A stretch of DNA of 64,000 nt from Adineta ricciae (taxonomy: Eukaryota; Rotifera; Eurotatoria; Adinetida; Adinetidae): positions 62,001-126,000 of the forward strand of contig CAJNOJ010000037.1 of the NCBI GenBank assembly GCA_905250025.1, given 5' to 3'. The notes under the pieces are model-generated. The model searched no databases. It saw only the letters and a program-made list of their open reading frames with translations, and was not told the DNA's origin. Of the stretch, positions 1 to 64,000 are shown in pieces. Every line of letters begins with the position of its first letter. The first letter of the stretch is position 1. Both the position numbers and the translations under genes were made by a program.

Positions 1-3000
1 CGTGCCACTGAGCCAACGACAACAGATCATCGACAAGAACGAGTACAATTCACTCCAGCGAATAATTACTATAAGAATGTGTCAGAAAATAAAGACGTAG
101 CAAAACTAGTTGCCATTTTAGCTACATGCATCAATGCAACGAAAAAAGTAAATTTGAAGACTCTTCAAGAGATGAATATTTATGCTTTGGTCTTGTAGGA
201 TGTCACGACAGCATTGATCGTATTTACTCAATACAATATTTTGTGGCAACGAGATCGTGATGAAGAATTAAAAGAATTTCTTGCCAATGATCCACGTGCA
301 TCAGAATTCGAAGCAAAAATTAAATCTTACGAAAATTTATCCGAAGCTATCAGTGCACAACCAGATTTCATCCCGGTTGGACCTCTAGCAATTTATACTG
401 GTATGAAAAAATCTTTCTTAAATTCAATTCTATTCTTTCCTCAAAATAGAACATCTCAAATACGGTCTCAACCATGAACTTCGCGACTGGATTGCTTGTT
501 ACGGTCAAGCATGCAATACAAAATATCGCAAGGAAATGCTTGAAGTGCGAGCATTTATTGATGATATTGGAAAACGTTTATCACGCGGTATTAAAGATCT
601 GGAAGATATTCGTTTGGTGATGCTTGCTATCAAAGATTTGCGTGACAATGAAATTCGTATTGATATGAGTATCGGACCTATCGAAGAATCTTATACAATG
701 CTTCAAGCACATGGTATCACCATCCCTCGTGAAGAAGTAGAACGAGCAGAAACGCTGCGATATGATTGGGGAAAACTTCAAAGACATTCGGTAAGCTTGA
801 AAAGAATATGCACTGGATTTTCATTGTTGTTCGGATCTCTTTAGAGTGAAATCACGACGCACTTGATAAAAATTCAACCAACGAAACGCGATGAATTACT
901 GGAAAATATGAAACTATTCGTTGAAGAATGTGGAAAGTTCTATGTTGACTATGAACACGGTGGACCGACGTTACCAGGTTTAACACCGCGTGAATCCAGT
1001 GATCGACAAATATTATTCCAGAGTCGAGTAGAGAATTTGTACAAAAAATACGAAACGTATCATGGTGGAGAATTGCTATTCGGTCTGCCCGTGACCGAGT
1101 TTCCACAATTGGAGAAGATCCGCAAAGATCTCACATTACTCCAACGATTGTATGGTTTGTACAATCGAGTTTTGGATACAGTGGCCAGCTATTATGATAT
1201 TTCATGGGTTGATGTGAACATTGATAAAATCAATCAAGAACTATCGGATTTTCAGAATGCATGTCGAAAACTACCGAAAGGCTTACGAGAATTTCCAGCG
1301 TTTCATGCATTGAAGAAGACAATTGATGATTTCAGTGAATGTAAGAAGGTGATTTTCCAAACAACTCACCTGTTTTGTTTTTCTTCAAGGTTGCCCATTG
1401 CTAGAAATGATGTCTAACCGAGCGATGCAAACTCGACATTGGCAACGTATAGCTGAAGTTACTGGTGTGCACAATTTGGACATCGAAGCTGATGATTTTC
1501 GTTTGCGAAATGTCATGGATCTTCCACTGTTACAATTTAAAGAAGATATTGAAGATATTTGCATTGCAGCGGTGAAGGAACGTGACATTGAAGCGAAGAT
1601 GAAACAAGTTGAAGCAGATTGGCGAACACAAGAGTTCAATTTTGCTCAATTCAAAACACGTGGAGAACTGTTACTGAAAGGCGATCGAGTTCAAGAAGTT
1701 ATTGGTCTACTAGAAGACTCATTGATGTTACTCGGTTCTTTAATGTCAAATAGGTTTGTTATCCAACATTGATTTCTATGTACATACGCGTTGTTCTTTG
1801 TAGATACAATGTTCCATTTCGTAAACAAATTCAAAAATGGGTTAAAGATCTAACCGACACAAACGAAATTATTGAAAATTGGATGCACGTACAGAACTTA
1901 TGGGTTTATCTCGAAGCTGTTTTTGTTGGCGGTGACATTGCTAAGCAACTACCACAAGAAGCCAAACGCTTCTCATCAATTGATAAATCTTGGCTCAAAA
2001 TTATGTCAAAAGCACATGAGCAACCCGCTGTTGTGCCTTGCTGTACGACAGATGAAACTTTAAAACAATTGTTGCCACATTTACTTGAACAATTGGAATT
2101 GTGTCAAAAATCGCTAACTGGTTATTTAGAACGCAAACGTCTTCTGTTTCCACGGTTCTTCTTTGTTTCTGATCCGGCACTGTTGGAAATTTTAGGACAA
2201 GCAAGTGACCCACATACAATTAAAGCACATTTACTAAGCGTCTTTGATAATATCAAAACTGTACGCTTTCATGACAAAGAATACGATAAGATTTTAACCA
2301 TTGAATCATCGGAAGGTGAAACTGTTGAAGTAAGTGAAAAAAACGACGAAATGCCTTTCCCATTTGTCATCATTGTGTATTGCTATTTAGCTTGAAAAAC
2401 CTGTAAAAGCTGAAGGTAATGTTGAAGTGTGGCTAATGTCACTACTCAAAGAATCCCAACGATCGTTACATGGCGTTATTCGCCAAGCGTACCATGCTCT
2501 ATCCGATCCATCTTCATTCAATCTCATTGAATTTCTTAATACGTATCCTGCTCAAGTTGGTCTCTTAGGTATTCAATTGATTTGGACACGTGATGCTACG
2601 GAAGCACTACGAAACGCCAAATCAGACAAAAATATCATGAAACAAACAGCCAAAGTCTTTGGTGATTTGCTCGACATGTTAATTGATCAAACTACAAAAG
2701 ATTTAACCCGTGTCGAACGTACCAAATACGAAACTTTAATTACTATTCATGTTCATCAAAAGGATATCTTCGATGAACTTGTCCAAACAGGTGTACGATC
2801 TGTGACAGATTTCGACTGGCTTAAACAAACACGATTTTATTTTGTTGATGAACTGGATAAGGTTCAAATCTCTATCACTGACGTCGACTTCACATATATG
2901 AATGAATTTCTCGGTTGCAATGAACGTTTAGTTATCACACCATTAACAGATCGATGTTATATCACATTAGCTCAAGCTCTACATATGAGTATGGGTGGAG

Positions 3001-6000
3001 CGCCTGCCGGACCAGCTGGAACAGGTAGGAGAGTAGTCTCGTAGTGATTTTACAATAAGTTTGTTGATTTTTTTAAAGGAAAAACCGAGACTGTGAAAGA
3101 TATGGGTCGATGTCTTGGCAAATATGTTGTTGTAAGTTAATCGTTTGACTATATAAATTAAGGATTTCATTTACACTTCTGAGTAGGTTTTTAACTGTTC
3201 GGACCAAATGGATTTCCGTGGTTTAGGTCGTATTTTCAAAGGCTTAGCACAATCCGGTTCGTTTGGATGTTTTGATGAATTCAATCGTATCGATCTACCT
3301 GTCTTATCCGTCGCGGCTCAACAGATTGCGATTGTTCTTGCATGTAAGAAAGAAAAGAAACGTCAGTTCGTCTTCACCGATGGCGATATCGTTGAGATGA
3401 ATAACGAATTCGGTATCTTTCTTACTATGAACCCTGGCTATGCTGGTCGACAAGAATTACCTGAAAATTTGAAGATCAATTTTCGCTCAGTGGCAATGAT
3501 GGTGCCAGATCGTTTACCGATTATTCGAGTAAAAATGGCTGCTTGTGGTTTTCGAGAGAATGTGCCCCTATCAAAGAAATTCTATACACTCTACAAACTA
3601 TGCGAAGAACAACTCAGTAAACAAGTAATCTCCATCGGTTTCTTTTTGTGGAAAGGAATTTTCAAACCTTTTTAGGTTCATTATGATTTTGGTTTACGAA
3701 ATATTTTGTCCGTACTGCGAACATTGGGTGCAGTGAAACGTGCAAATAAAGATGATCAGGAGAAGACAATTGTTATGCGAGTTCTTCGAGATATGAATCT
3801 ATCGAAATTAGTATGGCGTGTTTCGTGTTTATCAATCTCTTAATTTGATTTTTCTAGGTTGACGAAGACGAACCGTTGTTCATTTCGCTGATCAACGATC
3901 TTTTTCCAAATATTAAACTAGAGAAAGAAACGTATGCTGAACTTCAAGCAGCAATTGATAAAGAAGCACTAGCTGCTGGTTTAATTTGTCATCCGCCTTG
4001 GATATTAAAGATCATTCAAGTAAATGATTCAATTTTTTGTTTTGTTCGACATTGAAATTTTTCAGTTATTTGAAACTCAACGTGTTCGTCATGGTATGAT
4101 GACTTTGGGACCATCGGGTGTTGGTAAAACATGCTGTATTCATACGTTAATGAAAGCAATGACGATCTGTGGTGAACCGCATCGTGAAATGCGAATGAAT
4201 CCTAAAGCAATTACAGCACCACAAATGTTCGGAAGACTAGATGCAGCAACAAATGATTGGACAGACGGCATATTTTCTACATTATGGAGACGAACATTGC
4301 GAACAAAAAAAGGCGAATTTGTGTGGCTAGTTTTAGACGGTCCTGTAGATGCAATTTGGATTGAAAATTTGAATTCCGTCTTGGATGATAACAAAACATT
4401 AACATTAGCCAATGGTGATCGAATACCTATGGCACCGAATTGTAAAATTATCTTCGAGGTACACAACATTGATAATGCATCACCAGCTACTGTTAGTCGA
4501 AATGGTATGGTTTATATGAGTAGCTCTGGTTTAGATTGGCGACCGCTGATTCAGGTATTACTAAGAAGAATAGCAAATCGTCTGTGAATCTGCTCGTGTT
4601 TGTTTTGTTCTCTGTTTAATTAGGGTTGGATCAAACGTGACCGTTCAGCAAATGATGGCGAAGTTCTTATGCGTTTATTCGAATCATCATTCCCATATAT
4701 CTATCGGTACTTCGCACTTCATCTCAAATCGAAAATGCCCATCCTCGAATGTATGATTGTTACACAGGTACAGAAAGCTTTTCTCTTGATTCACTTATCT
4801 GAAATACATTCTAATCTAGGCGTGTAAATTGCTGAATGGATTATTACCATCGAAGGAAGCGAAAGATCAGCTCAATGCTCAACACATTGAACGCTTATAT
4901 GTGTTTGCACTGATGTGGTCCATAGGTGCTTTTCTCGAACTAGATGATCGGGCTCGTTTACAAGAATATATTTGCAATGATCCGGAGGCCAATTTTCAAT
5001 TGAACATACCGACCATACCAGCGGATAGTGAAGATACGATATTCGATTATTTTGTGCATGACAAAACAGGTGCATGGAAACATTGGAATACTGTTGTAAC
5101 TGAGTACAATTACCCGAAAGACCACGATCCTGAGTATGCATCAATTCTTGTGCCGAATGTTGATAACGTTCGAACAGATTTTCTCATCCATACCATTGCA
5201 AAACAACATAAAGTATGAACATACAATTTGTCATTTGAACTGAATAGAAAGAAATGTTTGCTTTTATATATAGCCTGTTCTTCTCATCGGCGAACAAGGT
5301 ACGGCCAAGACAGTTATTATCCAATCTTATATGGCTCGTTACAACGCCGAAGAGCATGCTCAAAAGACAGTGAATTTTTCGTCAGCAACAACACCGAATA
5401 TGGTTCAACGAATAATTGAATCGTATGTTGATAAACGTGTTGGAACGACGTACGGTCCACCAGCTGGCAAGAAGATGACTGTTTTCATCGATGATAGTAT
5501 GTGATCGAGAAGAATTCCTTGAGAATCAAATTCTACCATTGTTTTTTTAGTTAATATGCCAACGATTAATGAATGGGGTGATCAAATAACAAATGAAATC
5601 GTTCGTCAGTTGATGGAACAGAGTGGTTTTTATTCACTGGAAAAACCAGGTGAATTCACAACCATCGTGGATATTCAATTTCTTGCAGCAATGATTCATC
5701 CGGGCGGTGGTCGCAATGATATTCCTCAACGTTTAAAACGGCAATTTTGTATATTCAATTGTACACTACCATCGAATACATCCATCGATAAAATCTTCTC
5801 GGTTATCGCTCTGGGACACTATGCAAAAGAACGTGGTTTCAATGAAGAAGTACGTTCATTAGTTGAACGACTTGTGCCTGCAACGAGACGTCTATGGCAA
5901 TTAACAAAAATCAAGATGTTGCCAACACCAGCCAAATTTCACTACGTATTCAATTTACGTGATCTTTCGCGTATATGGCAAGGAATGATTAACACCATTC

Positions 6001-9000
6001 CACAAGTGATTGACAATGAAAAAACGTTAAGTGCACTGTGGAAACATGAATGTACACGTGTTATATGCGATAGGTAAATAGATCAAAAGGGATTCGAAAT
6101 GCAAGTCGAAAGCTTCTTTTTCTTCAATAAGATTTATTGATCAAAGTGATAGAACATGGTTTGAGAACTCATTTTGTCGACTGGCGGATGAACATCTAGG
6201 AATAAAACTAGGTTCTTATATGCGAGGAACGACATATTTCGCTCATTTTCTCAGGTTTTTTTTCGTTGTTGTTAGGTCAAACATGCTCTTCCCCCTCAAT
6301 CAAAAATTTTCCTTTATTCACATGCACTGTGCACTTGTCCTTTTCTTTTGTTTCACAGATTCACTGAGATCGATGATTACCGTTGGTTTTACAAAACGAC
6401 TGAACGTGTTGCTGAAGAAGAATTAGGTGCAAAATATCAGCCGATGGTAAAAAAAGAAGAGTATTTTGTCGACTTCTTAAGGTATCACTTGTTTTCCTCA
6501 TCTGCCCACGTACCTTTGTTTGCATTGTCGATCAAACTAACCGAATTTCTCTTCTAGAGATGCACCTGAGCCGACAGGTGATGAACCCGAAGATGCTGAC
6601 TTTGATGCTCCTAAAATATACGAACCTATTGCATCGTTCGAAACCCTAGAAGAACGTTTAAAAATGTACTTAGTACAATACAACGAAAGTATTCGTGGTT
6701 CCGGTATGGATTTAGTCTTTTTCAAAGATGCGATGGCGCACCTAGTAAAAATTTCGCGTATCATTCGAACACCACGTGGCAACGCACTACTCGTGGGCGT
6801 AGGTGGTAGTGGAAAACAATCGCTAACGAAATTAGCGTCCTTTATTGCTGGCTACAAAACGTTCCAAATCACTTTGACACGCGCCTATAATACTAATAAT
6901 CTATTAGAAGACTTGAAAACGCTTTATCGCGTTGCGGGAAAAGATGGCAAAGGCATTACCTTTATCTTTTCTGATCAAGATATTAAAGATGAATCGTTTC
7001 TTGAATATATCAACAATGTACTTTCATCAGGAGTTGTAAGTGTAAAGCGACGAGTGTTGAAACATCGTTGACGATCTCGAAATTTTAGGTTCCGGGAATG
7101 TTTGCACGAGATGAAATGGATGAAATATGTCAAGAATTGATACCGGTCATGAAAAAGCAATATCCACGACGACCACCCACTAATGAAAATCTCTATGATT
7201 ACTTTTTGTCTCGTGTTCGACAAAATCTACATGTTGTTCTATGTTTTTCACCTGTTGGCGAGAAATTCCGTAAACGAGGTTAGTATTCCCTCTACAATAT
7301 ATGCATCCACCTAATCTGCATTCATATAGGTTTACAATTTCCTGGTCTGGTTGCTAACTGTACGATCGATTGGTTCCTTCGTTGGCCTCGCGATGCATTA
7401 GTTGCTGTCGCCGATCATTTTCTTTCATCGTTTAATATTGTTTGTACAGATGCAATCAAAAAACAAGTAGTTCAGTGTATGGGTTCCGTTCATGACGGTG
7501 TCGCTGAGTATTGTTTGCAATACTTTCAAAAATATCGCCGTGCAACACATGTCACACCGAAATCTTACCTTGCCTTTTTGAATGGTTACAAGGAAATCTA
7601 TTCCCAGAAACTGAATGAAATCGAGTCGATGGCTAAGCGTATGAATGATGGATTAACACGTTTAGTTGACGCAGAAAAAGCAGTCATGGTCATGAAAGAG
7701 GAGTTAACCGTTAAAGAACAGGAACTAGATATTGCGAATAAGAAAGCAGACGAAGTTTTGAAGGAAGTTGCAGTTAAAAAAGGTGCAGCGGAGGTAGTTA
7801 AGCAACAAGTACAAAAAGTGAAAGATACCGCACAAACCTTGGTCGATGAAATTAATCGTGACAAAATCGAAGCCAATGCCGAATTAGAGAAGGCTAAACC
7901 AGCGTTATTAGTATGTCTGATTATTGGTGATTCATATGTTAAAACATCATCTTTATTGCAATTTTAGGCAGCAGAAGAAGCTTTACTGACGATTACACCT
8001 GCTGATATTGCAGTTGTGCGTAAACTTGGCCGTCCACCTCGTCTTATTCGTCAAATGATGGATTGCGTCCTGATCCTCTTTGGGCGTCCTCTCAAGAATC
8101 CGATTAGAATCGATCCCGACTTACAAGGACCTGAACCAAGTTGGGAAAATTCATTAAAAGTATTTTTTCAAATTTATTCCACAGAAACAAGGGAAAAATA
8201 TCATCTTTCTTGTTTAGCTCATGTCCGATACTGGTTTCTTACAGAATCTTCAAACATTCCCACGTGATCGTATCAATGACGAACAAATCGAATTACTTCA
8301 AACCTATTTTCGTGTTCCTGACTACACACCAGAAGGTGCTAAAGTAGCTGCCGGCGCTGTTGCTGGTCTTTTGACATGGACACGTGCTATGGCTGATTTC
8401 TTCTATGTAAACAAACGTGTTCTACCATTGAAAGCGAATTTAGCTATGCAAGAAGCTCGTTTAACCAAAGCCAATGCTCAATTAGAAACAGCACAAGCTG
8501 AACTTGATCGACGAGAAGCGGAAGTTGCTGCTGCGCAAGCTGAATACGACGCAGCTATGGCAATCAAACAACGTTTGCAAGATGATCTCGATCGTACATT
8601 GAAGCGAATGAATGCCGCAAGAGAATTAATAACTGGCCTTGCTGACGAACAAGAAAGATGGACTGAACAGAGCAAGCAGTTCAAAGCCCAAATTGGACGG
8701 TAAGAACATATGCAAACGAATTCATTTTTTTTATTCATTGATTGTCATAGTTTGGTTGGTGATGTACTGCTATGTACCGGATTTCTCTCCTATCAAGGTC
8801 CGTTCAATCAAGATTTTCGCATCTTATTAGCTAAAGATTGGCAAAAACTATTAACCGAACAGAATATTCCATTTACTCGTTCATTGAATGTCACCGAGTA
8901 TTTAACGGACGTGACAATTGTTGGTGAATGGAAGTTACAAGGTCTGCCCAATGATGAACTATCTATTCAGAACGCCATTATCGTTACGCGTGCTAAACGT

Positions 9001-12000
9001 TATCCACTATTGATTGATCCTCAAGGTCAAGGCAAAGCCTGGATTAAAAATAAAGAAGCGACAAATGACTTACAAACAACAAATCTCTCCACGAAACACT
9101 TTCGGCAACATTTGGAAGATTGTCTTTCGCTCGGTCGACCATTATTAATCGAAGACGTTGGCGAAGAACTCGATCCGGCATTAGATAATGTTCTAGAGAA
9201 AAATTTCATTCGTTCAGGCACTACCTTGAAAGTTAAAGTTGGTGATAAAGAAGTTGATATACTGAAAGGATTCAATTTATATATTACGACAAAACTAGCG
9301 AATCCAGCGTTTACACCGGAAATTTCGGCGAAAACGTCCGTGATTGATTTCACTGTGACAATCAAAGGCTTAGAAGATCAGCTGTTAGGTTTAACAATTC
9401 TGAAAGAAAAAGCTGAACTGGAAGGTGAACGTGTGAAAATGTTAGAAGATATTCAAGCAAATAATAAACGCATGAAAGAACTAGAAGATAATCTTCTGAT
9501 GAGATTGAGCAATTCAAAAGTAAGACACAAAATATCCCTAAAATGAGTTTATCTTTATCTTTTTCTTATAGGGTTCATTAGTTGATGACGATGATCTTAT
9601 TCGAACATTGAAAACAACGAAAGTGACTTCGAGTGATGTGAAGCAAAAACTTCAAATTGCAACGGAAACAAGCCAAAAGATCAACATTGCTCGTGAAGAG
9701 TACCGACCTGTTGCTACACGTGGTTCGATCATCTACTTTCTCATCGTTGAAATGTCTCTTGTAAATGTGATGTACCAAACTTCACTGAAACAATTTCTCC
9801 AACTATTCGATCAAGCGCTCGAACGCTCACCAAAAGTAAGCTCTGCTGGCTTCCAATTGGAACTAATTATTGAGAAATTTTTTTATCATTTCAGTCACCT
9901 GTAACATCGAAACGTATTACAAACATCATGGAGTTTTTAACCTATGAAATGTTCAAATATGCTGTTCGCGGTTATTACGAAGAGCATAAGTTCATGTTTA
10001 CGTTGTTGTTGGGATTAAAGATTGATTTACAAGCCGGAAGACTGAAATACGATGAATTTCAAACATTGATCAAAGGTGGTGCATCAATCGATGCAAGCAC
10101 AGGTATTCTGCATAATTTGGTTGAGCTCTGTTATCTATTCTCATATTCTAGCACCGCCAAAACCGAGTTACAAATGGTTACAAAATGATACCTGGTTGAA
10201 TCTTGTCGAACTATCGAAACTCTTCCAGTTTAGTGACATTTTGAATTCAGTAAGATTTTCGCATATGTCTTTGTTCGTCCTCGGAAACGAAATTTTGATT
10301 TCATTCTAGTTGAATCGCTCTGGCCCTGCATGGGATGCATGGTTTAAGGTAAAGCTCGTACCAAAAATAAACTTATTCATCGAAATGAAATTGAAATTTT
10401 GTAGAAAGACGAACCTGAACGCGCTGAATTACCTGATGGTTGGGATTCTCAATTAGATAAATTTCGTCGTCTACTTCTCATTCGTTCAATTACACCAGCA
10501 CGTTTTGTTAAAGCTGCGAACGACTATATCATCGATTCATTGGGGCCGAGATACGGCGAAGGTGTTGTTCTTGACATGGAAAAAATGTGGGATGAATCGG
10601 ATAAATGCTCACCAATGATATGTTTTCTCTCCATGGGTTCCGATCCCACTGTACAAATTGAAACATTGGCCAAAAAGAAGACCATTGACTGTAATGCAAT
10701 ATCCATGGGACAAGGACAGGAAGTTCATGCTAGACGATTGTTAGCTCAAGCGTATTCCAATGGTTCATGGGTTTTACTGCAGAACTGTCACTTGTCATTG
10801 GATTTTTGCGAAGAATTCCTAATTCAACTAACCGATAATACCGATCGTATTCATCCAGACTTTCGTCTTTGGATAACAACTGAAGTTCATCCAAAGTTTC
10901 CGATTGGTCTTCTTCAAATTTCGATTAAATATACCGCTGAACCGCCACAAGGTGTGAAAGCCGGTCTCAAACGAACGTTCGCTGGCCTAACACAAGAACA
11001 ACAATTAGAATCGAATTCACATGAGAAATGGCGTCCATTACTGTACGCTGTCGCATTTCTACATACAATTGTTCAAGAACGACGAAAATTTGGTCCACTA
11101 GGATGGAACATTCCATACGAATTCAATCAATCGGACTTCAATGCAACAGTTCAATTTATTCAAAACTATCTCGATGAAATGGATGTATCCAAAGTAGGAT
11201 TTCTACGATAATAAATGTTTTAGAGTGAATTGTTGTCTTCTAGTCCATGCAATGGAAAACAATTCACTACATGATATCCGAAGTACAATACGGAGGTGAG
11301 AAAACGAATGTAGATTGAAAAGTAAAGCTTAATGTGTATTTGTAGGACGTGTCACAGACGACTTTGATAAACGACTCTTGAAAACATATGTTAAATGTTG
11401 GTTTCGTGACGATATGTTCGATCCGGCGTTCTATTTTGAAGATAAAACCTATCGTATACCACGCATGGCCCGTATAGAAGATGTTTTTGATTATATAGAC
11501 TCCATGCCTAACTACGACAGTGGAAAAGTGTTCGGTTTAAGCCCGCTAGCTAATGACAGGTTTGTTTAAACGTTGAGTTTGACTAAGAACGAAAGATTTC
11601 CTCGTGATTAGATATCAAGAAGATACTACTCGAAAAGTACTCGATACAATTCTGAGCATTCAACCAAAAGAAGCTCGTGGTGGTGCAGGCGAAACACGGG
11701 AAGCTGTCATCTATCGCCTGGCAACTGAAACACTGGAAAAACTCCCACCAGATTACATTGCTCATGAAGTGAAAGAACGTTTATCGAAACTTGAACCAAT
11801 GAATATCTTTCTTCGACAAGAAATTGATCGTTTTCAACGTGTGCTTAATGCCGTACGACACACGTTAGTCGATTTGAAACTAGCTATCGATGGTACTATT
11901 GTTATGAACGAAGAATTGCGTGATGCATTGGATCGCATGTACGATGCGAAAATTCCCACTGTTTGGCTCAAATTGTCATGGGAATCATCAACGTTGGGCG

Positions 12001-12620
12001 CTTGGTTTACTGATTTATACGCACGAAACGATCAATATCGTTCATGGCTGAAACTTGAGAAAGATACACGACCTATCGCTTTTTGGATGACCGGCTTTTT
12101 CAATCCACAAGGATTCTTAACCGCTATGCGTCAGGTAATTTCGAATTAGTTTTTCGATAAAGGTCTCTTCGTCAATGTTATTTCATATCCATTTCTCTAG
12201 GAAGTGACACGAGCTAATTCAGGTTGGTCACTTGATAATGTCGTTCTTACTAATAAGGTGACTCGCATGGATCGCGATGCATTGAAAGATCCACCACGTG
12301 AAGGTCTCTATGTTTATGGATTATATATTGAAGGCGCGAAAATAAAAAATGGCGCACTTGATGAACTGAAAGCAAACGAAAAAGTTTTGACACATCCAAT
12401 GCCTGTAATACATATTTCTGCTGAAGCTGATTTCGGCACAGGAATGGGACCGACAAAACAAGATCGTCGTCCGACTTACTATGCACCAGTTTATAAAAAA
12501 CCACGTCGCACAGATCGAAATTACGTTTGTACACTTAAATTAGAATGTCCACCGGGTGATAAAGCTGGTCCGGATGTTTGGACGCTGCGAGGTGTTGCAC
12601 TTCTTTGTGATACAAAATAA
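1..12620 (+). CDS. DNAH5/DNAH8-like: Axonemal outer-arm dynein heavy chain, DNAH5/DNAH8 type (5' end outside window)
   Basis: This is the motor subunit of the ciliary outer dynein arm, which hydrolyses ATP to slide doublet microtubules. The window holds about 3,563 residues plus stop. Vertebrate DNAH5 is about 4,600, so roughly 1,000 N-terminal tail residues lie upstream. Exons: 1-147, 199-400, 450-790, 845-1340, 1390-1753, 1804-2329, 2391-3024, 3079-3131, 3187-3624, 3676-3810, 3858-4019, 4066-4554, 4624-4767, 4820-5212, 5274-5496, 5551-6073, then 6132-6254 and/or 6359-6481, 6558-7035, 7089-7278, 7330-7910, 7968-8159, 8218-8699, 8751-9519, 9572-9835, 9895-10102, 10152-10249, 10310-10348, 10405-11193, 11244-11295, 11346-11559, 11612-12134, 12201-12620. 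P-loops: AAA1 GPAGTGKTE split by the 3025-3078 intron, AAA2 GPSGVGKT at 4108, AAA3 GEQGTAKT at 5289, AAA4 GVGGSGKQS at 6796. The stalk coiled coil and microtubule-binding domain ([14 protein letters not shown]) span about 7600-8700. The C-terminus ends [11 protein letters not shown]. Similarity is clearly closest to DNAH5/8 from memory. AATAAA signals lie at 12616 and 12648. Confidence 0.96.
6132..6254 (+). other. Dynein alternative exon, copy A
   Basis: This 123-nt exon has acceptor ttcaataag before 6132 and donor gttttttt at 6255. It starts after the split codon AG|A and ends with AG|, so its phase equals that of the next exon. It encodes 41 residues beginning [10 protein letters not shown] and ending YFAHFLR. 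It fills the segment between the end of AAA3 ([10 protein letters not shown]) and the DAPE segment before AAA4. It can be joined directly to 6558 in frame. Confidence 0.85.
6359..6481 (+). other. Dynein alternative exon, copy B
   Basis: This exon is also exactly 123 nt, with acceptor tttgtttcacag before 6359 and donor gtatcac at 6482. It encodes 41 residues beginning [10 protein letters not shown] and ending YFVDFLR, which aligns without gaps to copy A with 15 of 41 identities. Its ending followed by DAPEPTG matches the usual single copy in DNAH5/8 proteins, so copy B is probably the conventional version. Confidence 0.88.
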
Positions 12621-12798
12621 AACTTTGTATTCTCTTTCTCCTTGTATAATAAAAATTCGTTGAATTTTTTGAAAGATTTCCTCGGCTATTTTATTATATT
12701 TTTATTTCGAAACAAAAACCAAAAATAACCTTTTCTCGTCGAACATAATACGTATTTCTGAAGAATAGGAATTTCAAAGTTTATAACATCATTGTTAA

Positions 12799-13605
12799 TT
12801 AAATGGTTTTCATCACAAGAAATGCGACGACACTTGAAACGAATTTGAAAACAAATGAAACTTGATGTAATATGGCTCCATTGCCCTGATTTTGATTATC
12901 AATAGTAACATCACCAGGTTTGGGACTACCAGTAGACTGAGGAAGCATGAGTGTTGAAGAACGTCTCATAATAATATCGGGACAAGCCGTCTGTGTAGAC
13001 GTCTACAAAATATGAATGAAACAAGAATGACAACAAAGTTTGTAATTGAGTTTAAAAAAACTAGATTCGATTATGCACACGGATGTGTCTCGCTTTCTCT
13101 CAGGCAATATTCTGAGCTGCTATTGACCTCAGAAGACTATTTAACTGAACTACATTATTCGAATGGTAAACTCTCCGGTGTAGCACTAAATTTCGAAACA
13201 GAAATCATCTATCTATATATATATATAAATTATGTTTACCGAAAATAACGTGACTGTCATGTTTTCCTTCACAGTAAAAATTCCAACATCCTGGACAGTC
13301 ACATTGTCTGCCGATTTATCTATATCAAACGAGATCAGTGATCCATTCGGTTTTCGACAAGCACCCTCGATTGATATGGTGGCGTTGGTCTTATTACTGC
13401 CATCAATAATGACCAAGTCACTCTTCGGACAGCAACACAAACTTGTATCGCATCCTGGATCTTTCGTAAATGTTCCAATCCAATTAATAGCTCCTACAAA
13501 CATACCGACATAGAATGATAATTCAAACTAGCTTTATTCGACTATACCTTCACTGTTCGAGAAAAATACTGTTGACAGGAGAGTAATGATGAGAATGACT
13601 TGCAT
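12799..13605 (-). CDS. Small secreted Cys-containing protein, probably GPI-anchored
   Basis: Three exons (13605-13548, 13493-13240, 13002-12799) encode 171 residues. Residues 1-18 (MQVILIITLLSTVFFSNS) are a clear signal peptide. The body has a C-x6-CCC cluster (GCDTSLCCCPK), two further Cys (six in all), and several N-glycosylation sequons (NKT, NAT, NGS, NVT, NMT). The last residues form a hydrophobic tail (VSFVFKFVSSVVAFLVMKTI) that ends at the stop with no cytoplasmic segment, after a small-residue stretch (NQGNGA). This is typical of a GPI-attachment signal. It is therefore predicted to sit outside the plasma membrane. No family was recognised. It lies tail-to-tail with the dynein gene, with stop codons about 180 nt apart. 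The second intron (13239-13003) is long for this locus and carries a TA microsatellite. Confidence 0.75.
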
Positions 13606-13906
13606 TATATACTCAATGCAATTGACGCGAAACAACCGTTGATATTTTGAATGAAAATGCTCAGAATGATTAAACAATTTACTTTGATATGGTAACAAGC
13701 GCCTTTTTGAGATTTACTAATTGAGTATGTGCTCGAAAACATTACTTAGAAGGAAAACGCGCTCTATACTCAATAATAACTCGTTCTTTGAAAAAGGATT
13801 TGACACAATTGCATACGTAATCAACGATAATTTTCGATGACATGATTATCGAACATGTCACACGAAGTCAGCTCATTGAAATCAATCAATATGTTTATTT
13901 GACTTT

Positions 13907-13955
13907 TTCGAAGATTCGAATTAGCCTAATCATTTTTGTCTTCGAGAGAAAATTC
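13907..13955. promoter_or_regulatory. Possible heat-shock elements upstream of the small heat-shock gene
   Basis: Two GAAnnTTC units lie about 280-330 nt upstream of the 14234 start codon. One is inside TTCGAAGATTCGAA at 13907-13920, the other is GAAAATTC at 13948-13955. GAAnnTTC is the core of an HSF-binding site. Neither is a full three-unit element, and AT-rich DNA yields such matches by chance. The rest of 13606-14233, shared with the divergent gene on the minus strand, shows no other recognisable feature. Confidence 0.3.
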
Positions 13956-14233
13956 TCTTGATATATGTAGTCAAACAATCATCAGTGTTGTAACCGATAA
14001 CAGCAGTATATCATGGATAACTCGTCTTGTCTGCTATCGATTTTCTTCTTTCTTCTATTTATTCTTGGTTCTATATGGATATGAATATGGCGAGATGCAA
14101 GGCCAACATTGATTTTCTCTCGAGAAAATAATGTCAAGGTTATTTGTAGTTATTCTGTGTGTTAATATCATCGTGTTTTTGCTAAGAGAAAGTCTTCCAT
14201 TCAACTCATCCTTCTGTTCATAGATTTCCATCG

Positions 14234-14896
14234 ATGACACCTTCATTATTACTACCAATCATGGATGACATAAATCGCTTTTCTCCAGCAACAAATCGTT
14301 ACTCAATACATGATTATGGACAAGGTTATCGCGTCTATTCCTATGAATTTGATTTAATTGGCTACGAACCTGAACAGATAACTGTCCTGCTTGACACAAA
14401 CGGTCGCCTACGCATCCGTGCCTGTCGGTCTCTATGTCAAGAATTTCGACGGGAGTACAATCTTGGCGGACCGAATCTCGAAAGCAAACTTATACGAAAC
14501 ACACTCGATAACTACGGACGGCTCCGTGTTGACGTCGAAGTTCAACCACGTCAAAATAACTTATTAACTACGGATGATAACATTCTTACATTTGATCTAC
14601 ATGGATATCGACCGAAAAACATCACTGTTCGAATCAACGAACACGGCCTATTGAAAGTCACAGCACAACATAGTGATGAGACAGTTGGCCACCGTATTAA
14701 TAAAGAATATTATCGACAATATCAATTACCGAAACATATCGATCGTGATCGTATACGAGCACGTTTAGATGAAAATCAAATTCTAACAATTGAACTACCT
14801 CAATCATTACGAAGACGAAAATCATCTTGGCAACCTTACGACGATGAAAATCCATGTCTTAGATCTAAAAACTCCCAATGTTGTCATGTAATGTAA
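14234..14896 (+). CDS. Small heat-shock protein with two alpha-crystallin domains and CaaX-like C-terminus
   Basis: A single exon encodes 220 residues. Two alpha-crystallin (HSP20) domains are visible. The first is about residues 33-105, with beta-strand motifs YEFDLIGYEPEQITV and GRLRVDVEV. The second is about 113-195, with LTFDLHGYRPKNITVRI, then LPKHIDRDRIRARLDENQ and ILTIELP. Single-domain sHSPs carry only one. These proteins are ATP-independent chaperones that hold unfolding proteins. The second domain keeps the hallmark LDENQ-L-I-E-P pattern, while the first is more diverged. The tail is Cys-rich and ends CCHVM, so the last four residues (CHVM) fit a prenylation CaaX box. The gene has no intron, as is common for stress genes. 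A splice-acceptor-like TTCATAG ends at 14223, 10 nt before the ATG. Confidence 0.88.
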   Translation: MTPSLLLPIMDDINRFSPATNRYSIHDYGQGYRVYSYEFDLIGYEPEQITVLLDTNGRLRIRACRSLCQEFRREYNLGGPNLESKLIRNTLDNYGRLRVDVEVQPRQNNLLTTDDNILTFDLHGYRPKNITVRINEHGLLKVTAQHSDETVGHRINKEYYRQYQLPKHIDRDRIRARLDENQILTIELPQSLRRRKSSWQPYDDENPCLRSKNSQCCHVM

Positions 14897-16020
14897 CGAA
14901 CGAACAGCTTGTCGAGATCTTTTTCAAAACGAGAAGTTTTATTCTTCTGTAGCATACTTGAAACTTTTGTTAATATAATATATAGACACAAGGATGACAT
15001 ATATATATATATATATATATATATACACTAATTAGTTGTAGATATAGATATCTCGATAATAAACTAGAAAGTATTTCAATAATGTTCCACATTTCGATAA
15101 AACAAATATGCAATACTATTTTCATCACCACAACGTGCTCATGATAACATACGTTTGCATTTACATTATATGAGTTATCGTCTCTCACATAAGTGATGTT
15201 AATAGATTTTGCATTAGAACTCAAATCAACGATATGTATATTTACATTTCTCTTGATTACAAGGATTAGTTGACGATAGAGACTTCGGAAGGAATATCGA
15301 TGATAGCATTACTATGGTATACTCAAATGATATCGATCAAGTCGGACTCGGTAATGCTTTCTATCTGTGAGAGCCGACGTTCAATTCGAAATCGTTTTGT
15401 ATTTGCCATGAAAACATTAGATAAATAAAAACATGCTGATTATCGTCTAATTTCGCATTTATCAAACGAGTTTTTTATCTCTCTATCTGTCTACCTATCA
15501 TATCTCAAAAAAAAACATTCTAATATATCATCAATAATAACACAAAGAAAAACAGTTTGCCGGCAATATCCCCATAATAATATCGACCTCTTCTTTTCTT
15601 TCGCTTTGATAGAACAGATGCGGACGTCACTGGCGGCTCTGTTATCTGAACTCTAATGCCATCTACAGCCAAGTTGTTTCCAATAAAAATTCAAAATAAA
15701 ACATAACGTGACATCGAATTCCCTGTTAGTTTTCTTCTGAAGAAATGATTTTCGAAAATATCATTGTGTCTATAGATGTCCTTCCGTATTCAAAAAAAGT
15801 CAAGTTAAAAGAAATGATATAATTGATCAATTGACAACGAACGAATTTGTTTAATTCTGATTAGTCAGATAGTCTCTGTATACAAAGAACTATTCCCCAA
15901 AAAAAGAGACATATTTTTATCTACATGTAACAAGATACTTGTTCTCATTTATGCCCGTGATCGACGGATGTATATACGCATTGCTCAACTCACGCAGCAT
16001 TCTTAACTTCAATACAAACT
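14897..16020. other. Intergenic, no gene seen
   Basis: This stretch holds the 3' flank of the heat-shock gene, a TA dinucleotide tract at about 14999-15025, and the upstream region of the first PIAS gene. Open frames here are short and partly repeat-encoded, so none is called. Confidence 0.6.
14999..15025. repeat. (AT)n microsatellite
   Basis: An uninterrupted alternating AT run of about 27 nt. Confidence 0.95.
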
Positions 16021-18348
16021 ATGCACGCGTCGATGGTAACTACATCAAACAATAATACTATACGTCTTTCACAAGAGCATCGTGCGCGACTTCGACAAGT
16101 TGTCAATGAGTTAACCGATAATCAATTACGTTTATTCCTAACAAATCATTTTCAGGCAATAACCAATACACCATTAAATAATCAATTTCAGCATCATTCA
16201 CGAGTGCAGCTAATTCAACAATGCTTCATTTTAATCGATAATGATTATTCAGTCGATCTCGAACAAACACTTTATGCATTGAGACAAAAACGTTTTCCAA
16301 ATGAATATCAGCAATCATATCGAGCACCATTAGCACCACAACAACAAGCACAGCAACAAAATTACACGACCTCTTACAATCAACCACAACGGCAACAGCA
16401 GCAACAACAACAACAACAAGCATATTATTATACACCACAAAACATTCAATATAATATTCAATCGAATTATCATTATCCACCAGCCACGAATGTTTCGCAA
16501 CCATTACGACAAAGTAAGAGAACTTTTTTGATTCGCGAGAAAAGTAACGATCTTCTCAGACTGTATCTTTGATCGTATACATCTGCGGTATCTCTTGACA
16601 CAGATCATTAAGATGTCTACTGTTCCTCTGATTTCTAAGTTCATTACATATGAACGTTGGTATGATCTTTCTTCGTTAATGAACTTTAACTGTAGACATA
16701 AAGAAGTTAAACATTGAGTCATATCTATGCTCTTCTTCGATGCTTTCATGTCAAATTTGTACCTATGATGGTTCTCTTCAGGCAGATACTCCATCGGAAT
16801 TCCGTAGAACAGGTAACTCGTTATGCCCTTGCTTTTCTAAATACTAACGGCTACTGATTAAATTACTACAGCTCGATACATCCTTTTAAGTACTTTCCTA
16901 ACAGAAAAACATTTTTCTTACTTGTTGTTTTACAAAATATTTAGTTCGACCTAATGCAACAGCCGTAGTTCTTAATCATCAACCATCGAACGCTCGTCCA
17001 CAACAGGCAACATACTTCCCTTCGATAGTATCCCGACAAGCATATGTTCAACAACCATCAACACCAGCAGTACACACGAATGGTTCTACAACAAATAACG
17101 TTCGATATCAAATTCCTATTCTGCTTCCACCACCTCCGCCTACTGTTCCACAATCAGCAAACATTCCACGAACGGTTCCTTCATCACCAACGCCAGCATT
17201 AAAAGTTGTACATAAAACTTTACCTTTCTATCGTCCTTTATCTTGCATTCAAGAACTTTATCAAATATTTCGTTACGATAATTATCGTAAACAATATTTT
17301 TATCAAGGTGATTTTCTCATTCCTTTCGAGGTTTGTAACCAATTAGCTCTATCTTACGATTACGATGCTGATCTTGATATACACAAAACGTCGAAATGTT
17401 TGATCATGCGTCTTGTACGAATTGATCAACCGCCAATATCCAACGGGAAATACGATGATAATCTACCACCCAATCTAGTCGTGCAAATCAATTCGCACAA
17501 TTTAGCGAACTTGCCAGTACCGAAGCCTTGTCCACGACAACAACCCGATTTGATTCGTGTGGGACGCGAAATTGATATCACGTCTTACTGTATGTTTAAT
17601 CCCGAGCTGAAAAATGAAGTTTCGATAACATGGTCATATCGTCCGGAAAACACCGCGTTGCATTCTCAATACTCCAATGCCCAATTTGCATTACATATCT
17701 TTGTCGTTCAACATCTGACTATTGATGATTTATATGAGCAAATCAAAAACAAAACAGCGAGATTTTATCGAGAAGATCTAGCGAAACTAGTAGCGAAAGC
17801 GTTAGCTACAGATCGTGATCTAGGCTTAGAAGTTAGTGATCAAAAGCTGAAATTGAGATGTCCTATTGACCAACGACGATTGCGACTACCAACAAGAGCA
17901 ACTACTTGTCAACATTTGCAATGTTTCGATTTAACCAACTATATCAGTATGTTCGGATTCGAAAAAGAATCGTCGATGAATCTTCTTTCTTTGTTTAGCA
18001 TTGAATGAAAAAGCCGGTAAATGGATATGTCCCGTATGTAATAAATCTGCCTTATTCGATGATCTGCAGATCGACTCGTATACTGAATCGATATTGAATT
18101 CCATGGAAAATGAAACCATTGATGAAATTTCAATTGATAGTAATTTGAATTGGAAACCTGTTTCATTAGCATCAACCTCGTTAGCAATTGAACAGAATTA
18201 TCGCAAAGTATCCGATGTACACGACATAATTTTAGATGATGAAATGGATGAGAAGTATTCACATCATTCAATTGATTGCAAAGCCAATATTCAGTTGTTA
18301 CCGTCAGCAGCGCGTGAACTGTCGGATGTAATTCTTATCGATGACTAA
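16021..18348 (+). CDS. PIAS-family E3 SUMO ligase, copy 1
   Basis: Exons 16021-16513, 16945-17946 and 17999-18348 encode 614 residues. The order is an N-terminal helical region in the SAP position but poorly matching, a Gln-rich stretch (about residues 110-138), a Pro-rich linker (LLPPPPPTVP), a PINIT domain beginning LPFYRPLSCIQEL and running through LPPNLVVQIN, and an SP-RING. The SP-RING is LRCPIDQRRLRLPTRATTCQ, then HLQC and WICPVCNKSALFDDL, with the Cys/His ligands intact. A SUMO-interacting motif ends the protein (VILIDD). PIAS proteins transfer SUMO from Ubc9 to nuclear targets. The 16514-16944 intron is 431 nt, long for this locus, and contains a possible cassette exon. The next gene is a diverged paralogue 136 nt downstream. 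Confidence 0.92.
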
Positions 18349-18464
18349 TTCAGTTTTTCTTTCTGTTGATATTTTCTGTTTTTCTTTCTTGTTAATTGGT
18401 GATAGAACGAAAAAAAAAGTCACTATGTGAAATTCGATAAAGAGTGAAGAAAAAAACGGCTCTC

Positions 18465-18481
18465 CTGTGTCTTGTTTTCAG
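18465..18481 (+). promoter_or_regulatory. Splice acceptor before the second PIAS gene (possible trans-splice site)
   Basis: A pyrimidine-rich TGTCTTGTTTTCAG ends at 18481, three bases before the ATG at 18485 and 133 nt after the stop of the upstream PIAS gene. A cis intron in the 5' UTR would have to start inside this very short gap. An acceptor without an obvious donor suits spliced-leader addition to the second gene of a two-gene transcript. This is inference. Confidence 0.45.
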
Positions 18482-18484
18482 ATC

Positions 18485-20141
18485 ATGAATACCCTAACAG
18501 ATGAACAACGTTACATACAATTGCAATTGTTGTCTATTAACGATTTACAAACATTATTAACATTTGCTGGCCAATCAAGGACAGGAAAACGGCAGGAACT
18601 CATCGAACGTTGTCATAGTCTGATTAAATCATCGATTACAATTCGAGATAAATGCGAAGAATTGCATAACAAACGCTTTGGACAAGGTGATAAACCTACC
18701 ATACCCTATCCAAAAGATTCAACCAACACAATCAGAACAGGACATCATGTGCATAACAATCAACTACAAAATCTCGATATTCGCTTTGCACCATTTACAT
18801 TCAATGAAGATGTATGTGTGATTTCTCCGCCGCATACAGTAGGATCAACAAAACAATCAACCAACGGTCCGCAATCCTTAGTCAATTTATATTTCTTGTT
18901 ATCAGCACAACAAGCATCAGGTCTGAATAAGAGATACGATTCGTAGGCATGGTTTGTTTTCTATGTTGATGTAGATGTGGCAACATCGACATATTTCAAT
19001 ACGGATCAATCAAAAATAGAATATCGAAAACAGATCTTGTTGAGATTTACAACAATTGGTGGCGACTCAATGAATAGTGGTATTAACGCGCCAGACAAAT
19101 TACCACCTAATCTTTATGTTATTGTGAATAATCGTGTTGTTCCATTGCCTCAACCAAAGCCAACAGCAAAGCCAAATTCGGATGTTATTCGACCAGGTAT
19201 TTTCTACAAAGTGAAAATAGTTCATAAGTTTTTTTTTCTCCTTTTTATTCCAGGTCGACCGATTGAAATCACAGAATATTGTCGTTTATGTCCATTGATA
19301 TCGAATCTGATCGAAATATCGTGGTACACACAAGATGTTTCGACTCCATCTCCAAATTACGTAGCTGCTGTTTTTCTAACAGAACGGAAAACCGTTCCTC
19401 AACTATTAGCACGTCTCTCTCGTCCATCAGCTATTCGTCCAGCAACTGAAACTCAACGCACAATCACACAAATTTTATCAGTCCCACAAACACCGCAAGG
19501 AACTGACAATGATCTCGAAGTGGCATCGACATCACTTCGGTTGCCACTCGACTGTCCAGCAATGCGTATTCGAATGCGAATGCCCGGACGAGCATTGACA
19601 TGTAAACATGTACATTGTTTTGATTTGGAGGGCTATCTACGTATGAATGAAAAAAAGCCAAGTAGGAATTCATTGTGTCCTTTGCGAACTTGTCTAGCGA
19701 CACTTCATGCTTCGAATTTTAGCTTGGCTTTGTCCTGTATGTAATAAACCAGCATTATATACAGATCTGTTTGTTGATCAATTTTTCATTGATGTCATCA
19801 GTAAATGTCCATCGGATACCAAAGCTATTGAATATGAACCAAATGGTCAATGGAAACCCGTAGGAGAAGAGAAACCATCTCGACGAGCACAACGCGAAAA
19901 AGAAGCTTATAAAGCAGCACAAGCAGCTAAAACTACCAATGGAAAGTCAGTAGCAGAAGCTGAGCATTCACCAAATGATGATTCCGATGATGATCGATCA
20001 CGTACAAGTAAATTTATCCATCGACTGCACATTTCATACATTGAACTTTGTTTCCTATATTTTGTTTTAGAATCAATTGATCGTTCGTCTGCACCACCTG
20101 TTCAAGATGATATTCCTGTTATTGAATTAGATGATGATTAA
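18485..20141 (+). CDS. PIAS-family E3 SUMO ligase, copy 2
   Basis: Exons 18485-18920, 18975-19196, 19254-19661, 19723-20007 and 20071-20141 encode 473 residues. An N-terminal SAP-like DNA-binding motif (LLSINDLQTLLTFAGQSRTG) is followed by a PINIT domain (APFTFNEDVCVI through LPPNLYVIVNN and RPIEITEYCRL). The SP-RING has RMPGRALTCKHVHCFDLEGY and [20 protein letters not shown]. An acidic SUMO-interacting motif closes the protein (IPVIELDDD). All expected zinc ligands are seen. It is shorter than copy 1 and lacks the Gln-rich stretch, so the two are ancient paralogues rather than a recent duplication. The ATG at 18485 is preferred because the frame upstream lacks an ATG and meets the acceptor at 18481. 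A polyadenylation-like AATAAA follows at about 20227. Confidence 0.92.
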
Positions 20142-20302
20142 ATATTTGTAATCTATATTTTTTTATTCTATATCTCTTGCGAGCTTTTTTTCTTTCTTTC
20201 TCTCTCTCTCTGTGTACAGCAAAAACAATAAATTGCACACAAAAATCAATATATATTTTCAAAAAAGGATAAGTAAATGAAACAAATATATAAAAGGGTC
20301 TG

Positions 20303-21373
20303 TTAGAAACTTGATACTGCCTGTAGGGGAACATAGTCGTCACCAGTCTTACGCCCGCTACTTCTAGCAAGATTTCGTTGAGAGTTTGTGTAACACATAT
20401 ATACACTGGCTATGGTACCTATTAGTCCAAGGCCTACTAGACCACCTGCTAGACCTCCAACAACATCCCAGGTTGGATTCGAGGGTGCTAAAAAGTAATA
20501 ATTGACTAGAAAAGATAAACTATAGGGAAATCGTACGTGGTGCTGTAGTGTAAAGTACGGTAGTGGTAGTAGTAGTTGTTGTGGTTGTCGTGGGTCTTGC
20601 TGTTGCTTTTAAAGTGAATTTATTGACGATAAACATTCTATTAACTTCTATTTAAGTTTACATACTTGTTCTGGTTGTTCGTGTCACAGTTGTGGTGGAT
20701 GTTGTCATTACTGTAGGTCCCGTACCAGGCTCAGTAGTTATTACAAGTGCTATAAATGTTTAGTTTGATTGAATGTAACAAAGGTTTAAATGATCATTTC
20801 GAAAAAAGAAGATGACTTACGTAATGTTGTAACTGGCATGGGAGCAGTCGGTTCTGTTGTGACCACAGGTGCCGTAGTAGCTGGTAATTTAGCAGTAGTT
20901 GCATCAGAAGTCACAATTTTAGCCGTTGATTCAGCTGTTTTTGCAGCAGTTGAAGTATCTATCGCCGTTTCCGTTGTAGAATCCTGAGAACAGAACGTTG
21001 TTTATTAAGAGTATCAACAAGATACTTGACTTTGTTCGACTCGAGTCAGCGAATGCAAGTAGAAAATGTTTGAAGCGCGGAAATTTCAATTATACAATCG
21101 CAATGAGCATTCTCCGAAGAACATTTTTGACATAGCAGTCGCAAAACAATATCCACTCATCATTTATTAAATCAATCAAGACTTCCTTCAAAACTGTCTG
21201 TTTCATTTGGTGAATAGTTCTTCGCTTACCGCTGTAATCTGTTGACATTGTGGATGTAATATAATAAATGCCACTAGAAAAAAGAATACCCATCATCAAT
21301 CCACTTTTGCCAACAAGATTATTCGATCATAATACTCACAAAAAAGGCTTGAGAATAGCTCTATAACTTTCAT
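20303..21373 (-). CDS. Thr-rich (mucin-like) single-pass membrane protein
   Basis: Exons 21373-21340, 21273-21230, 20983-20821, 20749-20666, 20605-20537 and 20487-20303 encode 192 residues. A signal peptide (MKVIELFSSLFLAFIILHPQ) is followed by about 105 residues rich in Thr, Ala and Pro, including an unbroken run of ten Thr. This stretch is expected to be heavily O-glycosylated. A Gly-rich transmembrane helix (VVGGLAGGLVGLGLIGTIASV) precedes a cytoplasmic tail of about 30 residues ending YVPLQAVSSF. All exon phases match. No enzymatic domain is present. It could be a small cell-surface mucin or the stalk of a receptor-like protein. The gene lies tail-to-tail with the PIAS pair, with stop codons about 160 nt apart. 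Confidence 0.75.
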
Positions 21374-22782
21374 GAAATCGAGTTTTTCATACAAAAGAAA
21401 ATGAAAACTATGTTAACATCCTTTTTACAGTACGGCGATAAGATAACAATAGGCTACATACTTTCGCATGAAAAGTATGATAATGGTATGACAAAGGTAA
21501 ATACAGCTCTTCGTATTCGTAAGTTCTCTAAATACTCTGTTTTCATTTCATATCAAGATGATATCATCTACTGGCGATATATATGAGTTTTACTTGGAGA
21601 TGTTATTCTTCACAAGATAAAGATCGATAGCCTTGATTAGTAAAACGTTTACTAAAAAAATAATCAGAATGTCCACACCTTCGTCGTCAAGATAAGTCAA
21701 CATATAAAACCAAACGATGAGAAATGTATTGCTTCGTGTTAAAATCACTCGAATCAATACATCTTGACGAGATATGTAAGAGGAGAAGAACAACAACAAC
21801 TCCTTCATTCATCAATAAATTCAATTCCATTCTGACATATGCTTGAGGATGAAGTATGTTCCAACGACCATTGAGCAATTCTATTTTGGAACATGGAAAA
21901 TGAAAAAGCTTATTTCCAACAGGAATCTTGAGTTTTCTCTTCTCTAAACCTTTTATCGAATGAGACGCCATATGAGATAGATAAGCTCTTTCTCTAATTA
22001 AATCATCGAAACTTTTCTTGGCTTTGGTTAATTATACAGAAGATTTTCATCGGAGTTCTTCCTATGATATTCTCTTCGGTAATCTATGATAGATTACATG
22101 CAATATGAATAAGAGATTCTTTTGTCGATTACTGCATGTGTGAAAACTATTAAGACTAATGTTCATTAAACAAACGTTGTCATCGCCATCAATGTACGTG
22201 TTCGTTTCGAAACATGATCGATGATCGCGTATAGGTCAGGTGAACGCTCAAAAAATATCTTATTCTTTCGTTTTCTATCACCGTATTCTAGTTGCAAAAG
22301 AAAGGATGTGTAATATCTATTGTCCTTGTCACCTTTTTTTCCTTCGAGATGAACACTATAGTTAATGGAAGAGAGAAAGAAAAAAAAACATGCGTTATTC
22401 ATCGTTTTCTTCTTCTTCGTCGTTTTTTCTTAGTTTTTATAGTTCGATCGAAGATACAAAAGAAATCTGTTTTGCTACTCGTACTGCTTGACAAGGCAAT
22501 CTCATTTCTTCTTCTCTTCTTCCTTGCAAATGTTCATGTTCAGCTACTCCTCAGACTAAATGACTATTCTCTCCTTCTCTCTTACTTACGCACACCAAAC
22601 ACGCCCAGTTCTCCCTCTCTCTCTCTCTCTTTTATGTACTCATGCATAGAAGAATCGTATAGGCACAAAGAGGAACATAGACAGCAGAAAAAAAGAAGTT
22701 CATTAAGTAAGACTCAGTAAAGACGTAACAGGCAACGATTGCATTTAGTTCCTGTACTTTCATTTCTTCATTCCGACATCAA
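21374..22782. other. Divergent intergenic region, no gene seen
   Basis: This region is AT-rich, with pyrimidine-rich stretches and a (CT)n tract at about 22614-22631. It separates two genes transcribed away from each other, so it probably holds both promoters. Open frames in it have low-complexity products and no matching splice structure. Confidence 0.55.
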
Positions 22783-23949
22783 ATGACATCACACAAGTCT
22801 ACTTATCAAATTCTCGCTCAAGCCGAAACATTGCTGATCTATGGTATATTTCTATTTTTAACCGGCCTGACACAAATTGCAGTAACGATTGGTCAACGAT
22901 ACGTCATCGAAAGAAATAAACAGAATGGTACTCATATAAATTTTCTCAATCTATTTCCGGCATCGTATTCAATTAATGATATTCACCTTTGGTTTATTTA
23001 TCCATCAGCATTCTTTGTAAGTATGAATTGCTGACACTGAACACCGAAAAAGAACTTAGCTACAAAAATGTCCTTCGCACTTTTTCAAGACTAATGACAT
23101 GTCGTATCAAAGGGCTACTTTCTTTTGATTAAACTGAATCTTTCTTTCGTTTAATCACACATATATTCCATTCTAGACGATTATTCCATGTCTTTGTTGT
23201 GTAATCTACGCCATAGTTAAACGCCCATTTATGGTAAAGTGACATGAAATATGTCGATTGTAAATATCATTTCGCTGCTTTCTTTTCAAAGACGATTTTC
23301 ATTTGTATGTCATCGCTGATAAGTTTTATTTCATCATCAGTCTACATCGGTCTTCTTATTATTCATACACTTGAATATTGGCAAACGATTTCTTCATCGC
23401 GTTTGAAATCATTTAGTACAACGACGGCATCGACGACAATACCTACAATGTAAACTTTCTCTCCTTTTTATTTATTCTCCATTCTTGTATGTTTTTGTTT
23501 CATTGACTTTGCAATTCTTCTAGACAACTTCTTGTACCGTTCGATGAGCCTGCAACGTTTGTTAATCTTGCACTACTTATAACATTTACATTAGCACTTG
23601 TACAAACACTTTTATCATTGATTGGCGCCGTTATTTCTTGCCTGTGGTCATCATGTTGTACGAATCCAGTACCAACTTGTAAACCTATCGCAACTAATTC
23701 TCATTATTCTCAAACTACTCCCCATCGATTTGATGTAGGATATCAGATTTTGCCTTTTCTTTTCATATTTCATTGACTCATAACTTTCTTTTAATTTAGT
23801 CATCCCATTCAACACCATTGCGAAACTTGAAACGTCATCAACCTTCCGAAACTCATCGATTTATCATTACACAAGATCCATCGGATTCGTTGATCAATGG
23901 CTTTATACACAAAAGTCCGCTCATTCGGAGCAATTACGATGATGTTTAA
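22783..23949 (+). CDS. Four-transmembrane protein of unknown family
   Basis: Exons 22783-23016, 23177-23233, 23292-23449, 23524-23734 and 23800-23949 encode 269 residues. Four hydrophobic segments are visible: about residues 16-36 (LLIYGIFLFLTGLTQIAVTI), 66-95 (spanning the first exon junction, with CLCCVIYAIV), 99-122 (CMSSLISFISSSVYIGLLII), and 158-190 (NLALLITFTLALVQTLLSLI then a Cys pair). Both ends are predicted cytoplasmic. The C-terminal 75 residues are polar and Ser/Thr/His-rich, and end YDDV. The topology resembles MS4A, MARVEL or similar tetraspan families, but no diagnostic motif is present (for example, no tetraspanin CCG loop), so no family is assigned. All five exons join in phase. 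Confidence 0.75.
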
Positions 23950-25980
23950 TCCTAACGGATCGTTTTTCTGTCTCTTGTAAATATATATTGTCATTTTGTC
24001 AGTCTATATTTTTGTTTCTCAAAAGAAAATTCATCGCTGTCTGTTCGTTTGTTTCATCAAATACAAAGGCCATAACTTAGATATCGAAAAGGAAACCTTA
24101 GATTTCTGATAGAATCGCATGAGTTGGATTTTGGCTGCGTATAATCAATTGTGAACGAAAGACAATTCTCATAGATCATTGAACTGTTAAATTACATCGC
24201 CTTGAGTTTTCTTTTCCTTTGAAATTCCAAACATTCGTACCAAATCTTTTCTTGCCAATATGAATTAGTTAAATTGTACAGTCACTTGATTTCGAATATC
24301 GAGCAGGTCGTTCCATTTGCACTGATGATGTTGTTCCGGTGTTTGCCTGATAGTATCTTGCCATTCTCGAAAGCCAATTAATCACATTCGATTTCCTGTA
24401 AATGATGCGTTCGAGTTTTTGTCATGATAAGTTGAATCTCTTTGCATTCAATAATGTCGAGTAACAGATGGAGATAATGGTACAACGGTGATATTTTTGC
24501 TTTATTCACTACGAATACAAAAAAGGCAAACTTGTTTAGTCAATATGAAAGAATAAGACAGCTTTTATCATGATATATCTGCATAACAACATGTTCCCTT
24601 GTGACAGAGACTGGTTGAATAGTGGTTCTTACGTCTGGTAAGATAAAACAAGCACGTTCGGAGCTAATTGGCATCCATTCATTTCATACTGATACATTTG
24701 CATTGATACAAGCAAACAAACAAAGGAGAAATCTGACGCAATTTTTGGAAGCCCATTAGAACAAAAAGGAAAAAAAAGCAGCAGTCAACCGTGGAGAAAA
24801 AACTGAAAAACTTTCTTCGTGTCGCATTTCTTTTTCCTAGCTTTTTTTAATCTTTATTATTGTTGCATGTTCATTTGAAAAGGAAAAGCTAAGGAAAAGA
24901 AAGATTTCTCCTGCCATTCTCGGCTAAGATCCTATGTGTTTGATGATGAATATAGCAAAGAAAAGAAAAAGAAGAAAACATAGTAATAAACGGCATTTTC
25001 TTATTAGAAAAGCCAATGTGTGACTAGCTAATAATTGAGTAGAAGATCTTCTAAATATAATTGCATGACTTATTAAACAAATTATTGTCTATTCTTCTGA
25101 TTTTTTGCTTTATTCGTTGATCCTTTTCTTTTGTTTAGAACGAATGACATCACCTAGAGAAAAAGAGTACTTGATGGCAATGGAAGTTTTTATGGCTTTT
25201 TCTCTTCATTTTGGTGTCGTCGTTCACTCTATATGGCGTTCGATTTGATTCTCAATTAGTTGTAAGTATTGATTGAGTTATACTAGCATGATTTATATAA
25301 CGGATATAGGGACTCGGTTGTAGAGCGAGGAAAAGATCACGAACGGTTGTTTACTCGTCTTATTCAATTATCAGAAGAACTTTCGATCGAAAAACACGTT
25401 TTCATCTTTTCACTCTTGTGTTGACTTTTCAGTCATTCATTGATATGCTATCTCCTACACTCGACTTCGCGCGGAACCAGCCGAGTTGGAAATCAGTTAT
25501 TCCGAACACTTCCGTTTTTCCCTCCTTTTGTTGCATCTATTTGTAGTAACATCGAATTATGCATAAACATGTCTCACATATATATGCATAACAATTAGGC
25601 TGTGGAAGTATGAGATCTTTTCTTTTTTTTGCTTATCATTGACTGATTGATTTGTTTATACGTTGTTTAATCGTCGAAGGCTTCTGTCTCATGTTCTCGT
25701 ATTTAATTGACGAACTGGATTAGCTCGTAGTTGGCATGTATTCGTCATTCTGTTCGAGATAAGAGAGTTAACAAGTGGAAGAATGCGATCCAGCGACTGC
25801 GCAGTTTTATGATTTATTATTTATATTTGAATAGCACATTTCTACTCTTCTAGATTATTAAATCAGATAACAAATCTGAACATTTTTATTGTGCTCTTAC
25901 TACGCATATCTTGGCAACTTTTCCTTGATTTCCATAACAAGAACTGATCTTTTTATTATAGTTGCATTCATTAAATTTTC
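23950..25980. other. Intergenic, likely K2P upstream region
   Basis: About 2 kb without a supportable coding region. A pyrimidine tract and TTTTATTATAG acceptor end at 25961, 19 nt before the channel ATG. An upstream non-coding exon or trans-splicing is therefore likely. Nothing else was recognised. Confidence 0.55.
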
Positions 25981-27531
25981 ATGTTACTAACGCCCGGTTC
26001 GACAGCACCCCGTCGAATACAAAGTTATCGTACATTAGCATATGTTATCATAACACTAGTTTATCTAGTTATCGGTGCAGCTATATTTGATCGCCTTGAA
26101 TCAGCTGATGAGTCTCTTCGTCATGAGAATTTAACAGCGCGAATTCTTTCCTTTCAACAAAGACACAATATCAGTGATCAAGAATTTCGAAATCTTACTC
26201 ATACAGTTCAACTACGTTTACAATTCCACAAGAAACAATGGAAATTCATCGGATCGTTCTACTATGCAACAGTCGTGCTCGCATTGATTGGTTATGGTCA
26301 TGCAATACCAAATACATTAGCCGGACGTGCTGTGACGATAGCGTACGCATTAATTGGTATCCCAATGTGGCTGATTATGATTCAAAGTGTGGGTGAAAGA
26401 CTGAATGCATTAATCAGATTTGTATTAAAACACATTAAACGGAAATTCCAACAAAGAAAGGAACCGCAAATCACCGCTATGGAATTGTTAACGTGTGAAG
26501 CATTATTAACGGTTTTGACTGTTGCAACTGGTTCGTATATATTTCATCGATATGAAAATTGGCGCTACTTTGATGCTTTCTATTATTGCCTCTTGACCTT
26601 GTAAGTACGCCGTTCGGAAAAATCAACTCGTCAGTCGTTTTCTTCTAAGCTAAATAGTTCAAGAAGATTTATAGACTTATACTTTACTTGAGTGTAGACC
26701 CAGATTAAAACCCGTTTACTCATTGTAAACTTTAGAGAATAAGTAAATGTCAGACAAATGCGTTTAAGAGGACAAGTCTATATTTTTACAGGATAAGCTT
26801 TCTCTAAAAACTATTTTAAACAATTCGAAAATTTCAAAACTAATTCAATCTATTTTATTTATATTTTAGAACTACAATTGGTACGTAAATGCACGTCTCA
26901 TCTCTTTTTATACAAAAATGTTCTACTGTTCGTTTTAGGTTTTGGAGATTTAGTTCCTATGCAAAAGAATGATTATGGCAACGTTGGCTGGCTATATATT
27001 CTATTCTGCATCATGTTTATCTTAACAGGTTTAACAATCGTCGCATCCAGTGGTAATCTATTGATCTTGCGTTTCGTTGAAACGAATACCAAACGCTCTC
27101 AACACGAACGTTTCGAATTGGAAGAACGTCGTCGACAGCAAGTTCGAGTTGTTGGCGATGTCATTTCATCGAATGGTCGTTTCATAACCTTAGACGATGA
27201 CGAGGATATTCCAACGCTATTAACTCCTATTGGTGTACAACGTATTACAATCGGTAATAGTTCGAGTAATCTATCGTTATGTTCGTGTCGTGGTCATTCG
27301 TCGTTTTCATTTTGTATACCGATATTATGTAAGAAAAAGTTTAAGCGTAAACAACAGCATCAGCAACAATTAATGAATAGTTCAAAACAACCACTAGTTC
27401 GATCGCGGCGAACTTCACAACAAGACATTTTTTATGCATTACAAAAGAAGACCGATTTTGACGAAAATATTCTTTTTCATCGCTCGCATACTCTTCGTTC
27501 AGATAAACTTCAACGCAGAAGTTCGGTTTAG
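25981..27531 (+). CDS. Two-pore-domain potassium channel, TASK-like, with atypical first pore
   Basis: Exons 25981-26600, 26870-26880 (11 nt) and 26939-27531 encode 407 residues. The layout is M1 (about 18-40, LAYVIITLVYLVIGAAIFDRL), an extracellular cap with sequons (NLT, NIS, NLT), P1 with FYYATVVLALIGYGH, M2 (YALIGIPMWLIMIQSVGERL), M3, P2 with LTTIGFGD, M4 (YILFCIMFILTGLTIVASSG), and a long basic cytoplasmic tail with Gln-rich and Ser-rich parts. The GYGH after P1 and the GIP-QS-GERLN pattern after M2 match TASK channels (KCNK3/9). K2Ps set the resting membrane potential by potassium leak. In P1 the usual TTIGYG is ALIGYG, so the deep Thr of the selectivity filter is Leu. P2 is canonical and its TTIG is encoded by the micro-exon. 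Confidence 0.92.
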
Positions 27532-28376
27532 ACGATGATGATCGTCGTCAAACAAATAAATGCCGCCTTTTGTCTCGTGTAAACGATCAAAGTTATACAT
27601 CCAGACGAGAGCTGTCAACGAATCGATGTCACATGTCGTTCAAAGCAGGAAAATAATTTTAAAAAAAGTTCTCTTTAGAATCACGATGAATAAGATATCA
27701 TCGAGCATCACATATTTCAGACATTTCTCTGGAGATGTTCGCATGAATATATTATCAATAAGACGTAAAAACAAAAAGATTAGAAAGATTTCTTTCTCTC
27801 TACTTTTCCTTTTTTTTCTAATGATATGACTTTGAACGTGCTTTAGTGTGTGAAATTCTCGCGGGATGTTTTTTTTGCTCAGATGTCAAATTATGTTACA
27901 CACATCTGACGTCAATCTTGGTGAGGAAGTTTTTTCTCAGATAATTATAGAATGATTAGTATTGTTATTGTCTTCGGCGTAGGCTGAGAGGAAAAATTGA
28001 GATCAGGTGATATTGCCCATACGTCGATAGACGTACGCAGACAGAAAACGGAAATCTGGTTGTTAAAATTCAAATATTTTTAGAAAATAGGGATGTCCTT
28101 CAATTAAAAACACTTGGGCTGAAGAATGGAAAAGTATTTTTCTTCTTAGGGTGATAAGAAAACAGCAATGAAATTATTCTTCACTCTTTTCATTAAATAT
28201 ACCCGTGAAAGAACATGAAAACATGTTTTGCTTTTATACATAAAATAAATGATATAGACATAAAGAATTGTACATGGAGAAAATATACAAGTCTCGTGGA
28301 ATTTTTCGTTTTCTGTACTGTCGGACGGAGAAATGCTCGTTTTGATTGTCACCATCATCATCAGCAGTAGTCGTAT
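27532..28376. other. Convergent 3' flanks, no gene seen
   Basis: This is the 3' flank of the channel gene facing the kinase gene. It contains the small inverted repeat TACGTC-gata-GACGTA near 28020-28036. An 89-codon open frame at 27560-27829 lacks domain content and is treated as 3' UTR. Confidence 0.5.
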
Positions 28377-29629
28377 TCAAGTGAATTGCGTTGATGTTAT
28401 CGTTTGTTGACTGTCCATCGATGGTAATTTATCGAACGTTGTTAAAGAATTTCTCATCATTTGTGTTAATTCTTCAAAATCATTGTTACTCGACGAACCT
28501 GTTGTTATTACATTTGTTTCCACGCCGCTTCCTGAAGATGAAAAATCTTCTTCCACGCCTTCATCCTCGTTTGACGAACGTCGACGATAGCTATTCTCAT
28601 GGACCCATCGATCATCGTAGTATCTTCCAATTTCAGTGATTTCACATCGTTTCGTTGCGTCAATATCTAAAATTATTTAAAGACTATTCGGCAACATTTT
28701 CTCTCTGAACTTCTGTTACCAAGCATTTTTGTGAATAATTTCATCAAACGACCCGTAAATCTGTACCATTGTGACGGCAATTTACAACGACGTTGTACTT
28801 GTTGTCTCCTATGCCATTGTAAATATTCATTATAGTAAACATCCGATTCTTGAGCATGCTCCCAAGGAAAATTGCCTAGAAAAATAATTCATTTCTTTTG
28901 TTTTGAGTATTCATTCATAACCCTATTCTTACCAGTTAAGCAGCAAAATAAAAGTACGCCAAAAGCCCAAACATCCATGGTAGTTGAAACAAGTATGTCG
29001 TTATTTATTGCAGTACAGACCTCTGGAGGTGAATACGGTATACTTCCAACAAGACGTCGAACATATGAACCACATTTCCTCGTCATACCGAAGTCAATTA
29101 ATTTTACTTTGTGAAAATCTGCATCAAATATCATGACATTTTCTGGTTTTACGTCACGATGAACCTAAAGGAAAAGAATGTTCCATCGTTTTTCTATCCG
29201 ATGACGTACATCGACACTTACTAATCCCTTATCATGCATGAATTCTAATGCCGATGCAACTTGTTTCATGATAGTTTTCACTGCTTTTTCAGGTAGCCCA
29301 CGTTGCGGGGGTATTGATTCGAATAGATCACCCAGTGGCGCATATTCCTGTACTATAACAAATGCATCCGTTGTCTGATAACATCGATCTTCATATGTGC
29401 TGATTATGGAACGATGTGGAGACAATAATAAGGAATAATTGTATTCACGTTGAAAATCACGATATTTCGTCGTTGATTTAGGTAGAATTTTTAAAGCGCA
29501 ACGTTGTTGTAGGTCACGGTCAAAAGCTAGAAGAACGCGCCCGTAAGTGCCTGAACCAAGTTCACGTACACGTCGAAAACGTTCATTAATGTCAGATAAT
29601 AATGGTAATGAATCGTTATTTGATTCCAT
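28377..29629 (-). CDS. Serine/threonine protein kinase, SBK (SH3-binding kinase) type
   Basis: Exons 29629-29222, 29164-28933, 28875-28720 and 28666-28377 encode 361 residues. The kinase landmarks are complete: Gly-loop GSGTYGRV, catalytic Lys in [16 protein letters not shown] loop, DFG in [12 protein letters not shown] in place of APE (YSPPEVC), and [15 protein letters not shown] followed by NFPWEHA. This order and wording resemble SBK1/NIM1-like animal kinases. The catalytic domain is about residues 20-285. The C-terminal 80 residues are Ser/Thr/Glu-rich and lack an obvious SH3-binding proline cluster. The ATG at 29629 is chosen as the first in-frame ATG. An acceptor-like CTAG ends 21 nt upstream. 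The substrate cannot be inferred. Confidence 0.9.
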
Positions 29630-31498
29630 TTTCTTCAATTACGTTCTAATCTAGAATAATATGAAAAGATTACAATCTCATTTCTATCATATATTATATC
29701 AACTAAGATTGATGCAAAGTAAGTTTCTGCCATTGATCAAACAAATCGAATATAGAAAAAAAAACCTCATTTGATTGTGCGGCTATATGTAGATATATAT
29801 AGTAAAAAAAGCAAGATAAGAGAACTTATTCGGATACTCGCATATTAGCCTACAGTTACAGACTGAATGAAAAGAAAAAAAGCTAGTGTTTACATCAGTT
29901 TATTTCCGTTTTCGATCGACTTAATGCTTCGGCATTGACATAAGACGAAGAAGGTAATGTCCGATGCATTTCTTTCTGATATATTAAACATGAATATTAG
30001 TTTGTAGTTGTTACCTGCGCTGAATTTGCTTCAATAGTGTAGTCTCAAGAAGATTATTGAATCTCGACGCATATTATTTACAAGAAAAATACTTCTTCAC
30101 TTAGTCTTATTGAATAGTGACGAAAGAATATAAAGTATAGAACGGCGAAGAGAAAAGCTTGAAGAACGTTCAAGTGCAAGAAAACGAGCAAAATAACAAG
30201 AGGACCGAGAGGCAGAGACAGAAAGAGTGTGAGAGAAGAAGAAGAAAAAAAAAGAAAACTACCATCAATTTTTCTTCTCCTTCTTCTTCGTTTTCCTGTT
30301 GATCTACGTCCTCAACGTCGACGTCGGATTCTGCTAGAAACATCGAATTATTACAGTTTCAGCACATGCACGCATCCTCTTTTTATTATTCATCCTTTTA
30401 GGATGCGTCATGCAGAATGAATATTTCTATTAGTGTTGTCGTTTGTCATTCTGATTTTTTTTGTCTAGATATTTCCTAAACACAGACGTCATCTCTTTCT
30501 TCAAAAGAACTCAGTCTCTTTTGTGATTTCACGATAAAAAAAAACAGAAAAAAACATATACATCACAATAAAATGAGCTTTCTATCTGTATTCGGTATAA
30601 TATATACTATATATATTGAGGCAGTACGATAACAAATTGAATACACTCTTGATGAGTCTTGAATTTCTTCTTTTTATGTGTTCTTTGTAAATAACGGCAT
30701 TGTAGTGCTCTATTCTAAACTAATAATCTTCGTCTAGGTTCATGTATTATTAAACGAATAGATTCAGTTCATTGGTTAAAGTACAAAGAGAAATTATTAC
30801 AAACTTATAAATATATCTGCGTGAAAATACTTTCTCTCTCTATATATATATATATTTTACAAAAGAATGCAAGCTTCGGTGTAAATAGAAGATTATCATT
30901 AGACCTAGAGCAGTATATATATATATCATAGGATTCTATATTTAGTACGAAGTTGATCAAAATAGTGGATACACTATATAGTTTCATGAGAGATTATAGG
31001 ATGATGAACTGTAGCAAGCTCTGACAGATGAAGTACTTTTCTACTTATAAGTTTACTGTCTCTTTTAGTTAGCTATGTCAACAAAATAGACCTAGATGAG
31101 AGCAGAAAAAGAAGTGTTGTGAAGAATTTCCGGAGGTCACAAAATGGAATTTGTGCATTTCTGGTTTATTATCGATAATGCAGTTTGTTATTTGCGTTCG
31201 ATCGATGTTGATAAATATTTTCGATTAAATCTAGTGTGAATGACGGAAAATGATGTCCGTGCTTTATTACAATCATGGAGAAATAAATTGAGAGCTAATA
31301 CGAAGAAACAATATTAAATATCAAATCTGTGTGTCATAGACTCTAATGACTCCTATGTCAAACAAGAAGTATAAAGAACACGGACAGACGAGAATGGTAT
31401 TGGTTGCGATGCAAACTCAAAGGGATAATTTCCGGCAACCGTATGAACCGTGATATATCGTTTTACAACGACTGGAATGATTCTAGAGAGGTGAGTGT
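29630..31498. other. Intergenic, no gene seen
   Basis: AT-rich DNA with a purine-rich stretch near 30225-30260 and CT/TA microsatellites near 30833-30857. It is the upstream region of the kinase gene and the left flank of the tRNA cluster. No supported coding region. Confidence 0.55.
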
Positions 31499-31571
31499 GC
31501 CCGGGTAGCTCAGTCGGTAGAGCGTGTGGCTTTTAACCACAATGTCCAGGGTTCGAGCCCCTGCTCGGGCG
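31499..31571 (+). tRNA. tRNA-Lys (UUU), copy 1
   Basis: The 73-nt gene folds as a full cloverleaf. The acceptor pairs GCCCGGG with CTCGGGC (one G-T), and the anticodon stem TGTGG/CCACA closes the loop CTTTTAA, giving anticodon TTT. The T-arm is CAGGG-TTCGAGC-CCCTG and the discriminator base is G, as expected for tRNA-Lys. There is no intron and no encoded CCA. A CCTTTTTT pol III terminator follows within 10 nt. Confidence 0.98.
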
Positions 31572-31875
31572 ACTACCTTTTTTCGTGGCAATCACGAATT
31601 TTTTTCTGAAAAAAAACTTATTCACTCAAATTTCCTCCGAGTTTTTTCCTTTCCGCTCATAACACAAGCATACGCATTGTTCGAGGAAAGTATATAGTGA
31701 TATTTCTCATACCAGTACTGCAGTGCACAACTAAAAAGCTCTTTTCTTCTTTCTAAAACTTATGTGAACGCTGCTAACCTTCTGTTATTTGATCAAAGAT
31801 CATTTTCACGTTCTTTTTCTATTATTCAAATTATTACGTAACGAACGACGTCGGCATAGTTTGAAGGACAGACAT

Positions 31876-31948
31876 GCCCGGGTAGCTCAGTCGGTAGAGC
31901 GTGTGGCTTTTAACCACAATGTCCAGGGTTCGAGCCCCTGCTCGGGCG
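31876..31948 (+). tRNA. tRNA-Lys (UUU), copy 2
   Basis: Identical over all 73 nt to the copy at 31499. The T-run ATCTTTTTTC follows directly as terminator. It starts 377 nt after copy 1. Confidence 0.98.
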
Positions 31949-32039
31949 GTCATCTTTTTTCTATATTGCCAAAGATCTTTTGCTGTTGTTACAACTATTA
32001 TATAACGAAAGATCTTGATTTAATGTGAAGTGAAAGTCA

Positions 32040-32112
32040 GCCCGGGTAGCTCAGTCGGTAGAGCGTGTGGCTTTTAACCACAATGTCCAGGGTTCGAGCC
32101 CCTGCTCGGGCG
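32040..32112 (+). tRNA. tRNA-Lys (UUU), copy 3
   Basis: Identical 73-nt copy. It is followed by a run of eight T as terminator and starts 164 nt after copy 2. Its 5' spacer resembles that of copy 4. Confidence 0.98.
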
Positions 32113-32217
32113 ATCTTGTTTTTTTTCTTTAACAGGATATATAGTTTTCAATAATTCTTACAATCTTTATAACTATTATGTAACAAACAAGATCGATTCA
32201 CTGTGAAGGGTAGACAT

Positions 32218-32290
32218 GCCCGGGTAGCTCAGTCGGTAGAGCGTGTGGCTTTTAACCACAATGTCCAGGGTTCGAGCCCCTGCTCGGGCG
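32218..32290 (+). tRNA. tRNA-Lys (UUU), copy 4
   Basis: Identical 73-nt copy, 178 nt after copy 3. The terminator ATCATTTTTTG follows. Confidence 0.98.
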
Positions 32291-32394
32291 ACTATCATTT
32301 TTTGTTCAATAAAATATAATTTTCGAAAATTCTTTTTTTCGTTTATGTAATGATTACATAACCCATAAACAACTATTGACTACATAGGAAGCGT

Positions 32395-32467
32395 GCCCGG
32401 GTAGCTCAGTCGGTAGAGCGTGTGGCTTTTAACCACAATGTCCAGGGTTCGAGCCCCTGCTCGGGCG
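32395..32467 (+). tRNA. tRNA-Lys (UUU), copy 5
   Basis: Identical 73-nt copy, 177 nt after copy 4. The terminator ACCTTTTTTC follows. Confidence 0.98.
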
Positions 32468-33173
32468 ACTACCTTTTTTCAAATTGAAAATTCAATTATT
32501 TTTTCCTAATATACTAATCAACTATTTCTGTATGTCACTTATGATTACTTTTTTTATTGTTCATTAAAATTTGAACGCATTGCACGATTTAGTTTTGTGT
32601 TTAAAAACTCTATCTACACAAATGAGATCTTCTGTTTTATCTCCTCAATATGCTCGTGTGCAGTTAAAGAGTCATTCAAAGAGAATACCATTAGCGATGG
32701 TGAGATAATTATTCACATAGTCAATAACAAGTCATAATTTTTATTGTAAAGTACCTAATAAACAATAGTGCAATGCAGTGTCTTCGCTACTCACACAGCT
32801 GGCATCATATTTATTATTCATGAAACTCTAGTCATATCTAGGGTAAATAATCGCCATTATGCGTTTTATTATCGTGTGGACAGTATTTCTATCGATGTTT
32901 TCCTGTCAGCCGTGTTCATATAAATGAACAGTGTTTACCGAATTGAGTGACGCCCTTTGGAATCACGGATTTTTTATTAAATAGCTCACGGCCTGCCTGT
33001 TCTAAAAAGTGCAACACGATCAAATGAAAAAAGAGCTATACTAACGTACAGAGGATACAAACGAAGGATGATTGGATGTATTTTACCGTTCATATAACAT
33101 TCAAACTTGTCAATAGTGTGATCTTAAGTGTTATATAACTGATCGACAGGGAAAAGTCTTCAACAATAGGCAT
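32468..33173. other. Spacer between tRNA copies 5 and 6
   Basis: About 700 nt of AT-rich sequence with no open frame or RNA fold recognised. Confidence 0.6.
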
Positions 33174-33246
33174 GCCCGGGTAGCTCAGTCGGTAGAGCGT
33201 GTGGCTTTTAACCACAATGTCCAGGGTTCGAGCCCCTGCTCGGGCG
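33174..33246 (+). tRNA. tRNA-Lys (UUU), copy 6
   Basis: Identical 73-nt copy, 779 nt after copy 5 and so detached from the tight block. A run of nine T follows as terminator. Confidence 0.98.
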
Positions 33247-34933
33247 ACTATCCTTTTTTTTTCTACTTCTAATGGTGTTATTACGCAATTACATAGGAAC
33301 TACTAAGATCTTACTTTGATATATATGAATGTTACTAATCCTATGCGTAGAAAGAAAAAAACATTCTTTTTTCCTCATACAATCTCTGAGGGTTTCATTC
33401 TTAACCGTTCCCTCACAAATCTGATGTTTCCGAAATCACATTTGTTGGCTAAAGAACCTGACCTGTGATCTTAACTTAATCAATCATACACATATACGTA
33501 CTGCATGAAGGTTAAAACCAGGAAAATGATTATGAGAATCAGAAAGATTAATATCGGTAATGGCAATTACCGAGAAACAATAGAATGAGATGACATAGCA
33601 GACGTTTGACGAGTAGGTGCACATACTTCAACAGCGCGATATGATCTGCGTCATATTTCTTTTCTTTATGTATTTCCTGCTTTGAATATGATGACTATTA
33701 TTAGCATTCCGTAATGGCATGACAATAGAAAGTTATCATGCGCGAAAGAAAGAATGTCAATAAATATATATATCTATTCAACAAAGATAAAATCAATTTC
33801 CAGACCGAACCGAATGAATATCGTAGTTCATCAAGTATACTTACTATCGTGACAAAGAGAAAATGAGATGAATGAAGAGTATGAATGTTGGAAGAATGAT
33901 AAGTTCATTGTTGTTTTCGATCCCATTATGTTGTCGAACGGATTTCGTTTTTATCGGATGACTTACTTATTTATTTAAATGATTACGAGCCATGGGATAA
34001 GACAACATAACTTCATAGAGTTCGTAGGCTCTCTCCACTTATTTTGTATATAAGACGAAGTAATAAGCCATGCATGACAAAACGACGAGAGAGTAGAGCT
34101 TTTACTGCCTGCACTCAGTGTTCATAATTAGTTCTATTCTCTCAGATATAAAAATGTTGAATAGACAAAACTGCATTGGTCTCATGGAGACCGGTGTGAT
34201 TAGACAGTCGGTCCAAGAAAGATCTTTATCACTACAGACACTCTTCAACGTAGAATAAAAGAAAATTTAAGAGATCTATCATTAACGCTCACTATATTTA
34301 TAACGAAAGATGTATATTTATATGCGGTAAGCATTGTCCTGATTGATGGAAAACGAATAAATTGTCAGAGTTCTTCTAGTATTGAGTGTATCTTGATGAA
34401 TTTCCTGAATAGAAACGTGCCATTGAAATGTAAGGATGGTTTGCCAAGTAGTTGTTATCACGAAGAAAATTTCTTGATCGTTTCCGTACTATATTACACT
34501 CTCGTTTGAATCCATATTATGAAAAAGACCAGATGATTACCATATTCACGCCTACGTTGTAATAAATCGTGTGTTGGTTCAATCATGTATGTGCAACATT
34601 CATCTACTTACTGATGCGCAGTTCTCTATTACCTACGTTACAATCGGTAGATGCGTGATCAGAGAAACATGTGCGTTTTGTTAATGCTCAAATGACATTA
34701 AATACATCCTTCAGATTTATAAAAGAATAAATGATAGAAAAATACTTCCTCATTAACTAAATACATTGATCTCTGCTCTTACTAACATGAAATGTAAAGG
34801 TCATCAACCATCTCTTTCCAAATGATCTTTTCAAATATTATTCTTTTCTCACATAGATGGTGACAATTATCAAACGTTCATATTCATATATTTTTACTCC
34901 TCTAAACTAACAGAAAAAGTGTCTTTGTCAGAA
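33247..34933. other. Intergenic, no gene seen
   Basis: AT-rich, without a credible coding region on either strand. It contains the 3' flank of the minus-strand gene ending at 34934. Confidence 0.6.
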
Positions 34934-37900
34934 TCAAGTTTTTTTCGAAGCCATATTCTGATTTGCTCGTTGACTCTTGTTATTTGAATGTGTTTTGTTT
35001 GACACATTTGTTGTAGTAGCTGATTTGCTCCGATGATTTGATTTGGGATTTTGTGGAACTAGATCGATCGCATATTGAAGACATATACGTCGAACGTCAA
35101 CGGCATCTGTGTAATGAAAGGGTAACGTCGGTCGAATAATTATTAGTTTTCCTCCTCGTGGAGATGTATTAACAACAAGTGGTGATGATTTCGATAGATG
35201 TTTTCGAGATTGATAATACTGTTTTCGAAGTATCTCTTCAATTCTACGCACAAAGCAATATTCATCATGTGCATGAAAGAAGATATTGAGATAATTACCT
35301 GAACGGATCAGCCATTAAGTATGGAGAAAGGTATTTTTTTGGTGATATCGTTCTTGAACGTAGCTGTGACTTTTGCTGCTGATTCGACTTTGCCGAAGCG
35401 CTTAATCGTCGCGATTCTGATTGTCGTTCACGTTCTATTCTTCGAAAAACGCATTCATATGTTTGACATGTTCGGGAGATATGTTTTGGTGGACGATGTT
35501 TTTTCGATTTCTCTGTAATCGTCTGCTGTCCATCGTGATCATGATATCCAACCGATTTAGAGCGTTGTTTCGAATGTTTCTTATTTGGTGTAGGCTGATG
35601 ATCTTGATTGACAAATGCTTCGGCTGTTGTTGTAGGAGAGTTTTCACCGTCCGAAAGCTTTTTAACAACGAGAGTGATATTCACGTTGACAGGATCTTTA
35701 TCTTGACGAGAACCATTCAATTCTGTAACTGTGCATCGATCGTGTGTGTTAGGTAATGATTCTCGATTCGATGTTCGACGACGGGCAGAATGAAAATGTT
35801 CCGACATTGGTTTTGTCGCTTTCAATGGTTTTTGACGTTTCGGTTCTACATACATAATTATGTGTATTTATATGCAACTAAGTGAGTAATCGCGTACCTA
35901 ATTCATCAGAGGAACTTTGTTGTCGCGGTTGTTTAGAGGTAGAAGTTGAATTTTGCTTTGGCTTAGTATTCTGTTCATCAGGATCAGTGTTTCTTGCTGA
36001 TGTTGAATCGAGCGATTTGTCATCAACGAGAGGAATATGTGTCGATGAGTTCCAACTGGCACTTCGCCGCGGCGGATGATCTTGTTTACCTTTTTCTCTA
36101 CTTCTTACTGATTGCTTATCATTACTGAAATGCATCGAAGGAATACTTGCATGTTTCATCCAGCGTCGAGTGGATGGTTCATCTTCGCTGGGCGATGATG
36201 AAGTGTATTTGTTTTGTTTCGAACGATCGGTCAGTAGCGGTGCTAGCCTTGTGTTGGATGTTTCAGAACGAGTGAGTTTTTCTCGTTGAGGAGAAGATAT
36301 AACAGAAGGTAGTTTCGATGATATTTGCCGATCGAAATCCGAATCCGTTGCAGATGTACGCTGAGATATAAAAAAGAGAAATAGAGATCTTTTCGGAGAA
36401 TGAATGAGTTAGGATCGACTTACTTTTTGGTTTTGTAGGCTAGATTTCGAAGGATTTGCAACTATGGATGTAACCGTAGTTTTATCGGTGTATAAGCGTG
36501 AATGTCGTTTTGATTGGTCTTCCAAACGCCGTTGTAGCGGTGATAATCTTTGATATTTTGTGCTATTTTCTGTCGATGACGAAGATTCTTGTTTATGTTT
36601 ACTAAATGTTGTTCGAATGCTGCCATTACTTAACGAGGTTGAATCTTTTTTAATCGAACTATTACGACAACGATTTCAATCGAGAATATTTTGTTTAACG
36701 GGCGAGTAAATAGTTTACATACCTCGTCTGAATGTCATTTGTTCGATGTATGGGTGATTTCTGTTTCTCTGTGGTAGTAATTTGTTGTTTCAAATCTGTA
36801 CTATTCTTTCGTTGGTCATTTGTCTGTTTGTCAGATACTTCTGATTCCAGAATAAGACTTCCTTGTTTATTGAAGACTTCTTGCTCAGCAATGGTACTTC
36901 CTTCCCGACTGGACTGTTTTTGTTGACTACTGCGCGAGAAAGATAGTCGATTTCTTGTATCTTTCCTTTGGATACTCACTTGTCTAATTCGTCATCATGA
37001 AGCTCAGAATTACTTTCTCGACGACTATGAGATGTCCGTTCTGTTGACTCTTTGCTTTTATCGTCATGTTCGCTACAATAGTATTGAAATAATGATTTCA
37101 AGTTGAAAATGTCTCGCTGACGTACCTGACCGATTGTGAATCAATAGTTTCTAATGGTTTCTTGTTATCAACACTTTCTCGTCGATTATTGGATAACGCA
37201 ATATCGTCTTCGATGACTCTCTCATTACCAACCACACTCGTCATTGAACTTTTACGACTCATCTCACTCGGTGATCTAGTTTGATCTTGCTCTGTACCGG
37301 TGAAGCTGTATTTTAATAATGGATTGAATAACATAATTGATCGAACCCCTCGTACCGTTGTTGGGGGTGGACTGTTAAGTCGTTCAACAATGAATTCATT
37401 TGATGGTACTTGTAGTTGTTCAGTCGAGGAACTATGTGTCAGCTCGTTGTTTGGTGTTAAAAGACGACTTGAATGGCTGCTATTAGGTCGAGTTGAGTGT
37501 TGGCGATTGGTGCTGCTTATATTTTCTTTTGATGATTCCAATGGAAGACATTGTTTTAGCAATGGGTCTTTCACATGGTTGTCATCCAACTCCGTCGAAT
37601 GATACTCGTTTAAAGATTTTTCTTGAGAATTTTCTTCATTTAATTGTGAATCATCGAGTACCGGCGATCTTGAATGATTAATTAATGATATATTATGCTG
37701 TGGACTTTGAGGACTATGATCAGTCTGATCAGGTGAGTGCGTAGATGTTGATGTCTATGGTAGAGAGAAAGCGTATGTATGACATTAGCCATGAGAAATC
37801 TTACTTCTTCAGGTAATGTATGAATTGCTCGAAACCGTATTGTTTCATCACGATTATCTTGTTTAATAACGGCTGATGATGACCAATTATCATCAACAGT

Positions 37901-38520
37901 TCCTGCTTTTATTTCAAAATTGTCATGATCATCGTCATGCAATGAGTTATTTATAGGATGCTCTTCTTCAGATTGATTATCATTAGGATGGCCAGATACA
38001 TTCATGGGCGCTGTTTCTATACCATGTACGTCCTCGTTATCGGATGAGCTATCATCTTGACGAATCGGTAATGATTGTTCGTGTATAATTTGATGATTGA
38101 CAATAGCTGGCTCACTTAACGATCGTACAACGTCGTTTGTTGGATTTTCTGGTAAAGAATCCGATTCATTACTAATTCCATCACCTGATCGACGCTGAAT
38201 ACCATCATGAGTAAACTCATGGTTCGTCAGTGAATGGTCAAATTTTTCGGAAACGGTCAGCGTACCTTCCAGTGGAGTCTGATGATCATTCTGCGCACTT
38301 ACCGTTTTGCTGGCGTCTTTAATAATATGTGTACTTAGATCACTAACGTATGTGTCCATTCGTGAACGCTCGTCTAGAAAGAACGAATGAATGGTGTAAA
38401 ACTCAAATTTCATAATCATAATCTACCTCGTTGGGGAGCTAAATGATTATCTAGAAGAAAACTCAAAGCACCGTGTGTAATCGTTTGAGATAGTAGTGTT
38501 GTGTCATCAACTGCACTCAT
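34934..38520 (-). CDS. Large, mostly disordered Ser/Thr/Asn/Gln-rich protein, unknown function
   Basis: Nine exons (38520-38427, 38373-37805, 37754-37126, 37072-36980, 36929-36723, 36658-36424, 36360-35898, 35845-35299, 35243-34934) join in phase to encode 1,048 residues. Introns are 49-72 nt. Almost the whole protein is low-complexity and polar, with many Ser, acidic residues and basic S/R-rich clusters (RSREKGKQD, RRSASW). Three more ordered parts stand out: the N-terminus (LLSQTITHGALSFLLDNHLA), a short strand-like stretch (VNVNITLVVKKLSDGE), and the C-terminal 100 residues (RIEEILRKQYYQSRKHLSK and AVDVRRICLQYAIDLVPQNP). It may be a scaffold or cytoskeletal linker, but that is a guess. No domain was recognised. 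The ATG at 38520 is the first in frame. Confidence 0.75.
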
Positions 38521-40272
38521 ACTTTTGTTTATAAGAATTCAATAGCACTAAAAAGCTATTGTTTAAGCAATGACTTGAAATCTATACGAATAGACGACCC
38601 TCAATGCTATCAAAAGCAGTGCTTTTTACTTCCAACTATCCGATATTTTAATCGAGATGAAGACTTTTCTTTTCTATAATAAAAGAAATATATAGACCGA
38701 TGAAATGATTTTAGTACAAGTAGAGTTTCAATTAAATAAATAATCTGCACTAGAAATGACTAGATTCTTATTCCTATTGAAGATCATCATGAATACAAAT
38801 CGCTGAAACATAATTGTTTTTCTACCTGTTTGCTTTAGATTGTCAATTTGTTGTCATGGGAAAAGTTGTTGATCAAGTAGTGTGTGATTTGTCAAGAAAA
38901 AGAAGTATGTTTTCCATTACAGACGAGAATCAAGCTAATGTATTCGATCATCTAGTTTTCTGATTTTTCTTCGTACATAATCGAACGACGTCCGGAAGAA
39001 AAGAACGCGGGGAAAACCAATGACGTCTTTTTTTCTTTTCTTCTCTGTCCTAGTTCACTTCGGAGTTAATATGAACTGTGATTTGCTAATAACTGGATTC
39101 TCTATGCCAGATGAAGTCTAATTGATCTTATGCGTCCACCTTCAACGTATGTTATACGACACCTCGAGTATATATGAAGAAAGAATGAAATTAAGACGTG
39201 AATGTCAAAAGAGAATGAAAGCTCGTGGCGAATGAAGCCAGTTAAGTTTGACTAAATATCAATAAGACTTTCTTTTCTCGTTCGATTTACGTTTGAAGTG
39301 AAAAGGTATGGGTTTGTCAAATAACAAGTTTTCATATATATTCAAATACACATATCGAATGAACGGAAGAATAATAAACTTTGAATCTTTATTTGATTAG
39401 CGCAACACAAATCTTCAAAAAGCTGTTTTTGCGAGAGGCATTGTGACAGAGCAAAATTAGCTCCGTAGTTCATATAGTTTGGTAATTAATTCGTAGTAGG
39501 TTCATGTAAATGTAGATATCAGTTGCTATATTTCAATGTCCAAGTGTTATCTATCAACACATGCGCTAAAGATAGATAAATACAAATTAATTGACTGTTG
39601 AATAATTAATAATATCAATTCATGGTATATTTACCTTACTGACATTCAGAAAATATTTTTGAAATGGTGATAAAAAATCTGATAGATTAGTCACTAGAAC
39701 TTCTTTTTTCATCAGCAATCGAACAAATCAGTTTTTTGTTTAGAAAACTGAATATGTCAATGAATTACACCAGATTATTTGAATTATCCTATCTGTAAAT
39801 ATAACATTCTGGTTATCGCACTACTGAGTACAAACATAAACGATTGCGTGAATTTAATGCCATATATGCAGATATAAAGTTATATCAGGCATCTACAAAC
39901 ATTACAATCAGTCTAGCTTTAGATCATTCGTATCTATAGATATTCATTTTAATCTGATAAATATAGGGCAAGTCAACATATAGGATATAGAAAATAAATC
40001 ATAGTTGAACTTGATGCAATGCATAAATGAGCACGAGGAGAAATAAGTATTACCACATCAGTTTTTGATTCAAACAAAATATTCTTACTCTACGCGAATC
40101 TCTTTGTAATTGTCGCAAGTCAAATTTCGAATGTTTGTATTTGCACTCCTAGAGTATAAGAAATCCATGTGCTTTTTTCAGATGAAAAAAAAGAACGTTT
40201 TTCAAACGATCTGCCATCGACATTGCGAGAGCGGAGGTTTTGTGCGCACAGATTCATTCTTCTGAATATAAC
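38521..40272. other. Divergent intergenic region
   Basis: This lies between the disordered-protein gene and the first glycosyltransferase-like gene, transcribed apart, so it probably holds both promoters. A GCTTTTTTCAG acceptor-like site ends at 40181. No coding region is supported. Confidence 0.55.
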
Positions 40273-41346
40273 ATGCCATCCGATAAACGATTGAGTAAAA
40301 TTGGACTATGGTTATGTCTTCCCTTGCTGCTCATATTATCGGCTTACTTATACATCGGATCAGATCTTGTTCATCAGCCGCGTTATTCTCTCGAACAAAA
40401 ATTAGTCTCATCAAATACTTCGACGTCGACCAGTACCAAAGCGAGTTTACTCGATGGGAATCAGCTGTTAAATGGCACACCAAATGAAGGTTTTGTTACG
40501 TATGTTGATAATAGCAGACTTTATTATAATCTGCTAATTCAACTTCTCGATTCAATTCATTATTTTTCCACGCGACCTATTATTGCCTATGGCATCGATA
40601 TTGATCTCGATTTCGATACAAAAAAGTATCCTAGGTTGATTCAGCGGCGTTTAAACAAAAGCAATTGTGGAAGATCAGTATTCTTTTGTAAAATTCATGC
40701 AATCATCGAAAGTAAACTCGATTACGGCATACAAATCGATGCTGACAGCGTCGTCAATTGGAATATCGACATTCTGTTCGACGTTATTCATCGTTGGCCA
40801 TATTCATTTCCACTGGCACCCCGTCACCCAACTCCTCCTAACAATATGGATTCCTTTTTCAAAGCATTCCAACTTGACAAGAAGAATCGCAGTATGCCCT
40901 ATGTTCATGCACAATTTTCTTGGAACTATCGAGCGTATCCCTTCTTCATTAGGGCACTTCGATACATGCGCGAAGGTAATTTCCTCGGAGCAAACTATGA
41001 TGAATCCGCTGTCAATGTTTTCCTATGGAAAGATCGAGTACAGCATACTTTGTGTAGAATCGATCCATTTGTTGAATACCTACCCGCATACGAAAATCAG
41101 GAACAGACATGTGGAAAAAGTTGTCATGCAGCTTTTATGATTATTCACGGTGCGAAAGACGCGTCCATTGCGCGTCGTTCATTTAAACATCTGAGAAAAT
41201 TGAAAAGATTACCATTTATCCAAACACCTTCACACGGTTTTCATTATTTAAATGAAACGCAATTCACATGTTGTGAACCGGATAGTCAACCATCATCGAT
41301 TCATCCGTTGATTTGCGAATATCCTCATTGGAAATTGGGAAATTGA
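40273..41346 (+). CDS. Type II membrane glycosyltransferase-like protein, copy 1
   Basis: A single exon encodes 357 residues. A short cytoplasmic head (MPSDKRLSK) precedes a transmembrane anchor at about residues 9-28, a Ser/Thr stem (SNTSTSTSTKAS), then a luminal domain. That is the layout of Golgi glycosyltransferases. The luminal part has YGIDIDLDFD, a core HAIIESKLDYGIQIDADSVV with a DxD-like DAD near residue 156 that could bind a metal-nucleotide sugar, FSWNYRAYPFF, and a Cys-rich end (FTCCEPDSQPSS). The family was not recognised, so GT-A fold is an inference from the DxD and layout. The frame also opens upstream at non-ATG codons; ATG 40273 is the first ATG in frame. A close paralogue follows 500 nt downstream. 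AATAAA lies at 41374. Confidence 0.7.
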   Translation: MPSDKRLSKIGLWLCLPLLLILSAYLYIGSDLVHQPRYSLEQKLVSSNTSTSTSTKASLLDGNQLLNGTPNEGFVTYVDNSRLYYNLLIQLLDSIHYFSTRPIIAYGIDIDLDFDTKKYPRLIQRRLNKSNCGRSVFFCKIHAIIESKLDYGIQIDADSVVNWNIDILFDVIHRWPYSFPLAPRHPTPPNNMDSFFKAFQLDKKNRSMPYVHAQFSWNYRAYPFFIRALRYMREGNFLGANYDESAVNVFLWKDRVQHTLCRIDPFVEYLPAYENQEQTCGKSCHAAFMIIHGAKDASIARRSFKHLRKLKRLPFIQTPSHGFHYLNETQFTCCEPDSQPSSIHPLICEYPHWKLGN

Positions 41347-41852
41347 TGTTGTTTCGCTTTTCAAAATATTTGCAATAAAGTATTCTCACAAAGTCACACA
41401 AACTCACATCTTCTCGGTTTGCTTTAAATTTGTCAAACGCCTATATCGCGTACACTTCGTTCCTCCTTCGTGTTCTAATGTGCCATTGATTTTTCTTTTC
41501 TAAATATCGATCTCTACTGATAAATTTCTTCGTCGTCCTAGAGAGAAGCACACATAGAGTTGCTAGAAAGACTTTCTATTTCTCGCGAACTCAAATAACG
41601 AAGCTACCACCCTAACTTCCATCAGAAAAAAATGATCAAGTGACTCACCACGCTCCATGGTCGTTCTGAAAACATGTTGCGTTGTTTGTGTATATAATAT
41701 AAATTGTTAAAATGTCTCGAGTGCACATCATAGACACGTGGTTACATGAATTTTTGCAAATGGTTACGCTAGTTGACAAACTCACATTTCGAACAACATA
41801 TATTTTCTATGTGATTTTCATTGTATTTTAGATAGTATTAGTGAATACAAAG

Positions 41853-42911
41853 ATGGATCTTCACTGTAAACCGCAGACAACTTTTATTGGTTTGATCGGT
41901 TTTATAATCTTTGTGTTGTACATTTATTTTTTGCAAGTTTCGGGAGTTATGACAAAAATAATGAGATACGTTCCTGACGATTTCTTTGCGGAACTATATC
42001 TCTTTTCATCTGATGATTCAGCACAGCTTCTTATCCACGGGTTACCACTGAACAGTACCCCAAGTGAAGGTTTCGTTACATTCTCCGATGGAAATTCTCG
42101 ATATCTTTCTCTTTTAATGAATCTCTTGGATTCTGTTCATCAATTTTCGACCAGACCGGTGATTGCATATGGCATCGACATTGATCTCGAATTTGACTCT
42201 AAACGATATCCTCGATTGATTCAACGCCGTTTGAACAGAAGCGATTGCGGCCCATCGATCTATTTCTGTAAAATTCATGCAATTATCGAAAGCAAACTCG
42301 ATTACGGGATACATCTAGAAGCAGATAGCGTCGTCAATTGGCATATTGATGTTCTTTTCGACGTTGTTCATCGTTGGCCATATCCACTTCCACTTGCCCC
42401 TCGACATCCCGATGATCCAGAGAACTATTATATGTTTTTCCGCAAGCATCGAATCAGTCGTCGGCGACGTTTAACTCCGTACATTCATGCGCAGTTCTCA
42501 TGGAATTATCGAGCATATCCATTTTTTCGACACGCTCTTAAACTAATGCGAGAAGGCGATTTCATGGCGGCGAATTTCGATGAGACAGGTATCAATATTC
42601 TCCTATGGAAAGCCAAGGCCAATCATACATTTTGTAAAATTGATCCTTTTTTCACTTATCTACCAGCTTACGAAAGAAATCAATTGACATGCGATAAGTA
42701 CTGTCACACAGCGTTTATTTTCGTTCATGGCTCGAAAGTTTACAGCGAGATGCACGATGTATTTCAACGATTGATAACTCATGCAGGTTCACCGTACATC
42801 CAAACACCTTCACACGGTTTCCATTATTTAAATGAAACGCAATTTACATGTTGTGAACCGGATAGTCAACCATCGTCGATTCATCCGCTACTCTGTGAAT
42901 ATCGCAAATAA
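41853..42911 (+). CDS. Type II membrane glycosyltransferase-like protein, copy 2
   Basis: A single exon encodes 352 residues, paralogous to the gene at 40273 through the whole luminal domain (YGIDIDLEFDSKRYPRLIQR, FSWNYRAYPFF, CCEPDSQPSS). The anchor is at about residues 11-31. In the presumed metal-binding triplet, copy 2 has EAD where copy 1 has DAD, so the two may differ in activity. The cytoplasmic head and stem are unrelated in sequence to those of copy 1. An acceptor-like TGTATTTTAG ends at 41831, 21 nt before the ATG. The last 90 nt of the conserved domain are almost identical in DNA to copy 1. Confidence 0.7.
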   Translation: MDLHCKPQTTFIGLIGFIIFVLYIYFLQVSGVMTKIMRYVPDDFFAELYLFSSDDSAQLLIHGLPLNSTPSEGFVTFSDGNSRYLSLLMNLLDSVHQFSTRPVIAYGIDIDLEFDSKRYPRLIQRRLNRSDCGPSIYFCKIHAIIESKLDYGIHLEADSVVNWHIDVLFDVVHRWPYPLPLAPRHPDDPENYYMFFRKHRISRRRRLTPYIHAQFSWNYRAYPFFRHALKLMREGDFMAANFDETGINILLWKAKANHTFCKIDPFFTYLPAYERNQLTCDKYCHTAFIFVHGSKVYSEMHDVFQRLITHAGSPYIQTPSHGFHYLNETQFTCCEPDSQPSSIHPLLCEYRK

Positions 42912-45421
42912 AAAATAAAATAATTTTCCTAGAATGCCGAATTTATCAGGTGTCGGTTCAAATTAGTTCTACCGACAGAAGATATCTAAAAAAAATACAC
43001 CTGAGGCGCTAATAGTATCTGTAGAGAAAAGCGTAATATATATTAATGAACGGGAAACATCCATTCAATTTCAGTGCTAGCTGTTTTTGTTTTGGCTAAC
43101 ACACATGTCTCCAAGGCAAGAGAAACAATATCTATTGTTCTTAATCAAAGTAGATTATTCATCGACAAATCAAACGTTGCTCACTTATAATCAATCACTG
43201 AATGGGCCCAATGCATTTGGAATGCTTTGTTTCTTATTGTACCTGGCTCATTGACACTACTAAAAAACTATAAAGTACGCGCGATCTCTGTGTCTCTGGT
43301 GCATCCTTACTTTGAAATTCCAATCGAGAAACTAGTAAGTAAATTTGTGTGTTTATATATATACTGGAGACGGAGTTCACGTATCCTGTCAACACTACTT
43401 ACTCATACATGCAATAGAAAGATCTCTTTTCATAACAGATCATTTGTCTTGATTAAACACCGAATTAACATTGTCTTCGTCGACTTAATTCTTATAGATA
43501 GTTCATTTATCGCCACGAGAATCTCTTTTTCTTTTCTCATCAATCAGCATATCTATAGATTAATTTCATCGAGCATTTCACCACCGAATACTATCACAAA
43601 CAGGCTCTTGTAAACAAAATCTACAACATACTGTTATTCGATACATCGGAATACGAAACAAAGTTTTGTTATAAACCATTGCCTTCATCTGATCATACAT
43701 ATCGATCTATCGCCTACGTCAATATCATATCAAAACAACAGCTGCTAGTTTTCTTTCCATTTTCACTTATCATTTGATCTTCCAATACAACAATACACGT
43801 CAGCATTTGGAACGTTGATTACAAATGACATACTATTACCACTATTGTTCAAGTAAGAATTCAGAATTGCGAGTAGAGAAAAATAACAAAACGATTAATC
43901 ATGCGAAAGGCACGTAAAGAGGTAAAGATGCTTCGAAAGAAAAGTCAAACAAAACAAAAAAAAACTTCTGTATGTACAATTAGTTTTCACAAACAATCAC
44001 ATCCTTTTTCTATTTAATCGGTAATCTCAGTCAACATTTTCATTCGTTACATCTAATCAAAATCACTTTTTCTTCAGCTTGAGACTTCTGGTTTTAGATT
44101 TCATGTCAACGAATGTCAAAGTATTACACATCTGTTTTATTTCTAATCTCTACATAGGTATCTCTCGTTTGTTCTCTTCTTCTTCGTCGTCGTCTTTTGT
44201 CTATCAATTCGAATGATTTCAACGCCTCTCTATCAGAGATTATTTTTTTTCTTTTTCTTTTACTGATCCCTATCGATAGTATTGAAGTGATTACACACTA
44301 CACTATACAACTATTGAACCTAATCTTTTGCGCCTTTCCGTTTGACATGATCGATCACTATTACTTCTTCGTTGATAAATATGTTCGACGTCTGATCTTT
44401 CTTTTTTCCCTCTTCTTATCGCCAATTTTTGTTGTCTCTCTCTCTCTATATATATATATACGTTGAGTAGCATTTTTGGCACTCTCTGACATTTCAATTG
44501 AACATTGAAAGAATTGTGATGGTGACGATGACGCTGCTAGGGTTATACAACCATACATTGGCACACATCTCGACGTACATAACACAACAATGTGATATGC
44601 AGACAGAATGAACGAACAAACGAATATGATCCGCTTATAGACGTGTGTGGAGTAGTAAAAACGAAAGAAAGAGAGAAGAACAATCACCGATTCCCTTTTT
44701 TCTTCTTCTTTTGCGTTCAACATCTTACATATACGTCTTGTTCGTCTTTACTTGGTCAAATAATAGACAATGATCTGCACATTTGATCGGTGATTGATTT
44801 GAAAAAAACATCGAATGTATAATTATAAACAACACCTGAAAGTCAATTGTAAGTTTCACTCCAACCAATTCATTTATTTTACATTATAAAATGACGTAAA
44901 AGATCCAAGAGAAAGAGAGAGGGAGAGAACTATAAATATGAAAATATACATGCATGTTCGCGACTCAAGTGTTTGTTGCGTAGTTCTTTTACTTTTCTTT
45001 TTTTTTTCTTCTGTTGTTTTTACTCTTGGAAGAAGAAGAAGGAGAAGAGAAAAAAGAAACAGAGGCAAACACATCTTGTCACGTCGTATTATATGCATCT
45101 ATCAACAAAACACTTGCTTATGATTCTTTCGTTGTAAAACCTTCATCATCATTATTAGGTTCTACAATATACTTGTTTTCATATTTTTTCGTCGTTGATA
45201 ACTTTTTTTTCATCGACTAACATGCAATTATTTATTTCATGTTGTCAACATGTAAATCGACAGTGAGCGTATGCGTTTGTATTTTGTACGTTTTCTTCTC
45301 GTAAGACAATCAACAGGATGTCGAGAATTTCAATTCACGTGCATTTTCTAGTTTCACCACGTACATGAGTCATTGTTTAAGTTGATAAAACAGACGTATT
45401 AGACTCTCGATATCTTTTTTC
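42912..45421. other. Intergenic, low complexity, no gene seen
   Basis: About 2.5 kb of AT-rich and pyrimidine-rich DNA, including a CT/TA microsatellite at about 44438-44461. Open frames at 43227-43613 and around 44200-45120 encode low-complexity or Leu/Phe/Ile-rich peptides with no splice structure, and are not called. Confidence 0.55.
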
Positions 45422-48400
45422 ATGATAAAATTTAAAAATACACTTTTCACTTGTTTGCTTAAAGATCCAATGGCGACTCCATCTAGTAATGCTTCACAAG
45501 CTTCCAAATCGCGTGGTCATTCCCTGTTTGATCGCCAAGCACAAAGGCATGGAGGTGATTTGAACAAAGAAGCGAATGCCACTATTGTGGATGGTTCTCC
45601 TCCAACAGCACCACTAAGACCGTCTCATTCGGTATCACCGCCATCTATTTCGTCAGTATCACAATCACATCGCAAAATACCGTTGACAGTGATAGACTCA
45701 TGTCCACAACTAAACGACACTAATGTTCGGTTAATTAGTGTTAATCCAAGACCGGAGCCGGCTTATATTAAAGAAATATCATCCTTTACACAATCACCGC
45801 CGCCGCCGCCACCACCTCCACCTCCACCACTAGAGCCAGCTTCCACCCACTTGCAGGAAACTGAATTTCCATTGTATGACAATTGTCCCACAGATGAACC
45901 TGAAGACGTTCTACCTACGAATACGACATGTGCAGCTATTGTTCAGCAAGCTTTCGATTATCTCCCATCTCATGACGACGACGACGATGTTATTCACGAA
46001 GCACATCATGATGAACAAGATGATTATAGTCAAAGTTTTGATGGTGATGACAACGACGATCACAGTAGCAGCACAAATGAACTTGATGGAACTACAACTA
46101 TTATTATTCATCAACAAGCGGATAGTAAGTTTGAAATTTTCTCTTTGCTGACAACATATTGATCCTATCAAATATCTATCGATCTAAATTTAGAATTCGA
46201 GCATTTCCTATGAAGAGTGTTACGTTAGATTTATGAATATATGATGACTTTTTCTCTTTCTTTCTTGTTCTCTTCTATATTTGATCTCGAGAATATTAGA
46301 TATGTCGTGCTTCATAAATCATACGAAGCTATCTTTGAAAGGCTTGACCTTGACTGTTAACGTAACGAACATGTTACTCGTGCCGATGTGAACATATGTG
46401 ACGCCTAAGCAGGAAAAAGATTTTTTATTCAATTGTTTATATCGTTTGAAGACATGGGAGGAAGCATACGAACGAACAAATAAAAACTAAATTAGTCTGA
46501 TATTTGTTAAGGTTTGAACAGAAGAGGAAAGTCATGCTTGTGTTTTCGAATCAATCGTTTTTCTTCGTACGTAATTAGATCAGATCATTCAATCCAGATT
46601 TTCAAAATTGACGCTCGACTCTTTCAGTCTCAAGGTTAGTCATCCGTAGACTAAATAGAGCGACAAGATTAAACCTAAATTGAATAAATGACATTACCAT
46701 TTTGCTCGTTTCTTTTTCTTTTTTATGGCTGCACAATGCCTCATCATTTGAGCTGAGAGAGAATACGCGTGTCACAAAATCAGTCATAGCCGATGCATGT
46801 TCGACAATCCTGCGGAAGAAAGACGGTCAAGTTAAGAAATAAACTTCGTAGAGATAGAGTTTAATACAATTAGTCGGTAATACTGATCATCATAGATGAC
46901 CTTGCTATTGAATCGGATGACTAAATGCACTTCTGCATACTAATATATCCAGTTTTTCTTTCATTCAAACGCACGTACACTCTATTGTTAGTCTTGATCC
47001 GTAATTTCAGAAAAAGATAAGACAAATTTCATCGACACGTTTTACTTTCATTTGAAAAATTTTCATCTTTTATCATGTTCGCCTTTGTAGGCGAAGTTTC
47101 TCCGTTAGCAACAACGGAAATGAATGGCATTCCAACAAGTGAAGACAAATTCGATGATCAACAGATACCAACAGTTTCTTCGAGTCGAAGTGGAATGAGT
47201 AATGAAGATTATGACAGTGATTTCGATGACTCATCACCAGAAGATGACGAACAAGTCATCACAAAAGACACCAGCCATGATGACGAAGAAGAACAGCAGA
47301 ATCAAATCCTTGTACGGCATAAATTATGACAAGTATTGCAATACCGATTTATTTTCCATCTGTAGATACGTCAACAACAAATTCTATGGGGCATTGTTCA
47401 AGAATGGTCCAGAAAAGAAGAATCTTATTGTGAACAATTGCAAAGAATGGTGGAACAAGTAATCAATAATCTTCATTAGTTTCCTCATTCTTCACATTCA
47501 TGTCGGTTACTTGTAGTTCAGTTTTCTGTCCAATGCAAACGAAGCACAAAAATCAATTCAAACACTGATCGATAAACACAAACAAATCTATCGAGAAATC
47601 GAAGATCTTTATGATCGTGATCAAAAATTGGACAACTTAATAAAGCGTTTAACAAAAACAGTTGATACATTAGTATGATTATATCCTTGACAACTCTTTC
47701 AAGCAAAAATGTTACTTCTTTCGTCTAGATGGACACATTGCCTGTATATATTGATTATTTCAAGATAAATTTAGCACCGATCAAAAAGTCATTAGATAAG
47801 CGAGTAATTCCAAATGGTTTCACGAGCGAAGGTACGAATCTTTTCTCGCTAAATATGATTCTTTTCGCAGTGAAATACATTTTAGATCTTCTATCAGTTC
47901 CTCCAAAACAATTCCTGCAAATTCTTTCTCAAGTTCAAGTAAACTATCCGCTATGCTTTAGTATACAAAACTACATTTCTATATAGGATTTATATCAAAC
48001 GTCACAATCATTCGAATGCGATGACAAGGAGTGTTTGAATATACTTTACCATCATGCGTCACGATGTCGAGTGTTTGGCGTATGTCGTGCTGCATTCTCT
48101 TCGTCTAAAACTGTCTTCTGTTTGGTTCTAGAATAAACAAGATGAAAACATTAATAAAGTTATCCTGAAAAATGAAGAAGTAATAGTCAAATCATCACGT
48201 GATCACCGAGAGCGTTATCGATTGGTTTTGTATCCTGATGCAATCGTTTGCTGTAATTTGAAGTCGAAGTTGCTCGCAAGGTAAATGAAGTAACATAGTT
48301 ACACTCATTATGAAAAGTTCGACGTTTTTTAGTCCAAAATATGTTGTTGTATGGTTCATTCCAATGGTTGACCTACAATGGGCAGTTCCTGAAAAATCTG

Positions 48401-50440
48401 CTGATGAGAATGCTGATGCCGGTGGTAAATGATTGAGCTTTCTACTTCTCTGAAAATTCATTCGAGACAAGAATACCTATTTGTTTAGACGAATTAAAAA
48501 CCAGTCTGAAATCAGTATATAAAGAATTAGAACGTGCACCGAAAACCAATGTAAGTCAACTAAAATGCTTGACAAACTTTCTTCTCCATTTTTCTCCTTT
48601 AGACAACACGTTTGTCAAAAAATATTCGTAAACAAGAGAATGAATTTCAATTAGCACAATCAAAACTTCAACTTCTTCTATGGAACACTTTGCGTTCATC
48701 GGCAACGCCACCCCATGTGATTCTCTTTTCATCGGCCTACCAATTACAAGACTGGGTAGATTTCATCGACAAAACCAAACAAGATCTTGTACAACGCAAT
48801 TCAGCAGTCATGGAAACAGGAAATCATGCAACTACACGTTTGACTGACTCGATTATACAAAAACGATTGGATTTGATTAAACCAAATGTTCATGAAACTA
48901 ATCCCAATGATTCATCGTCGACCATTCAGACGTTAATGCCGAGTAAAACATATTCAGGCACATTGTATATAACTATACACAGTATACTTGGCTCGGCTTT
49001 GTATAATCCTGGACGGCAGTGTCAAACTTTACCGTTAGCGTCTTCGGCACAACAGAAGATGCAGAAGAATTATCAGTTTTATGTTGCGGTAGAAATCGAT
49101 TCGTACAATACATTTTATCCTCATGCACAAACTTCGAGACAAACTATGCAACAAAAGGAATCCGTCGAATTCAAAGGCGAAGTATGTTTTTCAATGAGTA
49201 TACAGAAATAGAGAAACTTTTCGGCACTACTTTCATACTGATCATTGTTTATCGTAGACGTATGAAAGTCAGATTTGTTTATCAGATAGTTGAGTTAAAC
49301 TGTCACATCTTGACCAACCACATGGACAAATAACGAAAAAGAAACTTGACTTTTGCTCTCATTTAGGTTTTCCACGTCGAACTGGAATATTCGCTAGCAT
49401 TTCGTTTACTTATCTACCGTATTGATACCGATACTCGAAGCAACGATCATAGTTTACAACGTCCATTGTGCATTGGTAAATTTCATCATGATGTAAGTTA
49501 ATGCTGAAGTTCTTGTTTGCCAAACAAACGTATTTTATGCTTACTTAGATCGAAACCGCACTACGTGACTGTCAACGTAGTACCAGTGGAACGATTTTTC
49601 TTGAGTCGCAATCGGGAGATTTGAAATTAAAAATCTCGTTGCAATACTCCAAGCGTGAAGGAACATTTAAACGTCAAACATCGAAACGAAGTCTCGCTGT
49701 ATTCGGTAAAAGTATTGACAAATTAATGAGCACACCAAGTGGACTGTAAGTTTACGAACATTGTCCTCGCGAAAGCAATCTTTTTCTTCTTTGGATGTTT
49801 CAGTATCGACGATATTCCACGTATTGTTGTTAAATGTATTGAAATAGTTGAACGCGATGGTTTGACTGAAACAGGCATCTATCGCGTCTGTTGTGTCGCA
49901 TCTGATTTACAAAAGCTTCGCCATGAATTCGACCGAAATTCTAATCGCGCCGAGGAAATGCTCGCTCAGAAGAACGTTCACGTTGCTGCTAATCTACTAA
50001 AACTTTTCTTCCGTGAATTACCCGATCCACTATTCTGTAGTATTCTCTATAAACAGTTTCTTCATGCAGTGCAACTAACTGACATTGATAATCAACGTGT
50101 CACACTATTAAACACCATCGACTCATTACCTGCTGCGAATCGAAAGATTCTATTCTATCTGTTCGATCATCTTATACGCATTAGTCAGTATTCCAATCAG
50201 AATATGATGCATTTAGAAAATCTAGCTGTCGTTTTTGGTCCAACGCTAATGCGCCCATCGAAATTGATCCTGGCGACAATCTATGCAGATAACAGCAATC
50301 AACGTTTGAATACTGTTGGAAACGGTCAAGGAACGTCCACTGATCTTGATCAGATGTCTTCGGAACTACAAGGTTCAATGTATCAATGTCAAGTTGTTCT
50401 TGCATGTTTGAAATTACGACGGGATCAAATCTTGAAATAG
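45422..50440 (+). CDS. BCR/ABR-like: BCR/ABR-type Rho GEF/GAP (DH-PH-C2-RhoGAP)
   Basis: Exons 45422-46124, 47091-47311, 47366-47458, 47517-47672, 47729-47831, 47871-47938, 47987-48070, 48132-48280, 48333-48424, 48489-48550, 48603-49181, 49367-49492, 49549-49745 and 49804-50440 encode 1,089 residues. The N-terminus is disordered, with an 11-Pro run, acidic patches and His/Asp-rich parts. A diverged DH domain starts IRQQQILWGIVQEWSRKEES. A split PH domain follows (YRLVLYPDAIVCCNLKSK, VVVWFIPMVDLQW, then QLQDWVDFIDK), as in BCR/ABR. Next are a C2 domain (SGTLYITIHSILG) and RhoGAP with arginine finger GIYRV and LKLFFRELPDPLF. Such proteins both exchange GTP on and inactivate Rac/Cdc42 GTPases. 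The BCR-specific N-terminal oligomerisation and kinase region is absent. The start may instead be ATG 45470. Confidence 0.9.
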
Positions 50441-50907
50441 ATTTTCATAATGGAAAGACCAACCTTATTTTTGAATTGCTTCTTTACAGTGAAACGAGTG
50501 GAAAATCTATTCAGATTTGAATGTATTTTTGTTTTTTGTGTGCTTGATTCTCTTTTGCATTCGTCTATACACATATACATGTGTCAATGTCACAGTTTTT
50601 TTTATAATCTTTTTTTTTATATATATTACGATGAAGAAAAATATCAAACGAACAGTTTCCGATTGTAATTTAGAGAAAGAATTGAATGTTTATTTGTCAT
50701 ATTAAAAGCTCGGAGTAAAAAAAATGTTAACAACAATTAAAGCGATCACATTATTGCAGCAAATAGTACAAATGAAATTTTTTGCTTGTCTGCGTACAGA
50801 GTTACAAGCATTTGTGAGAAAGATGTTCGAAGAAGAAAACAATGAGAGGAGTAAGCCAGATTAATAATCCGTTACCATTGAAGATGTTTATCAATGTTGA
50901 CATCATA

Positions 50908-53070
50908 TCATTCCGGTTTGGTATCAAGCCATAAGCAATGTAGACATTTAGGCACGGGTCCATGTGCTTCGAATTGAACGCGCCCGATTTCTGTCAAATC
51001 TCGGGCATTCAATACCAGAAGACTCACTTCGTTGTCATGATTCGTTCGCAGTAACGAAACAAGCAAGACACCATCGTCTTCATCTCCCTAAAGTCACAAA
51101 TATAATTGTGTCTAGACGAATTAGTTGAGTCGTGTCTTACTTGTTCATTGTCAGGATTTCGTAAGAAGATTGGTTCGGATGTGTAGCATCCTTCCTCGTG
51201 CCAACTGATCGCTGTTTTTGAAAGAATATCAATCTTACGAAGCTAGATAACAGAGAAAGGTGAATTTGGAAAGAAACAATTTTCTAATCTTACTGCTCCA
51301 CATTGTTCATAATCCACATCACTATTGATCGCATAGAAATATCGATAAAATTTTCCGTGGAATTGATAATAATCGATTTGTGGTAATTCACAACCAACAT
51401 CAGCAATCAATTCTGGTTCGATCCAAAGGTTGTTGGAGTCCAACAGTGTCACTTTACATGATGAATAATCCACACCCAATGGTTCGTTTCTATTGCTTTC
51501 TAGTGACAATGGCAAAACGAATCGTTTCGGTCGGCCACGAAATTGTTTCGCAAAGTCGGGATTCAGTTGACCTTTCTACAAAATAAGCGTCTATTATGCA
51601 TGAGTTGAAAGACATTTGTTGAATCCGTACCTCAAGCTCTTCGATTGTCATACATTGAAGCATGTCAGCATTTTCATAACAGCAGATATCAATAACAACG
51701 TTATTGTTATCTTCATAGGCATTGATGGTATGAAGAAAGAAGAAGACTGGAGCGAGGTAGATGTATTCGTCATGTTCGGCCATTGTATGACGATTAATCA
51801 AGCGAAAACGTACCTAAGTATAGACGTTTATGTATGAAAGAAAACTTGATTCTATTCTGAGAGTACATACTGGTTCGTTTCCATACCAAGCGAATGCATC
51901 TGTCAACGGACCATGTGTGATTGTCAACTGAAGAACTCGTGCAAGAGATATGCAAAGTGACTGTTCGATCAGAACAAAATAATTTTCAGTGACAGCAAAT
52001 GTATGCATATACGACGGATTGAATGACCAACGGCATGGAATTTTGGTTAAAACTCGGCATTTTTGCATGAGGTTTTCCTCCATATTGCTTTCCGAGCCGC
52101 CTAAACGAGCAATTCTTTTCAATGTAGAAATATGATATTTCTATCTCATACCTGGAAACTCGAATATAACATAGTTCATACCGGTTAAGCCTGATGACAA
52201 ACCAACGTTGAGCACAGTACCATCATTGAGGACAACTGCATGGCCACAATGAGAAACAATAGGCACGTGTTCACCTACGTGAAATTTGGAAACCGTTTCA
52301 ACAGAATCGGGGTCAATTTCATGCATGACTGGCGTCTAAACAGTGATAAAACACTTCATTAAGTAAATTTTCCATTCATTTTTTTCTTACAAACCTCAGT
52401 CATCGCGAACAGCGCAACTTTGTCCTTTTTGACGCGATACGGATAAATGCTGATTAAAGCATTGTCTGAACGAAAGTCGTTCTTCGACTCAAACAACTGT
52501 TGAAATCTACAAAAGACAACGATGGTCTTATGTAAGAATCTTACACATATAACCGAAATCCTCACCTTGTGAAAAACCATGCCAAGCTTGATCCGGATTT
52601 ATTCTTTGCATTCAAAGCATCGGATTCATCCTTATCCTTTGCTGTTCCATATTCCGAATAACAGGACCGGCCTGTTTCGTATGCTTTCTTATATGCATCG
52701 GACTGAAGAATTCGATTCTGATACATAACATGACCATTGGTGACCGTAAATCTATTTTAAAAGAGATGATGAAGAGAGAAAAAAGGCATAGATTTAACCT
52801 ACTTTTGAATCAATGCAAAGGCATCGAACAGATGATTGACTCGTTTTCCAGTTACATCGAGGAGACCAGGACCGTTTTGATACAAACAACCATTGATCCA
52901 TTTTGGAATAGTTCCTTTAGAAGAGAAATTGTTCGAGAATTCTTGATGAATGCAGTTTATGTCCTACCTGTTACTTTTCCGACGATAGGCTCGTCCGTAG
53001 TACTGGTGTCATCTACTGAACGAAACCAAATACCAAAATCACAGTTGGGATATAAGACCGATGATTCCAT
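50908..53070 (-). CDS. Carotenoid oxygenase (BCO/RPE65/NinaB family)
   Basis: Ten exons (53070-52968, 52914-52803, 52751-52566, 52506-52395, 52335-52152, 52100-51871, 51813-51631, 51575-51294, 51242-51141, 51087-50908) encode 557 residues, the usual length for animal BCO1/RPE65. These enzymes are non-haem iron proteins that cleave carotenoids to apocarotenals such as retinal. A seven-blade propeller is expected, with four His ligands. Candidates are SHCGHAVVLNDGTV, YMHTFAVTENYFV, FFFLHTINAYED and CLHCLW near the C-terminus. N-terminal IPKWINGCLYQNGPG is the family signature. The exact cleavage type (BCO1, BCO2 or isomerase) cannot be told. An overlapping frame from 53156 with a signal-like start stops before the family region and is not used. 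An acceptor-like TTCTTGCAG lies 34 nt upstream of the ATG. Confidence 0.92.
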
Positions 53071-54303
53071 GGCTTGATAGAAGTGGTGTGTTGTGTTTGA
53101 CTAGCTGCAAGAATTGCGAAAATGAAATGAACTAGAACTGTTTGTTGTCGCGGCATCTTATACATACTAGAGCGTAGGAGAATCTCGCCTGGGGGTAAAG
53201 AAAACGGTGTACTAGACTTGAAAGATGTGACATGATAATTTCCAGAAGGAAGAAAAAAGAATAGCTGATTAAAGCGTGCATGACAATTGAGCATCTTGTT
53301 TGTCGCATAATGAGTCAGGCTTGCGGAGTTATTTCTTTATATTTGACAAGCGAGGAATTAAAGACAATAATCAACTGATGACGAGTTTCCACACGTAAGA
53401 ATTTGATCATTCTCTCAGAAATATCGTACTTTCAACCTTACCCTACTTCAGCATCAACTCAGCTATGTTTAAAGTCGTTCAATTCGCGAAAAACGATCTA
53501 CGCGAATATTCTCGGCTATTTCGGTCACTGAAAATACTATGCAAATAAGTAGCTACATTTCGAAAGTTGACAAAAAGAACTGCATACATCTGAAATAGTA
53601 TTCGATGAATTTTGATCTGGTGGCGTAACGCATTGAGTGGGAGCAGTCCGAAATAGTGCTACCTGTTTCCGTAGGTTGGCACCTGTAGTGCGCTCTTCAT
53701 GAAAACAATATTAGCTCTTTTATTTTAAGTTTTTTCTTAGAGGGAACAAACAGACATAATCATAACGCTCGCGGTCGTTCAAGCATGTTGCTGAAAATGA
53801 TATAATATTAATTACAAAGTTTATTTGTTAGATTATGCATTTATTAGATATTTTTATCATCGCGTTCATGACTTATATACAAAAGCAGCAAACAATGAGG
53901 CCTTTATGATTTCATCCAAAATCAGGGAAAACAGATTAGAAAATTTCTGTCAGCAAGTAAATTATATAACTGAATCTCGTCTAATATTAGTACACTGATT
54001 GTATACGATTGTTTCAGGCGAGTTCTTTTTTTCATATTAATCGTAAATCAAGATTATTTATTCTTTCTTTATTTTTACGTTTGACGAATTCGCACTTATA
54101 TTACGTTCTATTTACGGCTAGAGTTTGAATGCGTGAGCGGAAACGAACGTCCTCATCTGTTTCTTTTCTGTCCTTTTTCGTTCATATTCGTCTCGTGTTT
54201 ACCTCTTGAAGGATATCAATGATTCGCGTTTAGGCTTATTGTTAGCGACGTCTATCTAGGCTCGAATTCTTTTCTCATTCAAATCATTTAACGAACTAAC
54301 AGA
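53071..54303. other. Divergent intergenic region
   Basis: Probably the promoters of the oxygenase gene (minus) and the B-box-like gene (plus). No coding region is supported. A CTAACAG acceptor-like site ends at 54302, next to the downstream ATG. Confidence 0.55.
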
Positions 54304-55391
54304 ATGTCTTGCGAACATCCAGCCTGTTCGTCTGAAGCGCATCTAATTTGTTCATCTCACTGTCACTTGTCAGTATGTGAGAAGCATCGATTCGAACATG
54401 AAAGTGATCTTCGGAGTGAAATTGAAAAGCGATTGAAAGAAATTAACGATCCAATCTCGACAATACTTCTTCAAACACGACGAGAACTTGAACAGTCTGA
54501 AGAAGCTTGGCAGCGTGAATCAAAACAAGCCAACTCACTTTTCGACCTTCAGCAATCATCTATTGATCAACGCTTGAAGTTAATCGAGCAAACCAGAGAG
54601 TTGTTAACTAGAAAACGTGAGCATTTAAATCAACATAAAGCTGGTGAAATTCAGCTCACAAAAGAAGATTATCAAGAACTGGAAGTAGCTTTAAATCAAA
54701 TAAATAAAGAAGATAATCAACCGAATCCATCGAGTATTCGTATTGTGTCACCATCGATAGATACTAAACCACATCACACGTCAACAGATGTTGAATATAT
54801 CGAAATATCCGATTCCGAGTAAGAATTCGATAAGTGTTTTTCCTCTTCTCTCTCACAATCAAGTTTATTTCTAGCAACGACTCATCACCACCTACGACTC
54901 CAATCTCGACAAGTAATGAAAAACCACGCCCATCAACTTTACATCTACTCCGTGACATATGTCCATTGACAAAGTATGGTGTTTTTGGTCTGGAAAATGT
55001 ACAAGATATCAAACGCTTTTGTCCGATTGACAACAAAATTCCCGTGTATCTTTACATTCACTTCATTCGAACACACAATATTCGACCATATGTCGCCACT
55101 CAATTAGTTCGAGCTCTTCGTAACCAGTGTAATCTAATGGAAACGAAAATCTTCACGCAAATCAATAAGCAAACCCTTCAATGTCCATTTAACAAAAGCG
55201 CTCTGAAATTCAACGAAGAAAACTGTATTCCAAAAACACCATGTTATTCTTTACTTGATCAAGATGATTTCAAACGACATTTACGTCAAGTTCATTCAAT
55301 TACCAAAATGAACACCGATCTAATTTACGATGCGGTGAAAGAGTACGGAACAATCAGTCGTGTGCAATTCGAAGAAGATTTGTGTGAATAG
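54304..55391 (+). CDS. B-box-like zinc protein with coiled coil and C-terminal Cys/His finger
   Basis: Exons 54304-54818 and 54875-55391 encode 343 residues. The N-terminus has a small B-box-like Cys/His cluster (CEHPACSSEAHLICSSHCHL, then CEKHRFEH). A coiled coil follows (about residues 35-125, many Glu/Gln/Leu heptads), then a linker with a SUMO-interacting-like motif (VEYIEISDSE). The C-terminal half contains RDICPLTKYGVFGLENVQDI and one C2H2-like pattern (CPFNKSALKFN through DDFKRHLRQVH). There is no RING, so it is not a complete TRIM. Proteins of this style are common in rotifer genomes as I recall, but their function is unknown. An acceptor-like AG sits one base before the ATG. Confidence 0.78.
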
Positions 55392-55779
55392 GGTATCTTT
55401 ATTCGATGATGAAAGATAATTCACACATTTTCAAGGAGATTCGACATATGTTGACTAGAAAAAACTAAAAGTGTGTTTTTTTTTCTTCATTACTCTTGAG
55501 AATGTGTGATAGATTGTTTTACCAATAAATCATACGTAGGAACTAGATAGTATCAAGGAACGAACTGTTAAATTATTCTTTGCCTGTCAAAGTAACACAA
55601 TGACTTTATCTTAGTGGATGGCATCATCAACCATTCGAACTCTCATGCACTGATAAAATGAGGTTTAAAAGAGGGCGTTTTTTATTTTCATTATTATTTT
55701 TCTTGTGGAGTATGATTATTCAGAAAATTTTCATATGTAAGCCACGTATCAAGGAATTCCACTTGAAAAGAAGCGATTA

Positions 55780-56394
55780 TCAAGATGTTCCTTGATTATT
55801 CTTTTGTTCTTCACGTAAGTTTCGAATCTTACGTTTAATATGAGCACCAGCATATTTTTCGTATTTGGCTTGCCATTTCGGTTCTCTCCACCAATCGAAC
55901 TTCAATTCACCCTCACAGTTTTTCTCGCCACATTTACATACTAAGCCAGTCCATAAACTATTTTCTGAATCCATTAAACCATAATGATAAGTCATTTCTT
56001 CGCCAGGTTGAATATCTCGAATGGCGACGACAAGTTCTTCTTCATCACCACCGAAACCACAATTCGGATCACATGAATGATTAAACAGTAAGCAATCTTC
56101 GGTTGTTTCTTGCGTTTTATAATGACGCGGAACGTCAAAGAGATCATCGTCAAGCATGTAAGTGTAATACCGAATGTATTCAGCAGCTTCAGGATAAGCT
56201 TCCATTAGAGCAAGAACTTGAGCCTTTTTCAACTTGTTTGTCGGATCTTCGAGTCTATAATAATTACAATTGGGTAGATCACATGTAAAGACAGGTTCGC
56301 CAGCTCGAATTGGTTCGAGGGCGACCACACCGCGCTGTTTTTGTCCGTATTTCGAGGACAAATCCTGGACTTCCATCTTCTTGAGAAAAGGCAT
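55780..56394 (-). CDS. Small single-exon SET-domain protein
   Basis: The gene encodes 204 residues without introns. SET-domain signatures are present in order: SSKYGQKQRGVVALEPIRAG (SET-N), LLFNHSCDPNCGF (the NHSCxPN cofactor motif), and VVAIRDIQPGEEMTYHYG (GEELxxxY-like). A post-SET cluster follows, CKCGEKNCEGEL (CxCx4C), which completes a zinc site and lysine channel. This supports lysine methylation of a protein using S-adenosylmethionine, but the substrate (histone or other) is unknown. No pre-SET or targeting domain is present, and the basic tail (KRKIRNLREEQKN) may be nuclear. The ATG at 56394 is chosen because the longer frame starts at a non-ATG codon and an acceptor-like CACTTTAG ends 10 nt upstream. 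Confidence 0.85.
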   Translation of the reverse strand: MPFLKKMEVQDLSSKYGQKQRGVVALEPIRAGEPVFTCDLPNCNYYRLEDPTNKLKKAQVLALMEAYPEAAEYIRYYTYMLDDDLFDVPRHYKTQETTEDCLLFNHSCDPNCGFGGDEEELVVAIRDIQPGEEMTYHYGLMDSENSLWTGLVCKCGEKNCEGELKFDWWREPKWQAKYEKYAGAHIKRKIRNLREEQKNNQGTS

Positions 56395-57208
56395 CGTATC
56401 TTGTCTAAAGTGACACTTTTTGAAACAATATGAAGACAACGAGAGAGAAAAGATGCAGATATTTATATGGAGAAAGTGACCTTGGCTGATAGAAAAAAAT
56501 CAAAGTACATGCAGAATGATAAAAGAACACCTACATTATTTACGATCTAGCCTTTAGCCTAAATGAAAAAGCAACACATGTGATTTGGGAATAAAATTGA
56601 ATAGAAAGCTAAGAATGATTCCATTTCATTTCTAATCTTTTTGATTATTCTACGATTGAGACGTAGATCGAAAGCTAAATCAGCAGAAAGACTGCATCTG
56701 TGAGAGATAAACATATGCAGGCCGAAGATATACTTATCAATATATTTGCTAGTACTTTTTTCATTCAACATCATTCTGGAGTTCGCGTAACATACAAAAA
56801 AAATGAAAACCCTGGGAACGAAGATGTCACACAAAAACCTGTATTCGTATACGTCTTGGAGTTAAACGTTAGGTTTGTAAACTAAAGACCGAATGTTCGA
56901 GTTATCGATGTGAAAATGTGGGATCGGTCTTGATTTCAAAGATCATCACTGACGAATACATATAAGTAACATCTGATAGACCGAATAATTTGTCGCAATT
57001 TAACTAGCGAGAGAGAAGAAAAACATAATAGCTCATGCCATGAACCCATCTATCGAAAGGGAAAGATGTCGCACTGAGAATAGAGTTCGAAGCAAACGTT
57101 GTCGTCAAGGAAGGTTTATTATCAATGGTTATTTAACAGAAATCGTTTGACTTAATTGTCAAAAACGAGTTCTGACAAGTAGTTTCATAATTAAATAGCT
57201 GCTGAAGA
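56395..57208. other. Divergent intergenic region
   Basis: Upstream DNA of the SET gene (minus) and the C2orf81 homologue (plus). No gene is supported. A weak AAATAG acceptor-like site lies about 10 nt before the 57209 ATG. Confidence 0.5.
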
Positions 57209-59294
57209 ATGTCCACGCGTACTGGATCGAAACAAGGACGACCAGCGGCTAGATCCACAACAAAATCATCTAAAGATCAAAATAAAGGTGATAAACAAGC
57301 GTCGACTGTTATTGAAATTGTTCCTGGCAAATTTAATGAAACAGATTGGTTAACATTATTAGAAAGTGATGATACAGAAGATTTTATTGCTGGAATATTC
57401 GAAGACATTTGGACAGATGTATCCAAACAGATCCAACAATTACATGTGCAAAAACAACTATTACCATTTACACTGATGATTACAGAAAATGCTTTGTCCA
57501 ATGTGATTCAGGTAACTTAGCAAGAACTAGGAAAAGGAAATCTGATGATAGACAATCGAATTTTCGTTTGATTTAGTGGGCATTCTTGGAAAGAGATGAA
57601 CCGAATCCAACTTCAGGTACTTTTTGGACAGAGGATACAGGTAGACGAAGAGAATTTATTTGTTATTTCATTTAAAAATGCATTCTGATTGATCATTGCA
57701 GAACCGATACCGTGTCTTATGGATAATTGGGGTGAAGGCGTTGTACCAGCATGTCGTGAAGAACAGAATCCAATGTAAGTTTGATTGAATTTGTAATCAT
57801 ATTTAGTATTCGTTTGATTGTGTAGGTTGGAAGAGTCGCCTACACCAACGATTGGTCGTCCAGTATCAGCGCCTGTTAGTGTTTCCAAACACAAAGCTAT
57901 TGGTCGAACTCAACGTCCGTCGACCGGATCATCTACAAATAGTTCAGCTCATACGTCACGTTCGGGTAGTCGATCGAAAAAGCTCCCAAAAATCATCGAA
58001 TCTGTGGATAGTCAACATCAAGTCAAGCTTGATCCATGGACGCAGACTGATAATGATGAGCAAGCACTCAATCAGAACGAATCATCAACTGAACAAGAAA
58101 TCAGTCAAACAAGCTTCGATAGAAGATCTTACAATCATGATGTACTCGTGATCCAAGCACAACCACCTAAGGTAATACATTGTTCATCAAAATCAATGAT
58201 ACCATGTCTTCACATCTCATCTTAAGTTGGAACCATTGACTGAACTGTTTGGTCCACTACGAATAGCAACAAATAGTTCATCGACTCAATCAATTCCACT
58301 AGCAGCCAATACAAAACGACGACCATTGAATGTGTCAAAAACATCATCACAATTTAGTTCGGATTATATTGCATCGGCCACAAATCTAAGTGATACAGCA
58401 AGTGTTAAAAACCACAGGAAACTTAATGAATCTAAAATATCTGATGAGCAACAGATCGAAGAAGCTATTTCGAAAGCTCCCGTCGCAGCACATGCAATAC
58501 TTAAAGTATAAAATCCAGCACATTTACTTTCTGAATTTAACTCTTTCTACTTGCAGGGTATACTTAGTCGGCCAGCTGGTTACCGAGAACTTGACCTTGA
58601 TCATAATGGTAATGTGATTTCCATGACAAAACTTGATCCAGATAAAATACAAACAAAAAAGTTTGATAAGATTAATTAATTTTCATTCTACCATTGTTTT
58701 CTATGTTTTCATACATCTAGTATACGTATGAAATGCGATATTATGAAATCACGAAAACCTGCAATAGAAGTTCGTCCAACACCAACTAAACAACCACCAC
58801 AACTGAAAAGCGAACGATCACCATCGAAGTACGCGCCGGTCAAAGTTGGTTAGTTCATTTGGATTCTGCTCTGATTGAAGTGATCAATATCTCATACTTA
58901 TCTTGATTGTAGTACTGCCGGAGCAATCGACTGAAGTGGGCGATCTCATTCAGCCAGTACCTGGCGTACTTTATGAAGATTCACGATTGAAAAAAGGCGA
59001 TCCACGGCAATATCAGGTAAACATCTCCGTGCTTTGTTCGATATTCACTCCCTTGATTACTTTTAGTCTGGCATCTCGAAATACACGAACTATTTCGACG
59101 AAACTCATACATTAAAACCCATTGCTCAACGAAGTGATCTTGCCATCCTTCAAGTAGCAAATGATTTGTTACATCCGTCGAAAAACTACGACAGCGACGA
59201 TGATGATAATGACCGAGATTCACAAATACCTAGATTGCGTAAATTCACTCCAATACCGCCGATTACACCTGAGCCAAATACGACTACAGCATAA
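57209..59294 (+). CDS. C2orf81-like: C2orf81 homologue
   Basis: Exons 57209-57511, 57577-57640, 57702-57774, 57826-58171, 58227-58505, 58557-58660, 58721-58848, 58913-59016 and 59067-59294 encode 542 residues. The first 150 residues match the conserved part of vertebrate C2orf81 as remembered: IEIVPGKFNETDW, then LLPFTLMITENALSNVIQWA, FLERDEPNP, and a DNWGEGVVP-type segment. A basic Ser/Thr linker follows, then a second conserved-looking block (AAHAILKGILSRPAGYRELD). The protein is soluble with no catalytic motif. C2orf81 has no established biochemical role that I can cite. The exon phases are consistent throughout. An AATAAA signal overlaps the stop codon at 59293, giving an extremely short 3' UTR if used. 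Confidence 0.82.
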
Positions 59295-61562
59295 TAAAAT
59301 TTACATTTTGTCTTTGCTTGAATCACATTCTTTTTTATTGACTTTTTTTTTCTTTTTCAAACAATAAATACATCAGATTTCTTTTTATCGATTATTAACA
59401 ATATGAAAAAGCAATGCAAAAAAGATCCTTTTTTGTATACTAGTTATATAGCATTTCCAGATATTTTTTTTCGACAATCAGCAACAAGAAGAACATATGC
59501 CCATTGGAACAAAAAAAAATGATTAGTATCATTGCCTTCACAGCATATGTATAAATTGATTTTCTTGCTGTTCGGTATTCTACTTCCTATTCCGCAGAAC
59601 TACAACTACTTTTGTAGGAAGAAGAAGAAGGATGATGATGATGATAGTTGCCTTGCATGCGTGTGTCAGTCACTTGAAACGCAAATGGCAACATTCTCCT
59701 ACTTTTTCTTGACGTTATTGTACAACACAGAAATGTCTCCTTCAAAAATCACCCCCTTTATCCATCCATCCATTCTTCCCTCTTTACCCATCTTCTTTCA
59801 TATCTTTTCTTTATGTCGCCATATCCGAGCGGCTGCTGTTACTGCTGCTCATGGGTGATGTCAATCATCGTTGTGCAAATAACACGTACACAATACAACA
59901 AGAATAGAGGACGAGTAACAAGAGAGAAGGCAAAAAGGGAGGGCTGTTTCTGTTGTTGTCTTTTTCAATGGATTAATAGTACAATACACATTTGCACATC
60001 TCAAGCAATACATGTATATTTCACACTTTGTCTCTTTCTCTGTCTCATTTATTGTTGTAGGAATGCGCTATCTCGACTACAGTAGTTGCTATCCGTTGTC
60101 AACGGATGATGACGAGAGAAGAGCGAGGCGAGGATGTTTATGAATGCATGCTCGGTCAAACCTTGAATGATGAAAGAAGTCAGAAAAGTAATTCAATCAA
60201 CTGTTATACTCAAAGAAAGAAAATTACAGAAATGGATGGGACTCTGATAGCATTTTTCATATCGCAGAAAGAAATTAAGCAAATCAACACAACGGATATC
60301 CACATATCGTATACACGCAAAGGATAAAGAGAACTATTTGAAATATAACAACCGAGAATCAGTCAAGATTTGGCTTTGTTTTTTGGGCAGTTTTCATACA
60401 TCATATTGAGTGATGAATTGCAGTGTGGACGCTCACGTTCATCGGAAATCATTTTGATAAGAAAGTACATATTCATCTCTAGTATATGCTTATGTATATA
60501 TAGTCAAGTTGCCTACGTCAATGAGATGAGAGGAATCATGCGGTTTTTTTCACACCCACCCACTCATTCATCCATTTTATTCGGTAAGAAAAGCAAATTT
60601 CTGTTGATGATTTGGCCATCACTCATTACTCCATTATGCATTATACATGCTGTGTTGGATCGCTAGATCCTATTTATAATGATAAGAACGAACGGTGATT
60701 CTAGTAGTAGTAGTCGTCGTCGTCGTCATCATCATCATCATAATCATATCGTTATAGCTACTGCTGAGAAGAAGGAAAATCCATTTTCTTCTCGTTGTTC
60801 TGTTCCTTCCCATCTCTTTCTTATTCTTCCTCTTCTCCTTCTTTTCCTCTATCAGTAAGTAGAACGGACGTCGGTCTATCAAAAATGTTGATCGACTCGC
60901 ATGTTTGTCATCTCATTTCAGAGAACGCACGACTCGCACATATATACATGGCGTTTAGGAAAGAAACAATCTTCCAAGGGGCGCGCATATATACACATCA
61001 AGGATCGCCCGTATATGCTAGTGACGAAAGTCAGCGCAGTGATGTAATGACGTGTACAAAGAAGAGAATTGTGTGAGAGACAGAGACAGACGAGATGGAG
61101 AAACAGAAACATACGGAAAGAGAGAGAGAGAGATACGGGAATTGTACAAAGCGACAACGAGTGCTACCAAAAAAAGCGCAAGATTATGCAAGTCACTCGG
61201 AGAGAACGAGAGAAATAGAAAGAGATCAGAAAATATCTTGTTGTTGTTGTTCTCATCACTCTACTAAAGATCGAGCGCGTTTGCGCACATCTAGTCGTCA
61301 TTTTGGCTTGATATTTGATACGGAAAATGTATCATCCTGGAGCGTTTCTATTCTACTAACATTATCGCCAGGAGAATAGCAGCATGAATATCACAACGGC
61401 AACCATCACACTCATCATCACCACTCATAAGTGAAATAAAAACCAAAACGATATATTTACGTATATACATATACACACACGCAAAGAGAAACAAACAAAC
61501 AAACAAACTTAAAGGTCGTTTGGTTTTTCATTGTAAATTGAACTAATCAAACTTCTTTCAAC
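59295..61562. other. Intergenic with simple repeats, no gene seen
   Basis: Contains (GAA)n(GAT)n at about 59618-59645, a perfect 8-bp inverted repeat ATCCGTTG-t-CAACGGAT at 60091-60107, a composite trinucleotide array at about 60702-60749, and (GA)n at about 61117-61131. Many open frames here are repeat-driven and not called. It is the upstream region of the zinc-finger gene. Confidence 0.55.
60702..60749. repeat. Composite trinucleotide microsatellite (GTA)n(GTC)n(ATC)n
   Basis: Successive GTA, CGT and CAT-type triplet runs, each of about four to five units. Confidence 0.9.
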
Positions 61563-62946
61563 ATGTACATATTTAACAAAAAAGCAAATCGATGTGCTTT
61601 ATGCTATGCGCTCTTATCGACGAATCCACGTAATACTGGTTACTCATCCTTAACTAGACGATGTGCAAGTCGTTGTCCTGTAGCATCTCTCGAACGGCTG
61701 ATCTCCTCTTCCCACAAATTCGAACAATTATGGCATGAGAATGAACATGGGCTTATTAACAGCCGTTCGATATGTTTTCGTTGTTGTGAAACGATTCGGC
61801 AACTTGAACAGGTTCGAACTGATATGGAACAACTCGATCATGACAAACAAGTTTTACTTAAAAAAATTGAACATAGTCTTTCAAAACGAGCACTGATTGT
61901 ACAAGGTCAACGACAACGAATGAATGGTCACAACAATAATCATCAAGTAAATTTTCCGCGTTCTCGTTTTTCTATTCGAAAGATTTATTTGCAGGATATG
62001 CCATTATATGAAGATGATGATACAGAAGAAGGCGAAGAAAAACCTCGAACAGTAATCAAAACAAATGGATATGGCCACTCATCACCTTTCATGCCCGTAC
62101 CAGCGCCACCGCCAACGACATTGGTTGGTGCGAAACGTCGCAAATGTAATGTAGCACACAAAATTAATCTTGAAGATAAAGTAAACTCATTTTAGAAGAT
62201 TTGAGTCCATTGAACAGTACCTCTGTCTTTATTCTTTTAGAATGTGGAAGCATCTTCTGCCTTGCTTAATCATTCTCGACGATCGAGTAAGCTTTAAACT
62301 TTGATTAACTGACATCGAGTATTTTCACTTAATATTTCCAGGTTCGCCAATTAACAACCATCCAATCACGAAATTCTCGCCTAGTCTCATATTCGGTTCA
62401 CATTCACCTAAGCATCAGCGATCGAATCTATTCCCATCTGCTCTCAATGGCCATGATCTTTCATTTGGCTCTTCAGCATCGACAACAATACCGCCCTATC
62501 TGGATCCAGCCACTGGTGCATTGATCGCCATTGTTTCAAATCCACATCACGCCGCGTTACTTGCTCAACAACATCAGCAAATATTGAAATCTTCATCAAT
62601 ATCACCATCATCGACGAATACTATGGATGAGCATGAAGTCGCTCCAGCAAAACTGACTCCGCAGCCGAAGAAGTTTCCGTGTCTCCTCTGCGGCCGTGAT
62701 TTTTCAAACAAGTCAAATCTCAATCGTCATCACAGCATCGTTCACGTTGCCATCCGAAATTTCGAATGTGCACGTTGTCCGAAAAAGTTCAAATTACGAC
62801 AAGGTTTGAAGACTCATATGCAACGATGTCATGGAGTCAGCACAGATGAGCCCACATTTGTTTTACAAAAACATCATTTACATAATTATCATCGTCATCA
62901 TCATGCTTCGTCCTCATCATCATTTCTTGCTCAAACGAATAAATAA
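61563..62946 (+). CDS. C2H2 zinc-finger protein with N-terminal ZAD-like Cys cluster
   Basis: Exons 61563-62180, 62241-62286 and 62342-62946 encode 422 residues. Residues about 10-110 contain a C-x2-C (RCALCYALL), further Cys, then SICFRCCETIRQLEQVRTDM leading into a helix. This spacing resembles the ZAD domain (two CxxC pairs followed by a helix), which mediates dimerisation in arthropod zinc-finger proteins and in ZNF276. The middle is low-complexity with Pro and His. Near the C-terminus are two C2H2 fingers: FPCLLCGRDFSNKSNLNRHH with SIVH, and FECARCPKKFKLRQGLKTHM with QRCH. A His-rich tail (HNYHRHHH) ends it. It is probably a nuclear DNA-binding regulator. The ZAD assignment is tentative. 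Confidence 0.8.
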
Positions 62947-64000
62947 ACACAGGTGCTACTGGTTTTTTTCTTCTTCAGTTCTTCGTTTTGATAGTGTTGT
63001 TTTCTTACTATATTTCTTCTTCGTTATTTATTCAATAACAAAAATAAATTTTACTCTAATTTTATCACAGAAATCAGTATATATATACGTATGTCTTATC
63101 TGCGTTAGTTTGTTATTGATTATGTGCTAATCGGACGGAAAAAAAGAGAGCAAATCTGTGGAATAAATGCACCGCGAATAGAAGAAAAACTCATGCTCTT
63201 CTCGATTGTATACAATATACTTAGCGGACAAAAAAGGAATAGGAATTATTCGACGAAATGCATCTCGCACAGCTATTTTACAGTAGAGAAAAAGTTCCAA
63301 TTCAACAGAGAAAAACATACTAATAATTGATAGGTACATATCAATCAAGAAGTGGATATTCTATGAACGACGACTTATGTTTTGTATAATCTGTGTCAAA
63401 TATCACTGTCATCTTCCAAGGCTTATGTTGATGTCAGTAGATTTAACATAAGCACAAGGTTCGAATACGACTGTTGCCATTTGTAAAATTACAAATTATG
63501 ATTTGTTGTATATACACAGTGCATTCTAAAATGAAACTCTCATGCTGAATCTACAAGACTCTGACATTATTATTGGAAAGCATCAGCCGATGCATAACTT
63601 GAACATCAAATTGGGTAAATTACTCAATAGTTTATTTCACTATTAGAACGTGTATTATCATTGGACATCTTTGTTAAGAGTGTAGATTATAGACCTCAGA
63701 TAAGAAAGAACGTTTTACACACGAAACTGATACTCTTGGAATGTGTCTATTCGGTGTGTAATAGATCTTTCTCAGCATCTGAATGTTTTTCGGTAAGCCA
63801 AATACTACAAGGTTAACACACATGGTCAAAGGAAACTACCTCATGCGTGCTAATGAATTATTCAATGCTTGTTTAGAGTATATGCAGTCCTTCGATTTGA
63901 CTACGTACCACGTTCATGACGATAATCATCGACGAGTGATCATGAGCTCTCATCTCTGCAATATGCAGTATGCCATTTTTCTAAGAAGATCTATTCTTCT
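62947..64000. other. 3' flank and intergenic, no gene seen
   Basis: An AATAAA lies near 63042, a plausible polyadenylation signal for the zinc-finger gene. Nothing coding is recognised up to the right edge. Confidence 0.55.

Follow-up and report, generated by a model that had tools for sequence, protein, structure and literature searches.

Does the dynein heavy chain gene at this locus carry two exons for a single slot of the motor, and are the two still used as alternatives? The window, by which I mean the whole 64,000-nucleotide stretch of Adineta ricciae DNA that was analysed, is part of contig C37 in an assembly of 130 Mb and 1033 contigs. It starts inside the gene, whose predicted exons run on the + strand up to 12617. 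An earlier note on this DNA had pointed to a tandem pair of dynein exons of equal length and proposed that they are mutually exclusive. I performed a computational analysis of the pair, of its copies in the same genome, and of its counterparts in other dynein chains.

A tandem exon pair in a predicted outer-arm dynein gene

Judged by sequence similarity, the gene encodes a heavy chain of axonemal outer-arm dynein, of the DNAH5/8 type. The predicted protein of the exons U, B and D (U-B-D) matches 8j07_n0, which is named DNAH5, over AAA3-AAA4 with an E value of 1e-186 and 9fqr_I3 with 1.8e-166, and the next chain follows at 7e-90. The AAA_7, lid, and AAA_8 models of Pfam match the U-B-D protein in that order. 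The depositor name of 9fqr_I3, 'Cilia and flagella associated protein 57', clashes with a dynein of 4730 residues; I take this chain to be DNAH8, and both chains are presumably mammalian. The features of the region are as follows.

5551..6073, + strand: exon U, the end of AAA3 and its lid; the donor TAG/GTAAAT is common to the A and B routes
6074..6131, + strand: intron U-A, 58 nt (57 nt in the C113 copy)
6132..6254, + strand: exon A, 123 nt, a divergent copy of exon B and its candidate alternative; donor CAG/GTTTTT
6255..6358, + strand: intron A-B, 104 nt
6359..6481, + strand: exon B, 123 nt, the canonical DNAH5/8 segment from the end of the AAA3 lid to the AAA4 connector
6482..6557, + strand: intron B-D, 76 nt, with a branch-point-like CTAAC at -18
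6558..7036, + strand: exon D, the start of AAA4 with the P-loop; the gene finder puts its end at 7035, and 7036 was used in the frame and copy comparisons

Exons A and B are adjacent internal exons of like length flanked by AG and GT; each is entered after ...GAT AG and left at ...AG, and the phase is equal at both ends. The path from U to D is open and stop-free with A, with B, and with A and B together, the last of which agrees with the earlier statement that the doubly included form stays in frame. Double skipping is in frame as well, because the exon length is 123 nt. In having homologous neighbours, either of which alone keeps the frame, the locus looks like the mutually exclusive type. 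A and B align without a gap and share 16 of 42 residues (38%) and 60 of 126 nucleotides, where the 42 include the two residues whose codons are split by the junctions; the earlier count had been 15 of 41, and the motifs named with it (DxxWF, RxAxE, LGxK, and YFxxFLR) are indeed common to both exons.

As a chance control, I collected 79 open AG-123 nt-GT segments on both strands of the window and of seven loci (9.5-10 kb) and scored each of them against B over 40 residues. The B exons score 216 in the window and 215 in C113, the C11 segment 151, and the A exons 64 in the window and 61 in C113, while the best non-dynein segment reaches -8. With the top 8 rows dropped, the other 71 segments have a mean of -41, a standard deviation of 11, and a maximum of -21. 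The claim of two gap-free homologous exons of 123 nt and the same phase is confirmed, and A lies far above the non-dynein segments of this control. Together with the decay simulations described below, the segment scan disfavours a recent random duplicate or a chance open frame as the origin of A.

Where does the segment lie in the motor? It corresponds to residues 174-215 of U-B-D, in which the Pfam models DYN_lid and AAA_lid_1 cover residues 99-179 and 113-191, and AAA_8 begins at residue 265. The placement between AAA3 and AAA4 that had been proposed needs some amendment: the segment does extend toward AAA4/AAA_8 and into the connector, but it starts within the AAA3 lid models and is not connector alone. 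The two lid models give 37.3 and 55.2 bits for the A form and 35.1 and 54.9 bits for the B form, and of the segment they take in the first 6 to 18 residues alone, being mute on the remainder. A single segment was found in 8j07_n0 (DNAH5), 9fqr_I3, 7kzm_C, the C11 copy, and both C25 copies, as expected from the earlier note, according to which family members carry one.

Copies of the segment in the genome

Is the pair found elsewhere in this genome? Each of the two peptides, A and B, was searched against the assembly at E values up to 10, and both led to the same places, at least seven in number: C37 and C113, each with A and B, C11 with one segment, and C25 with two. C113 holds a near-identical collinear copy (95.6% over 10.7 kb and 93.5% over 6.5 kb), which is probably the other haplotype. 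A near-identical collinear copy (C113) plus a more distant one (C11) is the pattern that a degenerate tetraploid yields, which would fit a bdelloid rotifer. Exons A and B, the reading frame, and all AG/GT sites are retained in C113, and its exon A has neither a stop nor an indel.

In C11, the intron from U to B is only 50 nt long and lacks A, and the locus has one segment only. A downstream gene, small-heat-shock-like by eye, lies at 14234-14893 of the window and also behind the C11 copy (C11:63259-63969); since the downstream neighbour is the same, C11 is a syntenic copy. Against C11, 29 of the 42 residues of exon B are identical, as are 154 of 173 for exon U and 138 of 159 for exon D, so that even B, the canonical segment, has diverged faster than the exons that flank it. 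In the C25 paralog, the segment sits within a larger exon. This DNAH5/8-like paralog has a tandem internal duplication of 3.04 kb (C25:476959-480001 and 480063-483105), whose units are 97.1% identical, lie 61 nt apart, and include the AAA3-AAA4 region with the studied segment once per unit. The gene finder joins both units in one gene model, though it was free to place introns. The duplication could be genuine, within the motor, or an artefact of haplotype assembly.

Degeneration of A in close relatives had been named as evidence against the proposed exclusive pair. Within this genome, this is half the case: C11 lacks A, and A is fast-changing between C37 and C113 but open in both. A tree of the segments, with 42 columns, is too short to settle the age of the duplication; a single clade of A and B is worse by 4.07 log-likelihood units and is not rejected (p-AU 0.13), and the grouping of B with C11 has a support of 78/49. 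With 213 residues of the B form as query, genome_contigs and viral_contigs gave 23 and 8 pattern matches, respectively, none of them a confirmed relative, and exon A had no match among plasmids; rotifers are not expected in these collections, and the negative outcome is uninformative.

Signs of past constraint on exon A

Of the 13 family-invariant positions, exon A keeps 10, and of the 29 others it keeps 6 (Fisher p = 0.0013). The invariants were taken from seven animal DNAH5/8 segments (two B copies, C11, two from C25, 8j07_n0, and 9fqr_I3), which include near-identical pairs and have an effective number of about 5. Could a neutrally decaying copy of B look like this? In 4000 simulated decays of B to 16 identities, with no indels admitted, a single one kept at least 10 invariants, 11% were stop-free, and none was both. 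Decays to 20 identities kept at least 10 invariants in 0.9% of cases (0.1% also stop-free), and decays to 25 identities in 9.5% (2.2% also stop-free). Since the milder decays pass more often, the result on the invariants would be less strong had B itself contributed much of the divergence.

The comparison with the outgroup chains points the same way. A shares 16 of 42 residues with 8j07_n0 and 16 with 9fqr_I3, and B shares 19 and 17, respectively. In 5000 neutral decays, likewise without indels, the mean identity was 8.8 to 8j07_n0 and 7.7 to 9fqr_I3, and at least 16 to both occurred in none of them. As a lone 42-residue query, A matches 9fqr_I3 (16.2 bits, E 0.12) and not 8j07_n0, and B matches 8j07_n0 (16.2 bits, E 0.1) and 9fqr_I3 (14.9 bits, E 0.28), all of these matches being weak alone. 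The A form with its flanks matches 9fqr_I3 at an E value of 2.6e-17 and 8j07_n0 at 1.5e-13, values which the shared flanks help. Taken together, these comparisons support the view that exon A was shaped by long protein-level constraint and not by random decay.

Present constraint on exon A

Is exon A still constrained? Between C37 and C113, exon U has 1 nonsynonymous (Nd) and 18 synonymous (Sd) differences, exon B 1 and 4, and exon D 2 and 25. Exon A has an Nd of 6.3 and an Sd of 0.7, with five residues changed; three of its seven differences fall in a single codon and may have arisen together. Purifying selection visible in B is therefore not visible in A, in a comparison of two copies only. 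Over the whole predicted gene, pS is 0.144 and pN is 0.0034, based on 3448 of 3459 predicted codons, with pre-254 and gapped codons excluded and some exons missed by the predictor. None of the 3407 other 41-codon windows of the gene, which overlap, has an Nd of at least 6.3 (maximum 4), and the N:S ratio of A departs from that of the gene (Fisher p = 3e-6).

Single changes in A, if free of selection, would alter a residue in 67% of cases, be silent in 28%, and create a stop in 5%. At least six altering changes out of seven would then arise with p = 0.35, versus p = 1.4e-6 under the gene-average selection. Short introns differ at 137 of 1365 sites (0.100) between C37 and C113, and the total divergence of A is 7 of 123 versus 12.3 differences expected at that rate (p = 0.077); the slightly low total hints at residual constraint on A at most. 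The five changed residues all lie outside the 13 family invariants, for which the chance is about 0.16 by hand calculation. The long-term similarity to the outgroups, combined with the rate of today, points to a recent drop in the constraint on A or to diversification of A, two cases that two sequences (C37 and C113) cannot separate.

Splice sites, gene prediction, and devices of exclusivity

A home-made gene finder was trained on the window with 73 introns (46-339 nt, median 56), those beside exons shorter than 15 nt having been dropped. Among these 73, counted from the weakest, the acceptor and donor of A rank 5 and 4 by splice score in the window, and those of B rank 24 and 14, with a slight bias toward B in that the training set includes the junctions of B and not those of A. 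In C113, the acceptor and donor of A rank 5 and 3, and the acceptor of B is also weak (rank 5). The splice sites of exon A are weak. No branch-point-like motif of the form yTnAy is present in the U-A intron of the window. An alternative donor for A at 6275 was rejected, as it scores below all 73.

At intron penalties from -14 to -10, the gene finder leaves A out of the gene in both copies, that of the window and that of C113. Laxer penalties gave artefacts only, namely an empty exon at the A donor (-8) and a truncated exon from the A acceptor (-6 and -4). The coding score of A per base is -0.001 in the true frame, which is the best of the three (the others give -0.136 and -0.272), and none of 180 overlapping chunks taken from this gene scores as low (0.009 to 0.161), whereas B scores 0.036. 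Three quarters of the introns of the gene stay below -0.03 in their best frame, and the highest reaches 0.003.

Which device could keep A and B apart? Removal of double inclusion or double skipping through the frame is impossible, since both are in frame. The A-B intron gives no sign of a steric block; its 104 nt compare with a minimum of 46 nt, and the shortest introns have 46-51 nt. Its best branch-point-like site is TTCAC at -39. A distant branch point would fit the window, where the intron is AG-free from -83 to the B acceptor, but C113 has an AG at -34. Competing RNA structure was not evident in the 484-nt stretch, whose fold has a z score of +1.13 and was equalled or surpassed in stability by 88 of 100 shuffles; 13 inverted repeats were found, a raw count that has no shuffle baseline. 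By eye only, the splice sites look U2-type. Among the devices considered, no signature of an enforced choice was seen. It is possible that the choice between A and B is controlled by a protein factor, which is unreadable from sequence.

Discussion

These results may be best explained by an old pair of the mutually exclusive type, in which B is the default and A is a minor, recently relaxed alternative; I give this reading a probability of roughly 0.5. An old tandem duplication of one exon would have generated two interchangeable segments reaching from the AAA3 lid to the AAA4 connector. The spliceosome would take B by default because the splice sites of B are better. A, when used, would replace B, and the motor would then differ at its AAA3-AAA4 junction; the residues of the B slot that A has retained would speak for replacement rather than insertion. 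Splicing of A would be minor, and its selective constraint would have been lost recently. Of the mutually exclusive alternative proposed at the outset, the homologous one-slot pair in both near-identical copies and the long constraint on A stand. That A is an alternative maintained today is not supported: amino-acid constraint is not visible between the copies, the splice sites are weak, and the C11 copy is without A.

It is also conceivable, though unlikely, that A is a dead or dying relic, a former alternative exon that evolves neutrally because virtually no transcript includes it any longer. The share of residue-changing differences between C37 and C113 is what would be expected without selection, the splice sites are weak, the gene finder skips A, and A was lost from, or never in, C11. 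The retention of A without a stop, an indel, or a loss of AG/GT in either copy speaks against a relic, but weakly, as about 70% of neutral histories with seven changes would be stop-free; the divergence of A, slightly below the short-intron rate, also does so. If A were instead a cassette exon added to B, the motor would have a 41-residue repeat at its AAA3-AAA4 junction. Such a transcript would be in frame, the A-B intron is well above the shortest introns of the window, and the B acceptor is adequate in the window (24/73), though weak in C113 (5/73). This arrangement seems improbable: replacement explains better why A retains residues of B's slot, the compared relatives have one segment, and the ring would probably be disturbed if two AAA modules had a repeat between them. 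It is quite improbable that A is a used alternative exon under diversifying, not relaxed, amino-acid selection. The excess of Nd over Sd with the frame and splice sites kept would fit such selection, as would the position of all five changes outside the invariants, though by chance this is not rare; the count of altering changes, however, is not above the neutral expectation, and the two sequences would look alike in both cases.

What would the old, mutually exclusive-type pair mean for the motor? In cytoplasmic dynein, LIS1 sits by AAA3-AAA4, and this dynein is regulated near the AAA3 lid and the AAA4 connector. The position of the segment alone is what would suggest any effect of A on motor regulation; AAA3 and AAA4 are involved in regulation (PMC12338079). 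Should A be used, two outer-arm motors would come from a single heavy-chain gene, and the locus would offer a natural and minimal swap of the AAA3-AAA4 junction for probing the tuning of ciliary beating. If A is dead, the locus shows how an alternative exon that had long been conserved loses its constraint, while a syntenic copy lacks the exon altogether. The bolder view, that this is the first swappable exon pair of an axonemal dynein, making two outer-arm motors in which A changes fast as an adaptation to a special ciliary use, is doubtful.

Among the matches listed in the literature, titles and abstract openings mention no mutually exclusive exons in an axonemal heavy chain, which weakly supports the earlier statement that no axonemal case has been described. 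Within the dyneins at large, there is a precedent: the excerpted text of PMC3228551 reports a mutually exclusive exon pair in SmDHC1, a cytoplasmic dynein heavy chain of Schistosoma mansoni. In OGDH, exons 4a and 4b likewise compete for one slot, and their exclusivity is enforced by distant branch points, as stated in the excerpt of PMC7969005; in the present pair, the signature of a distant branch point is not conserved, as the AG of the A-B intron in C113 indicates. The muscle myosin heavy chain of arthropods resembles the present case, in the account excerpted from PMC3228551, in the presumed logic of an exon swap that tunes a motor domain. It is a well-known case in a different motor, and the Daphnia gene has nine clusters versus one candidate pair here. 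The closest likeness in form is to SmDHC1 itself, whose exons, as the same excerpt describes them, are tandem, homologous, of equal length, split codons at both ends, and lie in the middle of the gene. In contrast to the present pair, they belong to a cytoplasmic and not an axonemal chain and have 'strong homology' (PMC3228551), whereas A and B are 38% identical.
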